This document shows positions 1 through 64,000 of a stretch of 64,000 bases of DNA, one piece after another. Source of the DNA: Desulfobacterales bacterium RIFOXYA12_FULL_46_15 (lineage in GTDB: Bacteria > Desulfobacterota > Desulfobacteria > Desulfobacterales > Desulfobacteraceae); NCBI GenBank assembly GCA_001799395.1, contig MGTJ01000018.1, positions 1 through 64,000 on the forward strand. The letters run 5' to 3'. Position numbers and translations under genes: made by a program. Every line of letters begins with the position of its first letter. Positions within the stretch are counted from its first letter, which is position 1. The notes under the pieces were generated by a model. That model saw only the letters and a list, made by a program, of their open reading frames with translations. It made no database searches and was not told the DNA's origin.

Positions 1-56
1 TATCCCTTCATCCAGTAGGGGCTGTAGAATATTTGATCTGAAAATGTCCGCTTCCA

Positions 57-263
57 TCATTTGCGGGTCGGCGCCGGAATAGGTTTTTGCGAAAAGCGGT
101 TATCACGCAACAATTCATATGGTGTACATCCTTTTTCCGCTCGATTATCCTTATGACGCAAAAGGCGAACATCTTTCAAATCAAAGTTATTCGCTTGTAA
201 GATCGTATTAAGCATTATGAGTATATTATTTCCCCTGTAAAATTGTAGAATCAAATAAAGCAC
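57..263 (-). pseudogene. Fragment resembling the N-terminus of a GIY-YIG nuclease-family protein
   Basis: Segment 'NTILQANNFDLKDVRLLRHKDNRAEKGCTPYELLRDNR' resembles the N-terminal region of GIY-YIG family proteins as I recall them; the ORF then ends after a short unrelated tail with no nuclease domain. Confidence 0.4.
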
Positions 264-268
264 AAGTC

Positions 269-397
269 ACCCAACGCGCCCTTCACCCGGCGGGCGGCGA
301 ATAAGGAAAACGGTTGATAAAATGAAAGAGGTTGAATGAAGACAACCTCTAATCAAGGCGCGCTGTAGCCCGATCGGGTGAAGGGGGCTTGTTAAAA
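269..397 (-). mobile_element. Putative integron attC recombination site
   Basis: Minus-strand R' GTTGGGT (275-269) fits GTTRRRY; R'' TTTTAAC (397-391) fits RYYYAAC at 6/7. Perfect 11-bp inner inverted repeat cccttcacccg (279-289)/cgggtgaaggg (375-385), asymmetric R-L spacers, internal agaggttg/caacctct palindrome. Length 129 bp. R'' overlaps the stop codon of the upstream ORF. Confidence 0.72.
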
Positions 398-1282
398 TGA
401 TTCATTATTTTCATAATTTGAGTCAATATGCTTTGCAAATAATAATACCTCATTAATAAGTTTTTCCACTTCTGATTTATCTATTATTATTTGATCTCCT
501 TGAGTTGTTTTACCGCCTCTATGAACTAAATCATGTCTTTTGTGTGCAGACTTTATTAATGTTCCAATATCTTTCGGAAACTCAATGCTTAATGTGATCC
601 TAAACATAGGTTTAAGTTTAGGAAGATTATGCCATAGTAGATTAACAAGGTACTCTTTAACGTGACTTTTTAAGGATTCTTTCTTAATGAAAATTTCTGA
701 TAGAGAATATTTTTCATTTTTAAAATCAGGATTCGACTCAACAAATTTTCTTAAGTTAATTTCACTTTGATCGATTCTTCCGATAAAAAATTCGGACAAA
801 TATGCTTCAAGCGTTGTTATCACATTGACATAAATCATCTGTAAATAAGTCTGTTGGAGTGTTCCATCAATTTCGATAGCAATAAGCTTAGTCAATTTTT
901 CAAGGGAATTTTCAAGTTTGATTAGGGCATTTTGTGCTGTATCTACAAAGTCGAAGAAATATTCATCAATATCTTCCATTTTTTGAATTCCAGACCAATC
1001 AAAACATTCTCCAGAAAGCTCACCCGCAAGCTCTTTAATTATATCTTCTTTAACAGCCTCATCAAATTCAGAGATAAGTTCTTCTTCAGCAGAATAAGGC
1101 CCACCAAAAACGAATATATATCCACCTTCACGACTATTGTATGGACACATATGGACAGGGTCTTGATAATTTTGATAAAACCATGTCCTCATAATTTCCT
1201 TTTGAAGTTTACAAGACTTATATTTTAATGATTCACGAGATATTCCTTTATAAATCTCCGGAAGATCATATCGTTTTGTCAT
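392..1282 (-). CDS. HEPN-like domain protein, probable gene-cassette ORF
   Basis: 296-aa ORF; C-terminal 'AHKRHDLVHRGGKT' contains an R-x4-H HEPN-type motif in a helical context; stop codon abuts the attC-like site. Confidence 0.6.
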   Translation of the reverse strand: MTKRYDLPEIYKGISRESLKYKSCKLQKEIMRTWFYQNYQDPVHMCPYNSREGGYIFVFGGPYSAEEELISEFDEAVKEDIIKELAGELSGECFDWSGIQKMEDIDEYFFDFVDTAQNALIKLENSLEKLTKLIAIEIDGTLQQTYLQMIYVNVITTLEAYLSEFFIGRIDQSEINLRKFVESNPDFKNEKYSLSEIFIKKESLKSHVKEYLVNLLWHNLPKLKPMFRITLSIEFPKDIGTLIKSAHKRHDLVHRGGKTTQGDQIIIDKSEVEKLINEVLLFAKHIDSNYENNESF

Positions 1283-1303
1283 AGATACCCTTTTATTTTA
1301 ACA

Positions 1304-1324
1304 ACAAGCCGCTCGTCGGCTTGT
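1304..1324. repeat. Perfect 8-bp hairpin between two minus-strand genes
   Basis: acaagccg-ctcgt-cggcttgt; flanked on the minus strand by CCAAC and GTTAAAA. Confidence 0.5.
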
Positions 1325-1368
1325 GCGTCTGGTTGGAATCAAATCAAGCAAGTCACTAAATCAACACG

Positions 1369-1656
1369 TCATTGACAGCACATAACAATTATAAGAAGCC
1401 TATCGGTATCGAGTGGGAATATTTCTGATAAGATCTCAGCCTTAACTTCCTTTCGCCATACACTAAGATCGTTGCCTTGCAGTCTTATAATTCGGTTCAC
1501 AAGCGTATCCATATTGTCAGAAAAACTCCCGAACTGACTTTCAAAAACATAATAATAGCCGAAAGACTTATTCTTGACACCTTTCTTAATAACCATTGAA
1601 TAAGCTAAAGATTTGACAAGATCTTCCTCCTCTTTAATCTTATCTTTCAGGCTCAT
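1369..1656 (-). CDS. Small protein of unknown function, third gene of an overlapping unit
   Basis: Likely start at internal Met 'MSLKDKIKEEEDLVKSLAYS' rather than the ORF-track start; overlaps the upstream gene by about 17 nt. Confidence 0.5.
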   Translation of the reverse strand: MSLKDKIKEEEDLVKSLAYSMVIKKGVKNKSFGYYYVFESQFGSFSDNMDTLVNRIIRLQGNDLSVWRKEVKAEILSEIFPLDTDRLLIIVMCCQ

Positions 1657-1996
1657 TGCGTTTGACCTCCGTAAGCAGCTTTTCTTTGACTTCAATAATT
1701 TTGTCGATGCCATGCCCCGAAATAGTAATAATTTCCTTGTCGCCTTCTCTTCTGATTTCACATTTAATTCGTTTCTTTACTAACCAATCATAAATGAATG
1801 GTATCACCAAAGCTAAAGCCGCTTTGCTTCCCTCGATTAATAACTCGGCGGGAAAATCAGCAAAGCCTGTATGGCTGCCAGGATGATCAGTCATGTTCAA
1901 ATCAAGGTTGTCTTTTTCTTTCTTCTCCAAAATACTTTGCAACAACGATTTCACTGCCCAATCTGGGACTCCAGCAAGTGATATGAAATATTTCAT
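1640..1996 (-). CDS. Small protein with effector-associated constant component (EACC1)-like architecture
   Basis: 118 aa; hydrophobic segment 'ALALVIPFIYDWLVKKR' followed by beta-rich 'KCEIRREGDKEIITISG', resembling the EACC1 layout; overlaps neighbours on both sides. Confidence 0.4.
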   Translation of the reverse strand: MKYFISLAGVPDWAVKSLLQSILEKKEKDNLDLNMTDHPGSHTGFADFPAELLIEGSKAALALVIPFIYDWLVKKRIKCEIRREGDKEIITISGHGIDKIIEVKEKLLTEVKRNEPER

Positions 1997-3363
1997 ATTG
2001 CCTCCATACTGTTGATTTCAATACCAAAGATGTGATTAAAAAAATCAGCAAAAGTATCCTTGTCGTTAAACGGCAATTTTGGTCTTAATCCGGTAATCCA
2101 GAACTCGGCGGCCAAGCATTTATAATAGCGACCGATCAATGAGCCTATCATCTGTGACGGGACACCATGCTTAGAATAACCATCGGAGTAAAAAACAAAG
2201 GGTATTTTTAATTCATCGATAAGGGGTGCTCTCGGAAATGCAAATGATGACGGATCATTTCTTCTCAAGCTGGCAGCTAACAGTTGTAAGTCCAGTATGC
2301 CACGGTTTTCAAAAGGTACATCGGTATTAGATAATCTTGGAGTATGCATGGCAATCCATTCCGGTTGAGGCCATCCCAAGTCTACGCATATGGCGTCTAC
2401 ATTTTCTCTATAACATAATTGTAGATCCGCAGTATTTATAGTAAGTCCCAGCCGCTGAAATGCCTCTGCTGCTCGAAACAATCTAATACTGGGGAGCAAA
2501 TCAAAGGGCGAAGGATTTGTAATAAGACAATTAAACTTTCCTAACGGTGTCATTAAGGATAGATCAGACAGAATGCGAAACGCATGCGCTCGTTCGATTA
2601 GAACGTCTGGAAGGTACCCTTCTATAGCACGGTAAGGCTCCGAGTAGAAGCTATCAAGTACAGAATAAAGTCTTGCATCGTGTTCCTCATTGCCTTCAGA
2701 ATTTAGAAGACCTTTTTTGACATCATCCGGCAATATCTTAAACGCTTCACTTGCTTCCTCTATTCGACCCATCAGTGATAGCTGATAAAATATAGCAGCA
2801 CATTCCATAATTGATTTGCTCCCAAACAAGCTACTTAGATGACCTCCCGTCTTAATATTGTCTCGCATCTCATCGATTTGAGGTTCTTCAAAGTGTTCAC
2901 TAGGCAAATGTTTTAGATCGACATACCAAGTTGGCAAAATATGTTCTGATTGAATTTTAAGGATCTTACGATAAAGAAACTGAAACATGGCTATCTCTTC
3001 CAGAGGGCCGCCTAACAGAAGAATATCTTTTATCCTTTGGCACATAGTGTTGATATATAGCGCACTACGGATGAGCAACCTGTTATGATCCCTTTCAGTT
3101 TGCATCCAGGTTAGCAGTGGTAATTTAGGGTTTCTTGATTCCTTAAGTAGTGCTCTCACATTTCCAATAATTGCGTCAGCCCACATATCTTCCAAATCTG
3201 AAAGAAATTGGCCACAGCTGGTTCCTATATATTGAAGGTAATGACACTGTTCATGCCCAAAAGCACTAAGATAGGGCAAATATTGAGGATCACTTTGGTT
3301 GCTTGGACAATTAAATATAGCCATTAGCCCCGATGGAATAAAATGACCTTTTGGTTCCAGCAT
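1993..3363 (-). CDS. Uncharacterised protein with an HExxH motif (possible metallopeptidase)
   Basis: 456 aa; 'FGHEQCHYLQYIGT' contains HEQCH; 4-nt overlap with the downstream gene. Confidence 0.5.
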   Translation of the reverse strand: MLEPKGHFIPSGLMAIFNCPSNQSDPQYLPYLSAFGHEQCHYLQYIGTSCGQFLSDLEDMWADAIIGNVRALLKESRNPKLPLLTWMQTERDHNRLLIRSALYINTMCQRIKDILLLGGPLEEIAMFQFLYRKILKIQSEHILPTWYVDLKHLPSEHFEEPQIDEMRDNIKTGGHLSSLFGSKSIMECAAIFYQLSLMGRIEEASEAFKILPDDVKKGLLNSEGNEEHDARLYSVLDSFYSEPYRAIEGYLPDVLIERAHAFRILSDLSLMTPLGKFNCLITNPSPFDLLPSIRLFRAAEAFQRLGLTINTADLQLCYRENVDAICVDLGWPQPEWIAMHTPRLSNTDVPFENRGILDLQLLAASLRRNDPSSFAFPRAPLIDELKIPFVFYSDGYSKHGVPSQMIGSLIGRYYKCLAAEFWITGLRPKLPFNDKDTFADFFNHIFGIEINSMEAI

Positions 3364-3575
3364 TATTGTATTCCTCTTTTATAGAAGCCTGCTTATTTAT
3401 CGAGATGGTGACTACATCTCTTCAGCCAATGTGCTAACAATCAATTGTACTGATCTGCATATCATGTCATTTCAAATGATACCCGACCGGAAACAATTGT
3501 AATCCCTTTCAGAAAATCAGTATCAGGATATGAAATCAGTGTAAAGAAAATATTGGGCAGGCTGATCCGAACCTG

Positions 3576-4898
3576 CTAACCTGACGAGGCGCCTGCACCG
3601 GGTTTTAAATTCATATTTTTAAGGCCGATGAGCGCATTTATGATGTTCTGCCAGAAGGGCGCTCCAAATGAAACAAGGAAGATGGTCAAGGTCAGGCCGA
3701 CAAGTTTTTTTATCACAAGAATCAGGGAATCGGAACGTTCTGCCTGCCGGATGGTGTTGAAATCATTTCTCCATCCAAGGGGCAGGCCTGTGGAATTCAG
3801 CCCCTCCATTTGAAAATTGATGGATTTTTTCTGCAATGCAATATACAGAGCGGTCAGTTTTCCATACTGGTCTTTTAAAAATTTTTGGCCGGTTTCAGCG
3901 GTAAGCCCGAACCCTTGAGTGTCCTTCAGAACAGCTTCAGCCTTGTCTTTATCGGCAATGTCGCTCAGCAAGGCAAATTCTTCGGCCAGTTGTTTTGACA
4001 GGGCCAGAATGCCTTCCCGGGCCTTGTCCGGTTCATCTGCCTGGATGGCCCTGTCAATAGCGTTCAAATCATCTGCCCTTAGGTCGTTTATTTTGGCAAC
4101 GGCATTGGCTGCATTGGCTACCATCAATTCCTGGGCCTTGGAATTGATGGAAAAATACTGGTAAATGCTGAAAGTATCCGCATTGAGTATGACCACTGAA
4201 CAGATACTGATGATCAGGGTCCATTTGAGCATGTTTTTTTTGTATTCGCCTTCTATCTGGACCAGCCAGGCATCAGCCTTGCTTTCAATCTGTACCCGGT
4301 AGGCAGATATCCGGGCCTCGAGTTCCCGGACGGCAGCATGGAATTCTTTGCAGACGTCCTTTATATCCTCAGGACGTCTGCTTTCAACATCATCAAATAC
4401 AGCCGAAAGCACTGCCAGTTTTTCAAGCAGTTCATGGATGACATCCTTATTGTTTTTATTGTACAGGTCCAACATGGAATCGATTTTCATGGCCGTGATC
4501 TTGCAGATCTGTTCCCCTAAGCGTTCTATTTTCAACAGGGCGGGGGCGGGTTTGTTGTCATCCAGCCCGGTCAGATCCGTTCCCATGATCTCCCTGAGTT
4601 TCTTTTTTGTGTCCTTTAGCAGCCCGTCGGCTTTGATAATGACCTTTTTGATCCGTTTGAGCCGCTCTTCAAATTCACCGACAAAGGAACCTGATTTGAC
4701 TCGCTTCCAGAACGGGGTTTCCGGCTGAAGGTCCTTCATCTGAAAATCGGTTTTGTACAGGTCTAAAAAAAATCTCTCCCATACCCCGGTTTTGAGTTTG
4801 AACAGATTTTTCAAGGCTTCCTGGACCGATTGGATCAGCATGGAAAAAACGATCAGAAACCCGATAAACGCAATCAAGGATGAAAGGGTGTCATTCAT
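3576..4898 (-). CDS. Membrane protein with a long coiled-coil/soluble region
   Basis: 440 aa; TM-like segments at the N-terminus, centre ('LKWTLIISICSVVILNADTFSIY') and C-terminus; lies just downstream of the patatin-like ORF. Confidence 0.65.
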   Translation of the reverse strand: MNDTLSSLIAFIGFLIVFSMLIQSVQEALKNLFKLKTGVWERFFLDLYKTDFQMKDLQPETPFWKRVKSGSFVGEFEERLKRIKKVIIKADGLLKDTKKKLREIMGTDLTGLDDNKPAPALLKIERLGEQICKITAMKIDSMLDLYNKNNKDVIHELLEKLAVLSAVFDDVESRRPEDIKDVCKEFHAAVRELEARISAYRVQIESKADAWLVQIEGEYKKNMLKWTLIISICSVVILNADTFSIYQYFSINSKAQELMVANAANAVAKINDLRADDLNAIDRAIQADEPDKAREGILALSKQLAEEFALLSDIADKDKAEAVLKDTQGFGLTAETGQKFLKDQYGKLTALYIALQKKSINFQMEGLNSTGLPLGWRNDFNTIRQAERSDSLILVIKKLVGLTLTIFLVSFGAPFWQNIINALIGLKNMNLKPGAGASSG

Positions 4899-4918
4899 GG
4901 TATATGCCTCCGTCTTTA

Positions 4919-5434
4919 TTAGGTTGAAGAAGGGTGATTGACATCCGGGTCATGGCTGGTGTCGTTCCACCATGTTAGATACCTCACGGTTGCATCGCTC
5001 CCGGATTTGATCAGATCGTTTTTCCTGTCATCGGCCATGTCAAATTCCGTTGTTCTGACCCCAAGCGTATCTACATAGATGGTCCTGTGCCAGTCATCGC
5101 TGTGAAGATGCTGATTGTTCTGGGCATCCAGGATGGTTTCGATCAACTGGAGGGTATAGTTCAGGAAATTGTCAATTTTTATGTGCTGAGGCTCCTGGCC
5201 GTCACGGAATATGGCGATTTCCCTTGCGGAATCCAGCCGGAATCCAAGGGTTTCCTTGTTATAGATATAGGGGCTGCTCTGGGGAGAGGCTGCGATAAAG
5301 GAGTCGTTCTGTTTTTTATAATGCTCCGGGATGCGCTTAAGGCTTTGATCTTCCAGGATTTTCATGACGCCGACATAGGCGATCCCTTTGACTCCGCCAC
5401 CTTCAAAAACCAGATTTCTAAACGGATAGTTCAT
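4919..5434 (-). pseudogene. Patatin-like phospholipase with the catalytic middle deleted
   Basis: N-terminal patatin glycine-rich motif 'LVFEGGGVKGIAYVGVMKILEDQ' runs directly into patatin C-terminal-type sequence 'LGFRLDSAREIAIFRDGQEP...HSDDWHRTIYVDTLGVRTTEFD'; no GxSxG and no catalytic Asp motif. Confidence 0.65.
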
Positions 5435-5614
5435 TTTCCCTCCTTTTTTATCATCATGGTTTGTGGTGCTGAGTCCCTTTGGTGTTCAACGGCAGGTCCG
5501 GCAAAAGATCAGAAAAATGAGACCGTTAAGATGAGTTATATAAAAGGAAATTTAAAAAATCAATGCTGAAAATCTGAAAAACCTTATTATTAAACAGTTT
5601 GGTTGATTTTTGGG

Positions 5615-5661
5615 TTGACAAAAAAACATTCTTGATGAAGAATGACAAACTCAGGTATCAT
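5615..5661 (+). promoter_or_regulatory. Candidate promoter/operator region of the eps locus
   Basis: TTGACA at 5615-5620, TTGATG (5632) and TATCAT (5656) hexamers, and a perfect 7-bp inverted repeat cattctt-gatg-aagaatg (5627-5644) in the only long gap before the co-directional gene run. Confidence 0.3.
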
Positions 5662-5697
5662 AAAAAAATACCATTAGCTTAAACCTCATTGGGTAAG

Positions 5698-5716
5698 CCC
5701 CCGGCTTTGCCGGAGG
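5698..5716. repeat. GC-rich hairpin in the leader of the first eps gene
   Basis: cccccggc-ttt-gccggagg, 7/8 pairs, between the TTG and ATG candidate starts of the Wzz-like gene. Confidence 0.5.
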
Positions 5717-5736
5717 TCATTGACCCGGGGAATACC

Positions 5737-7389
5737 ATGGCCGATCAGTTTCAATCTCAACTGCCGATTAAGCCTGATCAGATCCTGGAAATTATTATCA
5801 GGAGAAGATGGTTTATTCTTATACCATTTTGTATCACGATAACCTTAGGGCTTTTTTATACCCTGACTGCCGGTAAAACCTATGAAGCATCTACACTGAT
5901 TCTTGTACAACCCCAGAAGGTGCCGACCAATTATGTCAGGTCTGTTGTTACCTCTACGATTAATGAAAGAATCAATACAATTTCCCAGCAAATCTTAAGC
6001 CGGAGTAATCTGGAGAAAATTATAGACCAGTTCGGCCTGTTTGAGAAAGCACAGGGCATGTATCTTGAAGAAAAAGTGGCAGTATTGAGAAAACGGGTTC
6101 AGGTCAAGATTGAAAGAACAAGATCGGATGCAGAAGCTTTTTCCATAATTTTTCAGGGTGACGAGCCGCAAACCGTCATGAGAGTAGCCAATACCCTTGC
6201 CAGTTTTTTCATGGATGAAAATTTAAAGGTCAGGGAAGCCCAGGCAGTTGGAACTAGTGAGTTTTTAGACTCTGAACTGGAAAAAACCCGGAAAAACCTT
6301 GAAGAACGGGAGAGACAGCTCGCGGAATATAGATCACACCACATGGGTGGACTTCCTGATGAACTTGAAACCAATCTAAGGACCCTTGACAGACTTCAGC
6401 AACAGATCACCATAAGAAATGATGCATTAACACAAGCCAGGAATTCATTAAATATGCTTCAAACCCAGATTGCCCAGTCCAATGAAATGTCATCACAAAC
6501 CATGAATGATTCATTTTCTTCAACGGATTTTGGAGATGATTTTCTTAAGGCATCAGGGGATGAAGAAAGACTTGCTGCAGCACAAAAAGAATATGACCTT
6601 CTTTTATTAAAATACACGGAAAAACATCCGGATGCCCGCAGGCTCAAAAAAACAATTGATAAACTTGAAAAAAACATTGAAGAGAACAAAAAGAAAGCAG
6701 CAGAAACCGATCCTGAATCCGGTGGTAAAGCTAAATCAGGTTCTGATGATTTAACAAGCTCTATGCCTGATTATGCCGGCATGCAACAGCGAGCTCAAGT
6801 CAAACAAATCAAAAATGAAATCCAGAAAATAGAATCCGACATTGCAAATCTGGAACAGCAAATGAAACAATATCAGGCAAGAGTGGAGGATACACCCAAA
6901 CGCGAACTGGAACTTCAATCCTTACAAAGAGATTATTTAAATATTCAAACTGTGTTTAATTCCCTTCTGGACAGAAAACTTGAAGCAGAACTTTCCGTTA
7001 ATATGGAGAAAAAACAGAAAGGTGAGCAGTTCAGGATACTGGATCATGCAAGGCTGCCTGAAAAACCCATATCTCCCAATGTAAAACTGTTGTTTTTGCT
7101 TTCCATAGCTTCCGGTCTTGGTATCGGTGCCGGTGTCATCTTCCTGTTAGAGGTCTTTGATTCCTCTATCAGAAGAGAAGAGCAAATTGAAAAGGAACTT
7201 GATCTGAAGATTCTTGCTGCTATCCCGCCGATGAAATTGCCAAAGGACGAGGTTAAAAATAAAATCGAACTTATTATCTTTGCATGTTTCAGTGCCTATG
7301 CAATCATTTTTCTTACTTTCTTTGCAATTTTGAATTACAAGGGTCTTGATCGGACAATCAATTTTATTAAATCAATTGTAAGTATTTAA
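5737..7389 (+). CDS. Chain-length determinant protein (Wzz/GumC family), XrtA/PEP-CTERM locus type
   Basis: N- and C-terminal TM segments, long coiled coil, 'PEKPISPNVKLLFLLSIASGLGIGAGVIFLLEVFDSSI' proline-rich Wzz C-terminus; ATG at 5737 preferred to TTG at 5689. Confidence 0.88.
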   Translation: MADQFQSQLPIKPDQILEIIIRRRWFILIPFCITITLGLFYTLTAGKTYEASTLILVQPQKVPTNYVRSVVTSTINERINTISQQILSRSNLEKIIDQFGLFEKAQGMYLEEKVAVLRKRVQVKIERTRSDAEAFSIIFQGDEPQTVMRVANTLASFFMDENLKVREAQAVGTSEFLDSELEKTRKNLEERERQLAEYRSHHMGGLPDELETNLRTLDRLQQQITIRNDALTQARNSLNMLQTQIAQSNEMSSQTMNDSFSSTDFGDDFLKASGDEERLAAAQKEYDLLLLKYTEKHPDARRLKKTIDKLEKNIEENKKKAAETDPESGGKAKSGSDDLTSSMPDYAGMQQRAQVKQIKNEIQKIESDIANLEQQMKQYQARVEDTPKRELELQSLQRDYLNIQTVFNSLLDRKLEAELSVNMEKKQKGEQFRILDHARLPEKPISPNVKLLFLLSIASGLGIGAGVIFLLEVFDSSIRREEQIEKELDLKILAAIPPMKLPKDEVKNKIELIIFACFSAYAIIFLTFFAILNYKGLDRTINFIKSIVSI

Positions 7390-7405
7390 TCCGGGGGCAA
7401 TAAAA

Positions 7406-8278
7406 TTGGGTAAGATGTTTGAAGCACTGGAAAAATCGAAAAATGTGATTGCAGATAATGTCGGACAGACAAAAAGATCCCTTTCCGGTGATGATCAAAT
7501 ACAAAGGAGTTTTTCCGAACCATCAGTGATAACTAGTGATAAAGAAAAAAAAAAATCAATATCGGAAATTGATCCGAATCTTCCCCAAAACCTGGATTCA
7601 TCTCTTGTCACTCTCTTAAGACCGGATTCCATAGAAGCCGAACAATTCAGGCTGTTAAAGAATAATATCCTTTTTCCTGAAAAAGGGACACCTCCTCGAA
7701 GCATCATGATTACGAGTGCTTCACCAGGGGAAGGGAAATCCTTTGTCGCTTCTAATCTTGCAGTCAGTATAGCTCAGAACATAGACGAACATGTCCTTTT
7801 AATGGATTGTGACCTTCGTTCCCCTAAAATTCATTCCATTTTTAAATTGCCTCAAGGGCCGGGGTTAAGTGAATATTTATCCAAAGCAAAGCCGTTATCA
7901 TCATTGCTTGTAAAATCTTTTATAAACAAACTCACCATTCTGACAGCAGGTGCCAACCCCAAAAACCCTTCAGAACTATTATCCTCCGAGCAGATGAGAA
8001 GGCTTATCTATGAAGTGAGATCAAGATACAGTGACCGGTATGTCATTATTGATACTCCGCCGCCTTATATCACTTCTGAGGCAAACGCCCTTGTCAGGCA
8101 GGTAGAAGGGGTTATCATGGTGATTCGTCATGGGAAAACCCGGAAAAAAGATGTCGAGGATGTTATCAATATTTACGGCAAAGACAAAATCATAGGTGTC
8201 GTTCAAAATTTTGCTGAAAAAAGAACCGGTTATGGATATGGGTATTATAAATACGGATATGGATACGGCAATGATTAA
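7406..8278 (+). CDS. Tyrosine autokinase (BY-kinase, CpsD/CapB family)
   Basis: Walker A 'SASPGEGKSFVASNLA', Walker A' 'VLLMDCDLRSPK', 'VIIDTPPP', and a tyrosine-rich tail 'GYGYGYYKYGYGYGND'. Confidence 0.9.
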   Translation: MGKMFEALEKSKNVIADNVGQTKRSLSGDDQIQRSFSEPSVITSDKEKKKSISEIDPNLPQNLDSSLVTLLRPDSIEAEQFRLLKNNILFPEKGTPPRSIMITSASPGEGKSFVASNLAVSIAQNIDEHVLLMDCDLRSPKIHSIFKLPQGPGLSEYLSKAKPLSSLLVKSFINKLTILTAGANPKNPSELLSSEQMRRLIYEVRSRYSDRYVIIDTPPPYITSEANALVRQVEGVIMVIRHGKTRKKDVEDVINIYGKDKIIGVVQNFAEKRTGYGYGYYKYGYGYGND

Positions 8279-8291
8279 GGTCTCTTAAAAC

Positions 8292-9686
8292 ATGTTAAGA
8301 CTTTTAAAACAATATTTTCCCATAAGAAATATAGTGTTTTTTATTTTTGAAGGTTTGATTATCTTTGGTTCCATTCTTCTGTCTACAATACTTTTAACTT
8401 TTTCCGATTCATACTTATATGATGTCCTGCTGGTTTTCAGGATTATGTTAATAACCATTATCTGTCAGACCTGTCTTTATTACAATGACCTGTACGATTT
8501 TGATGTATCTTCAACATTTGCAGAAACCAGTATCCGGCTCCTTCAGGCACTAGGGGTAACCTCAATTGCCCTTGCCTTTATTTATTTTTTTTTCCCCTTA
8601 GCCATCATTGATCAGAGAATATTTATCTTAAGCATTCTTTTTCTCCTGATTTTCATCATCGGCTGGAGACTTGTTTATATCCAGATCCTGAATAAAAGGA
8701 TATTCAATGAGCGTATCATTATTCTAGGTTCCGGCAGTCTGTCATTAGAGATATTCAAAGAAATCAACAGTACAATTGATTGCGGATATACGGTTTCCAT
8801 CATGATTCCGGATTCTGAGGATGGAAAATATCCTATGGATTTGCCGGATCATGTTATTGTGCAAAAAGAAAAAAAAGATTTCTGCCGGATTGCCTCTGAA
8901 ATGGCTATCAAAAAAATTATTGTTGCATTAAATGAGAGAAGAGGGGTGTTTCCAGCGGACGAGTTGATTCGATGCAGAACTGCAGGGATTGAAGTCATTG
9001 AAGGGAGTTCATTTTATGAGATGTTGACAGGCAAGGTGCTTGTGACTAAAATCAATCCGTCCTGGTTGATTTTTTCCCACGGGTTTAGAAAATCTAAAAC
9101 TAAAACTTTTTTAAAACGAATTGAAGATATACTGTTGTCATCTATCATGCTCATTGTGCTTTTCCCTTTACTTATTATTGTTGCAATCCTGATTAAAATC
9201 GATTCAAAAGGACCTGTTTTTTTCTCCCAGGACAGGGTAGGGCTTAATCAAAAAGAATATATGATGCACAAGTTCAGGTCAATGGTTGTGGATGCTGAAA
9301 AACTGACCGGACCGGTATGGGCCAGGAATAATGATGCCAGGATTACAAGAGTGGGAAAAGTGATCAGGAAATTCAGAATTGATGAACTTCCCCAGCTATG
9401 GGAGGTGTTTACCGGAAAAATGAGCCTTGTCGGCCCAAGGCCTGAACGTAAACATTTTACAGATGAACTTGAAAAACAAATCCCTTTTTATTCCCAGCGC
9501 TTTCATGTTAAACCTGGCCTGACGGGTTGGGCACAGGTATCTTATGACTATGGCGGCACTATAGAGGATGCTGTTGAAAAATTAAATTATGAACTTTTTT
9601 ATATAAAAAATATGTCCCTGGCCATGGATGCCATAATCATCCTTCGTACGGTTAAAACCGTTCTATTTGGACGGGGTGCAAGATAA
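8292..9686 (+). CDS. Polyprenyl glycosylphosphotransferase (TIGR03013/EpsB-type sugar transferase)
   Basis: N-terminal TM segments, Rossmann-like middle, C-terminal 'SQDRVGLNQKEYMMHKFRSM...RKFRIDELPQLWEVFTGKMSLVGPRPE' sugar transferase signature. Confidence 0.9.
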   Translation: MLRLLKQYFPIRNIVFFIFEGLIIFGSILLSTILLTFSDSYLYDVLLVFRIMLITIICQTCLYYNDLYDFDVSSTFAETSIRLLQALGVTSIALAFIYFFFPLAIIDQRIFILSILFLLIFIIGWRLVYIQILNKRIFNERIIILGSGSLSLEIFKEINSTIDCGYTVSIMIPDSEDGKYPMDLPDHVIVQKEKKDFCRIASEMAIKKIIVALNERRGVFPADELIRCRTAGIEVIEGSSFYEMLTGKVLVTKINPSWLIFSHGFRKSKTKTFLKRIEDILLSSIMLIVLFPLLIIVAILIKIDSKGPVFFSQDRVGLNQKEYMMHKFRSMVVDAEKLTGPVWARNNDARITRVGKVIRKFRIDELPQLWEVFTGKMSLVGPRPERKHFTDELEKQIPFYSQRFHVKPGLTGWAQVSYDYGGTIEDAVEKLNYELFYIKNMSLAMDAIIILRTVKTVLFGRGAR

Positions 9687-9756
9687 TTAGTTAGATTAAC
9701 CTTATAATAACACATTGTTAAACTTACATATTCGATGTAATCGAAAAGGCGGAGCC

Positions 9757-10308
9757 ATGTTTAAGATTAAATCCGTGATTCTTTTTGTAATTTTATTCTT
9801 ATCTTCAATTTCTTTATGCATTGCTGACGATTATCTGATCGGTATCGGTGATATTTTAAAAATCAGTACCTGGAAAGAGCCTGATCTTTCTTTTGATGCT
9901 CTTCAGGTTAGGCGTGACGGTAAAATTACCTTTCCTTTTTTAGGTGACCTCCAGGCAGAAGGTAAATCCACCATATCCTTGAAAGAGGTTATTGAAGAAA
10001 AACTGGCTGATTTTGTGGAGGCGCCCAATGTTACAGTAACCCTTGCCGGACCTGTCAGCCAGAAATACTATATTCTTGGTGAAGTTCAAGCGGTTGGCGA
10101 GTATCCGCTGATGAAAAAACTGACTGCTGTTCAAGCCTTTGCCCTTGCCAAGGGATTTACGGAATGGGCCTCGAAAAGCGAGATTATCCTTTTCAGACGT
10201 GAACTTGGAAAGGAACAGGTCATTAAAATCAATTATGATGATATTGTAAAAGGAAAACTGGAAAAAGACATTCTTCTAAAAGCCGACGATATCATCATTG
10301 TGCCTTAG
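9757..10308 (+). CDS. Polysaccharide export protein (Wza/BexD-like)
   Basis: Signal peptide; 'YLIGIGDILKISTWKEPDLSFDALQVRRDGKITFPFLGDLQAEGKS' poly-export domain and SLBB-like region. Confidence 0.88.
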   Translation: MFKIKSVILFVILFLSSISLCIADDYLIGIGDILKISTWKEPDLSFDALQVRRDGKITFPFLGDLQAEGKSTISLKEVIEEKLADFVEAPNVTVTLAGPVSQKYYILGEVQAVGEYPLMKKLTAVQAFALAKGFTEWASKSEIILFRRELGKEQVIKINYDDIVKGKLEKDILLKADDIIIVP

Positions 10309-10336
10309 GTTAACTTCAGATAACAGGGAGTCTGGA

Positions 10337-11773
10337 ATGGAAAAAAAAACTTGTTATAAAAAATTTGCAGTACTGTTTATATCAGCCCTGATAATTGCAT
10401 TTTTTCCCTATTCCAATGCATTTTCGAGAATGGTAACCCAGATAATGCCGACATTGACCATATCTGAAGATTATAGTGACAATTACCTGAAAACACAAAC
10501 CAATAAACAGGAAGAAATTATTACAACCTATGGTTTAGGGTTTTCCATCGGTTTTATAAACAAATTAAGCGAAATCTATGTTACCTATAATCCGGAATAT
10601 AAAGACTATAAGAATCTGGATGAGCGGGATGGTTTTTTGCACAAAGCCACACTGGATGGTAAATTTAATCCTACAAAATTTACCGATATCAGCACTCGAA
10701 TGGCTTATTCCGGCAATAGTGATAATAACACCGGGGATGCCTGGCAGAATTCGGCTTCCATATTTGGAAACACTCAAATTACAAAAAACACGAATCTTAA
10801 CTATTCTGAAAATTATTCCAGGAGTTTTGATCAGCAGGAAAGGACGGGTAATTACCGGGAACATGATACAAATCAAACCACGGCCGGAATCACCAATCAA
10901 TTTGGGGAAAACGACAGAATCGGGACTAACTTTTTATATTCCTTTGATAAATCTGCAACCTCAGATGCGGATGAACATAGAAAATTCAACCCCTCTGGGT
11001 TCATTACCTACTGGTTTACACCGCTAAACGGTTTGGATTCAAATCTTTCCTATGAAAATACGGATTTTGATAATTCTTCCAATGATATAAAAACCTATTC
11101 AGGCCATCTCAAATATCTTAGGAAATTTTCAAAACATTTTGACGGGTTTTTAAAATACAGACATTCCTACTCACAAAGAGAAACAGGTGATCACGAAATC
11201 TACCACCCCTCCCTGGGGTTTGACTGGGAAGTGACCAAAGATTCAGGAATCTCTCTTGGTATCGGTGCCTTGATTCATAAATGGGATAACACCAACAATG
11301 ACTCAACCGATCCTTTTCTTGATATTGATGCATATAAAATATTTAATTTCAGCAAACATGGCTCATTATCCATTACAGGCTCCAGTGGTTATACTGAAGC
11401 CAGTGAAACAGCAGCCAGTCTTGGATATTCAACTTTCTATCAGACTGGTGCCCAATTGAATTATCAGCTTTTGAAGCATTTGTCCTCCAATGTTTTCGGA
11501 TCATACAGGTTAAATGATTACCAGGAAACAATAATTGATCGGGAAGACAATACAATAACCATGGGCTGCGGCCTTTCCTGGCTTCCTCTTCGATGGCTTC
11601 AATTTAAATTATCATATACCTATTCTGATTTTAATACCGACGGTATCACTGAGAGAGGTGATTATACGGAAAACAGGGCGTTTCTTTCCGTTAATTTTAT
11701 TCCGGAACAGCCTGTCCGCATGGACTTGTCATCTAACAGACAGGCTCTTGAAACTGAATTATTTCAGCATTGA
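10337..11773 (+). CDS. Outer-membrane beta-barrel protein of the exopolysaccharide locus
   Basis: Signal peptide, alternating beta-strand pattern with many aromatic/Asn residues, position after the Wza-like gene. Confidence 0.75.
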   Translation: MEKKTCYKKFAVLFISALIIAFFPYSNAFSRMVTQIMPTLTISEDYSDNYLKTQTNKQEEIITTYGLGFSIGFINKLSEIYVTYNPEYKDYKNLDERDGFLHKATLDGKFNPTKFTDISTRMAYSGNSDNNTGDAWQNSASIFGNTQITKNTNLNYSENYSRSFDQQERTGNYREHDTNQTTAGITNQFGENDRIGTNFLYSFDKSATSDADEHRKFNPSGFITYWFTPLNGLDSNLSYENTDFDNSSNDIKTYSGHLKYLRKFSKHFDGFLKYRHSYSQRETGDHEIYHPSLGFDWEVTKDSGISLGIGALIHKWDNTNNDSTDPFLDIDAYKIFNFSKHGSLSITGSSGYTEASETAASLGYSTFYQTGAQLNYQLLKHLSSNVFGSYRLNDYQETIIDREDNTITMGCGLSWLPLRWLQFKLSYTYSDFNTDGITERGDYTENRAFLSVNFIPEQPVRMDLSSNRQALETELFQH

Positions 11774-11797
11774 CAAAAGGGAGTTCTTAATAATTCC

Positions 11798-12889
11798 ATG
11801 AAAAAAATCCATTTGATAGCTGCCGCAAGACCCAATTTCATGAAAATCGCTCCGCTTTTCCATGAACTGGTAGAGAGACCGGGGCTGACCCCTGTAATTG
11901 TTCATACCGGCCAGCACTATGATTTGAATATGTCGGATGTGTTTTTTAAAGATTTCAATCTTCCTGACCCCCATATTCATCTTGGAGTAGGAAGCGGTTC
12001 CCATGCACAGCAGACAGGGAATGTAATGATAGCCTATGAAAAAATTCTGTTAAAAGAAAAACCGGATCTTGTGATTGTCGTCGGAGATGTGAATTCCACC
12101 GTGGCTGCTACCCTTGCTGCTGTCAAACTGGGTATCACAACCGCCCATCTTGAAGCCGGGCTCCGGTCTTTTGACAGGACCATGCCCGAAGAGATCAACC
12201 GGATTGTTACGGATTCAATAGCGGATTATCTTTGGACACCCTCTCCGGATGGAGATCAGAACCTGCTGAATGAAGGGATTCACAAAGAAAAGATCACCCG
12301 TGTCGGCAACATCATGATCGATTCCCTGGAAATGCTTCGGTCTACCATTGAAAACATGGATGTTCCGAAAAAATTTAACCGGAAAAAAGGAAGCTATGGG
12401 CTTATAACTCTCCACAGGCCATCCAATGTGGATAATCCGGAAACCCTGGAAAAATTATGCAAGCTTTTAAAAATGATATCTCTCAAACTGCCTTTGATTT
12501 TCCCGGTGCATCCGAGAACTTTAGCCCGGCTTTTAAAGACAGGCAATATGAGCCTGCTTGAGGGGGGCGGGACCATAACCTTGACCACTCCCCTTGGATA
12601 TACCGAATTCATGAACCTTGTTATGGGCAGCAGGCTTCTCATAACCGATTCAGGAGGAGTCCAGGAAGAATCAACCTATCTCGGTATACCCTGCCTTACC
12701 CTCAGATCCAATACGGAACGACCTGTTACCGTGACCCAGGGAACAAACAGGCTGTGCAGCCCGGATACCCTTTCAGATATGGTTGGCCTTGCCCTTGCCG
12801 GTAATTTTTCCAGAGGAACCCGCCCCGACCTCTGGGACGGCAGAACAGCGAAACGTGTGGCAGATTGTATAGAAAGACTGAACCTATGA
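11798..12889 (+). CDS. wecB: UDP-N-acetylglucosamine 2-epimerase (non-hydrolysing)
   Basis: 'AAARPNFMKIAPL', 'HTGQHYD', 'GDVNSTVAATLAA', 'HLEAGLRSFD', 'TDSGGVQEESTYLGIPCLTLRSNTERP'. Confidence 0.93.
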   Translation: MKKIHLIAAARPNFMKIAPLFHELVERPGLTPVIVHTGQHYDLNMSDVFFKDFNLPDPHIHLGVGSGSHAQQTGNVMIAYEKILLKEKPDLVIVVGDVNSTVAATLAAVKLGITTAHLEAGLRSFDRTMPEEINRIVTDSIADYLWTPSPDGDQNLLNEGIHKEKITRVGNIMIDSLEMLRSTIENMDVPKKFNRKKGSYGLITLHRPSNVDNPETLEKLCKLLKMISLKLPLIFPVHPRTLARLLKTGNMSLLEGGGTITLTTPLGYTEFMNLVMGSRLLITDSGGVQEESTYLGIPCLTLRSNTERPVTVTQGTNRLCSPDTLSDMVGLALAGNFSRGTRPDLWDGRTAKRVADCIERLNL

Positions 12890-13521
12890 CCTACACAAAA
12901 ACATTCATCACTGTTGCAATCTTGTTAATCACGGGAGCATTGACTTTTTTTGCCGGTCAAACCGAAAGAATTTCACCCAATACGCCCTTCAGTGAGTTCC
13001 CCCTTGAGATTGAAGAGTGGAAAGGCTTTCCCGGCAAATTGGATGACAAAGTCTATAATATCCTGGGTGTGGAAGATTATATCCTTGCTGATTATCGGAA
13101 ACCCTCCGGGGAAGCGGTGAATCTCTATGTAGGATTTTACCAGAGCCAGAAAGAGGGTGATATTATCCATTCCCCGAAAAACTGTATGCCCGGGGCAGGC
13201 TGGAATATAATGGAAACCGGCAGCGAAACCATCCCTCTGGATATTAACGGCAAAAGTATGAAGGTCATAAAGCTGACACTCCGGAAAGGACCTGAAAAAC
13301 AAATTGCCCTTTACTGGTTTCAATCCAGGGGAAGAATCATCTCATCTGAGTATATGGAAAAGGTCTGGCTGGTTATTGATTCCATTACCCGGCACAGAAC
13401 CGACGGCTCCTTTGTTCGTTTGATCACTCCGGTTAAAAAGGATGAAATCACTTCCATTAACCTTTTAAAAGAATTTGCTCAAAAAGCATACCCATATCTG
13501 AACGAGCATATTCCAAACTGA
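12886..13521 (+). CDS. epsI: EpsI family protein (exosortase-associated)
   Basis: N-terminal TM; 'PLEIEEWKGFPGKLDD', 'YVGFYQSQKEGDIIHSPKNCMPGAGW' EpsI signature; ATG overlaps the stop codon of the previous gene. Confidence 0.88.
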   Translation: MTYTKTFITVAILLITGALTFFAGQTERISPNTPFSEFPLEIEEWKGFPGKLDDKVYNILGVEDYILADYRKPSGEAVNLYVGFYQSQKEGDIIHSPKNCMPGAGWNIMETGSETIPLDINGKSMKVIKLTLRKGPEKQIALYWFQSRGRIISSEYMEKVWLVIDSITRHRTDGSFVRLITPVKKDEITSINLLKEFAQKAYPYLNEHIPN

Positions 13522-13528
13522 TATCATT

Positions 13529-14371
13529 ATGAAAACAGCCATGAAAAAACAAACCCTTTTACAAATTTCACTTATCATTATAGTTTTTGTGATTGTCCAT
13601 CAGAAGGCCATTTTAAAATTAATTTCCGACTGGTCTGCTGATCCGAATTTTTCTCATGGATTTTTAATTCCGTTTGTGGCTCTGTATATGATCTGGTGTA
13701 GAAAAAACGAGCTGGCTGAAATAAGCCTCAAACCATCCCTGGCAGGCATCGTGATCATTGTCTGCGGCATGGTGATCCATATGGCGGGAAACCTGGGATC
13801 AGAATTCTTTTTAATGCGGTTCTCCATGATTATCACCCTTTCCGGTATCATTATTTATTTTTGCGGATTTGAAATTTTCAAAAAAGTTCTGGTACCTGTT
13901 GTTTATCTCATCATGATGATTCCCATACCCTCTATCCTGTGGAATCAGGTAGCCTTTCCCCTTCAATTGATTGCAGCCAAACTTTCATCACAGACCATTC
14001 ATCTGCTCAATATCCCGGTGTTCAGGGAAGGCAATATCCTGCATCTGGCCAATACCTCCCTTGAAGTTGTGGATGCCTGCTCCGGAATAAGATCCTTGAC
14101 CTCGCTTCTTGCACTCACCGGGGCCTTTGCCTTTCTGGCCCCCTTAAGCACAGCCAAAAAATGGATTCTCTTTTTTTCTGCTGTGCCCATTGCCGTTGCC
14201 GTCAATGTCATCCGGTTGACCATCACCGGTGCAATGGCTGTCTGGATCGGCCCTGAAACGGCCCATGGGTTTCTTCATGACATGTCCGGCCTTATTATTT
14301 TCGGAGCAGCTCTGATCCTGGTATATCTTGTTTATATGGTTGAAATGAAAATTGAAAAATTACAGGAATAA
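13529..14371 (+). CDS. xrtA: Exosortase (XrtA/EpsH family)
   Basis: Multi-TM; catalytic-type motifs 'VVDACSGIRSL' (Cys), 'VNVIRLTITG' (Arg) and 'HGFLHDMSGL' (His). Confidence 0.9.
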   Translation: MKTAMKKQTLLQISLIIIVFVIVHQKAILKLISDWSADPNFSHGFLIPFVALYMIWCRKNELAEISLKPSLAGIVIIVCGMVIHMAGNLGSEFFLMRFSMIITLSGIIIYFCGFEIFKKVLVPVVYLIMMIPIPSILWNQVAFPLQLIAAKLSSQTIHLLNIPVFREGNILHLANTSLEVVDACSGIRSLTSLLALTGAFAFLAPLSTAKKWILFFSAVPIAVAVNVIRLTITGAMAVWIGPETAHGFLHDMSGLIIFGAALILVYLVYMVEMKIEKLQE

Positions 14372-14377
14372 GCATTT

Positions 14378-15733
14378 ATGAAACTGACAATGATCGGAAC
14401 CGGATATGTAGGCCTTGTCACCGGCGCCTGCTTTGCAGAAATGGGCAGCCATGTGACGTGTGTGGATATTGATAAAGAAAAAATCAATAATCTCAAAAAT
14501 GGGGTTCTCCCCATTTACGAGCCTGGCCTGGAAAATCTTGTGCTTCAGAATCACAGGGAAGGCACCCTGATGTTTTCAACAAGCCTTGAACAGGCATCAA
14601 AAAATTCCAATATTTTTTTTATTGCTGTGGGAACACCGCCGGGTGAGGATGGGGCTGCCGATCTGAAATATGTATTGCAGGTCGCTATGGAAATCGGCCG
14701 TAATATCACCGGGTATTCCGTAATCGTAGATAAATCCACAGTTCCGGTGGGAACGGCAGACAAAGTCAGGGCCGCTATTCAAACTGAACTGGTAAATAGA
14801 AATCTTGATATTGAATTTGATGTGGTCAGCAACCCTGAATTTTTAAAGGAAGGGGAAGCGGTCAATGATTTTTTAAAACCCGATAGAATCATTATCGGTG
14901 CCGATTCAGACAAGGCCGCAGCCATCATGAAACGCCTCTATGCCCCCTTTTCCCGCAACCGGGAAAAGGTCTTATTAATGAATGTCCGTGATGCCGAGAT
15001 GACTAAATATGCAGCCAATTCAATGCTGGCTACCAAAATATCCTTTATGAATGAAATCTCTAATATCTGTGAGCGCCTGGGAGTTGATGTGGAAAATGTC
15101 AGAAAGGGTATAGGCTCAGATTCACGTATTGGATATTCCTTTATTTATCCGGGCTGCGGTTATGGAGGCTCCTGTTTTCCAAAAGATGTAAAAGCCCTGA
15201 TCAAAACCAGCAAAGACATGAATTTTGAACCTGTTCTCTTAAATGCTGTGGAAAAAAGAAATGCCTTTCAGAAAAAACTTCTGGCCTCCAAAATCATCCG
15301 CCGGTTTGGCCAGGATCTTTCCGGAAAAATTTTCTGCATGTGGGGGCTTGCCTTTAAACCCGGCACTGACGATGTCAGGGAAGCCTCATCCCTGGATATT
15401 ATCCGGGAACTGATTCAATCAGGCGCTACAATCAAAGCTTTTGATCCTGTTGCCATGGATCAGGCTAAAAAGGAATTTCCCCTGGACTGGTTTGAATCCG
15501 GCAGGCTCATTTTTGAAACCAGCCAGTATAAAGCCCTTGAAAATACCCATGCCCTGATCCTGGTTACGGAATGGAAGACCTTCCGGCAACCGGATTTCAA
15601 TCTCATGGCCGGTACCATGAAACATCGGATCATTTTTGACGGCCGTAACCAATATAACCCGGAAGAACTCACGGAAGCCGGATTTGAATACCATGGAATC
15701 GGAAGAGAAAAAAACAATCCTATTGACCTTTGA
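14378..15733 (+). CDS. ugd: UDP-glucose 6-dehydrogenase
   Basis: 'MIGTGYVGLVTGACFAEMGSHV', 'STVPVGTADKV', 'NPEFLKEGEAVNDFLKPDRIIIG', 'GCGYGGSCFPKDVKAL'. Confidence 0.95.
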   Translation: MKLTMIGTGYVGLVTGACFAEMGSHVTCVDIDKEKINNLKNGVLPIYEPGLENLVLQNHREGTLMFSTSLEQASKNSNIFFIAVGTPPGEDGAADLKYVLQVAMEIGRNITGYSVIVDKSTVPVGTADKVRAAIQTELVNRNLDIEFDVVSNPEFLKEGEAVNDFLKPDRIIIGADSDKAAAIMKRLYAPFSRNREKVLLMNVRDAEMTKYAANSMLATKISFMNEISNICERLGVDVENVRKGIGSDSRIGYSFIYPGCGYGGSCFPKDVKALIKTSKDMNFEPVLLNAVEKRNAFQKKLLASKIIRRFGQDLSGKIFCMWGLAFKPGTDDVREASSLDIIRELIQSGATIKAFDPVAMDQAKKEFPLDWFESGRLIFETSQYKALENTHALILVTEWKTFRQPDFNLMAGTMKHRIIFDGRNQYNPEELTEAGFEYHGIGREKNNPIDL

Positions 15734-16574
15734 TGTTGAAGACTGGTTCCAGGTTGAGAACTTTAAGGAATATATATCGTTTTCAACCTGGGATTCTTTT
15801 GAACTCAGGGTGGAAAAGAACACCCATAAAATTCTTGATCTGCTGGATTTTTTTCCCTTCAAACCCAGAGCCACTTTTTTTATTCTCGGCTGGATTGCAA
15901 AAAAGCTTCCGGATCTTGTGCGGCAGATACATCAAAGAGGGCATGAAGTGGCTTCCCACGGCAATAACCACCATTTATGCAGGGATCTGACCGAATCCGG
16001 CCTCATCAGGGACCTGAAATCCAGTAAAGAGCGTCTTGAGGCCATCATCAACAGCAAGGTTTATGGATTCAGAGCCCCTAGTTTTGCCATTGATGACAGG
16101 GTACTCAAAACCATCGCCCTGGCCGGGTATCTCTATGATTCAAGCTATAATTCTTTTTCAGCCCATGGAAGGTATGGAAAAATTAATCTCTCCAATACCA
16201 AGCGTAAAAACGCATTATATCAGATTCATGAGAATTTTTTTGAACTGCCAGTCAGTAATCTGAAAATAAAAAAAACTGTTATCCCCCTTGGTGGTGGCGG
16301 TTATTTCAGGCTTTTCCCATTCCCGTTTTTTAAACTAGGCATGGCATCTGTCCTCAAACAGGATAAAGCCTTTGTTTTTTACGCCCACCCCTGGGAATTT
16401 GATCCTTCACAACCGAGGGTGAAACCGGCTTCGCGCGGTTTTAAATTTCGGCATTATGTCAATCTCAATCGTACTGAAAAAAAACTCAAAGCATTGATCT
16501 CAAACTTTATTGATCATGAATTCATAACCTGTTCAGATTATCTCAAGAAGCAGGAGACAATACCCGGGCACTAA
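15693..16574 (+). CDS. Polysaccharide deacetylase (XrtA-system type)
   Basis: 'LTFDVEDWFQV', 'GHEVASHGNNHHL', 'FRAPSF', C-terminal 'FYAHPWEFDPSQPR'; start inferred from internal Met; overlaps ugd by 41 nt. Confidence 0.88.
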   Translation: MESEEKKTILLTFDVEDWFQVENFKEYISFSTWDSFELRVEKNTHKILDLLDFFPFKPRATFFILGWIAKKLPDLVRQIHQRGHEVASHGNNHHLCRDLTESGLIRDLKSSKERLEAIINSKVYGFRAPSFAIDDRVLKTIALAGYLYDSSYNSFSAHGRYGKINLSNTKRKNALYQIHENFFELPVSNLKIKKTVIPLGGGGYFRLFPFPFFKLGMASVLKQDKAFVFYAHPWEFDPSQPRVKPASRGFKFRHYVNLNRTEKKLKALISNFIDHEFITCSDYLKKQETIPGH

Positions 16575-16581
16575 TTTTCCA

Positions 16582-17613
16582 ATGTCTTGTACCATTAAAA
16601 CAGAAGTCCTGTCCGACATGGAAATGTGGGACAACTACGTCTTAGCCCATCCTCAGGGCACAGTGTTTCATCTGACAGCTTGGAGAAAAGTAATTGAAAT
16701 TTCTTTTGGCCATAAAAGCTATTATATCATGGCCACGCAGCAGAACAGAATCTGCGGTATACTCCCGTTGTTTGAAATCAAAAGCATTTTGTTCGGCCAT
16801 TATTTTGTTTCTGTTCCTTTTGCTGAAATCGGCGGGGTACTCGCAGACAATCCGGATATCGAGCAGACCCTGATCCAAAATGCCGCCTCGATCACAGATG
16901 CTCACAGCGCCCAATATCTGGAACTGCGAAACAGAAAAGAGCTTCAGGGATTTAAAACAAAATCCCTATATTATAATTTCAGGAAAGAAATTTCATCAGA
17001 CCTTGATGAAAATCTCAATGCCATTCCCAGAAAATCAAGGGCTATGGTGAGAAATGCCATTAAAAAAGACCTTGTCTCTGAAACCGGACACCATCTTCTG
17101 CCCGAATTTTATCGTATCCTGGCTCTGAATTACCACAGACTCGGCACCCCCATCTTTTCTGAAAAATTTTTTAAAAATTTTCTTATCGAATTCGGCAGGA
17201 ATGCTGATATCCTTCTTGTAAAGACAAAAGAAGGGCAGTTTGCCGCAGCCGTATTGTTTTTCATCTTCAAAGACCAGATGATTCCATACTATGCCGGATC
17301 GGATTTTATTTTCAGGAACCTGGGCCCTAACGATTTCATGTACTGGGAGCTGATGAAACATGCTGTAGAAAAAAAATGCCGGATCTTTGATTTTGGCAGA
17401 AGCAAGGAAGGCACAGGCTCTTTTAATTTTAAAAAGCACTGGGGCTTTGAACCAGAACCCCTGTCTTACCAATACCACCTGGCAAAATCCACTGATATTC
17501 CCAATCTGAGCCCGGCTAACCCCAAATACCAGCGAAAAATTCAGATGTGGCAAAAAATGCCTCATATCATGACCCGGCTGATAGGCCCGCTGATCGCCAG
17601 AAACCTTGCATGA
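16582..17613 (+). CDS. FemAB-like protein (XrtA/PEP-CTERM system-associated)
   Basis: FemAB/GNAT-like pattern 'HLTAWRKVIEISFGHKSYYIMA', 'FDFGRSKEGTGSFNFKKHWGFEPEPLSYQY'. Confidence 0.85.
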   Translation: MSCTIKTEVLSDMEMWDNYVLAHPQGTVFHLTAWRKVIEISFGHKSYYIMATQQNRICGILPLFEIKSILFGHYFVSVPFAEIGGVLADNPDIEQTLIQNAASITDAHSAQYLELRNRKELQGFKTKSLYYNFRKEISSDLDENLNAIPRKSRAMVRNAIKKDLVSETGHHLLPEFYRILALNYHRLGTPIFSEKFFKNFLIEFGRNADILLVKTKEGQFAAAVLFFIFKDQMIPYYAGSDFIFRNLGPNDFMYWELMKHAVEKKCRIFDFGRSKEGTGSFNFKKHWGFEPEPLSYQYHLAKSTDIPNLSPANPKYQRKIQMWQKMPHIMTRLIGPLIARNLA

Positions 17614-18824
17614 AAAAAATTCTCTATCTCTGCCACCGGATTCCATACCCGCCCAACAAAGGCGATAAAATCAGATCTTTTAACGAGATCAAATTCTTGT
17701 CCCGGACCGGCACCCTGGATCTTATCACCCTGGCCGATAATATGGAGGATATGAAATATGCAGTTGATTTAGAAAAATACTGCCGGCAGGTCATGGTTTT
17801 CCCGCTGAACAAGAAGCTTGCAACCCTGAAAGGCGCACTCAGCCTCATGAGAGGCCAGAGCATCTCTCAGGGTTATTTTTATAAAAAAGAATTTCAAAAA
17901 GCTGTTGATAAACTGACCGATTCCCACAAATATGACGCCCTGATCTGTTTTTCTTCCCCCATGGCCGAATATGTGTTCAAGGCAAAAAAAAAAATGGAAG
18001 ATCTTGCCGGGACCCTGATCATGGATTTCTGCGATCTTGATTCCGACAAATGGAACCAGTATGCTGATCAAAAAACATTTCCCTTGAACCTGTTTTATCG
18101 TACGGAAGCCCGCAGGCTGCTATCCTTTGAAAAAAAAATAAACAGGCTTTTTGGCAGATCCGTCTTTATATCCAAAAAAGAAGCCGACCTGTTCAAAGCA
18201 TATAACCCGGAAGCCAAAAATATAGACATTATACCCAATGGTGTGGATCATGCCTATTTCGACCCTGAAAAAATAATCATTTCAAAAAAGGCCCCCTTCT
18301 TAGTGATTTCTTTTTTTGGAGCCATGGATTATTATGCCAATGTAGATGGCGCCCTGTGGTTTGCCGGTAAAATATTGCCGCTCATTAAAAAAAAAGTCCC
18401 GGAAGTCCTGTTCTATATTGTCGGCAGTCATCCTGACCGTAGACTCAAAGCCCTCACGACCGATCCCGGCATAAAAGTGACTGGTTTTGTTGAAGATATC
18501 AGGGACTATTATGCCAGCACCAGGGTCTGTGTCATTCCCTTGAGAATCGCCAGGGGTGTGCAGAATAAAGTCCTTGAAGCCATGTCCATGGCAAAGGCCA
18601 TCGTCACCACTTCCCCGGCGGTTCAGGGGATTGAAGTGTATGATGATGCTCTCCTGAAAATTGAAGATGACCCGGACCGTTTTGCCGCTCAGGTTATTCA
18701 ACTGCTTCAGGATGAACCACTGGGAAAGAAAATGGGCCGGGATGCCAGACACCATATTATTGAAAATTTTAACTGGGACCATAACATGGAAAGTTTTTTA
18801 AATGAAAATTCTTCATATCCTTGA
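17610..18824 (+). CDS. Glycosyltransferase (TIGR03087-type, XrtA system)
   Basis: 'MKKILYLCHRIPYPPNKGDKIRSFNEIKFLS' and C-terminal GT-B 'IPLRIARGVQNKVLEAMSMAKAIVTT'; ATGA overlap with the preceding gene. Confidence 0.88.
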   Translation: MKKILYLCHRIPYPPNKGDKIRSFNEIKFLSRTGTLDLITLADNMEDMKYAVDLEKYCRQVMVFPLNKKLATLKGALSLMRGQSISQGYFYKKEFQKAVDKLTDSHKYDALICFSSPMAEYVFKAKKKMEDLAGTLIMDFCDLDSDKWNQYADQKTFPLNLFYRTEARRLLSFEKKINRLFGRSVFISKKEADLFKAYNPEAKNIDIIPNGVDHAYFDPEKIIISKKAPFLVISFFGAMDYYANVDGALWFAGKILPLIKKKVPEVLFYIVGSHPDRRLKALTTDPGIKVTGFVEDIRDYYASTRVCVIPLRIARGVQNKVLEAMSMAKAIVTTSPAVQGIEVYDDALLKIEDDPDRFAAQVIQLLQDEPLGKKMGRDARHHIIENFNWDHNMESFLNENSSYP

Positions 18825-20022
18825 CCACAGCGTACCTCTGCACAGCGGTTATACTTTCCGGAGCCGGAATATATTTGCCGCTCAGAAAAATATGGGGTTT
18901 GACCCTGTTGTGCTGACCTCTCCCAAACATGAACAAAGTCTTGGGAAATCCTGCCCTGACATGGAAATGATTGATGGGATGAAATATTACAGGACAGGAC
19001 CGGTCACCCCGATATCCTTACCCATGGCATCCGAGTTTGATCTGATGTACCGCCTGTACAGGCGCATCATTCAGGTGTCTTTTGTTGAAAAACCCGATCT
19101 CATCCACGCCCATTCACCCATCCTTAACGCTATCCCGGCCATCAGGTCCGGCCGCAGGCTTGGCATCCCGATAGTCTATGAAATCCGGGCCTTCTGGGAA
19201 GATGCAGCCGTTGACCATGGCACCTATGCTGAAAATTCATGGAAATATAGCCTGACAAAATTTCTTGAAACCCGGGTGTGCAAACAGGCAGACCATATCT
19301 GTATCCTCTGCAACGGCCTGAAAAATGATCTGATTTTAAGAGGTATCCCAAAAGAAAAAATCACACCGGTGTTCAACGGCATCAATCCGGAAGAACTCAT
19401 GCCCACGGCTCCGGACCAGGAATTTTTAAAAGCCTGGAAGCTTGAAGGTAAAAAAGTTATCGGTTTTGTAGGTTCTTTTTACCGGTATGAAGGGCTTGAC
19501 CTGCTCGTTAAGGCTTTCGCCGCCCTGGCTGCAGATGAACCCGACGTCATGCTGCTCCTGGTCGGAGGGGGTGAAATGAAGCAGGAACTGAATTCTGCCG
19601 TTCAAACCCTTGGGCTGGAGGACCGGGTGGTCATGCCCGGCAGAATCCCCCATGAAAGAATCGCCGGCGTATATGCCCTTATTAATATCTTGGCCTATCC
19701 CAGGTATTCCATGCGCCTGACTGAACTTGTGACTCCCTTGAAGCCCCTTGAAGCCATGGCCATGGGAAAAGTATTGGTGGCCAGCGATGTGGGTGGTCAT
19801 AAAGAATTGATCCAGGATGGAAAAACCGGGCTTCTTTTTAAGGCAGGAGATGCTGATGATCTTGCCGGAAAAATTCAATTGATTCTAAAGGACAGGGAGC
19901 TTGAAGCCACCCTTCAGAAAACAGGCATCTCCTGGGTGAAACAACACCATACATGGGAGGCCACAACCTCAGTTTATAAGAAAATTTATTCAAGCCTGGC
20001 AACCATAAAAAATACAAAATAA
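18802..20022 (+). CDS. Glycosyltransferase family 4 (TIGR04063-type, exosortase-associated)
   Basis: 'MKILHILDHSVPLHSGYTFRSRNI', 'VTPLKPLEAMAMGKVLVASDVGGHKELIQDG'. Confidence 0.88.
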   Translation: MKILHILDHSVPLHSGYTFRSRNIFAAQKNMGFDPVVLTSPKHEQSLGKSCPDMEMIDGMKYYRTGPVTPISLPMASEFDLMYRLYRRIIQVSFVEKPDLIHAHSPILNAIPAIRSGRRLGIPIVYEIRAFWEDAAVDHGTYAENSWKYSLTKFLETRVCKQADHICILCNGLKNDLILRGIPKEKITPVFNGINPEELMPTAPDQEFLKAWKLEGKKVIGFVGSFYRYEGLDLLVKAFAALAADEPDVMLLLVGGGEMKQELNSAVQTLGLEDRVVMPGRIPHERIAGVYALINILAYPRYSMRLTELVTPLKPLEAMAMGKVLVASDVGGHKELIQDGKTGLLFKAGDADDLAGKIQLILKDRELEATLQKTGISWVKQHHTWEATTSVYKKIYSSLATIKNTK

Positions 20023-20063
20023 TCCATTGATGACCTGAACCGTTTTTCAAAGGTTTTGACCCG

Positions 20064-21914
20064 ATGAACCTTATCATTCCATCCGGCGGGTTCTGTGCCA
20101 TTGCAGACAAAACCCGGAACCTGTCCGACATAAAACACATATTGGAATCCAGGCAGGCGGATACCCTTTATTTTGAATCCGATCATATTCTCCTGGCAAC
20201 CTTTAAACAAAATCCCGACCAGGGCTTCTGGTCCGATGGAATCCATGCTGTGGTCTATGACATGGATCTGACCAATGAGAAACAATTATCAGACCTGGTC
20301 AAAAAAGGGCAGGGTAGCGCACATATAAACAAAGGCCAACTCATTTGGCTGCTCTATCAAATATATGGCGAAAGATTTGTGGACAGGCTTCGCGGCAGCT
20401 TTGCCTTTGCTCTCTGGGATGGGATGACGAAAACTCTCTATGTGATTACAGATCCCTATGGATTAAAACCTGTTGTCTATCGGGAACACAGCAACACCCT
20501 TTATGCCGGCTCAAGAATCAAACACCTGCTCTGGGCAGACCCGTCTCTTAAAACCATCAATCCGGATGCCATCTTTCATTATCTTTTTTTCCAGGCCATA
20601 TGCAGCCCCCTGACCATCTATAAAAACATCAAAAAGCTGGAACCTGGAAAAGGGCTTCACAAAACCACCCGGGAAACCCGCGTGTTTACCCACTATGACA
20701 TCCGGTACAACCCTGACCCTGCCATCAGTGAACAAGACTGGAAAGCCTTGATCCGGGATGAAATTAAAAAGGCTGTGAATGTCTATGTCCTGCTTTCTCC
20801 CCATGACCGGACCGGATGTTTTCTTTCAGGGGGAACAGATTCCAGCTCTATTGCCGGGTTTTATTCCCAATTGTCCGGAAAGCCTGCCAGAACCTTTTCC
20901 ATTGGTTTTGACGATCCCAGGTACAATGAACTGGATTATGCCAGGATTGCTGCAAGACGCTTTAACACAGAATACCATGAATACTGTGTCACCCCCCGGG
21001 ACGTGATGGATCTGATCGAACAACTGCCCCGGATATATGACGAACCCTTTGGCAATGCATCCGTCATCCCGGCCTTCTATTGTGCCGGACACGCCGCACG
21101 GAACGGCATAGACATCATGCTCGGCGGTGACGGCGGGGATGAAATCTTCGGTGGTAATGAACGCTATGTTACCAACCTTATGTTTCAAAAATACCTTGAA
21201 CTGCCGGAATTAATCCGCAGGAAACTGATTGAACCCATGCTGTCTTTCATGCCGGATCAGGGCCTGTTCCATAAAGCCAAACGCTATATCAGACGGGCCA
21301 ATATCCAGAATCCCGAGAGATTTTACTCCTATAATCTTTTGTCTGAAGTGAACCCTGCCTTGATTTTCCAGGATGATTTTATCCATGCGGTCAATTTTAA
21401 TTCTTTTCTGGATATTGCCAAAACACATTATCAAAATGCAGCCCCGGCAAATGATACGGACAGGCTTCTGTATCTGGATATGAAGTTTACCATTACCGAC
21501 AATGATATCCGGAAGGTCACACAGATGGTGGAAGCCGCAGGCCTCAGGGTACGATATCCTCTGCTGGACCGGGATCTCGTGGATTTTTCAGCCACCGTCC
21601 CGCCCGGCCTGAAAGTCAAATGGAAAAAGAACCGTTATATCTTCAAACAGGCCATGAAAGGATTTTTGCCCGATGAGATCATCACCAAATCAAAACACGG
21701 CATGGGCCTGCCGGTTACCCCCTGGTTCAAGCAGGATAAAGGGATGAAGGCCCTTTTGTATGAGACCCTGTTTACGGGAACACCGAATCTGAGCCGATAT
21801 ATCAAACGTGAGTTTATCCGGACGATGAAATCCTCATTTGAAAAAGATGAATCCACCTATTATGGAGACAATCTCTGGGTTTTTCTGATTCTGGAGATGT
21901 GGCTGAACCAGTGA
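20064..21914 (+). CDS. Asparagine synthase-like amidotransferase lacking N-terminal Cys2
   Basis: PP-loop 'CFLSGGTDSSSIAG', 'MLGGDGGDEIFGGNERY'; N-terminus 'MNLIIPSGGFCAIAD' is not Met-Cys. Confidence 0.85.
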   Translation: MNLIIPSGGFCAIADKTRNLSDIKHILESRQADTLYFESDHILLATFKQNPDQGFWSDGIHAVVYDMDLTNEKQLSDLVKKGQGSAHINKGQLIWLLYQIYGERFVDRLRGSFAFALWDGMTKTLYVITDPYGLKPVVYREHSNTLYAGSRIKHLLWADPSLKTINPDAIFHYLFFQAICSPLTIYKNIKKLEPGKGLHKTTRETRVFTHYDIRYNPDPAISEQDWKALIRDEIKKAVNVYVLLSPHDRTGCFLSGGTDSSSIAGFYSQLSGKPARTFSIGFDDPRYNELDYARIAARRFNTEYHEYCVTPRDVMDLIEQLPRIYDEPFGNASVIPAFYCAGHAARNGIDIMLGGDGGDEIFGGNERYVTNLMFQKYLELPELIRRKLIEPMLSFMPDQGLFHKAKRYIRRANIQNPERFYSYNLLSEVNPALIFQDDFIHAVNFNSFLDIAKTHYQNAAPANDTDRLLYLDMKFTITDNDIRKVTQMVEAAGLRVRYPLLDRDLVDFSATVPPGLKVKWKKNRYIFKQAMKGFLPDEIITKSKHGMGLPVTPWFKQDKGMKALLYETLFTGTPNLSRYIKREFIRTMKSSFEKDESTYYGDNLWVFLILEMWLNQ

Positions 21915-22951
21915 TCGCAGCAAAAATCAAAGGAGTTTTTCCTGTTTTATCCTTTCGCCTGGGATTGACCCAGGGTCTTGTAAAGCTGCAGAATGTTTTC
22001 TCGCCCGGTAAAAAAGATACCTTCAGGATACTCAATTACCACAGGGTCAATGATTTTAATGATCCTTTTACCATCGACAGTGTGGCTGCCGCCGATTTCG
22101 AAAACCAGATGCGCTATATTTCAAAGCACTATCGTGTGTTAGCCCTGGATGATATCTATGATTACATAGCCGGCAACCGTCGCCTGCCCGGTCAATGCCT
22201 TGCCGTTACCTTTGATGACGGATATGCAGACAATTATACCTTTGCTTATCCCATCCTGAAAAAATACAATCTGCCGGCCACCATATTTCTTACGGTGAAT
22301 TGTATAGAGACTCAGGCCTCTTTATGGTTTGATCAGATTCTGTCAGCCTTTAAGGCCACCCATAAAAAAAGGTTTGCATGTCCCATCACCGAGGCTGTTT
22401 TTAAAATGGACAGTATGGAAGAAAAATTACATGCTGCCCGTATCATGCTGGAACAATTGAAAAAACCAGATAATGCCCAAAGAAAAAAAATCGTCCCTGA
22501 TGTTCTGAAGGAACTTGGCATTTCTTCAACCAAAGCACAAGACGCTTCAAACCTTTTAACCTGGACCCGGATAAAAGAGATGGGCCACCATAACGTCACC
22601 TTTGGCTCCCACACCATGACACATCCCATACTGGCAAACCTGCCGGCTTCAGAACTGGATTGGGAACTTACAACCTCTTGCCAGGTCATTGAACAGAAAA
22701 TCGACAAAGCAGTTCGTTTTTTTGCCTATCCCAACGGCAAACCCCGGGATTTTAATGAAAGCATTGTTCAAGTCATTAAACAGGCCGGGTATAAGGCTGC
22801 CGTGACAACCGTGCCGGAAATCAACACCCCGGACACAAACCCTTTTTCCTGGGGCCGTTATAGACCCTGGCAGAATAAGGTGGATCATTTCTCCCTGGCC
22901 CTTTTCATGCACGGATTATCTGTTTGGCAGAGAAATACAGACAAATTATAG
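21899..22951 (+). CDS. Polysaccharide deacetylase
   Basis: 'AVTFDDGYADNYTFAYPILKKYNLPATIFLT', 'FGSHTMTHPIL', 'FAYPNGKPRDF'. Confidence 0.88.
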   Translation: MAEPVIAAKIKGVFPVLSFRLGLTQGLVKLQNVFSPGKKDTFRILNYHRVNDFNDPFTIDSVAAADFENQMRYISKHYRVLALDDIYDYIAGNRRLPGQCLAVTFDDGYADNYTFAYPILKKYNLPATIFLTVNCIETQASLWFDQILSAFKATHKKRFACPITEAVFKMDSMEEKLHAARIMLEQLKKPDNAQRKKIVPDVLKELGISSTKAQDASNLLTWTRIKEMGHHNVTFGSHTMTHPILANLPASELDWELTTSCQVIEQKIDKAVRFFAYPNGKPRDFNESIVQVIKQAGYKAAVTTVPEINTPDTNPFSWGRYRPWQNKVDHFSLALFMHGLSVWQRNTDKL

Positions 22952-22985
22952 ATTTGAACAACTTAAAAAAAGACCGGATAGAATC

Positions 22986-24569
22986 ATGAGGATAACAGTT
23001 TCACACTGCCTTAAAAAAACCGCAGGAATTTTCCCGGATAAAGAAGCCCTGGTCCATCGGGACAGAAGACTCACCTATAAACAATTTGATCAGGCAGTGG
23101 ATCTGACTGCCTCCCAACTTCTGGACGCCGCAATAAAAAAAAATGACCGGTGTGCCGTTTATATGGAAAAATCCATTGAAGAGGCGGTTTCCATGTTTTC
23201 AGCCAACAGGGTTGGCGGCATATTCATTGATATCAATCACCTTCATAAAAAAGACCAGGTTCATCACATACTCAAAGATTCCGGCGCCCGGTTCTTGTTT
23301 ACTACAAAGCAGCGATTGCTCCAGTTGGAAAATCTTATGGAGAATTGTCCTGAACTTGAAACGGTTATTGTTCATGGTAAAGGGGATACCTTAGATCTGT
23401 TCCGCCTCAATGTGATTGAAAGATACCAGGAAGATGAAGGCCATAACAGATTGATCCAGGGCGTTTCATTGAGTGAAAATGATATTGCTGCCATTGTGTA
23501 TACATCCGGGTCAACAGGCAAACCCAAAGGTGTGATTCTATCTCACCGGAACCTGGTTGCGGGTGCGGAAAGTGTTGCAAGTTATCTTAACAATACCCGG
23601 GATGACAGAATTCTGAGCGTTTTGCCTTTCAGCTTTGATTACGGTTTAAACCAGTTGACCACCAGTGTTTATACTGGTGCAACCTGCGTATTGATCAATT
23701 ATCTGCTGTTGAATGATATTTTTAAGGCCATGAAAACCGAATCCATTACAGGCCTGGGCCTGATACCGCCCCTGTGGCTCCAGCTTCTGCAAAAAGAATG
23801 GAATTTTGAGGACTTCCCGACATGGCGTTACCTTACCAACACCGGCGGCCGCATGCCTGAAACTGCTGTTCGAGAGCTTCGAAAGCGCCTTCCCCATACT
23901 AAAATTTTTTTAATGTACGGTTTAACCGAAGCCTTCCGGGGAACCTATCTGGACCCTGATCAGGTGGATCATCGGCCGGGCAGCATCGGTAAGGCCATCC
24001 CCAATGCAGAAATCATGATTCTCAACAAAGAGGGTAAGCTTTGCCGGCCCATGGAAAAGGGTGAACTGGTGCAAAGAGGCGCCCATGTGGCCCAGGGCTA
24101 TTGGAATGATTCTGAAAAAACGGTTCAGATGTTTAAATCCCATCCTTTCCCTTTGGCCGGACTCCAGTTCGAAGAAAAAGTAGTGTATTCCGGTGATACC
24201 GTATATAAAGACCAAGAAGGGTTTATTTATTATGAAGGCAGGACGGATGAGCTGATCAAAACTTCAGGATATAGGGTCAGCCCCGCTGAAATCGAAGAAG
24301 CCATTTATAAAACCAACAAGGTAAAGCATGCGGCCGTGTTCGGCATCCCGGATGGTATTCTGGGCCAGGTACCGGTTGCAGCCGTGTCCCTGAAGGAAAA
24401 TATGATCCTTGATGAAAATGAGCTGATTCAATCCTGCCGGAAAAGGCTTCCCAATTATATGGTCCCTGTAAAAGTGGTGATTTATGATGAACTGCCGCTG
24501 AACCCCACGGGAAAGCTTGACCGTAATAAAATCAAATCCGATTTTTTAAGGATAAGGAAACCTGAATGA
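22986..24569 (+). CDS. Acyl-CoA ligase, exosortase A system-associated (TIGR03098-type)
   Basis: AMP-binding 'IVYTSGSTGKPKGVILSHRNL', 'YGLTEAFRGTYLDP', 'GRTDELIKTSGYRVSPAEIEEAI', C-terminal 'NPTGKLDRNKI'. Confidence 0.9.
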   Translation: MRITVSHCLKKTAGIFPDKEALVHRDRRLTYKQFDQAVDLTASQLLDAAIKKNDRCAVYMEKSIEEAVSMFSANRVGGIFIDINHLHKKDQVHHILKDSGARFLFTTKQRLLQLENLMENCPELETVIVHGKGDTLDLFRLNVIERYQEDEGHNRLIQGVSLSENDIAAIVYTSGSTGKPKGVILSHRNLVAGAESVASYLNNTRDDRILSVLPFSFDYGLNQLTTSVYTGATCVLINYLLLNDIFKAMKTESITGLGLIPPLWLQLLQKEWNFEDFPTWRYLTNTGGRMPETAVRELRKRLPHTKIFLMYGLTEAFRGTYLDPDQVDHRPGSIGKAIPNAEIMILNKEGKLCRPMEKGELVQRGAHVAQGYWNDSEKTVQMFKSHPFPLAGLQFEEKVVYSGDTVYKDQEGFIYYEGRTDELIKTSGYRVSPAEIEEAIYKTNKVKHAAVFGIPDGILGQVPVAAVSLKENMILDENELIQSCRKRLPNYMVPVKVVIYDELPLNPTGKLDRNKIKSDFLRIRKPE

Positions 24570-25807
24570 AAGATCACAAAGCTTTAAAATCCATACTCAA
24601 ATATTTCCGGGTCAAAAACGGTTCACTTTTAATCGGGGGAAAAACCTGCAAGGAAATTGCAGAAGAGATCGGAACCCCGTTTTATGTCTATGATCTCAGT
24701 ATAGCAGAAAAAAAATACAATATGCTGCGGCAGGCCCTTCCTTCTGATGTGGAAATTCACTACGCAATCAAGGCCAACCCCCATCCTGAAGTTCTACGGT
24801 TTTTTCAACACCTGGGCTGCGGGGCGGATGTAGCATCCATGGGTGAATTAAACAAAGCCTTGGCTGCCGGTATCCTGGCTAAAGATATCGGGTTTGCAGG
24901 CCCGGGAAAAACAGCAGAGCAATTAAAGGCTGCCTGTGAATCAGGCATCGGCAGTTTGAATGCGGAATCTGAACAGGAGCTTGATCAGGCCGACCGGGTG
25001 GCAGGAGCTTTAGATAAAAAATTGAACGTGGCTCTGCGCATCAATCCGGCCTTTGAGTTGACGGCTTCTGGTATGCATATGGGAGGGGGTCCCAAAGCCT
25101 TTGGCATAGATGAAGAATTGATACCAAAAATTCTTGGACGGTTCAGTTCATGGAAAAATTTAAATTTCATCGGGTTCCATATTTTTGCCGGGTCACAGAA
25201 CCTGAATCATGAATCTCTCAGCACGGCCATAGAAAAATCCTTTATTGTGCTTGAAAAGCTCTTGCCCCATTGCCCGGTTTCTCCCCGGATGATTAATATT
25301 GGCGGCGGGTTCGGTATCCCTTATTTTGCCGCTGATACGGAACTGGATATCAAGTCTGTAGGAAAGACCTTGGAGCAATTACTCAGGAATAAGAAATTAT
25401 TATTCAAAGAAGCCCAGTTTGTTGTGGAAACCGGTCGTTATCTGATCGGCGAAGCAGGGGTATATGTTGCCCAGGTGCTTTACAAAAAACAATCCCGTGG
25501 AGAGACATTTCTGGTTCTGGATGGCGGTATGCATCACCACCTTGCTGCATCCGGCAATTTGGGGCAGATTATTAAAAAGCCTTATCCCATGGTGTTGGCT
25601 GACCGGATGGATGAAGAAATGACCCGGCCCGTCAATGTGGTTGGACCCCTTTGTACCCCCATTGATTCATTTGGCAAAAAAGTGCAGCTTCCCCACGCCT
25701 GCATTGGAGATTTTCTTGCTGTGTTCTGTTCCGGGGCCTATGGATATTCCAGCAGTCCGTTGGGATTTTTAGGGCATATAGCGCCGGTTGAAAGAATGCT
25801 GCCATGA
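24566..25807 (+). CDS. Pyridoxal-dependent decarboxylase, exosortase A system-associated (TIGR03099-type)
   Basis: LysA-like fold III motifs 'IHYAIKANPHPEVLRFFQHLGCGADVASMGEL', 'NIGGGFGIPYF', 'VVETGRYLIGEAG'; ATGA overlap with the ligase. Confidence 0.9.
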   Translation: MKDHKALKSILKYFRVKNGSLLIGGKTCKEIAEEIGTPFYVYDLSIAEKKYNMLRQALPSDVEIHYAIKANPHPEVLRFFQHLGCGADVASMGELNKALAAGILAKDIGFAGPGKTAEQLKAACESGIGSLNAESEQELDQADRVAGALDKKLNVALRINPAFELTASGMHMGGGPKAFGIDEELIPKILGRFSSWKNLNFIGFHIFAGSQNLNHESLSTAIEKSFIVLEKLLPHCPVSPRMINIGGGFGIPYFAADTELDIKSVGKTLEQLLRNKKLLFKEAQFVVETGRYLIGEAGVYVAQVLYKKQSRGETFLVLDGGMHHHLAASGNLGQIIKKPYPMVLADRMDEEMTRPVNVVGPLCTPIDSFGKKVQLPHACIGDFLAVFCSGAYGYSSSPLGFLGHIAPVERMLP

Positions 25808-25914
25808 AATTGAGATGAGAAATAAACATTGGATGCTGCAAATATGAGAGCAGATTGGAATTTATGACTACAACATTCCAGGTCTTGATCGCTGATGAGG
25901 TAAAAAGATAACTA

Positions 25915-27417
25915 TTGGTGGGTTTAAATGAACAAGTCGCCAAGGGCGTCATATGGACGATGGGATTAAGAATAACCGTTAGAGCGGTCGCTTTTGTCAG
26001 TACAGTTATATTAGCCCGCTTGCTTACCCCGGAAGATTTTGGATTGGTTGCCATCATCATGTCTTTTTTTTCGTTAATCGATATTTTTGGGGATTTTGGT
26101 TTTGACACGGTTTTAATCCAAAAACAGAACGCTACTATTGATCACTATCATACGGCATGGTCGTTTAATGTAACTTTTGGTGTGGTTTCATGTATTACAG
26201 TCATTGGTTTATCCGGGATTATTTCAGATTTTTATGGGAATACTAAACTGCAGCCCATCATGTTGGCATTGTCATTATTGTTTTTATTTAACGGCTTTCT
26301 GAATATCGGAGTTGTTGATTTTCGTAAAAACATGACTTTTGACAAAGAATTTAAATTCCAGATTATCCCTAAACTAATCAGTTTCTTTTGTACCATAGGT
26401 CTTGCATTCTGGTTGCGAAATTACTGGGCACTGGTCATCGGAGCCCTGGTCTGGAAGAGCTGTATATTAATCAACAGCTATATTCTGCACAGTTTTAGGC
26501 CTAAATTCACTTTCTCATCCGGAAAGGATCTTTTTAATTTTTCCAAATGGTTGATAATTAATAATTTTTTAAACTTTGTGAATACACGTTCTCCGGAAAT
26601 GATCATAGGGAAAATTTTGTCACCGCAAGCAACCGGTTTGTTTACCATAGCCCAGGAAATATCCACCATACCGACTGTCGAGATTGCTGCCACTGTCAAT
26701 CGTGCATCATATCCCGGTTATTCAAAAATTTCACATCAACCTGAAAAATTACAGGATCTATACATCAACATCATGTCCTCCATTTCTCTTATTGTAATCC
26801 CTGCCGGTGTGGGTGTTGCCTCCATAGCGGGAACTCTGGTGCCTGTCGTTCTGGGGGCACAATGGCATGAATCAATTGTTCTTGTCCAATATTTGGCAAT
26901 CGGTGGCCTGCTCCTGGCTTTAAATTCCAATACAGGTTTTGTTTTTATCGCTATGGGAAAACCAAAAATTTCATGCGTCATGGATTTTCTTAGAATTCTT
27001 ATTCTCATACCTCTCCTTATCGGCTTACCCATGCTTTATGGTTTGGAAGGGGTGGCATTGGCCACCCTATGGACGACTATGGTGACATTTTGTATGTATA
27101 GCAGTGTGATTCATTTGAAATTAAAAATACCTTGGCGGAGAATCCTTACGCTTCATTTTAGACCTGCTACGGCTTCTATTGCCATGTGGCTGTGTGTGAA
27201 AGCATCTCAGCCTTTGCTATATGAATTGTATAATCAAAAAGAGATTTTGGTTTTAATCAGTATGGTTTTTATAGGTGTTTTTGTTTACGGGCTAAGCATT
27301 TTATTGTTGTGGATATTTGCCGGGCAACCGTGGGGGCCTGAACGTAAAATTATAGAATATTCCATAAATCAAATAGGTAAGAGTAAAAATAGTGTGGGAT
27401 TAAAAAAGGCAAAATAA
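25915..27417 (+). CDS. Lipopolysaccharide/oligosaccharide flippase (Wzx-like)
   Basis: Multi-TM; 'VILARLLTPEDFGLVAIIMSF' polysaccharide-synthesis flippase signature; TTG/GTG start. Confidence 0.85.
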   Translation: MVGLNEQVAKGVIWTMGLRITVRAVAFVSTVILARLLTPEDFGLVAIIMSFFSLIDIFGDFGFDTVLIQKQNATIDHYHTAWSFNVTFGVVSCITVIGLSGIISDFYGNTKLQPIMLALSLLFLFNGFLNIGVVDFRKNMTFDKEFKFQIIPKLISFFCTIGLAFWLRNYWALVIGALVWKSCILINSYILHSFRPKFTFSSGKDLFNFSKWLIINNFLNFVNTRSPEMIIGKILSPQATGLFTIAQEISTIPTVEIAATVNRASYPGYSKISHQPEKLQDLYINIMSSISLIVIPAGVGVASIAGTLVPVVLGAQWHESIVLVQYLAIGGLLLALNSNTGFVFIAMGKPKISCVMDFLRILILIPLLIGLPMLYGLEGVALATLWTTMVTFCMYSSVIHLKLKIPWRRILTLHFRPATASIAMWLCVKASQPLLYELYNQKEILVLISMVFIGVFVYGLSILLLWIFAGQPWGPERKIIEYSINQIGKSKNSVGLKKAK

Positions 27418-27425
27418 ATAAATAA

Positions 27426-29267
27426 ATGGAACAATATTTTGTTACCGTCATTATTCCGACAACAGCAGAAAAACTCCGCGAAAAAGGAATCAAAAGAGCT
27501 GTCAATTCAGTACGAAACTCTTCTGATGATCCTATAAGAATTATTGTTGTTGTTAATGGTGATCGATTTGATGAAGGAATTTGCCTTTGGTTGAAGAGCC
27601 AAACTGATATTTCTTATGAGTATCTTTCCAAACCATCATTACCAGACGCAATTCTTCATGGCCGCTCGTTGGTTGAAACGCCATTCTTTGCAACACTTGA
27701 TGATGATGATGAATATCTCCCGGGTGCTATTGATATGCGACTATCGGTCATTAATGAATCCCCGGATATCGATCTGGTTGTGACCAATGGCTTTATTTAC
27801 AGGAATGATAAAGAGGAAGTTTTTTCTTCATGCCTGGAAAATGCAGCTTTAATGCCTTTGATATCCATTTTTGAATCAATTTGGCTGTGCAGCGATAATG
27901 CCCTTTATCGTTCAGCTTCAATCGGTGTGGATTATTTCAAAGAATATCATGCTTATGTCGAGTGGACGTGGCTTGCATATAAAATAGCATTGGATTCAAA
28001 AAAAATTGCTGTTCTTAATCAGGCAACTTTTCGCATTAATGATACGACAGGGTCATTGTCAAAATCATCTCAATACAAAAATGCGTTTATTCCTCTCTTT
28101 AAAAGAATGTTAGCGGAAAAACCGCCATGGAAGGTAAGAATCCTAATACTAAAAAAAATGAGTGCTGCTTATCATGATCAATCCGGCCATGAATTAAACG
28201 CAGGGTACTATCAAAATGCAATGTTGTCTCATGTCAAAAGCCTTTTTCTTCCTGGTGGTATCCGGTATCTTCTATATTCTCGGTATTTTTTTAATTTATT
28301 GAGTCTGAAAAGAAAATTGATTAAACAGAAAAAACAATCCATAAAAAAAATTGAGCCTGATCCACAAAGCAATACTTGCTTGATTTGCGGATCTGCCAAA
28401 TTAAGAGAACTCAGAGCACAGGCCCATGATTCTGCCGGCGCTTCTGTCAATATTATTGAATGTGTGAATTGCTTTTTTGCCTGGCAAAATCCTTGCGTCA
28501 GATCCGAAGAAGAGAGCGTCCAGTATTTTAAAGATGCTTATGCCGGAAAAGTGGAAAATGTTTCAGACTATTTTAACGAAAATAGAAAAAAAGAAATTTC
28601 AAAATTGGAATATGATTTCATATCCATGTTGCCGGTAAAAGAAAAAAAACTATTGGATATAGGGGCAGGAGCCGGTATATTCGCTGAATTAGCAGCCAAA
28701 AACAATTGGTTTGTAACAGCAGTAGATAATGCCATAGATATCGATCGGTTCAAAAATAACCATATGGTACGGGCGATTAAAGGGAAAGTGGAACAACTTA
28801 TAAAAGGAGAATTGTTTGATATCGTGACATTGTGGGATGTTATTGAACATTCAACAAACCCGGTTGAGTTAATTCATTGCGCCAAGCAATACATTAAGAA
28901 TGGAGGGTGGATAGTTATAGAATCCGGCAATTATAAAAGTGCTGATCGTTTGGCTGGAGGAATAAGCCATTGGATTTATCAACTTGATCACAGGTGGTAT
29001 TTTTCTCCGGAATCCATAGAACTGCTTCTTAAATCTTCCGGTTTTTCAGGGTTTAAATTTTCTGATAAGGTTCTCCGTCCTGATTGGAACGGCAGTGTAA
29101 ACTATAAAGGTCCTTCAAGTCTTCATGTGTTGAAATCAATTATAAAAGACCCATTGCATCTTACAAGAAATCTATCTCAATATTATCATTTAACCAAAGC
29201 AAAGAAATGGGATTATTCAGGCATGGGTATTTTTACGATAGCAGCAAGAAAACATACTGATGACTGA
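27426..29267 (+). CDS. Fusion: family-2 glycosyltransferase + zinc-ribbon-like + class I SAM methyltransferase
   Basis: N-terminal GT2 'VTVIIPTTAEKLREKGI...FATLDDDDEYLPGAI'; middle 'CLICGSAKL...CVNCFFAW'; C-terminal 'LLDIGAGAGIFAELAAKNNWFVTAVD...DIVTLWDVIEHSTNP'. Confidence 0.82.
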   Translation: MEQYFVTVIIPTTAEKLREKGIKRAVNSVRNSSDDPIRIIVVVNGDRFDEGICLWLKSQTDISYEYLSKPSLPDAILHGRSLVETPFFATLDDDDEYLPGAIDMRLSVINESPDIDLVVTNGFIYRNDKEEVFSSCLENAALMPLISIFESIWLCSDNALYRSASIGVDYFKEYHAYVEWTWLAYKIALDSKKIAVLNQATFRINDTTGSLSKSSQYKNAFIPLFKRMLAEKPPWKVRILILKKMSAAYHDQSGHELNAGYYQNAMLSHVKSLFLPGGIRYLLYSRYFFNLLSLKRKLIKQKKQSIKKIEPDPQSNTCLICGSAKLRELRAQAHDSAGASVNIIECVNCFFAWQNPCVRSEEESVQYFKDAYAGKVENVSDYFNENRKKEISKLEYDFISMLPVKEKKLLDIGAGAGIFAELAAKNNWFVTAVDNAIDIDRFKNNHMVRAIKGKVEQLIKGELFDIVTLWDVIEHSTNPVELIHCAKQYIKNGGWIVIESGNYKSADRLAGGISHWIYQLDHRWYFSPESIELLLKSSGFSGFKFSDKVLRPDWNGSVNYKGPSSLHVLKSIIKDPLHLTRNLSQYYHLTKAKKWDYSGMGIFTIAARKHTDD

Positions 29268-29332
29268 TGATAAAATCCTGGTCCACAACGAATTTGAATT
29301 TTGCGACAGATTTATTCCTTGAGGATTTTTAT

Positions 29333-29926
29333 ATGAAATATAATTTTTTTTTGTCTCTGGCGGTTCTGTTGATCATCTGTAGCGCAATATCGAATTCATC
29401 CGGTGAGAGTTACTCGGAAAGATATTCTAAAGGATTCCGGCAAGACCCGACTATTCCGCAATGGTGCAGATATACTCATTTTGGTGATTTAAGAATGAGA
29501 GACAAAGAAAAATTTTTTAAAAAGTTTGGTCCGGAATGGGAACATATGCATCATTATTGTCAAGGCCTTTATGAAACCAGTTATGCAATACAGCATCCTG
29601 AAAATGCTGAATTTTATTTGCGGGAAGGCATTGGAGGATTCAATTATGTGTTGGAACGTATGAAGCGAAACCATTTTTTTCGTTATAACGTCCTTTTTCA
29701 TAAGGCAAAAGCTCTTATGCTGTTAAAGGATTACACAGAAGCTGCAAAGCAGTATATGGAAATTATTAAGGTTAAAAAAGATTATATCCCTGCCTATATC
29801 GGACTTAGCAATGCTTACGTACTAATTGGAGATAGAATATCGGCTTTAAAGATTTTAGAACATGCCCAAAAACAATTCCCTTCAAACACAGCTATAGAAA
29901 ATCAAATGATAAAACTTCAAAAATAG
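29333..29926 (+). CDS. Exported TPR-containing protein
   Basis: Signal peptide-like 'MKYNFFLSLAVLLIICSAIS'; TPR pattern 'AKALMLLKDYTEAAKQYMEIIKVKKDYIPAYIGLSNAYVLIGD'. Confidence 0.7.
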   Translation: MKYNFFLSLAVLLIICSAISNSSGESYSERYSKGFRQDPTIPQWCRYTHFGDLRMRDKEKFFKKFGPEWEHMHHYCQGLYETSYAIQHPENAEFYLREGIGGFNYVLERMKRNHFFRYNVLFHKAKALMLLKDYTEAAKQYMEIIKVKKDYIPAYIGLSNAYVLIGDRISALKILEHAQKQFPSNTAIENQMIKLQK

Positions 29927-30001
29927 AGGTGTTGCAAATGTTTATTTGTTCGAAATCACAGGTTTCCTGGCACTATATAAAATTATCTAACGAGATTTCT
30001 A

Positions 30002-31285
30002 ATGAATAAAAATACCGTACAAAACCAAATCAATGGGCTGCTTATCTTTCATATATTCCCTCCTGTGTTTAATGTTGCAACATTAAGATTTATCAGTATT
30101 GCAAAATTTTTGCACCTCAATAAGATCAGGATAAATGTTCTTACAACAAAGCCGAGAAAAAATGATTATGTGGATTTATCAAGAAGGAATGAAATTCCAA
30201 AGGATGTTTTTGTCTGCAGGGTATTTGCATTGGATTCCAAACGAGATCTTTCAGTAAGGGGCAAACACTTTGCCTTTATGGCATATCCTGATCATCTTGT
30301 TGCCTGGATCATTCCAGCAGTGATTGCAGGCTGCAAAATGATAAAAAATCACCAGGCACAATTTGTTTTATGCAGTTATCCTTTTCCTTCAACCTGCATC
30401 ACAGGTGTTATTCTCTCTGCTATTTTTAAAATTCCGTTAATAACTGATTTCAGAGATCCTATGGTTCAGATAGGGTACCCATCAGATCGGATCAAAAGAA
30501 AGCTGTGGAAAATATTAGAAAAATTAATTATCAAAAAATCATATCAAATTATTTTTAATACATCAAAGATGAAAGATTACTATCTTGAACGCTATGAATT
30601 TCTTGACGCTTCTGATTGCCACGTGATTAGAAACGGATTCTTTGAGGAAGACTTTTCTATGGTAAAAAATAGATCTGATACAAAAACTGAACAAAAGAAA
30701 ACAATTTATATCCATGCAGGAACGATTTATGATGGTGAAAGAGATCCGAGAACCTTAATTAAAGGCATTGCACTTTTGTGTGACGGAAAGATTTCAGCAC
30801 AAGGTTTCAGAGAGTTTCAGATTCATTTTTACGGTTCTGGAAATGATGAATTGGTAAATGAATATAAAGAGCTTGTTAACGATTATGGACTATCAGATAT
30901 TATTTTATTTTTTCCAAGAGTAAGTCACAAAAAAATGATTGAGATTATGTTGGCATCAGATGTCTTGCTTTTAATCGGAGGAGCAAAAAATTGGGATATG
31001 CAGATTCCGGCCAAATTTTATGAATATCTGAGAATTAGAAAACCAATTTTAAGTATTTCTTCTGAAACAAGCGAATTGACAGAACTGATAAAGACTCTCA
31101 ATGCAGGTTATGTGGCGCCATATGAATCCCCTGAGCTGATAAAAAATGTATTTTCCGAATTAAATTTCAAAATCAGCAATAATCATGTGCTGAATATAAT
31201 TTCTGAAAATAATATAAAATCTTTTTCAAGAGATGTTCAATTAAAAAAACTTGATAAAATAATCAGAAATTGCTTAAGGCAATGA
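30002..31285 (+). CDS. Glycosyltransferase family 4
   Basis: GT-B pattern: 'PLITDFRDPM', 'FNTSKMKDYYLERY', 'HAGTIYDGERDPRTLIKGIALL', 'PAKFYEYLRIRKPILSISSETSELTELI'. Confidence 0.8.
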   Translation: MNKNTVQNQINGLLIFHIFPPVFNVATLRFISIAKFLHLNKIRINVLTTKPRKNDYVDLSRRNEIPKDVFVCRVFALDSKRDLSVRGKHFAFMAYPDHLVAWIIPAVIAGCKMIKNHQAQFVLCSYPFPSTCITGVILSAIFKIPLITDFRDPMVQIGYPSDRIKRKLWKILEKLIIKKSYQIIFNTSKMKDYYLERYEFLDASDCHVIRNGFFEEDFSMVKNRSDTKTEQKKTIYIHAGTIYDGERDPRTLIKGIALLCDGKISAQGFREFQIHFYGSGNDELVNEYKELVNDYGLSDIILFFPRVSHKKMIEIMLASDVLLLIGGAKNWDMQIPAKFYEYLRIRKPILSISSETSELTELIKTLNAGYVAPYESPELIKNVFSELNFKISNNHVLNIISENNIKSFSRDVQLKKLDKIIRNCLRQ

Positions 31286-32517
31286 TAAAAAAAATACTTC
31301 CGGCAAACCAAACAATACAAGAAGAAATGCAGTTGATTGTTACAAAACCTCATAATGATTGGGCCCAATTTCCCAAATCCGATATACCGATTCTGCCCGT
31401 TATAGATTGTCATTTTTCGACAAAAAAATATGGCAACCACAACAACACGGAGAGTGTTTTTTTTAGTAAATCAAATATATATTCACATAGTGGCCGCTAT
31501 GCTTTTTCTCAAGCTTTGGAAATTATCGATATAGATCCACAATGTTCAGTTTTGATTCCGTCTTATCATTGTCTTTCAATGATTGCGCCTGTCTTTTGGA
31601 CAGGTGCTGATATTCAGTTTTATAAACTCAAAAAAGATTTAAGCATTGATGTCGTTGATATTGAAAATAAAATAAGCCCTTCAACGAGAGCTGTTGTAGT
31701 GGTTCATTATTTTGGTTTCCCTCAAAATCTTTCAAGGGTCATGGAAATATGTAAGAAATATAATATTAGTTTGATTGAAGATTGTGCGCATGCTTTTTTC
31801 GGCACTATGGGTGCAAAAAAAATTGGTGGCTCAGGCGATTTTGCCATTGCCAGCCTTAAGAAATTTTTCCCGGTTGCGGACGGAGGTGTTTTAGCCGTTA
31901 AAGGCAATATGGATAAAAAGCCTTATCAAACATCCTTAAAGATAGTAACGCAGTTAAAATATATGATTAATCTTTTAGAAGAAAGCGTGCTAAATAAAAG
32001 GTTGGAATCCATAAAGATAATATTTGAAGTTTTTAGAAAACTAAGGCATCAAAGACAACATAGTGATGAAAAGGAATTAGTTGATTTTGATAGGGAACTA
32101 TCTGATTTTTTAAAAATACAATCCTGGTTCGATCCTGATCAAAAAACAAAAAAAATTTCCAGGTTGTCGAAATATATTGTCGAAAATTCAAATATCGGCC
32201 GGATCTGCACTATGAGAAGAGAAAATTTTTCATATCTCCTTAAGCATTTCAATCGTTTGAAACCGGTTACACCGCTCTATTCGACATTACCTCAAAATAT
32301 CGTTCCATATATGTTCCCACTTGTTTTAAAGAATCCTGACACTGATTTTATCAAATTAAAAAAGAAGAAAATACCCATTTGGAGATGGGAAGAACTATGC
32401 ATGTCTGACTGTAAGACAAGCCGGTATTATTCAAAACATTTGATTCAGTTGCCTTGTCATCAAAGCCTGAAAAAGTATGAACTTGATGCTATCGTACAAG
32501 CGGTTAAAGAATTATGA
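31282..32517 (+). CDS. DegT/DnrJ/EryC1/StrS-like PLP enzyme
   Basis: 'SVLIPSYHCLSMIAP', 'VVVHYFGFPQNLSRVMEICKKYNISLIEDCAHAFFG', 'FAIASLKKFFPVADGGVLAV'. Confidence 0.82.
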   Translation: MIKKILPANQTIQEEMQLIVTKPHNDWAQFPKSDIPILPVIDCHFSTKKYGNHNNTESVFFSKSNIYSHSGRYAFSQALEIIDIDPQCSVLIPSYHCLSMIAPVFWTGADIQFYKLKKDLSIDVVDIENKISPSTRAVVVVHYFGFPQNLSRVMEICKKYNISLIEDCAHAFFGTMGAKKIGGSGDFAIASLKKFFPVADGGVLAVKGNMDKKPYQTSLKIVTQLKYMINLLEESVLNKRLESIKIIFEVFRKLRHQRQHSDEKELVDFDRELSDFLKIQSWFDPDQKTKKISRLSKYIVENSNIGRICTMRRENFSYLLKHFNRLKPVTPLYSTLPQNIVPYMFPLVLKNPDTDFIKLKKKKIPIWRWEELCMSDCKTSRYYSKHLIQLPCHQSLKKYELDAIVQAVKEL

Positions 32518-33539
32518 GCATGAATTGGAAGATTTATCCTGTATCAGAGATTGATTCAAAATGGGAAGACTGGGATCGCCTGAATGGATTATATTATAAC
32601 CATCATCCCTATTTTGACAGCAGGTTTGTAAAGCCCCTTTTAAACTATTTTGGAAACAAAGCCGTTAAGCTTGCCATGTTGAAAGATAATGAAGGAATTG
32701 TAAATGGAATGGTTTTATTAACAAAAAGACTACCAGGTTTATGGTCATTATTTGTTCCATCACAGTTACAGATAGCACCGGTATTATTACCATTTGAGCA
32801 AATTTCGCAACATCTTGAAAAGCTAATGGACTCGATACCAGGATATTGCCTGATGTTGGAGATGCTGTATCAAGATCCGTTAAATACCCCTCTGAGTGAT
32901 AAAATTGGGGGTCGATACGGCAGATATGACCATTGCACTACAACAAGTGTTAAATTTGATACTGGTTTTGAAAACTATTGGGAAAAAAGACCCAAAAAAT
33001 TTAAGCAAAATATTCGTACAGCTTTTAATAGATTAAAAAAAGACAGTATTCAATATGATTTTATCATAAGAAGTTCCCCTTCTGATGTCAAAACCGGTGT
33101 AAGAGATTATGGGTTATTGGAAACTAAGAGCTGGAAAGGTGACGCAGGCACGGCTATTCACCCTGATAACATTCAGGGGAAATTTTATGATGATGTATTG
33201 TCAAGTTTTGCAAAAAACGGAAATGCTGCAGTATATGAATTGTATTTCAATAATGAACCGGCAGGTTCAATTCTGACTATTTCCAATGACAGGATGCTGA
33301 TTCTTCTGAAAACCACTTTTAATAAAAATTTTCAAGACTATTCACCAGGTCGTCTTGTACAATATAAATTTATTGAGCATGAGTTCGGCCGGAACAAATA
33401 TATGGTCATGGAGGCCTATACCAATGCGAACAAAGACCAGCTTGACTGGTCTACCCAAAAAAGAAATATATTTCATTTCGAGATATATAAGAATCTATTG
33501 ATTGAAAAGATAATAAAAATTAAAAAAGGAATTGAATAG
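32514..33539 (+). CDS. FemAB/BioF2-like acetyltransferase-domain protein
   Basis: 'FENYWEKRPKKFKQNIRTAFNRLKKD', 'AAVYELYFNNEPAGSILTI', 'FSPGRLVQYKFIEHEFG'-like GNAT/FemAB pattern. Confidence 0.72.
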   Translation: MSMNWKIYPVSEIDSKWEDWDRLNGLYYNHHPYFDSRFVKPLLNYFGNKAVKLAMLKDNEGIVNGMVLLTKRLPGLWSLFVPSQLQIAPVLLPFEQISQHLEKLMDSIPGYCLMLEMLYQDPLNTPLSDKIGGRYGRYDHCTTTSVKFDTGFENYWEKRPKKFKQNIRTAFNRLKKDSIQYDFIIRSSPSDVKTGVRDYGLLETKSWKGDAGTAIHPDNIQGKFYDDVLSSFAKNGNAAVYELYFNNEPAGSILTISNDRMLILLKTTFNKNFQDYSPGRLVQYKFIEHEFGRNKYMVMEAYTNANKDQLDWSTQKRNIFHFEIYKNLLIEKIIKIKKGIE

Positions 33540-33545
33540 TTTTAT

Positions 33546-33782
33546 ATGGATATTTTAAAAGAAACCATAGGTATTATAAGATCCGTACTGAATATTGGTA
33601 TCCCTTTTGACCGTGATGTTCAACTTCTAGGCAATTTGCCCGAGTTCGACTCGCAGGCAGTGGTTGCCCTCATCACAACCCTTGAAGAACAACTGGGGAT
33701 TTTTATAGAAGATGATGAAATTACGGCTGAAGTGTTTGAAACGGTGGGAACGCTTGTAGACTTTCTTGAACAAAAGATGTGA
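33546..33782 (+). CDS. Acyl carrier protein (exosortase A system type)
   Basis: 78 aa with 'LGNLPEFDSQAVVALITTLEEQLGIFIEDDEIT' (phosphopantetheine Ser in the DSQ context). Confidence 0.85.
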   Translation: MDILKETIGIIRSVLNIGIPFDRDVQLLGNLPEFDSQAVVALITTLEEQLGIFIEDDEITAEVFETVGTLVDFLEQKM

Positions 33783-34618
33783 TGCTGTCTATTGAGAACC
33801 TGAAAAAAGAGATCTTTTTTCTGCCTTTTGAAAAAGGGGATCTGTTTTCCATCTATTATCACCCAATAAACGATTCTCCTGAAAAAGAAGTGATCCTTTA
33901 TATCCATCCCTTTGCCGATGAAATGAATAAATCCAGACGGATGGCGGCATTACAGGCCATGTCGTTTGCCAGGGCCGGGTTTGGCGTGCTTCAGATTGAT
34001 CTTCCGGGTTGTGGAGACAGTCAGAGCGAGTTTGTCGGGGCCTCATGGGACGCCTGGAAAGATAGTATTAATACGGCAATTCATTGGCTGAACATGAAAG
34101 GGAACGGCTCTATCCATTTATGGGGTCTCCGGCTGGGCGCGCTTTTAATGATGGACTGGGCAAAAGATGCATTGATTCCCATAGAGAAATATATTTTCTG
34201 GCAGCCGGTTTTGAAAGGAGCATTGGCTATGAATCAATTTTTTAGGCTGGCCTCTGCTTCCCGGATGATGGGAAAGGATGGCGAATCCTTAAAGGAAATC
34301 CGTGAAACAATAGGCCGGGGGCAAACAGTTGAAATCGGGGGATATGAACTGAATCCTGGCTTGGTGAAAGCCATTGAAAATATGAAGATGGAAGATCTGT
34401 CTCCTCCGAAAGGAAGCCGGATCATCTGGAAAAACATATCATTGAATGCTCCCCCTGATATCGGGCCTGCAAACCGGAAAGTGATAGATCTTTTTGAACA
34501 AAACGGATGCCGGATAGATGCTGAATCTATTACAGGTAATGCCTTCTGGAACTCTGTTGAAATTTCAATCCTGCCTGATCTGATTACATCCACTACAAAT
34601 TCAATGATAAGCGGGTAA
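33779..34618 (+). CDS. Alpha/beta hydrolase, exosortase A system-associated (hydrolase 2 type, TIGR03101)
   Basis: 'VILYIHPFADEMNKSRRMAALQAMSFARAGFGVLQIDLPGCGDSQSEF'. Confidence 0.85.
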   Translation: MMLSIENLKKEIFFLPFEKGDLFSIYYHPINDSPEKEVILYIHPFADEMNKSRRMAALQAMSFARAGFGVLQIDLPGCGDSQSEFVGASWDAWKDSINTAIHWLNMKGNGSIHLWGLRLGALLMMDWAKDALIPIEKYIFWQPVLKGALAMNQFFRLASASRMMGKDGESLKEIRETIGRGQTVEIGGYELNPGLVKAIENMKMEDLSPPKGSRIIWKNISLNAPPDIGPANRKVIDLFEQNGCRIDAESITGNAFWNSVEISILPDLITSTTNSMISG

Positions 34619-34620
34619 GT

Positions 34621-35457
34621 ATGGGTATTGAAACGCCGGTTGTCTTTCAGTGCGGATCAGATGAATTGATCGGTATTGTTCACCTGCCAAAAGAAGCATC
34701 CTGTTCTTCCGGGGTTCTGATTGTGGTCGGCGGCCCCCAGTACCGGGCCGGCAGCCACAGACAGTTTGTGACTCTTGCAAGGGATCTGGCAAATGCAGGT
34801 ATACCTGTCATGCGGTTTGATTACAGGGGAATGGGTGACAGCCAGGGAGAGTGTATATCCTTTGAAGAAAGTGAACCGGATATTAAAACAGCCATTGATA
34901 CCTTTATGCTGAATTGTCCCGGTCTTGAACGGATTGTTTTATGGGGGCTTTGTGATGCCGCTTCTGCCTGTTTAATATATTCATTGTCTGACGAACGGGT
35001 CAAGACAATGGTCCTGGCCAATCCCTGGGTAAGGACAGAAGCGGGAATTGCCAAAGCCCGACTGAAACATTATTATACAGCACGATTTTTTGAAAAAGAA
35101 TTCTGGCTTAAGATTTTAAAATTTGATTTTGATTATTCAGACTCCTTTCGTTCTATCGTTAGCCAGATTAAAAACATGCTGTTTTCTGATGAAAAATCAT
35201 TGCCGTTTCAAAAGAAAATGGAGAAGGCGATTTCTGAATTTACCGGAAAAATATTGTTTATTGTCAGTGGAAATGATTTGACGGCAACAGAATTTAAAGA
35301 CTTGGTCAATTCATCAGCGATTTGGAAACAAAAGATTTGGGAAAAGAACATCGAATGGCATGATCTTGTAAATGCTGATCATACTTTTTCCAGAAAACAT
35401 TGGAAAGCACAAGTGTCTGATCTTACCATAAAATGGGTACAGCAGCATTATGCGTGA
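34621..35457 (+). CDS. Alpha/beta hydrolase, exosortase A system-associated (hydrolase 1 type, TIGR03100)
   Basis: 'GVLIVVGGPQYRAGSHRQFVTLARDLANAGIPVMRFDYRGMGDSQGE', 'LWGLCDAAS'. Confidence 0.87.
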   Translation: MGIETPVVFQCGSDELIGIVHLPKEASCSSGVLIVVGGPQYRAGSHRQFVTLARDLANAGIPVMRFDYRGMGDSQGECISFEESEPDIKTAIDTFMLNCPGLERIVLWGLCDAASACLIYSLSDERVKTMVLANPWVRTEAGIAKARLKHYYTARFFEKEFWLKILKFDFDYSDSFRSIVSQIKNMLFSDEKSLPFQKKMEKAISEFTGKILFIVSGNDLTATEFKDLVNSSAIWKQKIWEKNIEWHDLVNADHTFSRKHWKAQVSDLTIKWVQQHYA

Positions 35458-36709
35458 TTACCTGTTACTTGTCATTATATTCGGCTCTATACCTCTAATT
35501 TTAATGCGGCCCTGGATCGGTGTTCTCATGTGGAGTTGGTTGAGTCTGATGAATCCGCATACGGCAGCATGGGGAATTGCAAAAACTTTTCCTGTTGCAA
35601 AGGTAATCGGCTTGACGGCACTGTTTGCCCTGCTTCTTGATTCCAATAGAAAGCCTGTCCCCTGGAACAAGAGCCTTATATTGATGGCCATGATATTCAT
35701 TATGTTTGTTATCACAACATTTACAACACCATGGATGCCGAGTGATGCATTAGATAAACTGTTATTTGTATTTAAGATATTTTTAATGTCTTTTGTCAGC
35801 AGTATGTTGATTTACGGCAAAAACAGAATCAGAATTTTCGTCTGGGTTGTCGCCTTATCCATTGGGTTTTATGGTATCAAAGGAGGGATCTTCTCCCTTG
35901 CCACAGGGGGAAATTTTAGAATATGGGGTCCCGAAGGTTCATTTATAGGTGATAATAATTCAATGGGTTTGGCCTTTAATATGATTCTTCCATTGTTCAT
36001 TTTTATTGCCAGGGAAGAATCCAATCGATATCTGCAGATAGGATTAAAATGTGCAGCCCCGCTTATTGCAATTTCAGCGTTGTTTACTTATTCACGCGGG
36101 GCTCTTTTAGGTTTGGTCGTTGTCAGCGCACTTATGTTTCCCAAACTTAAGAGAAAGGGCTTGATCATATTTTTGCTCATACCCGTCATTATATTTGGAA
36201 TCACCAAAATTCCGGATAAATATTTTGACCGGGCAGAAACTATTGCCACTTATGAAGAGGATGATTCAGCCATGACAAGAATTCAGGCCTGGTCTGTTGC
36301 ATGGAATATTGCAGTGGATTATCCTTTAACCGGTGCAGGGTTTGAATTCTGCTGCCGGGATCAGTACCGCTGGCTTTCCTATTCAGCCCCCGAATATATA
36401 TCAAGAGGATATACTGAAGCCAGGGCAGCACATAGTATTTATTTTCAGATTTTAGGGGATCATGGGTTTATTGCACTTTTTTTATTTCTCTTGTTATTGC
36501 TTTGTACCCTATATGACTTAAGAAAGATAAGAAACAGAGCCTTCACAATTGAATCAAAAAAATGGATTGCCAACTATGCCCTGTCTTTGGAAATCGGTAT
36601 ATGGGGATATGTAATATCCGGAGCCTTTTTAAGCTTGGCTTATTTTGATCTGTTTTATTGCTATGTTGCCATCGGAGCAATTTTGCAAAGAGAATTATAT
36701 ACTGGATAA
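35450..36709 (+). CDS. Putative O-glycosylation ligase/O-antigen ligase (TIGR03097-type, exosortase A associated)
   Basis: Multi-TM; 'MRDYLLLVIIFGSIPLILMRPWIGVLMWSWLSLMNPH', 'AISALFTYSRGALLGL', 'AHSIYFQILGDHGFIAL'. Confidence 0.87.
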   Translation: MRDYLLLVIIFGSIPLILMRPWIGVLMWSWLSLMNPHTAAWGIAKTFPVAKVIGLTALFALLLDSNRKPVPWNKSLILMAMIFIMFVITTFTTPWMPSDALDKLLFVFKIFLMSFVSSMLIYGKNRIRIFVWVVALSIGFYGIKGGIFSLATGGNFRIWGPEGSFIGDNNSMGLAFNMILPLFIFIAREESNRYLQIGLKCAAPLIAISALFTYSRGALLGLVVVSALMFPKLKRKGLIIFLLIPVIIFGITKIPDKYFDRAETIATYEEDDSAMTRIQAWSVAWNIAVDYPLTGAGFEFCCRDQYRWLSYSAPEYISRGYTEARAAHSIYFQILGDHGFIALFLFLLLLLCTLYDLRKIRNRAFTIESKKWIANYALSLEIGIWGYVISGAFLSLAYFDLFYCYVAIGAILQRELYTG

Positions 36710-36729
36710 AAGGGGAAAAGGTTGTATTT

Positions 36730-37923
36730 ATGAAAATACTCACCCTATCATCGGTCTTTCCTAATCAAGCCTTACCGTTTTATGGCCTTTTTGTTTATGA
36801 GCGGATGAAACATGTGGCAAAAAAATCCGATGTTTTTGTGGTTTCTCCCATTCCCTGGTCCCCGTTTGATTCATTTATCAGATTCTTTAAAAAAAAATTC
36901 AGACCTGCCCGAAAAGGTATAGAAACAAGAGATCAGTTGGAGATGATGTATATACGTTTTTTATGCCTTCCGGGCATTTTCAAATTTCTGGATGGTTATC
37001 TGTATTATAGGAGCATATTAAACCCTGTCGGAAAGCTGATCAAAAAAAATGGCATTGATATCATTGACGCTCATTTTGCCTATCCTGACGGTTTTGCCGC
37101 CATGCTTTTGGCGAAAAAATCGGGTCTTCCTTTCAGTGTCACCTTAAGGGGAACTGAAGTCCCGTATTCAACCTCATTTTATCGAAGATGGCAGATGAGA
37201 TGGGTGTTTAAAAAAGCAGATAAAATCATCTGTGTAAGTCAATCCCTTTCTGAGATCGCCTCGGAATTGGGTGCTGAACCGGCTAAGCTGAAAATTATCC
37301 CCAACGGGATTAATACCGATATCTTTTATCCCCGGAATCGCAGCAAGGCAAGAACCCGGTTGGGGATTCAGGGCGATACAAAAATAATCCTCTCTGTTGG
37401 GGGCCTGGTTAAAAGAAAAGGATTCCACAGGGTTATTCCGCATTTGAAAAAAATGAAAATGGATTTTAAGGATATCCTGTTTATTATTGTAGGAGGTGAA
37501 TCTGTTGAAGGGAATTATTCAGGGGAATTGAGGGCACTGGTAAATGAACTCGGCCTGGAGGATGTTGTTCGGTTTGAAGGTCTCCAGCCCCCGGAAAAAC
37601 TCCCTTATTATTATGCTGCCGCAGATATATTTGTGCTGGCGACTGCCAATGAAGGATGGCCTAATGTGATTGTGGAAAGTCTGGCCTGTGGCACGCCAGT
37701 GGTGGCAACTGATGTCGGCGGTGTAAAAGAAATAATAACCCATGATGACCTGGGCTATACGGTTCCCTTTGATGATCCGGAAGCATTGTATGCCAAGATG
37801 AAAAAAGCATTGGGGCAGAGCTGGGATCATGAAAAAATATCATCTTATGCGTGCAGGAGAAGTTGGAACAATGTGGCTGACGAGGTCTTGACAATGTTTA
37901 AGGAAATTTTAAGGGAGAAATAA
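36730..37923 (+). CDS. Glycosyltransferase family 4
   Basis: 'MKILTLSSVFPNQALPFYGLFVYERM', 'NGINTDIFYP', 'LATANEGWPNVIVESLACGTPVVATDVGGVKEII'. Confidence 0.9.
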   Translation: MKILTLSSVFPNQALPFYGLFVYERMKHVAKKSDVFVVSPIPWSPFDSFIRFFKKKFRPARKGIETRDQLEMMYIRFLCLPGIFKFLDGYLYYRSILNPVGKLIKKNGIDIIDAHFAYPDGFAAMLLAKKSGLPFSVTLRGTEVPYSTSFYRRWQMRWVFKKADKIICVSQSLSEIASELGAEPAKLKIIPNGINTDIFYPRNRSKARTRLGIQGDTKIILSVGGLVKRKGFHRVIPHLKKMKMDFKDILFIIVGGESVEGNYSGELRALVNELGLEDVVRFEGLQPPEKLPYYYAAADIFVLATANEGWPNVIVESLACGTPVVATDVGGVKEIITHDDLGYTVPFDDPEALYAKMKKALGQSWDHEKISSYACRRSWNNVADEVLTMFKEILREK

Positions 37924-37925
37924 AT

Positions 37926-39809
37926 TTGTGTGGGATTGCCGGATATTTCTGCAAAAGCAATGATAAAGTAAATCTGGATTTACTGAAACAGATGACCCGG
38001 ACCCTGATCCACAGAGGTCCGGATGAAGAGGGTTATTTTGTCAATGACAATGGTTCTGCAGGATTGGGCCATCGGCGTTTAAGCATCATTGACCTTGCCA
38101 CAGGCCGGCAGCCCTTGAGCAATGAGGACGGAAGCATCTGGATCTCCTTTAACGGGGAAATTTACAATTTTAAGGATTTGATCCGGGACCTGGAAGCAAA
38201 GGGCCATATCTTCCGCACCAAATCAGATACTGAAGCCATTGTGCATGCCTATGAAGAATGGGGGACGGATGCAGTCAAAAAGCTGAGGGGCATGTTTGCC
38301 TTTGCCCTTTGGGATGAAAACAAGCACCAGCTTTTTCTGGCCCGGGACCGAGTCGGTAAAAAACCTTTGTATTATCTGGATGATACCCGGCGGTTTATGT
38401 TCGGTTCTGAAATCAAGGCGATCCTCCAGGCACCAGGAGTGTCCCGGCAGATCGATTATACCTCTTTTTATGATTATCTGTCCCTGCTGTATGTGCCGGC
38501 TCCGAAAACCATCTTCAAATCCATAAAAAAGCTCCCGGCAGGGCATTGGGCTATGGTAACGGCTGATACCATAAAGATTGAATCCTATTGGGATTTATCT
38601 TTTTTTCCGGATAATGAGTTGACTGAATCCAGGATGATGGAGGATCTTTTGAATATCCTGGAAGAATCTACCCGGATCAGGATGGTCAGTGAAGTGCCCC
38701 TGGGTGCATTCCTGTCCGGAGGGGTGGATTCCTCCGCGGTGGTGGCATTGATGGCAAAAGCCTCTTCTATCCCGGTGAAAACCAATTCCATATCTTTCAG
38801 TTTGGCCAAGTATAATGAGGCTGCCTTTGCGCAGAAAGTAGCAGAATTGTTTAACACGGATCATCATGAATTTCATGTCACGCCCGAGGCAGTGCCCATT
38901 GTAGAAAAGCTGGCCTGGCATTATGATGAACCATTTGCAGATTCTTCAGCCGTCCCGACCTATTATGTGTCTGAAACAGCCCGGAGAAGCGTGACGGTTT
39001 CCTTGTCCGGGGATGGCGGGGATGAAAATTTTGCCGGTTACCGCCGGTATTATTTTGACATGCGGGAAAACGCCGTACGTAATCTGATTCCGGCTGTCTT
39101 GAGAAACCCGGTATTCGGCACCATGGGCAGGCTCTATCCCAAAGCCGATTACCTGCCCCGGATTTTCAGGGGGAAGGCCTTTATCTCCAATGTGGCCCGT
39201 GATCCGGTGGATGCATATTATTTTTCCGTCAGTGCTCTGTATGGTGAAGAAAAGCGAAATCTGGTCAGCCCGGATATCCTGAAGGAAATCGGGGGTTATC
39301 AGACCCGGGACCTGTTTTATGATCTGTATAAAAAAGCGCCGGCCGTTGATCACCTGTCAAAGATTCAATACATAGATATCAAGACCTATTTGTGTGATGA
39401 TATCCTGACCAAGGTGGACCGGGCAGGCATGGCTGTTTCTCTGGAAGTCAGGTGCCCGATCCTGGATCACATGTTCATGGAATATGCAGCCAAAATCCCG
39501 TCAAAATATAAACTGAAGGGTAAAGATGGGAAGCATATTTTTAAAAAAGCCCTGAAAAAATACCTGCCCGACGACATCCTTTATCGAAAGAAGATGGGGT
39601 TTGGGGTTCCGGTGGAAGAATGGCTGAGAAAAGATCTGCGTGATTACGGCCAAAGCTTGGTCTTAAAAGGCGGGGCAAGCCGGCAATACCTGGAAAAATC
39701 CATGCTGGAAAAATTCTGGAATGAACACCAGAGCGGACTGAGAAACCGGTCTACGGAACTCTGGATCATCATGATGCTGAATCTCTGGCATCAGAATTTT
39801 GCCGGTTGA
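37926..39809 (+). CDS. Asparagine synthase (glutamine-hydrolysing), XrtA-system amidotransferase
   Basis: TTG start gives canonical 'MCGIAGYFC'; PP-loop 'FLSGGVDSSAVVAL', 'SLSGDGGDENFAGYRRY'. Confidence 0.92.
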   Translation: MCGIAGYFCKSNDKVNLDLLKQMTRTLIHRGPDEEGYFVNDNGSAGLGHRRLSIIDLATGRQPLSNEDGSIWISFNGEIYNFKDLIRDLEAKGHIFRTKSDTEAIVHAYEEWGTDAVKKLRGMFAFALWDENKHQLFLARDRVGKKPLYYLDDTRRFMFGSEIKAILQAPGVSRQIDYTSFYDYLSLLYVPAPKTIFKSIKKLPAGHWAMVTADTIKIESYWDLSFFPDNELTESRMMEDLLNILEESTRIRMVSEVPLGAFLSGGVDSSAVVALMAKASSIPVKTNSISFSLAKYNEAAFAQKVAELFNTDHHEFHVTPEAVPIVEKLAWHYDEPFADSSAVPTYYVSETARRSVTVSLSGDGGDENFAGYRRYYFDMRENAVRNLIPAVLRNPVFGTMGRLYPKADYLPRIFRGKAFISNVARDPVDAYYFSVSALYGEEKRNLVSPDILKEIGGYQTRDLFYDLYKKAPAVDHLSKIQYIDIKTYLCDDILTKVDRAGMAVSLEVRCPILDHMFMEYAAKIPSKYKLKGKDGKHIFKKALKKYLPDDILYRKKMGFGVPVEEWLRKDLRDYGQSLVLKGGASRQYLEKSMLEKFWNEHQSGLRNRSTELWIIMMLNLWHQNFAG

Positions 39810-40912
39810 TCACGGATATGACTTCTGTCAGGGTTGTGCATGTGATTTATTCCTTTGGGATCGGCGGTCTTGAAAAAGGCATCACCACCCTGATCAACCA
39901 TGGGTCTCCTGATATTGAGCATACCATCATCAGCCTTTGTGGCAACCGGGAATCGGAAAGGTTCTTGAAACGGCCTGCAAGGATTATCTCTCTGGACAAG
40001 CAACACGGTAATTCCCTAAGGTTTATATGGGGATTATCCAAGTTGATTCAAAGCATTCATCCGGATGTTGTCCATACAAGGAACTGGAGCGGTATGGATG
40101 GTGTTCTGGCGGCAAAGCTTGCCGGAGTGAAAACCATTATTCATGGTGAGCACGGCTGGGACATGTTCGATCCAGCGGGCGCAGACAAAAAAAGAAGAAG
40201 GGTCAGAAAACTGATTTCCTTTCTGGTGAGCCATTACACCTGTGTGTCAAAGCAGCTTGAATTCTGGCTCAAACATGAAGTCAGAGTGAAAAAAAACATT
40301 ATCCAGATTTATAACGGTATTGATGCGATGCGGTTCCGGCCTGCAGACCGGGAAGAAAAATCTGCTTTAAAACAGCAGTTCGGGTTTTCACCAAATAATT
40401 TTATTGTTGGGATTGTGGCTCGCCTGGATGCCATCAAAAACCATTCGACATTATTTGAAGCATTTAAAATTGTCTTCCAAAGCAATCCTTTTGCAAAACT
40501 GGTGGTGGTGGGCGATGGGCCTGAAGCAGAACGTTTGAAATCCGAAGCGTCTGAAAATATACTATTTCTTGGGTATCGTTCAGATGCGGATATACTGATG
40601 CGGTGTTTTGATGTGTTTGTGCTGCCATCATTTAATGAGGGCATATCCAATACCATTTTGGAGGCCATGGCTTCCGGGCTGCCGGTGATAGCCTCCAATG
40701 CCGGCGGGAATCCGGAAATTGTGGAAGACGGCGTGAACGGATTTCTTGTGGAATCCCGGGAACCGGCCCGGATGGCGGACAGGATGATGGAATATATTAC
40801 CGGACCGGATATCATGGTCAGGCACGGGGAGCAGGGGCGGAAACTGGCTATTGAAAATTTCTCCATAGAGGCCATGGTTAACCGGTATGAATCTGTTTAT
40901 CAACCTGGTTGA
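39806..40912 (+). CDS. Glycosyltransferase (TIGR03088-type, XrtA system)
   Basis: 'RVVHVIYSFGIGGLEKGITTLINH', 'VLPSFNEGISNTILEAMASGLPVIASNAGGNPEIVEDGVNGFLV'. Confidence 0.88.
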   Translation: MITDMTSVRVVHVIYSFGIGGLEKGITTLINHGSPDIEHTIISLCGNRESERFLKRPARIISLDKQHGNSLRFIWGLSKLIQSIHPDVVHTRNWSGMDGVLAAKLAGVKTIIHGEHGWDMFDPAGADKKRRRVRKLISFLVSHYTCVSKQLEFWLKHEVRVKKNIIQIYNGIDAMRFRPADREEKSALKQQFGFSPNNFIVGIVARLDAIKNHSTLFEAFKIVFQSNPFAKLVVVGDGPEAERLKSEASENILFLGYRSDADILMRCFDVFVLPSFNEGISNTILEAMASGLPVIASNAGGNPEIVEDGVNGFLVESREPARMADRMMEYITGPDIMVRHGEQGRKLAIENFSIEAMVNRYESVYQPG

Positions 40913-40918
40913 TGGAAA

Positions 40919-42235
40919 TTGAGCATTTTGAATGATGATACCCTGAAAATCATACCATTAGCCCCTTTGATCTGGCTGGTATGCATTGTTTATGGGAGCC
41001 TGATTCCGTTTCATATCCGCCCTGTTGTTTTTTCTGATGCCTTGATTTTATTCAGACAGATCCCCCTTTTGAATCTAGAGGCAGGGTCTAGGGCAGATTG
41101 GGTCGCCAATATCCTTTTATACACCCCCCTTGGTTTTTTGCTTTCCGGGGCGGTATTTTCTAAATCCACTTCGGTTTTAAAAAACAGTCTGCTTTCCGGG
41201 GCTGTTTTTTTTTCCTGCCTACTGGTTGCCCTTCTTGTCGAATTCTTTCAAATCTTTTTTTCTCCCAGAACCGTTTCCTTAAATGATCTGATTGCAGAAA
41301 CCATCGGAAGTCTTGCTGGTGTTTTTTTATGGCAGGCCTGTGGGCAAAAGCTGTTAAAAACCTGGCAGGTTTTGACGTGCAAAAGCCGTCCGGAATCCAG
41401 ATTGACTGCAATGTTTGTTTTTTATGTGATCTTTTTAATCAGTATTGCGCTTTTTCCCTTTGACTTTTTGATTTCAATACAGGAGATCCATAAAAAATTT
41501 CAGACATGGAAAACCCAGCCGTTCCTGGATTCCGGTTTTGTTTTCTGGTTAAAAATTCCTGTTGAAGCCATGCTTTTTATTCCCTTAGGGGGATACATTG
41601 GTCTGAAACTCAGGCACGTATCATTAAAAAGAAAAATGATTTTTACACTGACTGTTGCTTTAATTATCTCTTTTCTAATTGAATTTTTACAGTTTTTTTT
41701 AGTCTCCGGTATTTCACAGCCTTTTTCTGTGTTGGTAAAGGGAGCAGGGGCCTTTGCTGGATTATTGATCACAAAAATACCAATGAACCGCTACTGGGTG
41801 TTCTTCAAACCCTTTGCAGGCCTTCTGGCGGCCGGTGCAATGCCTTTATACCTGATCATATGTCTGAGACTGAATGGTTGGGGGGTGTCGGGTTGGATAA
41901 ATGTCAGGAGCGCAATTTCAAGCTTTGAGTTTCACATGCTGATTCCATTTTATTTCCATTATTTTACAACAGAAACCCGGGCTGTTCTCAGCCTTATTCT
42001 GAGTTTCGGTCTATATGTACCCATCGGAATGGTAGGATGGATACTCCGTTTCCGGTTGTCCCTGTCGGTTTTTATTGCTGTGGGCCTGGCATTTGCCGTA
42101 GAATCGGGAAAACTTTTCCAAGCCGGACTTCATCCTGATTTTACCAATATTCTTGTTGCCGGTGTATCGGTTATCACCGGTTTTAAGCTGTTGGGTTATT
42201 TTCTTCCTGTTCTGAGTCAATTGTATAATGAATAA
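40919..42235 (+). CDS. VanZ-like membrane protein, apparently three tandem VanZ-like units
   Basis: 'ANILLYTPLGFLLS...LVEFFQIFFSPRTVSLNDLIAETIGSLAG', then 'EAMLFIPLGGYIG...LIEFLQFFLVSGIS', then 'LYVPIGMVGW...VESGKLFQAGLHPDFTNILVAG'. Confidence 0.75.
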   Translation: MSILNDDTLKIIPLAPLIWLVCIVYGSLIPFHIRPVVFSDALILFRQIPLLNLEAGSRADWVANILLYTPLGFLLSGAVFSKSTSVLKNSLLSGAVFFSCLLVALLVEFFQIFFSPRTVSLNDLIAETIGSLAGVFLWQACGQKLLKTWQVLTCKSRPESRLTAMFVFYVIFLISIALFPFDFLISIQEIHKKFQTWKTQPFLDSGFVFWLKIPVEAMLFIPLGGYIGLKLRHVSLKRKMIFTLTVALIISFLIEFLQFFLVSGISQPFSVLVKGAGAFAGLLITKIPMNRYWVFFKPFAGLLAAGAMPLYLIICLRLNGWGVSGWINVRSAISSFEFHMLIPFYFHYFTTETRAVLSLILSFGLYVPIGMVGWILRFRLSLSVFIAVGLAFAVESGKLFQAGLHPDFTNILVAGVSVITGFKLLGYFLPVLSQLYNE

Positions 42236-44078
42236 ATCGATTGCCATTGCATCAGCCGTTCTTCTCGGGGTGTCCTGTTACACTTATCCTCCGGGCTGGA
42301 TACTGCCCGGCATGGTTCTTTTTGCCTTGGGCTGCTTTTTGTGGATATACCCTAAAACCTGGATGTTTATCGTACCTGCGGCAGTACCGGTATTTGATTT
42401 TTCTCCTGTGACGGGTATATTGTTTTTCAATGAATTTGATATGGTGGTTATGACCGTATGCCTGGTTTTATATCTAAAACCGTATAAGACCAATAAAACC
42501 CTTTCATTTCCCAGGGGGGCAAAATTATTGATCGTAATAATGTCCTTTCTGTATGGTGTAAGTGTTCTGCTTGGTATCTATCCTTTTGAGCCCTTTGAAT
42601 GGGACCGGATTGCCCACCCCTACAGTCGGTATTCAAGCCTCCGGATGATAAAGGGATATATTTTTGCGGTGTTGTTGATCCCCTTTTTACAGCAGGGAAT
42701 TTATTATTCTGAAAACATAAAGAAATTCATCCTTCCTGGCCTTATGGCCGGATTCGGGTTTGTGGCAGCATTTGTATTATGGGAGCGCCAGGTTTTTTCA
42801 GGTCTGTTTAATTTTTCCAACGATTACCGAATTACTTCGACCTTTTTTGAAATGAATACGGGAGGTGCATTTATTGACGGTTATCTGTCCATGAGCCTGC
42901 CTTTTATTTTTGCCTGTTTTTTCTTCTGGAAGAATCCGCTCGTGAAAATTGCAGGTTTCGGATTGTTCTGTGCCGGGCTGTATGCACTTCTGGTCACTTT
43001 TTCGCGGATATGTTATGCTTCGTTCCTTGTGTCTATGATGCCATTGGCTATCGGCGGGATTGTGGTCCATGCAAAAAAATGGAAAACAACATTGTTGATC
43101 ATCATGATAATCATGGTGACGGCTATGATGACACTGCCGGTTCTAAAAGGAGGATATATTAAAGATCGTTTTAGCGGTTTGGCTGACGGTATTGCCATCC
43201 GTTTGCAGCACTGGCACGATGCTTACCGGAAAATGAGCCCGGATTCAACAAACATTTTTTTCGGCATGGGGCCAGGGACTTTTCCAGCCTTGTATTTTGA
43301 AATTCCTGATTATATCAAACCTGGTATCTACAAGATCATGACGGAAAAAGAGAATAAATTTCTCAGGCTCTATCCAGGAGATTCATTATATTTCGGTCAA
43401 AGAATTTTACCGAAACCGGATCAAACATATACTCTAACATTTTTTGCAAGGTCCGGCCGGTCCGGAAGCGATTTAACATTCCCTGTCTGTGAAAAATCCA
43501 TACTGCATTCATTTAACTGTAATTGGAAGACAATAGCAATAACAGGTGATGGCAAAACCTGGGAACCTTATAAAATTGATTACCCTGATCTTAAAATCGG
43601 GCAGGGAAGTTTTTATCAGAAACGGCCGGTTGAGATAGCCATATATAACGGCAGCGGTAATTCTGTGATTGATATTGATAATATCATGCTGACTGACGGT
43701 GAAGGGGATAACCTCATACAAAATGGTGATTTTTCCAAAGGCAGCCATTTTTGGTTTTTTACTGTGGATAATCATCTGCCGTGGCATATCAAAAATTTAT
43801 GGGTGAGCCTGTTATTTGAAACAGGATTATTGGGTTTATCGGCCTTTTCGTTGTTTGTCTTGTTTGTCTTTATAATCCTTCTCCAAAGTATTGCAAAAAA
43901 GGATCTATTGTCTTTGATACTGTTCAGTTCTTTTTGTGGGTTTTTTACCGTTGGACTTATAGACAGCCTTTTTGATTCTCCCCGGATAGCCTTTCTTTTT
44001 TATTTTTTCTCGTTTTTGTCCCTGCTTTATGCAGGCACAGACAATGATGACCGCAACCGGTTAAACCTTAAGAGTTAA
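42228..44078 (+). CDS. O-antigen ligase/polymerase family membrane protein with a large beta-rich periplasmic insert
   Basis: Multi-TM with 'FFGMGPGTFPALYFE'; about 130-residue soluble insert 'YPGDSLYFGQRILPKPDQTYTLTFFARSG...NLIQNGDFSKGSHFWFF' before the terminal TM segments. Confidence 0.75.
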   Translation: MNKSIAIASAVLLGVSCYTYPPGWILPGMVLFALGCFLWIYPKTWMFIVPAAVPVFDFSPVTGILFFNEFDMVVMTVCLVLYLKPYKTNKTLSFPRGAKLLIVIMSFLYGVSVLLGIYPFEPFEWDRIAHPYSRYSSLRMIKGYIFAVLLIPFLQQGIYYSENIKKFILPGLMAGFGFVAAFVLWERQVFSGLFNFSNDYRITSTFFEMNTGGAFIDGYLSMSLPFIFACFFFWKNPLVKIAGFGLFCAGLYALLVTFSRICYASFLVSMMPLAIGGIVVHAKKWKTTLLIIMIIMVTAMMTLPVLKGGYIKDRFSGLADGIAIRLQHWHDAYRKMSPDSTNIFFGMGPGTFPALYFEIPDYIKPGIYKIMTEKENKFLRLYPGDSLYFGQRILPKPDQTYTLTFFARSGRSGSDLTFPVCEKSILHSFNCNWKTIAITGDGKTWEPYKIDYPDLKIGQGSFYQKRPVEIAIYNGSGNSVIDIDNIMLTDGEGDNLIQNGDFSKGSHFWFFTVDNHLPWHIKNLWVSLLFETGLLGLSAFSLFVLFVFIILLQSIAKKDLLSLILFSSFCGFFTVGLIDSLFDSPRIAFLFYFFSFLSLLYAGTDNDDRNRLNLKS

Positions 44079-44091
44079 TAAAAGGGGTAAA

Positions 44092-45447
44092 ATGTATAAT
44101 AAGTTTGTAAAACATATTATTTTCCCGCTTCATGAAAAAATACTAGGCAGAGAAACTTATCAATTTCTGGGTCGTCTTGAAAAGGAGCAGTATCTTGACG
44201 GACGGGAACTTGAATTACTCAGGTTCAGGAAGCTGAAAGCGCTGCTGATTCATGCCGGTAAAAATATATCTTTTTACAAGCAGCGGTTTGCCGATGCAGG
44301 GTTTAATCCTGAAAAAATGCAAGCCATTGAGGATATTAGGGTTTTACCGCTCTTGTCCAAGGAAGAAATCCGTAAAAATCTTGACCGGATGAAATGGAAG
44401 GATACTCCGGGAGGGCTTTTTCGCTATAATACCGGCGGATCATCCGGAAAACCCCTTGTGTTTTATTTTGATCGGCGGCGCCAGGCTTATGATGCGGCTG
44501 CCAGGGCCCTGACCCATAAATGGTGGGGTGTGGATATCGGGGATAAGGAATTATATTTATGGGGATCTCCCCTTGAGATCACGAAGCAGGATAAGATGAA
44601 AGATTTTCGGGACTGGCTGACCAATGACCTTTTGATCAGTGCCTTTGAAATCTCTGAAAAAAAAATCCCGGAGATGATGGAAAAAATAAAAAGATTTAAG
44701 CCCAAATGTGTATTTGGTTATCCCAGCACCATTGCTTTGTTTTGCGAGGTTGCGGGTAAATTTGGCTACCGGCTTGATAAAGAAGGAGTCAATGTTGTTT
44801 TTTCAACGGCTGAAGTTCTGTACGATCACCAAAGGGAAAGCATTTCAAAAAGCTTTGGGGGTGTTCCGGTAACCGATTGCTATGGCAGCCGGGAAGGCGG
44901 GTTTGTCTGTCACGAATGCGAACAGGGTCGGTATCATGTGATTGAGCCCAATTATCTCATAGAGTTTTTGCAGAATGGCAGAGATGTCGGCATAGGAGAA
45001 GACGGCGAAGTGATTCTGACCCATCTTGATGCCTGGGGCATGCCTTTTATCAGGTACCGGACAGGCGATGTGGCTCAGCCGGGTGAAGGCGGCTGCACCT
45101 GTGGCAGAACCTGGCGAACTATCCGGAATATCAGGGGCCGGACTACCGATTTTATTGTTACCCCGGATGGGCGGTGGCAGCATGCCCTTTCTGTGATTTA
45201 TGTGGTTCGGGATATTGAAGGGGTTGATGAATTCAAAATTATTCAGCACCGGCCGGATGAGGTTGAGGTCCTGATCAAAATTCATCCTGAAATTTTTCCA
45301 GCCAATGGACAGACGTGTATTGTTCAAGGCTTTAAAAAAAGAATGGGCAATGAGGTGAATGTGATGGTCAATTTTGTGGATGAGATCCCCAGGGATGCCT
45401 CCGGTAAATACAGGTATGTAGTATCGAAAGTAGCATCTTTTAAATAA
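44092..45447 (+). CDS. Phenylacetate-CoA ligase (PaaK)-like adenylate-forming enzyme
   Basis: 'YNTGGSSGKPLVFYFDRRRQ', 'DCYGSREGGFVCHECEQGRYHV', 'IRYRTGDVAQ', C-terminal 'EIPRDASGKYRYVVSKV'. Confidence 0.85.
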   Translation: MYNKFVKHIIFPLHEKILGRETYQFLGRLEKEQYLDGRELELLRFRKLKALLIHAGKNISFYKQRFADAGFNPEKMQAIEDIRVLPLLSKEEIRKNLDRMKWKDTPGGLFRYNTGGSSGKPLVFYFDRRRQAYDAAARALTHKWWGVDIGDKELYLWGSPLEITKQDKMKDFRDWLTNDLLISAFEISEKKIPEMMEKIKRFKPKCVFGYPSTIALFCEVAGKFGYRLDKEGVNVVFSTAEVLYDHQRESISKSFGGVPVTDCYGSREGGFVCHECEQGRYHVIEPNYLIEFLQNGRDVGIGEDGEVILTHLDAWGMPFIRYRTGDVAQPGEGGCTCGRTWRTIRNIRGRTTDFIVTPDGRWQHALSVIYVVRDIEGVDEFKIIQHRPDEVEVLIKIHPEIFPANGQTCIVQGFKKRMGNEVNVMVNFVDEIPRDASGKYRYVVSKVASFK

Positions 45448-45605
45448 GCAAATGCATTCTGTAACGGGTTCACTTCTCAGTGTGTGTTTGTTGTCAAAGG
45501 TTCTTTAAGGTATTCGATTTTGGACGATATTATGTATTCTTGACAAAAACCCCCTTTCTATTCTATCCTTTTAAAGGATTGATTTGCTAATTTAAAATAG
45601 AGACC

Positions 45606-46595
45606 ATGACCTTATATCCGGAACAAAATGACAAAATTGAGAGGCAGGCTTTTCAGTATTCCCTCATGGGGGAAAGGTGGATTGGCTCTCCTGCGACCAT
45701 CACGTGGAGTTTTGCCGAAGATAGTACCTATGATCAGATCCTGAGCCGGAGTTATTCCGATTATCCTGATTTTGAGGCTGCCTTTGATGCAACCCAGAAG
45801 CAATTGGTGCAAAGTGCATTTCAAGCCTGGGAGGATGCTGCCAATATTGATTTTGTCGAGCAGGATGATTCTTCTGCCACCAAGGTCAGAATCGGGTTGG
45901 ACTCAATTGATGGTCGCAGTTTGAGTGGCGGAACCTTAGGTCAGGCCACTGTTTGGTCGACAAACAATATATTTAACCATGCTGCTATCCAGATCGATTC
46001 GGCCGACATGCCAGAGGCTGATTTCAGCACAAATAGCCCGCCCTCCGGCAAGTGGTCCTTTTTTGCGACCGTTACCCATGAGATCGGTCACGCTTTGGGA
46101 CTTGCTCACTCTTCCTTATCCTCGGCTTTGATGTATCGTTTCTCCGGCAGCACAGTGGACCTGACAGCCGACGATATTGCAGGCATTGTCGCTGTTTATG
46201 GTCAACCCCAAAGAGTATCACAAAGTGTCCAGGACCTTCCATCACTGGCAAAAGGGATTGACCCCACCATGTACCTGGCGGTAAATCAGGATGTGGCCTA
46301 TGCCGGAATTGATCCTGTCATGCATTTCAACACTTTTGGCTGGCTCGAAGGACGCAATCCCAATAATTTTTTCGATGTTCAATTTTATCTTGCGGCTAAT
46401 CCCGATGTTAGCGCCGCCGTCGTGAATCCATTGGACCACTATATCGAATTCGGCTGGAAGGAGAACCGGGACCCTTCCGAAAACTTCAGCACCAGCGGCT
46501 ACCTTGACGCCAACCCGGATGTTAAACTGGTCGGCATCAATCCCTTGTTACACTATTTAACGTTCGGTTACGGCGAAGGCAGACCTTTGGCTTGA
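45606..46595 (+). CDS. Matrixin-family metalloprotease with C-terminal repeats; probable type I secretion substrate
   Basis: Zinc motif 'HEIGHALGLAHSS' followed by Met-turn-like 'ALMYRFSG'; no signal peptide; three C-terminal repeats; T1SS genes follow. Confidence 0.85.
   Translation: MTLYPEQNDKIERQAFQYSLMGERWIGSPATITWSFAEDSTYDQILSRSYSDYPDFEAAFDATQKQLVQSAFQAWEDAANIDFVEQDDSSATKVRIGLDSIDGRSLSGGTLGQATVWSTNNIFNHAAIQIDSADMPEADFSTNSPPSGKWSFFATVTHEIGHALGLAHSSLSSALMYRFSGSTVDLTADDIAGIVAVYGQPQRVSQSVQDLPSLAKGIDPTMYLAVNQDVAYAGIDPVMHFNTFGWLEGRNPNNFFDVQFYLAANPDVSAAVVNPLDHYIEFGWKENRDPSENFSTSGYLDANPDVKLVGINPLLHYLTFGYGEGRPLA
46271..46595 (+). repeat. Three tandem protein repeats (YLxxNxDVxxxxxxPxxHYxxFGxxExRxP)
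   Basis: 'YLAVNQDVAYAGIDPVMHFNTFGWLEGRNP', 'YLAANPDVSAAVVNPLDHYIEFGWKENRDP', 'YLDANPDVKLVGINPLLHYLTFGYGEGRPLA'. Confidence 0.85.
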
Positions 46596-46787
46596 ATGCG
46601 CTATAATTAATCACTCTGTATTGTGTTCAAAATTTCCTTCATGCCCATCCATTAACCCTATCGATATAAAATTATCTATTGACATGTCCTCTATTCTGAT
46701 TAATGTTAGTCAGCCATTGACCATGGGCTTGAGGGTTTTTCCAATTGAAGGCCCCCCTGGCCATAAAAAGGTTTTTTAGGAGGCAGA

Positions 46788-46988
46788 GTGCACGAACCCG
46801 GAGTCTTGATTGCCGTTAATGTTTTGTTGTTGTATACCCTTCTGGGACCTGTGGTTTTGTTTGCCATCTATGTTTTATTTGATTTTCTGAACAAACCCGC
46901 AAAAAGACAGGCACCTGCAACCCCTCAAAAAAAAAATCCGGCATTATGGACAAAAGAAGAGATCCATGCCCACCTGAACCGGATATGA
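46788..46988 (+). CDS. Small single-TM protein upstream of the T1SS ABC genes
   Basis: 66 aa, GTG start with upstream aggaggcag RBS-like sequence, hydrophobic N-terminus, 'LWTKEEIHAHLNRI' tail; 3-nt gap to the ABC gene. Confidence 0.6.
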   Translation: MHEPGVLIAVNVLLLYTLLGPVVLFAIYVLFDFLNKPAKRQAPATPQKKNPALWTKEEIHAHLNRI

Positions 46989-46991
46989 TCC

Positions 46992-48650
46992 ATGACTGAT
47001 TTTTTGAAACAATGGAATAAGTATTTCACATTTGCCGCTTTGTTAAGTTGTTTTGTGAATATACTTCAGCTCACTTTTTCATTTTATATGTTTACCATAT
47101 ACCGCAATGTCATGATTTCTTACAGCGGGTTCTCCCTTGCCAATATTACAACTGCTGCCTTTTTTTCAATTATGGTCTTAGGGCTTTTTCTCTATCTGAG
47201 ATCCGGATTGCTGGCCATGGCCGGTAAAAATCTGAACCTGGCATTGAGAGAGAAGGTGTATGCCTTTATGGTGAAGGCGAATGTCATCGACAGCAAAAGA
47301 GCCTACCAGGGGGGGCTCAATGATCTCGATGCGCTCCACAATTATTTTGCATCACCAGCGATTTATGCCCTGTTTGACGCTCCATGGGCTCCTTTTTATC
47401 TTGGTCTTATATATTTTATTCACCCGGTCCTTGGTCTTGTTGCCACAGTTGGGGCTCTGGTTGTGGTGGGATTGAGCGGGCTCCAGGAGATTCTTGTCCG
47501 CAGGAGCATGAAAGAGGCCAATATTATTAATATAAAAAATTTCCGGTTTATTGATTCCTTTATGCGAAATGCAGAGGTCATCAATGGTATGGGTATGATC
47601 AGCGCTATCCGTGACCGGTTTTTAAAGGGCAACAGCAGGGTGATGGTGAATCAGACCGAATCCAGTAATGCTGCGGCTGCCATCCAGGCGGTGATCAAGC
47701 CCATGCAGAATCTGATCCAGGTCATGATTTACTGTGCCGGTGCCTATTATGCGGTTAGACACGGATTTGACGTCGGGCTTATGGTGGCGGCATCCATTAT
47801 TATGGGCCGGGGGCTTGCACCGTTGATGCAGGTGGTGTCTTCCTGGAGGTTTACGACACAGGTCAGGGAGTCTTACCGGAAACTGAAAGTTTTTTCTTCT
47901 TTTATTGAGCAGCAGCAGGTCCTGGGAATGGCTTTACCGCCTCCAAAAGGGCAGGTTACTGTCGAGGGTGCTGTGTTGAAAATGAATAACCGGGTCCTGT
48001 TGAAAGGAGTGTCCTTTGAATTAAGACCTGGGGAATTGTTAGGGCTCATTGGCCCCAGTGGTGCCGGTAAAACAACCCTGTGCCGGCTGCTCCTGGGGAT
48101 CTGGCCGTCCATGGGCGGAAAAGTATACCTGGATGGAAGAGATATTTTTTCATGGGACAAAGAAGAGATTGGAGAATACATCGGGTATCTGCCCCAGGAA
48201 ATAGAATTGTTTCCCGGTACTGTGGCTGAAAATATTGCACGGCTCGGAAAAATTGAAGCTGAAAATATTGAAAGAGCCATTGAGATCACCGGGATCAAAA
48301 AAATGGTGGATAGTTTCCCGAATGGACTTGAAACTCAGTTGGAAGGCGAGAAAGGGCTGAAGCTGTCCGGCGGTCAGAAACAGAAAATCGGTCTTGCACG
48401 GGCTTTGTATCAGAATCCCAGGCTGCTCGTCCTGGATGAGCCCACTTCCAATCTGGATGAAGAGGGTGAAACCCGGTTATTGACCGCTTTGATGAATATG
48501 AAACAGGAGCGGAATTGTACCTGCATCATGGTCACCCACAAACCATCCCTGCTGCAGTCCATGGACAAGATCATGGTGTTGAGGGAGGGCAGCATTGCCA
48601 TGCTGGGGACAAAAGATGAAGTCTTTGCAAAATTAGCAGGGGCGGCATGA
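46992..48650 (+). CDS. Type I secretion ABC transporter/permease 1 (PrtD-like)
   Basis: Walker A 'GPSGAGKTTL', signature 'LSGGQKQKIGLARAL', Walker B 'LLVLDEPTSNLD', H-loop 'MVTHKP'; PrtD-type TM domain. Confidence 0.92.
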   Translation: MTDFLKQWNKYFTFAALLSCFVNILQLTFSFYMFTIYRNVMISYSGFSLANITTAAFFSIMVLGLFLYLRSGLLAMAGKNLNLALREKVYAFMVKANVIDSKRAYQGGLNDLDALHNYFASPAIYALFDAPWAPFYLGLIYFIHPVLGLVATVGALVVVGLSGLQEILVRRSMKEANIINIKNFRFIDSFMRNAEVINGMGMISAIRDRFLKGNSRVMVNQTESSNAAAAIQAVIKPMQNLIQVMIYCAGAYYAVRHGFDVGLMVAASIIMGRGLAPLMQVVSSWRFTTQVRESYRKLKVFSSFIEQQQVLGMALPPPKGQVTVEGAVLKMNNRVLLKGVSFELRPGELLGLIGPSGAGKTTLCRLLLGIWPSMGGKVYLDGRDIFSWDKEEIGEYIGYLPQEIELFPGTVAENIARLGKIEAENIERAIEITGIKKMVDSFPNGLETQLEGEKGLKLSGGQKQKIGLARALYQNPRLLVLDEPTSNLDEEGETRLLTALMNMKQERNCTCIMVTHKPSLLQSMDKIMVLREGSIAMLGTKDEVFAKLAGAA

Positions 48651-50293
48651 TTAATTTTCTTCGTTCCTGTATAAAATATTTTGTGTTTGCAGGATTTTTT
48701 TCGCTTTTTATCAACACCCTGCGTCTGACCTTTTCCCTGTATATGCTTTCCGTTTACGACAAGGTTTTAAGCAGCGGCAGCCTGTCTACGCTTTCTATCA
48801 TAACGGTTATTGCAATTCTGGCACTGGTCGTCACAGGATGCCTGGAGTTTTGCCGGTCCACTCTGCTGATCCGGGCCGCGATCAAGATGGATGAACTCTT
48901 AAGTCCGCGGGTGTTAAAAGATATGCTCCAGGACATGTGCCGTGCGGACAGTATGAAATATACTTCAGGGCTGAAAGATATCAATACCCTGCGTAATTAC
49001 CTGGGAGGGAGTTCTATTTTTGCTTTTTTTGATGTGCCCTGGATCTTTATTTATCTCGGGATTATCTTCCTCATTCATCCTGTATTGGGAATGACAGCCA
49101 CGGGTGGGGCAATTATGATTTTAACCCTGGGTCTTTTGCAGAATTTATTGACAAAGAAGGATCTGGCCGTCGCCGCTTCATTCAACAACCAGGGCCGGCA
49201 ATGGGTTTCGACAAGTTTCAGAACAGCCCGGGAACTTCAGAGTATGGGGATGATTGATGCTGCGGCAAAGGGTTTTTGCAGAATCCATGACCGGGAGATC
49301 AAATTTAAGGATAAGGCTGGAAATATAAACCATATTCTGGGTGCATTCGGCCAGAGTTTCGGTGTCTTGATGCAGGTCATTATTTTTGGCGCAGGAGCCG
49401 CCCTGGTTGTGGCCCATAAAGCCGATCCCGGGGTGATCATTGCCGCCTCCATCATCATGGGTCAGGCCCTTTCCCCTGTGAACCAGGGAATTGCAGCCTG
49501 GAAGCAGACTTCAGATGCCAGGAACGCTTATGATAATTTAAAAAAACTATTAAAAACATCTGAAAATAAAATTTCATTGGCGCTTGAAACCCTGGACGGA
49601 AATCTGAAAGTTGACAATATCAGCCTTGATATTGGTGACGCCCGGGTTTTGAAATCCATTGATTTCTCTTTAAAACCCGGTGAGATCATGGGACTTGTCG
49701 GACCCAACGGCGCTGGAAAAACATCCTTGTGCCGGATGATCCTGGGAATGTGGGCTCCGAGCCTGGGTGAGGTGAAACTGGACGGGCTTGATGTGTTTCA
49801 ATTGGACAATGATTCATTGGGTCGGTTCTTTGGATATCTGCCCCAGAACGTGGAATTGTTCTCTGGCACGGTTAAGGAAAATATTGCCAGGATGGGGGAA
49901 GTGGATGATATGAAAATAGTTGAAGCGGCAAAAAAAGCCGGTGCACATGAAATCATTTTAAGATTTCCCCAGGGTTATGATACCGATATCGGAGAGGCAG
50001 GGCAGAGCCTTTCCGGTGGTCAAAGACAGCGGGTGGGGCTTGCCAGAGCCCTATACGGGAATCCGAAGCTGGTGATCCTGGATGAACCTGATTCCAATCT
50101 GGATGAAGCAGGTGAGCAGGCCCTGATGAGGGCGCTGCGTGAACTTAAGGCCATGGGTGCTACAACCATTATGATTACACACAAACCAGCCCTTTTATCT
50201 ACAGTGGATAAAATTTTGGTTCTTGAAAACGGGGAAATGGTTCGATTCGGTGATAGAAATAAGATCTTTGGGCAAATGATGCAGCAAAAATAA
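48647..50293 (+). CDS. Type I secretion ABC transporter/permease 2 (PrtD-like)
   Basis: Walker A 'GPNGAGKTSL', signature 'LSGGQRQRVGLARAL', Walker B 'LVILDEPDSNLD', H-loop 'MITHKP'; overlaps the previous gene by 4 nt. Confidence 0.92.
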   Translation: MINFLRSCIKYFVFAGFFSLFINTLRLTFSLYMLSVYDKVLSSGSLSTLSIITVIAILALVVTGCLEFCRSTLLIRAAIKMDELLSPRVLKDMLQDMCRADSMKYTSGLKDINTLRNYLGGSSIFAFFDVPWIFIYLGIIFLIHPVLGMTATGGAIMILTLGLLQNLLTKKDLAVAASFNNQGRQWVSTSFRTARELQSMGMIDAAAKGFCRIHDREIKFKDKAGNINHILGAFGQSFGVLMQVIIFGAGAALVVAHKADPGVIIAASIIMGQALSPVNQGIAAWKQTSDARNAYDNLKKLLKTSENKISLALETLDGNLKVDNISLDIGDARVLKSIDFSLKPGEIMGLVGPNGAGKTSLCRMILGMWAPSLGEVKLDGLDVFQLDNDSLGRFFGYLPQNVELFSGTVKENIARMGEVDDMKIVEAAKKAGAHEIILRFPQGYDTDIGEAGQSLSGGQRQRVGLARALYGNPKLVILDEPDSNLDEAGEQALMRALRELKAMGATTIMITHKPALLSTVDKILVLENGEMVRFGDRNKIFGQMMQQK

Positions 50294-50316
50294 GGTACAG
50301 GGTGGGGAGAAAATGA

Positions 50317-51957
50317 ATGCAGGAAATGATTAAATCCGGGATTAGGTTTTTTATCGGTGCAGGTTTTTTTGGAATTTGTATCAATCTGATATACCTTGCT
50401 GTTCCGGTCTATATGATGATTGTCTATGACAGGGTCTTGTTCAGTTCCAGCCAGGCCACACTTTATACTCTGGGAGCGGGTGTACTGATAAGCCTTTTAG
50501 TGATGGGGGGAATTGATTTTGTCCGCCAGAGGATACTGGACCTGGCAGGCAATCGACTGGTTCAAAAAATGCAACCCTTTGTGATTAAAAGTTTGCCTGT
50601 CTATGCTGGAGGGCTTCAAGATCTTGAACTTTTAAGAAATGCCTTAGCCGGGGGTAAACTTTTATATGTCCTTGATCTGCCATGGATGCTGGTTTATTTG
50701 ATAATTTTATATCTTATTCATCCTTTTATCGGGGGAATATCCTTTACAGCAGTTCTCATAGCGGGAATTTCACTCGCCTTGCACAGGGTGCTTGAAAAAA
50801 AAAGATATATTCTTGCAGACCTTGCGTTTAAATCCAATTTAGATTCTTTGCAAAAATCCCTATCCCATTCCGAACTTGTATCCGGTATGGGGATGTACAG
50901 TGCCGTTATGGAAAAATACAGGGAGACCGATGATCAGGTCATGGCACTAAGGGCTGAGGCAGGCGCATTTCAGTCAGGAATAGAAGCTGCACTCCGTTTT
51001 TTTTATGTTGTGGTTTCAGTATTGGTTTTCGGGACAGGCGTGGTGGTGTTTTTTTCCGGTGAGATTACGGTTGGGGCTGTCTTTGCAAGTGTATTGATAA
51101 TGGCCCGGCTTTTGTATCCTTTGGAATGCAGTCTTTTTAATATGAAGAGTTCCATAGAGGCCATGGCTGCATATGACCGGTTAAAAGAATTTGTGAATAT
51201 AGAAAAACAAAAAGACAAACTGTCGTTGCCTGCTCCTGAGGGGAAATTTGATATGGAAGCAATTGGCCTGGCATTGAACGGTAAGACGATTTTGCATAAT
51301 ATTTCTTTTTCCTTGAATCCTGGTGAAAGTCTGGGGGTTTTCGGGCCTTCATCTGCAGGAAAAACCTCTTTGTGCAAGGTGATGCTGGGAATCCGGCCGG
51401 TAGCAGTAGGGAAAGTCAGGCTGGATGGGGCGGAGATTTCCCAATGGCCTATGGATGAATTTGGCGGATATGTGGGATATCTGCCCCAGGAGACTGAATT
51501 GTTCCCGGTAAATGTGGCTGAGAACATTTCGCGGCTCAGGGAAGTGGATTCTGAAAAAGTGGTAAAGGCTGCGCAAAAAGCAGGGGTTCATGAAATGATC
51601 TTAAAACTCCCCCAGGGATATGATACCAAAATTGATCTGACCGGCAAAAATCTTTCAGCTGCTCAGCGTCAGTTGATTTCCCTTGCAAGGGCTTTTTATG
51701 GTGATCCAAAATTTGTAGTCATGGATGAACCTCACACCCATTTGGATGACCAGGGGTTTAAAATATTGCTCCAGGCAATGGCTCGTCTGAAAACTGAAAA
51801 AACTACAACCGTGATAGTTACGGATCGCCCCAATCTGTTGGTGAATATGGATAAAATTTTAGTGATCAAGGATGGTCAGGTGGCCATGTACGGCCCTGCT
51901 AAAGACGTATTGAATCAGCTCGTTAACAGGCAACAACCCCAGGCAGCAGGAGTGTAG
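50317..51957 (+). CDS. Type I secretion ABC transporter/permease 3 (PrtD-like), degenerate NBD
   Basis: Walker A 'GPSSAGKTSL' kept, but signature 'LSAAQRQLISLARAF' and H-loop 'IVTDRP' (His to Asp). Confidence 0.9.
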   Translation: MQEMIKSGIRFFIGAGFFGICINLIYLAVPVYMMIVYDRVLFSSSQATLYTLGAGVLISLLVMGGIDFVRQRILDLAGNRLVQKMQPFVIKSLPVYAGGLQDLELLRNALAGGKLLYVLDLPWMLVYLIILYLIHPFIGGISFTAVLIAGISLALHRVLEKKRYILADLAFKSNLDSLQKSLSHSELVSGMGMYSAVMEKYRETDDQVMALRAEAGAFQSGIEAALRFFYVVVSVLVFGTGVVVFFSGEITVGAVFASVLIMARLLYPLECSLFNMKSSIEAMAAYDRLKEFVNIEKQKDKLSLPAPEGKFDMEAIGLALNGKTILHNISFSLNPGESLGVFGPSSAGKTSLCKVMLGIRPVAVGKVRLDGAEISQWPMDEFGGYVGYLPQETELFPVNVAENISRLREVDSEKVVKAAQKAGVHEMILKLPQGYDTKIDLTGKNLSAAQRQLISLARAFYGDPKFVVMDEPHTHLDDQGFKILLQAMARLKTEKTTTVIVTDRPNLLVNMDKILVIKDGQVAMYGPAKDVLNQLVNRQQPQAAGV

Positions 51958-51959
51958 AA

Positions 51960-53270
51960 ATGGAAGATAAAAATACAATTTTGAATACTGATCCGACCCG
52001 GTATATTATTGCAGGGCTTTTCGTTATTGTCCTGTTTTTTGGTGGTCTGACAGCCTGGTCGGTTTTTTTTCCCTTCCAGGGTGCTGTTATTGCTTCGGGT
52101 GTGGTCAAAGTGTCTGGGGAAAAAAAGGTGGTACAGCATCTTGAGGGTGGATTGATCAATAAAATATTTGTAAAGGAAGGGGATAGGGTTTCCTCAGGAG
52201 ATGTGCTTATTGAACTGGCAAGTTCCCAAGTCAGCTCAAATGTAGATCTTCTTCAGGGCAGGTTATGGGGCAAACAGGCTGAGGCATCACGATTCAAGGC
52301 TGAAGCGGGGATGAAATCGGAAATAGCCTGGTCTGAAGAATTTGAAAAATTGAAGGGGAATAGAGAAATTTCCGAAATTATTCTCACGGAAGAAAAAATT
52401 TTTTCATCAAGACGTTCTGATTTGCAAGGAAAAGTAGAATTGTATAATTCCCAGATAAAGCAACTGGGGAATCGGATTGAAGGTGCAAAAGAAGAGCTGA
52501 AAAGCCTTGAGGAAATTATCTTGAATCTGGAAGAAGATCTGAAAAGCAAACGACCCCTTGTAAAGGACAAATATCTGGGGAAAACCAATGTCCTTGAACT
52601 TGAACGAATCCTGTCCGAACAAAAAGGGCGGAGGGGAAAGCTCAACCAGGATATTGCCCAGTTTCATCAAATGATCCAGGAATTTCAACTTCGTATCGTG
52701 GACACCGAAAACCAGTATAAGGAAAAGGCGGTTTCGGAACTGGGGCAGGTGACCGACGCCATATTTGAGATACAAGAACAGATCAAGCCCCAGTTGGATG
52801 CAAAAGAGCGCTTGGAGATACGGGCACCGGTCAGCGGCACAGTGATCAATATGCAGATCCATTCTGAAGAAAGCGGTGTGGTCCGGCCTGGAATGCCCTT
52901 GCTTGAAATTGTGCCTGAAGATTTAAAAATGATCATAAAAGCCCAGGTTCGGCCCCAGGACATTGTGAGTGTAAAAGCCGGACAGGAGACCAAGGTGCAG
53001 TTAGCCGCATTTCAGAGAAAATCAACACCGCCGGTAAAAGGAAAGGTGATCTATGTGTCACCGGACTTGCTCAGCCAACAGAACGCCCAGGGATTTGTGT
53101 CTTATTATGAAGCCCATGTGGAAATAGACCCGGAAGATCTGGCTGCTAAAAATGCCTACCTTTCGCCCGGAATGCCTGTTTCCTGTTATATTACGACAGA
53201 AAAGCGGACTGTAATCAGTTATCTTCTGGGACCATTGCTGAAAAATGTAGATACGGCACTACGTGAGTAA
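51960..53270 (+). CDS. HlyD-family type I secretion periplasmic adaptor
   Basis: N-terminal TM; 'GAVIASGVVKVSGEKKVVQHLEGGLINKIFVKEGDRVSSGDVLIEL', coiled coil, 'LEIRAPVSGTVINMQIHSEESGVVRPGMPLLEIVPED'. Confidence 0.93.
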   Translation: MEDKNTILNTDPTRYIIAGLFVIVLFFGGLTAWSVFFPFQGAVIASGVVKVSGEKKVVQHLEGGLINKIFVKEGDRVSSGDVLIELASSQVSSNVDLLQGRLWGKQAEASRFKAEAGMKSEIAWSEEFEKLKGNREISEIILTEEKIFSSRRSDLQGKVELYNSQIKQLGNRIEGAKEELKSLEEIILNLEEDLKSKRPLVKDKYLGKTNVLELERILSEQKGRRGKLNQDIAQFHQMIQEFQLRIVDTENQYKEKAVSELGQVTDAIFEIQEQIKPQLDAKERLEIRAPVSGTVINMQIHSEESGVVRPGMPLLEIVPEDLKMIIKAQVRPQDIVSVKAGQETKVQLAAFQRKSTPPVKGKVIYVSPDLLSQQNAQGFVSYYEAHVEIDPEDLAAKNAYLSPGMPVSCYITTEKRTVISYLLGPLLKNVDTALRE

Positions 53271-53280
53271 TTGTCATGGC

Positions 53281-53315
53281 AAGGGGCCGTTTTCATTGTT
53301 TGGAAACGGCCCCTT
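53281..53315. terminator. Stem-loop between convergent HlyD and SapC genes
   Basis: 12-bp perfect stem aaggggccgttt/aaacggcccctt with 11-nt loop; no clear U-tract on either side. Confidence 0.5.
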
Positions 53316-53344
53316 GGTAACTCACTGAGATAGTTTTGTACAAA

Positions 53345-54043
53345 CTATGCAAGAAAGGCAAATTTGGATAAAGACTGTAAATGAGTATATACCATCGGCA
53401 TGGTTCCGTTCTTGACAAAACCGGCAATGGTTTTGTCATCCAGGGTAAGTAATTTTTCCATGTCAATACCTTTGAATCCATTAACGCTTCTTTGTTGGCC
53501 GTTAATTTGAAAATCAAATTTACGTGCGGCAATCAATTCTTTTTCAGCCAGTGCAGTGAACAGAGTTTTTGTCACAGCCAATTCCTGGTGATAAAGCTTT
53601 AATGTGCTAAAAATACCCTGAATAAATTCATTGGGCTCTCCGTCAGCCGTAAAAAGGGGCTCTCCCTGACCCGCAGCAAAATGTTCGGCATTCCGGTCCA
53701 GGCATAGGGCATATTGATCTTCTTTGTTTTCAATTTTTGCAAAAACAAAGGGATATAGCCGGATGCAAAGAGGGATATAGGGGGCTTTCCATCTGCCCTG
53801 TTCGTCCACATATCGGTTCATTCCTTCCTTAATGGACAGCAGGGCCATGGGGGTCGGATTGCCATCGGCAGGAAGGATGATGGGATAAAATTGTGATACC
53901 GGCAGCATCTCTGAAAAAGAAATCGGTACCGATGAAATGGTTTTTGCAAAATTAAAGGTTTGCAATTTTGATAATCTGAGTTCCTGGTGTTTTGATTTAT
54001 CAAGCGGTTCAAGGTTTTCATGTGGTTCAAGAGCTTTAGACAT
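53345..54043 (-). CDS. SapC-family protein (S-layer-associated)
   Basis: 'HQELRLSKLQTFNFAKTISSVPISFSEMLPVSQFYPIILPADGNPTPMALLSIKEGMNRYVDEQGRWKAPYIPLCIRLYPFVFA' SapC pattern. Confidence 0.85.
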   Translation of the reverse strand: MSKALEPHENLEPLDKSKHQELRLSKLQTFNFAKTISSVPISFSEMLPVSQFYPIILPADGNPTPMALLSIKEGMNRYVDEQGRWKAPYIPLCIRLYPFVFAKIENKEDQYALCLDRNAEHFAAGQGEPLFTADGEPNEFIQGIFSTLKLYHQELAVTKTLFTALAEKELIAARKFDFQINGQQRSVNGFKGIDMEKLLTLDDKTIAGFVKNGTMPMVYTHLQSLSKFAFLA

Positions 54044-54186
54044 AAACTATGTTTTCCTTTTTGTAGTATGCAGGTCTTTTTTAACTTTTGTTCTGATATC
54101 ATGAATTCAAAAAAGAAATCAACACTAACTGAAACAAAAACTATATGGCTATCAAGAAAAAAAGAAGCGGAGAAAAAAATTGACCG

Positions 54187-54336
54187 ATGGCAATTATCAA
54201 AGTATACCAGGACAGAACCATCCCAAAGCGATTGACAGGAGCGACTTTTCTAAATGAGCCGTACAAAACAGGTATCTGGAATCGTTATTTTAGGATGGAC
54301 AAGAAAATTCTGACAGGGGACATAGCAAGGATATGA
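54187..54336 (+). CDS. Possible 49-aa peptide translationally coupled to the next GT2
   Basis: Manual translation: MAIIKVYQDRTIPKRLTGATFLNEPYKTGIWNRYFRMDKKILTGDIARI*; its TGA overlaps the ATG at 54333. Below the ORF-track length cutoff. Confidence 0.3.
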   Translation: MAIIKVYQDRTIPKRLTGATFLNEPYKTGIWNRYFRMDKKILTGDIARI

Positions 54337-55046
54337 TGACAAGGGTTTCTGTCTGCATGGCATTGTATAATGGCAGCGAATATGTTGAGGAACAATTAAA
54401 GTCTATTTTAATTCAGTTATCAGATGCAGATGAGATTATTATCTCTGATGACGGTTCCACAGATGATTCGCTAAAAATTGTCCAGGGTTTGAATGATCAT
54501 AGAATACGATTGATAGAAAATAAAAACACAAATAATTTAATCCTGAATTTTGAAAATGCCCTGAGACATGCCTGCGGTAAATATCTTTTTCTGACAGATC
54601 AGGATGATATCTGGGAACCCCATAAAATTAATGTCATGATGAAATATCTGAAAGACTATGATCTTGTTGTCAGTGATTGCTCTGTTATAAACCGAAACGG
54701 AAATATCATAAATGATTCTTATTTTAAATTGAGAGGATCCGGAAAAGGCTTATTAAAGAATCTGATCAAAAACCGTTATGTGGGTTGCTGTATGGCATTC
54801 AATCGGTTTGTGCTGGATAGATCACTGCCGTTCCCCAAAACAATCCCTATGCATGACTGGTGGATCGGTATGGTTGCCGAAATGTTCGGAAAAACTTTTT
54901 TTTGTGGAAAAGCGCTTGTAAAATATAGGAGACATGATAAAAATACATCTCCGTTTATTGATCACAACCAATATGGTTTTTTAGAAAAGATTGGGTTTCG
55001 GATGAATTTATGTTGGGCATTGTTTAAGCTTTTTTCAGGCCGATGA
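54333..55046 (+). CDS. Glycosyltransferase family 2
   Basis: 'RVSVCMALYNGSEYVEEQLKSIL', 'IISDDGSTDDSLKIV', 'FLTDQDDIW'. Confidence 0.9.
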   Translation: MMTRVSVCMALYNGSEYVEEQLKSILIQLSDADEIIISDDGSTDDSLKIVQGLNDHRIRLIENKNTNNLILNFENALRHACGKYLFLTDQDDIWEPHKINVMMKYLKDYDLVVSDCSVINRNGNIINDSYFKLRGSGKGLLKNLIKNRYVGCCMAFNRFVLDRSLPFPKTIPMHDWWIGMVAEMFGKTFFCGKALVKYRRHDKNTSPFIDHNQYGFLEKIGFRMNLCWALFKLFSGR

Positions 55047-55138
55047 ACAGGATGAGTTTTAAATTCATGACCATCTTTTGACAAGCTATATTTTTTTTAA
55101 GGGAGTGATGTAATTTGTAAATTAAGGGATTCAGCGTA

Positions 55139-56026
55139 ATGGGAAAAGAAAAGATAGAGGTTTCCATCATTATTATTAATTATAATACCAGGGAACTGAC
55201 AAAAAATTGTATTGACTCCATCTTTTACCACACCCAAAAAAACTGTTTCGAAGTGATTGTGATTGATAATGCCTCAAGTGATGGCTCTCGTAATGCCCTT
55301 TCAACCCTTGAATATGAAAATTACCACTATATCTATAATGAAAAAAATTCCGGTTTTTCAAAGGCAAATAACAGGGCTGCAATTGCAGCTTCAGGTGATT
55401 ATTTATTCTTTATGAATTCCGATATGGTTTTTGTAAATGATGTCGTGTCTTTTCTGTTTGAAAAGATTCATCACAATCCAGCAATCGGCATTGTTGGGCC
55501 GAAATTTTTGAATCCTGACGGCACCTTACAGGTTTCATGCAGAAATTTTCCAGGTATTATCTTTGGCCTGACAAAATTTTTTCCATTTTTAAAAAAAAAA
55601 TTGTCAGGAAAAAATTTGGAATATTATCAGGATCAAAGGAATTATTCCATTGAGCAAACGGTTGATACGGTTTCTGCCGGTGCCCTGATGATTTCAAGAA
55701 AGCTGTTCGGGGATATCGGCGGGTTTGATGAGTTCAGTTTCATGTACGCGGAAGATGCCGATATCTGCAGACAGGTCCGGGATCGCAGGTTGAAGATTAT
55801 GTACAACCCTTCTGCAATACTGATCCACTTCGGCGGGCAGAGCAGTAAATTGAATAGTTATCGGGCTGTCTGGTCCTATTATTTTGCTTTTTACTATCTA
55901 TATAAAAAATATTATTTCGGCAAGTGTGCGGTATTGATTAAACCGGTCTTTTTTTTAAGAGCTCTTATCGGTGTCATTGGGAATTTTTTTAAAAAAGACA
56001 AACGGGTCACCTGGAATAATAAATAA
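55139..56026 (+). CDS. Glycosyltransferase family 2 (rhamnosyltransferase-like)
   Basis: 'VSIIIINYNTRELTKNCIDSI', 'VIDNASSDGSRNAL', 'FMYAEDADICRQVRDRRLKIMYNP'. Confidence 0.9.
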   Translation: MGKEKIEVSIIIINYNTRELTKNCIDSIFYHTQKNCFEVIVIDNASSDGSRNALSTLEYENYHYIYNEKNSGFSKANNRAAIAASGDYLFFMNSDMVFVNDVVSFLFEKIHHNPAIGIVGPKFLNPDGTLQVSCRNFPGIIFGLTKFFPFLKKKLSGKNLEYYQDQRNYSIEQTVDTVSAGALMISRKLFGDIGGFDEFSFMYAEDADICRQVRDRRLKIMYNPSAILIHFGGQSSKLNSYRAVWSYYFAFYYLYKKYYFGKCAVLIKPVFFLRALIGVIGNFFKKDKRVTWNNK

Positions 56027-57000
56027 TGAGAATCTTTGTAACCGGTGCGAGCAGTTTTATTGGAAGATGGTTGATTCCCTTTTTGATAAAACAGAACCAT
56101 ATGGTTACCGGTGTCTTTAGAAATAAGACCGCTGATATAAATAATGTTTCGCAGGCAGGGTTCGGCATTCGGTATTTTGATACCCTGGATGGGAAAACCG
56201 ATTTCAGGCAAGCTCTTGAAAACATTGATGTCGTTATCCATCTGGCAGCACTGGTTCATATTGGTAAAAGACATGAGGGTGACCTGCAAAGGGAATTTAT
56301 GAGGGTGAATGTTGATGGGACCCGAAACCTTGCAGAACAGGCGGCTCAAAATAAAGTAAAACGGTTTGTTTTTATCAGCTCCATCGGGGTAAACGGCAAA
56401 TCAATCAAAACCCCTGGTTTTTTTAATGAGGAAAATGACGAAAAACCTTACAACGCATATACTGCTTCAAAATTTGAGGCAGAAAAGGTATTGAGGGAAC
56501 TATCGGCGAGAACAGGCCTTGAAATTGTTATTATTCGTTCTCCCCTTGTTTACGGGCCTGGAGTTAAGGCTAATTTTTTGAAAATGATCGATCTTGTTAA
56601 TACAGGGCTGCCCTTACCGTTTGCCGGTATAAGCAATAAAAGAAGTTTTATTGCCGTGGATAATCTTGTGGATGTGATTGCAACATGTGTTGTCCATGAA
56701 AAAGCTGCCGGAGAAACATTTTTTGTCAGCGATGATCAGCCCTTATCAACACCTCAGTTGATTGAGAAAATATCAGAGGCGCTTGGATTCAAACCCAGGT
56801 TATTTTATTCTCCTTCATTGTTTTTCAAGTACGTGTTGATCCTTATTCGCCGGCAGGAGATATATGAGAGCCTGTGGGGGAATATGGCGGTGGATTCAAG
56901 GAAAATTAATCATTATCTTGGATGGAAGCCTATAATGACGATGGATGAGGGCATCCGGAAAACCATTCACTGGTATTTGGAAAAGAAAAGTGCAAAATGA
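56026..57000 (+). CDS. NAD-dependent epimerase/dehydratase (WbpV/GalE-like)
   Basis: 'MRIFVTGASSFIGRWLIPFL', 'VIHLAALVHIGKRHEG', 'YNAYTASKFEAEKVL'. Confidence 0.88.
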   Translation: MRIFVTGASSFIGRWLIPFLIKQNHMVTGVFRNKTADINNVSQAGFGIRYFDTLDGKTDFRQALENIDVVIHLAALVHIGKRHEGDLQREFMRVNVDGTRNLAEQAAQNKVKRFVFISSIGVNGKSIKTPGFFNEENDEKPYNAYTASKFEAEKVLRELSARTGLEIVIIRSPLVYGPGVKANFLKMIDLVNTGLPLPFAGISNKRSFIAVDNLVDVIATCVVHEKAAGETFFVSDDQPLSTPQLIEKISEALGFKPRLFYSPSLFFKYVLILIRRQEIYESLWGNMAVDSRKINHYLGWKPIMTMDEGIRKTIHWYLEKKSAK

Positions 57001-57007
57001 AGCATTT

Positions 57008-57985
57008 ATGGAAATAGTATCTTATTTTCGGTATATGGTCTGTCCGATTATATTGGGAAGCCTGGGGGCCTGGTTTGTATCCCGATACGGGCAACGACTC
57101 AAGATTATGGACCTGCCCACGAATAGAAGTTCCCACGTAAGAAATACACCAAAAGGCGGTAGTATCGGGATCTTGATCACATTTATCTTTTCATCGCTCC
57201 TGCTTGAGTTTTCCGGCTTTTTCTGGATACCGGTTGTTTTTCTATCCCTTGTCTGTCTTTTGGGAGACCGGGTTGATCTTCCGATTTCTTTCCGGCTTTT
57301 TGTCCAGACCTTATGTACTGTCATTGTCCTAATTTTTTATTTTTTTCAGACCGGGTCTGGCAATTGTGCCCTGTTCCCCTTGATGGCCCTATTTATTGTC
57401 GGTACAGCCAATTTTTATAATTTTATGGATGGCATCGACGGAATTGCAGGAATTTCGGCTGTTTTGTCTTTTGGGTTACTCGGATTTTTTATACATAGCA
57501 TTCAGGCCGATGTGAGATTCTCTTTATTAGCCTTGTCTATTGCCTTTTCATCGCTGGCTTTTTTATTTTTCAACCTTCCTGCAGCTCGCGTTTTTATGGG
57601 GGATGTGGGGAGTGTTTTTTTAGGATTTGTTTTTGCTCTGATCGTTATTTTTGTTGCCAGGGATATTGCTGATTTTTTCTGTATGACTGGCTTTCTTTTT
57701 CTTTTTTATATGGATGAATTGACGACCATGGCAATCAGATTGAAAAAAAAAGAATCATTACTCAAAGCCCATCGAAGACATCTCTACCAGATACTGGCAA
57801 ATGAAATGGGAAAAGATCATTGGAAGATATCTTCAGGATATGGCGCCTGCCAGTTGATAATCGGCTCTGCTGCTTTTTTTTTGAGATCATATGGTATTGG
57901 ATTAATGTTCTTATTCTATGCAGTATGCGGCATGGTTTTCATCAGCTTTTCTTATATGATCCGGAAAAAGGCATTTGACCTATGA
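57008..57985 (+). CDS. Polytopic phosphoglycosyltransferase (WecA/WbpL/MraY-like)
   Basis: Multi-TM; 'NRSSHVRNTPKGGSIGI', 'NFYNFMDGIDGIAG', 'RVFMGDVGSVFLGF', 'LLKAHRRHLYQ'. Confidence 0.9.
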   Translation: MEIVSYFRYMVCPIILGSLGAWFVSRYGQRLKIMDLPTNRSSHVRNTPKGGSIGILITFIFSSLLLEFSGFFWIPVVFLSLVCLLGDRVDLPISFRLFVQTLCTVIVLIFYFFQTGSGNCALFPLMALFIVGTANFYNFMDGIDGIAGISAVLSFGLLGFFIHSIQADVRFSLLALSIAFSSLAFLFFNLPAARVFMGDVGSVFLGFVFALIVIFVARDIADFFCMTGFLFLFYMDELTTMAIRLKKKESLLKAHRRHLYQILANEMGKDHWKISSGYGACQLIIGSAAFFLRSYGIGLMFLFYAVCGMVFISFSYMIRKKAFDL

Positions 57986-59886
57986 AAATTCGAATATCAA
58001 GAAATTTATACATTGTTCTGACAATTGATATTATTCTTTTGTGTATTTCCTTTTATATAGCCCATTTGATTCGATTTGATTTTATTCTTCCTGAATATGC
58101 ACTGGAAAAATTTTTTAATATGCTGCCCTATGTCTTGGGAATTAAAATTTTATATTTTTATTTTTTTGATATGTACAAAGGCATGTGGCGTTATACAGGT
58201 ATAAATGACTTGTTAAATGCCGTCAAAGCATCAATTATAGGAAGTTTGACCGTTATTGCCGTTGTTTTATATGTGAATCGATTTGAAAATGTTTCAAGAT
58301 CTGTTTTTATTATTGACTGGTGCTTCACATTAATCAGTATTGCCGGTTTGCGTGTGATAACAAGGCTGGCTTTTGAGCAATTTACAGAAAATATCAGCTT
58401 TCAGGATTTAAAAGCGGCTTTTCTAAAATTATTTAGAATCACCTCAAAACACAGCAAGGGCGTTATTATTATTGGTGCTGGGGATTGCGGAGAAAAAATC
58501 TGCCGGGAAATTAATGAGGATGCCTCTCTTAAATATCATGTTAATGGTTTTTTAGATGATGATGATTCAAAAGCCGGAAGAAAAATACATGGTATTCCGG
58601 TTCTGGGTGGAATCAACCGTATGACCGACGCTGTCCTTTCAACAGGGTCACAGGAAGTAATTATTGCCATTCCGTCTCTCAGCAGGGAAAGGATGAGGCA
58701 AATCGTCAATGTTTGTAAGGATTCCGGCATTGTCTTTAAAACCGTTCCAAGTATGAGTGAGTTAATAAATGGAAAAATTACCATCAGCTCCATAAGAGAG
58801 GTTGAATATAGGGACCTTTTAGGAAGGGAACCGGTTAATCTTGAAAAAGATAAAATCGGCGACTATCTGGGGGGAAAAGCAGTCCTTGTAACAGGTGGCG
58901 GGGGGTCTATAGGGCGAGAATTATGTAAGCAGATTTGTAAATTTGACCCGGAAAAAATCATCCTTTTTGAAAGAGCTGAAACACCCCTGTATGAAATTGA
59001 TCTCGAACTTAAAAAAGAATTTCCCCATATCAAGATACTTCCTGTTTTAGGGGATATTCAAAATAGGCATGAAATAGAAGCCATCTTTGAAAAGCATACA
59101 CCGGACATTGTATTTCATGCCGCCGCTTATAAGCATGTTCCCATGCTTGAACTGCACCCTGTTAAGGCAGTGGAGAACAATATTACCGGGACTCAAAATC
59201 TTGTTGATGCCGCCATAAAATTTCAAAGCAGAAAATTTGTTCTGATTTCAACGGATAAGGCGGTTAATCCTGCAAATGTAATGGGAGCTAGCAAACGGGT
59301 TGCAGAAATGATTCTCCAATATAACAGCTTAAGAGAAAATTTAAAAACCGGATTTATCACAGTACGATTTGGCAATGTGATCGGAAGCGCTGGAAGTGTA
59401 ATCCCTCTTTTTAAAAAGCAGATTGAGGAAGGAGGACCGGTAACTGTAACTCATCCTGAAATTATCAGATATTTTATGTTGATTCCTGAGGCCTGCCAGT
59501 TGATCCTCCAAGCCGGGGCCATGGGGAAAGGTGGAGAAATCTTTATCCTTGAAATGGGTGAACCTGTAAAGATTGATAACATGGCCAGGGATCTCATAAG
59601 ATTTTCAGGTTTTGAACCCGATGTTGATATCAAGATAGAATATACCGGGTTAAGGCCGGGTGAGAAATTGTATGAAGAATTGATGACCGATCAGGAGAAT
59701 GTTGTTACCACCGGTCATCAAAAGATTATGGTGCTGAACGGTTATACAGGAGATATAAGCGAATTGCTTGGCAGGCTGGAAGAACTGAAAGATGCAGCAG
59801 AAAATAGAAACCAGGACCATATAAGGAAGGTATTGCGACAGATTATCCCAGAATACAATCCCAATCCTCCAATGGAAATAAAATAA
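57982..59886 (+). CDS. Membrane nucleotide-sugar 4,6-dehydratase (CapD/WbpM/PglF-like)
   Basis: N-terminal TM segments; 'GAGDCGEKICREI'; 'VLVTGGGGSIGRELCKQI', 'VFHAAAYKHVPMLELHPVKAVENN', 'ISTDKAVNPANVMGASKRVAE'. Confidence 0.92.
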   Translation: MKIRISRNLYIVLTIDIILLCISFYIAHLIRFDFILPEYALEKFFNMLPYVLGIKILYFYFFDMYKGMWRYTGINDLLNAVKASIIGSLTVIAVVLYVNRFENVSRSVFIIDWCFTLISIAGLRVITRLAFEQFTENISFQDLKAAFLKLFRITSKHSKGVIIIGAGDCGEKICREINEDASLKYHVNGFLDDDDSKAGRKIHGIPVLGGINRMTDAVLSTGSQEVIIAIPSLSRERMRQIVNVCKDSGIVFKTVPSMSELINGKITISSIREVEYRDLLGREPVNLEKDKIGDYLGGKAVLVTGGGGSIGRELCKQICKFDPEKIILFERAETPLYEIDLELKKEFPHIKILPVLGDIQNRHEIEAIFEKHTPDIVFHAAAYKHVPMLELHPVKAVENNITGTQNLVDAAIKFQSRKFVLISTDKAVNPANVMGASKRVAEMILQYNSLRENLKTGFITVRFGNVIGSAGSVIPLFKKQIEEGGPVTVTHPEIIRYFMLIPEACQLILQAGAMGKGGEIFILEMGEPVKIDNMARDLIRFSGFEPDVDIKIEYTGLRPGEKLYEELMTDQENVVTTGHQKIMVLNGYTGDISELLGRLEELKDAAENRNQDHIRKVLRQIIPEYNPNPPMEIK

Positions 59887-60486
59887 ATGAAACGGTTTTT
59901 TGATTTTTCAGCTTCCTTGATACTGCTTTTTATTCTATTCCCCTTGTTTATCCTGGTTGCAGTGGCCGTGAGGTGCAAATTGGGAAATCCCATTGTATTC
60001 AAACAGGTAAGGCCGGGATTCCATAACAAACCTTTTATGATATATAAATTTCGCTCATTAACAGATGAAAAAGACGGAAATGGAAATCTTTTGCCGGATT
60101 CCGAAAGATTTAGCCGCTTTGGCTCCTTGCTCCGTCGATCAAGCCTTGATGAGCTGCCGGAGCTGATCAATGTCTTGAAGGGGGATATGAGTCTTGTGGG
60201 GCCAAGACCTCTTTTGGTACAATATCTGGATCGCTATGATCCTGTGCAGGCCCGGCGTCATGATGTCAACCCCGGGATCACAGGGTGGGCACAGGTGAAC
60301 GGGCGGAATGCCATCAGTTGGGAGGAAAAATTCAGGTTGGATGTCTGGTATGTTGATCATCATAATTTTGGGCTTGATTTAAAAATTTTATTAATAACCC
60401 TGATTCAGGTTTACAAACAATATGGCATACATCAGAAAGGCCATGTAACAACAGAAGAATTTATGGGGAGTGCAGGAAATGGGTGA
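59887..60486 (+). CDS. Small monotopic phosphoglycosyltransferase (PglC/WcaJ-like)
   Basis: 'IVFKQVRPGFHNKPFMIYKFRSLTDEKD', 'LRRSSLDELPELINVLKGDMSLVGPRPLL', 'NPGITGWAQVNGRNAISWEEKF'. Confidence 0.92.
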   Translation: MKRFFDFSASLILLFILFPLFILVAVAVRCKLGNPIVFKQVRPGFHNKPFMIYKFRSLTDEKDGNGNLLPDSERFSRFGSLLRRSSLDELPELINVLKGDMSLVGPRPLLVQYLDRYDPVQARRHDVNPGITGWAQVNGRNAISWEEKFRLDVWYVDHHNFGLDLKILLITLIQVYKQYGIHQKGHVTTEEFMGSAGNG

Positions 60487-60880
60487 CAGGTTTGAAAACT
60501 GGGAATATCCGGAAATCATCGACGGAAAACCGACAAAATACCAATGGATTGTTCAGGGGGTTTCAGGATTACAACTCGGGTATAAAACAGATATCGGTGC
60601 ATTTACTTATATCAACGCTCATGAAAAAGTGGTGATTGAAGACTATGTTCAGTTGGGCTCTCATTGTTCTGTCTATTCGGTTTCAACCATAGATGGAAAA
60701 AAGGGAAAAGTGACATTGAAAAAGAAATGTTCTATCGGCAGCCACAGCACGATAATGCCGGGTATCACCATTGGCGAGAATTCAATTATCGGAGCCCATA
60801 GTTTTGTAAATAAGGATGTACCGGATAATGTGATCGCATTTGGCATTCCGGTTAAAATCATTAAGAATATGGAGAACTGA
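60470..60880 (+). CDS. Hexapeptide-repeat acyltransferase
   Basis: Left-handed beta-helix hexads 'IGAFTYINAHEKVVIEDYVQLGSHCSVYS...IGSHSTIMPGITIGENSIIGAHSFV'; GTG start. Confidence 0.82.
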   Translation: MQEMGDRFENWEYPEIIDGKPTKYQWIVQGVSGLQLGYKTDIGAFTYINAHEKVVIEDYVQLGSHCSVYSVSTIDGKKGKVTLKKKCSIGSHSTIMPGITIGENSIIGAHSFVNKDVPDNVIAFGIPVKIIKNMEN

Positions 60881-60881
60881 G

Positions 60882-62072
60882 ATGGATTTTGCGCCATGGC
60901 CATTTTTTTTCGATGATGAGATCCAAGCTGCCGTAAATGTTCTTAAATCCGGAAAAATCAATCAATGGACAGGGAATGAAATTAATGCGTTTGAAAAAGA
61001 GTTTTCCAGTTATATCGGTTCAAGCCATGCAATAGCCCTTGCCAATGGCAGCCTCGCCTTAGATATCGCTCTTCTTTCCTTCAATATCGGAAAGGGAGAT
61101 GAGGTGATTGTCACTCCCCGGTCGTTTGTTGCATCAGCCGGTTGTGTTGCATTGAGAGGAGCAATTCCTGTTTTTGTTGATGTGGATCCTGTCAGCCAGA
61201 ATATCACTCTTGAAAATATTTCAAAAGCTATCAGCCCAAAGACAAAAGCGGTCATTCTTGTACATTTGGGAGGCTGGCCGTGTGATTTGATTAAAATCAA
61301 GTCATTTTGTGAACAAAATAATATTGTATTGATTGAAGACTGTGCCCAGGCCATGGGTGCGAAATTTGATAGACGAAGCGTCGGAAGTTTCGGTGATTGC
61401 TCCATTTTTTCCTTTTGCCAGGATAAAATCATGACAACCGGTGGTGAAGGCGGAATGCTGGTGACAAACAATACGGATATTTGGGAAAAGGCATGGAGTT
61501 ATAAGGATCATGGAAAGAATTATGATCTTGTGTTTCGCCATGATCATGAACCAGGGTTCAAATGGCTTGTAAACAGCTTCGGCACCAACTGCAGGATGAC
61601 TGAAATGCAGGCTGCAATGGGACGGGTCATGCTCAGAAAAGTTGACGGATGGGTAAAGAAAAGAAGAGAATTCGCAGACTTGTATAATAAGGCATTTGAT
61701 AATATTCCGGGGTTGAGGACAACCCTACCTGGTGCCGATTTATATCATGCTTATTATAAATATTATGTTTTTATAAATCAGAATGAGTTAAAGAAATCAT
61801 GGAACAGGGATGCGGTAATCAATTCGTTAGATAAGGCAGGAATTCCTTGCAATACGGGTGTATGCCCTGAAATATACCGTGAAAAAGCCTTTGAAAAAGC
61901 ATATTATAAAATCCATGGCTCAAAAAAAAATAAAGCAACTGTTTTTCTCCCTGTGGCAAAACAGTTGGGTGAAACATCAATCATGCTAATGGTACATCCT
62001 ACCCTAAAACCGGAATCTGTTCATTTCGTAATTGAGCAGGTCAGACTCGTGATGGAGAAGGCTGCTAAATAA
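60882..62072 (+). CDS. DegT/DnrJ/EryC1/StrS aminotransferase
   Basis: 'ALANGSLALDIALLSFNIGKGDEVIVTPRSFVASA', 'LIEDCAQAMGAKF', 'SFCQDKIMTTGGEGGMLVT'. Confidence 0.92.
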   Translation: MDFAPWPFFFDDEIQAAVNVLKSGKINQWTGNEINAFEKEFSSYIGSSHAIALANGSLALDIALLSFNIGKGDEVIVTPRSFVASAGCVALRGAIPVFVDVDPVSQNITLENISKAISPKTKAVILVHLGGWPCDLIKIKSFCEQNNIVLIEDCAQAMGAKFDRRSVGSFGDCSIFSFCQDKIMTTGGEGGMLVTNNTDIWEKAWSYKDHGKNYDLVFRHDHEPGFKWLVNSFGTNCRMTEMQAAMGRVMLRKVDGWVKKRREFADLYNKAFDNIPGLRTTLPGADLYHAYYKYYVFINQNELKKSWNRDAVINSLDKAGIPCNTGVCPEIYREKAFEKAYYKIHGSKKNKATVFLPVAKQLGETSIMLMVHPTLKPESVHFVIEQVRLVMEKAAK

Positions 62073-62075
62073 GTT

Positions 62076-63404
62076 TTGATAACCGGAAACCATGACAAGA
62101 AGGCAATTTTTACTGTTCTACGAGGTAATTGGTCGTGGATGCGAGAAGCCTTTTGGGTTGGGTTCGGTCTTGTAACATCAGTTTTAGCCCTTCTTGCCGG
62201 GACCCGATTTTTGACAATATTGCTTTCCACAGAAGAATATGGGAAACTGGCTTTGGCCATCAGCCTTGCAACTTTAGGGGTTCAGATTCTGGGAGACCCT
62301 ATAGGAAAGACATCTGTTCGCTTTTATTCAGGCTGGTGTGAGGCGGGAAAACCCTATGGGTTTATTCAAAGCTTAAAAAAATCTTTGATTTATGCGGTCG
62401 TGTGTATTGTACTGCTTTGTATCGGCACTTTGATTTCAGGATATTTTTTTGATATATCCCCAGGATATTATTTGGTTATCGTGACCGGCCTTTTTTCCAT
62501 TCTGCTCATCCTTAACCGTGTTGCGTTTGCTTTGGAGGATGCTGCACGGTTAAGACAGTTCAGGGGGCTTATCCAGGGCACCTTTGAAGCCATGAGATTC
62601 TTGTTTGCCGTTGGTTTTATCATCATTTTTGCATTACCTCGTACGGAAATAGTACTTAGCGGATTTGTGATTGCAGGCGTCTTAGTTGTGACAGGGCATG
62701 GAATTTTTCTATATAAGTTTTTCATTACTGCTCAATTGGTAAAACCTGGTGGTCTTAAAACTGTTTCTTTTACAGTCAGTGATTCCATGAAAGCTTACCA
62801 GTTACCATTGATCCTTAGCAATGCCTGTATCTGGATCGTGATGATGGCAGAACGATGGGTTTTAAGATACTACAGCAGCTCGATGGATATCGGCGGCTAT
62901 ACTGCTGTTTATCAACTGGCATTTATTCCCATGCTTTTTATCAGTAGTTTTATGGTCTTGCTCATGGAACCGATTCTTTACCAGGTTGCAAGGTTGGATG
63001 GGAAAGCTGCGGCTTCTCTCCAGACGCTTAAAATTAACCATTATATTGCATTTGGCATTTTGTCTGTTTCATTAATTCTTTTCATAATCCTCCTCTTTTG
63101 TTATCCAACAGTCGGATATCTTTTTCTCGGTGCTGAATTTCGTCCTTATAGCTGGATTTTTCCTTGGCTTTTGCTGGCGGGCGGCTGTTTTGCCTCTGCA
63201 CAACAATTACTTTTAAAATTGAGCTGCGAGATGCGTACTGATCTGCTGGCTCTTTTATGGTGTGGAGTTGCAGCCGTTGCAGTGACATCCTATATTGTTG
63301 GTGCAAATTATTGGCAATTAAAGGGAATATTAGTGGCAATTGTTGCCGTTAATGTTTTATTTGTCATATTTTTATTGTTTTTCTTTTACAGAGATAAGAA
63401 ATGA
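62076..63404 (+). CDS. Oligosaccharide flippase (Wzx-like)
   Basis: Multi-TM; 'GTRFLTILLSTEEYGKLALAISLATLGVQILGDPIG', 'SMDIGGYTAVYQLAFIPML'. Confidence 0.85.
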   Translation: MITGNHDKKAIFTVLRGNWSWMREAFWVGFGLVTSVLALLAGTRFLTILLSTEEYGKLALAISLATLGVQILGDPIGKTSVRFYSGWCEAGKPYGFIQSLKKSLIYAVVCIVLLCIGTLISGYFFDISPGYYLVIVTGLFSILLILNRVAFALEDAARLRQFRGLIQGTFEAMRFLFAVGFIIIFALPRTEIVLSGFVIAGVLVVTGHGIFLYKFFITAQLVKPGGLKTVSFTVSDSMKAYQLPLILSNACIWIVMMAERWVLRYYSSSMDIGGYTAVYQLAFIPMLFISSFMVLLMEPILYQVARLDGKAAASLQTLKINHYIAFGILSVSLILFIILLFCYPTVGYLFLGAEFRPYSWIFPWLLLAGGCFASAQQLLLKLSCEMRTDLLALLWCGVAAVAVTSYIVGANYWQLKGILVAIVAVNVLFVIFLLFFFYRDKK

Positions 63405-63424
63405 GACAGGCACCATCCATATCA

Positions 63425-64000
63425 TCACATAGAGAACATCCCGCATTTATAAATTTTTTTCATTTCCTTTAAAATCTTGTCGATCGAATATCTGCTCACA
63501 AAGTTCAAGCCATTCTTTCCATAAGTTATTTGCAATGTTTTATTGAAATATAAATGTTTAATTGCTTTTGCCATCTGCTGCCCATCATCGAAATCTACGA
63601 TGAGCCCATTATACCCATGGGTGATCAAGTCCCGGTTTCCCCTGCAATTTGTTGCAATAACCGGCAGCCCCATTGCCATGGCCTCCATTATATTTACCGG
63701 TAATCCTTCTTGCCTGGAAGAAGATACTGCGATATCGGAAATTGATAGCAGTTCATTTATATTTTTCTGATAACCCAGAAAATGCACATGATTTTCAATA
63801 TCCAATCTTTTGGTCTGTTTTTGATAATTCCGGGCTAAATCTCCTGTACCAGCAAGCAATAATTTGATATCAGGGATTTCGATTTTTAGAATTTTTATTG
63901 CATTGATCAATAAATCCTGATGCTTTCTATAGCTATGCTCAGCAGCATATATTAATATAAAATCATTTTCATGATAACCGTATTTTTTTTTTAGTTGTAT
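63425..64000 (-). CDS. Glycosyltransferase family 1/4, partial (5' end outside window)
   Basis: Frame stays open to the window edge ('...AAEHSYRKHQDLLINAIKILK'); 'SSSRQEGLPVNIMEAMAMGLPVIATNCRGNRDLITHGYNGLIV'. Confidence 0.88.
   Translation of the reverse strand: MQLKKKYGYHENDFILIYAAEHSYRKHQDLLINAIKILKIEIPDIKLLLAGTGDLARNYQKQTKRLDIENHVHFLGYQKNINELLSISDIAVSSSRQEGLPVNIMEAMAMGLPVIATNCRGNRDLITHGYNGLIVDFDDGQQMAKAIKHLYFNKTLQITYGKNGLNFVSRYSIDKILKEMKKIYKCGMFSM

Follow-up and report, generated by a model that had tools for sequence, protein, structure and literature searches.

A single ABC gene is generally assumed to drive a type I secretion system (T1SS). The MARTX T1SS uses two ABC proteins, RtxB and RtxE, which are both needed and have been suggested to form a heterodimer (PMC3034196, PMC4316617). 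In the HlyB/HlyD complex, three HlyB dimers stand with six HlyD subunits and only one of the dimers is transport competent (PMC11026475, PMC9751043). The H662A mutant of HlyB binds ATP and its NBDs dimerise, with no hydrolysis and no surface-exposed substrate detected (PMC5018854). Common features of T1SS membrane domains include an FxT kink motif in TM3 and, in TM6, a Trp followed by a hydrophilic residue; the substrate entry window has a gating residue, R307 of A. aeolicus PrtD (AaPrtD) (PMC8277102). In TAP, the Walker B Glu and the H-switch His are changed in TAP1 and the signature of TAP2 is LAAGQ, all of these changes falling in NBS I (PMC5277011). In the open-access literature that we searched, no PrtD operon with three ABC genes is described. 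Here we report that some sulfate reducers of the Desulfobacterales carry three.

A type I secretion locus with three ABC genes

The DNA analysed here, called the window below, is a stretch of 64,000 nucleotides from Desulfobacterales bacterium RIFOXYA12_FULL_46_15. It carries three consecutive genes for PrtD-type ABC half-transporters, P1, P2 and P3, followed by a single HlyD gene (Table 1). The coding regions of P1 and P2 share 4 nt, the start of P3 lies 24 nt past the last base of P2, and that of HlyD 3 nt past P3; on these spacings the four genes are operon-like. The P3 reading frame starts with ATG and runs for 546 codons with zero internal stops. P1, P2 and P3 are the three best TIGR01842 matches of their genome; P1 and P2 exceed the curated cut-off and P3 falls short of it. 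TIGR01842 is nevertheless the top-scoring family for P3, which reads as a diverged relative of the PrtD-type T1SS ABC proteins.

An ABC gene with an adjoining HlyD gene, the arrangement of a type I secretion locus, was found in the window and in the other full triplets described below. A TolC-like gene is adjacent at the loci L035, L072 and L073 and none lies beside the operon in the window; the TolC-type outer membrane factor of this system may be encoded elsewhere. The genes around the locus are for polysaccharide biosynthesis.

About 400 nt upstream of P1 lies the gene for an M10 metalloprotease. Its homologues with the same C-terminal repeats, together with RTX proteins, adjoin the triplets L078 and L081. 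Judged by gene position, the M10 protease of the window is a candidate secreted substrate, and the cargo of P1-P2-P3-HlyD probably consists of serralysin/RTX-type proteins encoded beside the operon. The repeat block itself (YLxANPDV/NPLxHY) may serve as a module for targeting to the T1SS or for surface binding. SapC-family homologues were found near 6 of the 15 triplets (the window, L036, L071, L076, L078 and L080, with two tandem copies in L078), and this gene may belong to the secretion locus.

Table 1. Features of the locus and of P3, in coordinates of the window
Feature	Coordinates	Strand	Evidence
M10 matrixin/serralysin-like metalloprotease, C-terminal YLxANPDV-type repeats	45606..46595	+	PF00413 2.5e-18; serralysin NF035945 2.2e-13
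P1, PrtD-type T1SS ABC half-transporter	46992..48650	+	TIGR01842 539.6 bits, > cut-off 510.15
P2, PrtD-type T1SS ABC half-transporter	48647..50293	+	TIGR01842 620.7 bits, > cut-off 510.15
P3, degenerate PrtD-type ABC half-transporter, 546 aa	50317..51957	+	TIGR01842 479.1 bits, cut-off 510.15
P3 Ala109 at TM3 kink aromatic (AaPrtD F128)	50641..50643	+	aromatic in 64/64 others, 0/15 P3
P3 Met276 at TM6 Trp (AaPrtD W295)	51142..51144	+	Trp in 59/64 others, 0/15 P3
P3 Walker A GPSSAGKT, middle Gly replaced, Lys kept	51343..51366	+	motif reading
P3 signature LSAAQ	51652..51666	+	orthologues L[SA][ACI]G[QPR], one LSGGQ
P3 Walker B FVVMDEP, catalytic Glu kept	51712..51732	+	motif reading
P3 H-loop TDRP, His to Asp503	51820..51831	+	Asp 14/15, Glu 1/15 in P3; His 64/64 others
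HlyD-family T1SS membrane fusion protein, sole one in operon	51960..53270	+	TIGR01843 345 bits, cut-off 208.65
SapC-family protein	53345..54043	-	PF07277 1.4e-59

P3 differs from its neighbours in its ATPase motifs

P1 and P2 both have canonical ATPase motifs, with LSGGQ as signature and THKP at the H-loop. P3 has LSAAQ and TDRP at these places, as an earlier reading of this DNA from its sequence only had reported, and so has neither LSGGQ nor the H-loop His of a complete motif set. The sequence-only reading had also taken Walker A, Q-loop and Walker B to be kept. This is correct for the Q-loop Gln and the DEP of Walker B, and holds less well for Walker A, where Ser stands in place of the middle Gly of GxxGxGKT. 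We rejected the loss of this Gly as a diagnostic defect, since it is also missing in 6 of 31 other PrtD-type proteins and in the solved NBD of Serratia LipB (GPSASGKS). The D-loop of P3 reads HTHLD as against xSNLD, and its X-loop DLTGKN as against GEAGxx in P2.

We compared the 15 full-length P3 sequences with 64 others, namely 16 P1, 17 P2 and 31 other PrtD-type proteins including A. aeolicus PrtD. The H-loop His was present in every one of the 64 and in none of the P3 sequences, which have Asp throughout except for the Glu of L080. The first signature Gly was replaced by Ala, Cys or Ile in all P3 proteins except that of L082, the sole orthologue with LSGGQ, and was kept in 62 of the 64 others; three P3 orthologues read LAAGQ. 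Only the P3 of the window lacks the second signature Gly. Changes confined to this strain, which the sequence-only reading had named as evidence against its claim, were thus rejected for the H-loop and for the first signature Gly, where chance is no explanation either, and accepted for the second. The Walker B Glu is present in 12 of the 15 P3 proteins and replaced in three, by Gln in L036, by Asp in L080 and by Ser in L081.

LSAGQ together with an intact H-loop His was found in the only over-cut-off PrtD of each of two genomes (G121 and G156), both genes lying near a contig start, so that a neighbour may be missing. By itself, therefore, the change of the first Gly may be tolerated or mild.

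Distribution, descent and selection

A search of 390 genomes of the order with a profile built from six P3 orthologues, taken together with retrieved loci, gave full-length P3 at 15 loci, in the window and in 14 further Desulfobacterales genomes. All are ordered P1-P2-P3-HlyD, the contig of L077 beginning at P2 so that P1 falls outside it. At two further loci the contig ends inside P3 (L039 in G002; L098 in G381, where the start of P3 is readable). A search of 86 genomes of the family gave a patchy distribution, with a full triplet in 13, a contig-cut triplet in 2 and none in the rest; no locus in these 86 genomes had P1 and P2 without P3. Conversely, P3 was never found without P2, nor without P1 where the contig allows. 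Four triplets come from genomes assembled into no more than two contigs (G008, G151, G310, G365), which shows that the triplet is not an assembly artefact. The maintenance of a degenerate clade in 15 full-length loci beside canonical P1 and P2 and one HlyD bears out the earlier claim that P3 is not simple redundancy.

In a sample of 395 genomes of the phylum, three matches at E <= 1e-120 were found only in the window's own genome. G624, from a different family of the phylum, had two in the same sample; these PrtD-type matches stand about 3 kb apart on contig 59 and may mark a further multi-ABC system. In plasmid records the best matches were 37% identical, and the three records inspected have ordinary units of one ABC and one HlyD gene. 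L099 (G095) has two tandem, highly diverged PrtD-type ABC genes, one with an LPGGL signature, and an HlyD gene.

P1, P2 and P3 each formed one clade (SH-aLRT 100 in a quick tree made without bootstrap), and the sister of the window's sequence was L078 in all three clades alike. Since the P3 sequences are one clade, what they share is one inherited change and not 15 independent ones; P values calculated from the counts take no account of this and were not read as evidence of repeated events. L082 branches first within P3, with support of 93 for the remaining 14. If the root of P3 lies there, the LSGGQ of L082 suggests that the H-loop change preceded the signature change. A sister relation of P3 to P1 was rejected (AU p = 1.8e-5); no such rejection applied to a grouping with P2 or with the second ABC protein found at the two-ABC loci described next.

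These loci (L083-L088, in another family) consist of a P1-like ABC, a TolC-like gene, a second canonical ABC and HlyD. All their ABC proteins have the H-loop His and there is no P3. The first ABC falls in the sister group of P1. We rejected the idea that the middle gene is a hidden degenerate ABC, since the ABC profile did not match it and it reads as a TolC-like outer membrane factor (named by eye). The signature is PSGGQ or VSGGQ in some first-position ABC proteins and LSGGH in one second-position protein. By analogy with these loci, a P1-type and a second canonical ABC may already form a complete engine, with P3 an add-on, and we counted this against the heteromeric reading developed below.

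Is P3 a functionless, decaying duplicate? Its degenerate motifs and its larger mean inter-orthologue distance (0.78, versus 0.60 for P1 and 0.56 for P2) would fit such a history. We nevertheless hold it to be extremely improbable: the frame is intact in 15 of 15 sequences, specific substitutions are fixed across genera, and P3 has been lost from no triplet found. Over five pairs, dN/dS of P3 was 0.146-0.196, as compared with 0.107-0.152 for P1 and P2 (Nei-Gojobori; dS > 1 in the widest pair), and that of its NBD 0.099-0.218. P3 is under purifying selection, and on dN/dS and intact frames we rejected a pseudogene.

Membrane domain and predicted fold of P3

P3 also departs from the PrtD type in its membrane domain. 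At the TM3 kink (AaPrtD position 128) it has Ala in 14 of 15 sequences and Ser in one, and neither the FxT-type kink motif nor the TM6 Trp is found in it (Table 1). The position of AaPrtD R307 is basic in all P1, in all P3 and in all other sequences, and in only 4 of 17 P2. The remaining 13 P2 proteins have Asn, Ser or Gly there despite canonical ATPase motifs (Asn in the window), and in the P1 of the window both the TM6 Trp and a basic R307 position are retained. P1 thus keeps most landmarks, while P2 has lost the gating residue and P3 the kink and ATPase residues.

The AlphaFold single-chain model of P3 (pLDDT 83) matched AaPrtD (5l22) best among PDB entries, with a TM-score of 0.91 over 535 columns at 33% identity. 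The chain is thus predicted to have a complete PrtD fold of TMD and NBD, without a peptidase-like N-terminal domain. TmrAB and TM287/288 were further close folds, and the model also aligned to HlyB. P3 ends in a conserved tail of its own, QQPQAAGV at 51931-51954 in the window and similar in other P3 orthologues.

The joint loss of TM3 and TM6 channel landmarks and an ATPase residue could mean that P3 has a passive role. P1 and P2 would then form the hydrolysing, threading dimer or dimers, and P3 a non-hydrolysing dimer of its own in the passive positions of a trimer of dimers, serving mainly as an anchor for HlyD. HlyB/HlyD is a precedent for a T1SS built with more than one ABC dimer, of which one is transport competent (PMC11026475, PMC9751043), and L083-L088 pair a P1-like with a second canonical ABC without P3. 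The evolutionary distances point weakly the same way, and to that extent away from the heteromeric reading below: in partial correlations over the full set P1 was linked to P2, and P3 to HlyD more strongly than to P1 or P2. This is a hint only, since 14 loci are too few to lean on and the outcome shifts without L082. We doubt this arrangement all the same. Its stoichiometry is established for HlyB and not for PrtD-type systems, the NBD of P3 is constrained about as much as those of P1 and P2, and a Walker A Lys and a Q-loop exceed the needs of a pure scaffold. Rather unlikely, too, in our estimate, is a division of labour in a multi-engine T1SS in which P1 would be the threading channel, P2 a second motor and P3 a non-hydrolysing, ATP-holding subunit.

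Arrangement of the ATP sites

In known asymmetric ABC exporters, one subunit brings the defective H-loop or Walker B and the other the defective signature, so that both fall in a single site. In P3, unlike in these exporters, the H-loop and signature defects are in cis, and P1 and P2 are canonical; the defects thus do not gather in one composite site while leaving the other consensus. Because both lie on the same chain, pairing with a canonical partner would place the Asp of P3 and its LSAAQ in separate sites, and neither composite site would be fully consensus, the LSAAQ of the window being the worst case.

This bears on the earlier proposal that loss of the H-loop His and of signature Gly in one chain is typical of a subunit of an asymmetric heterodimer, which found no support in that form, since TAP splits its defects between subunits to meet in one site. 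The LAAGQ of three P3 orthologues is the degenerate signature of TAP2, and TmrAB and TM287/288 are among the close folds of the P3 model. With the defects in cis, however, and two canonical partners present where one would be expected, we regard a textbook subunit in the style of TAP or TM287/288 as very unlikely.

Since HlyB H662A binds ATP without hydrolysing it, loss of the His would be a severe defect. By analogy with this inactive mutant, a P3 homodimer would probably not hydrolyse ATP and is unlikely to power export alone. The same mutant argues against P1, P2 and P3 being independent homodimeric exporters with different substrates and a common HlyD, in which P3 would be a slow or altered ATPase with a functional acidic H-loop (PMC5018854). 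So do the loss of the Walker B Glu in 3 of 15 P3 proteins and the constant company of P2, and of P1 where it can be seen. The H-loop of P3 is strictly acidic and not variable, which suggests selection for an acid, and LSAGQ occurs with an intact His in sole over-cut-off PrtD proteins; weighing both sides, we think independent exporters improbable.

A dimer of P3 with a partner would likely have one weakened but working site and one site that holds ATP. The LSAGQ with His of two sole over-cut-off PrtD proteins makes a P3-containing heterodimer with one working site possible. On balance we lean, with modest confidence, towards P1, P2, P3 and the single HlyD forming a heteromeric T1SS in which P3 is an attenuated ATP-binding subunit that partners P1 and/or P2. 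The conserved order of the triplet, the co-inheritance of its clades, the low dN/dS and the MARTX precedent favour this heteromeric reading. P1 and P2 would be the canonical hydrolysing subunits. P3 would be a specialised paralogue that still binds ATP, having kept the Walker A Lys, the Q-loop and usually the Walker B Glu, and that hydrolyses it poorly, its H-loop His being Asp; the PrtD channel-kink residues are missing from it as well. Pairing with P1 and/or P2, it would leave one site holding ATP without turnover, as we infer, and hydrolysis would take place at the partner's site, made of the partner's Walker and H-loop residues and the P3 signature. The His needed for fast ATP hydrolysis has gone from P3 in every relative examined, and P3 thus probably serves as a dedicated partner, regulatory or structural, and not as a spare copy.

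Comparison with known systems

Three distinct ABC genes, one of them with a permanently acidic H-loop, would allow each position to be removed or tagged separately, which bears on the question why HlyB/HlyD contains three dimers, of which a single one is transport competent. Were the division of labour true, the asymmetry that HlyB-type systems show among identical dimers would be fixed genetically here, and T1SS ABC subunits with degeneracy in cis would be a class of their own, defined by P3.

The locus resembles the PrtD/AprD/LipB type (TIGR01842; AaPrtD 5l22) in fold, in domain order, in the adjoining HlyD and in the RTX/serralysin-type neighbours seen in relatives. It differs in having three ABC genes per HlyD where that type has one, and in the features of P3: the H-loop Asp, the degenerate signature, the missing TM3 aromatic and TM6 Trp and a score under the cut-off. 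With the MARTX RtxB/RtxE system it shares the use of more than one ABC gene per HlyD in type I secretion (PMC3034196, PMC4316617); those transporters fall in group 2 of the cited tree, whereas AprD-like ones are group 3, and they have two ABC genes, not three. Like TAP1/2, TmrAB and TM287/288, a dimer containing P3 would have a composite ATP site off consensus, with the LAAGQ of TAP2 recurring in P3 orthologues; the defects are in trans there and in cis in P3, and most P3 proteins keep the Walker B Glu. HlyB/HlyD (7sgr, 8dck), to which the P3 model aligns, is likewise an inner-membrane complex for type I secretion, in which six HlyD are combined with more than one ABC dimer. Its dimers, however, are built from identical gene products, while the locus described here offers three paralogues.
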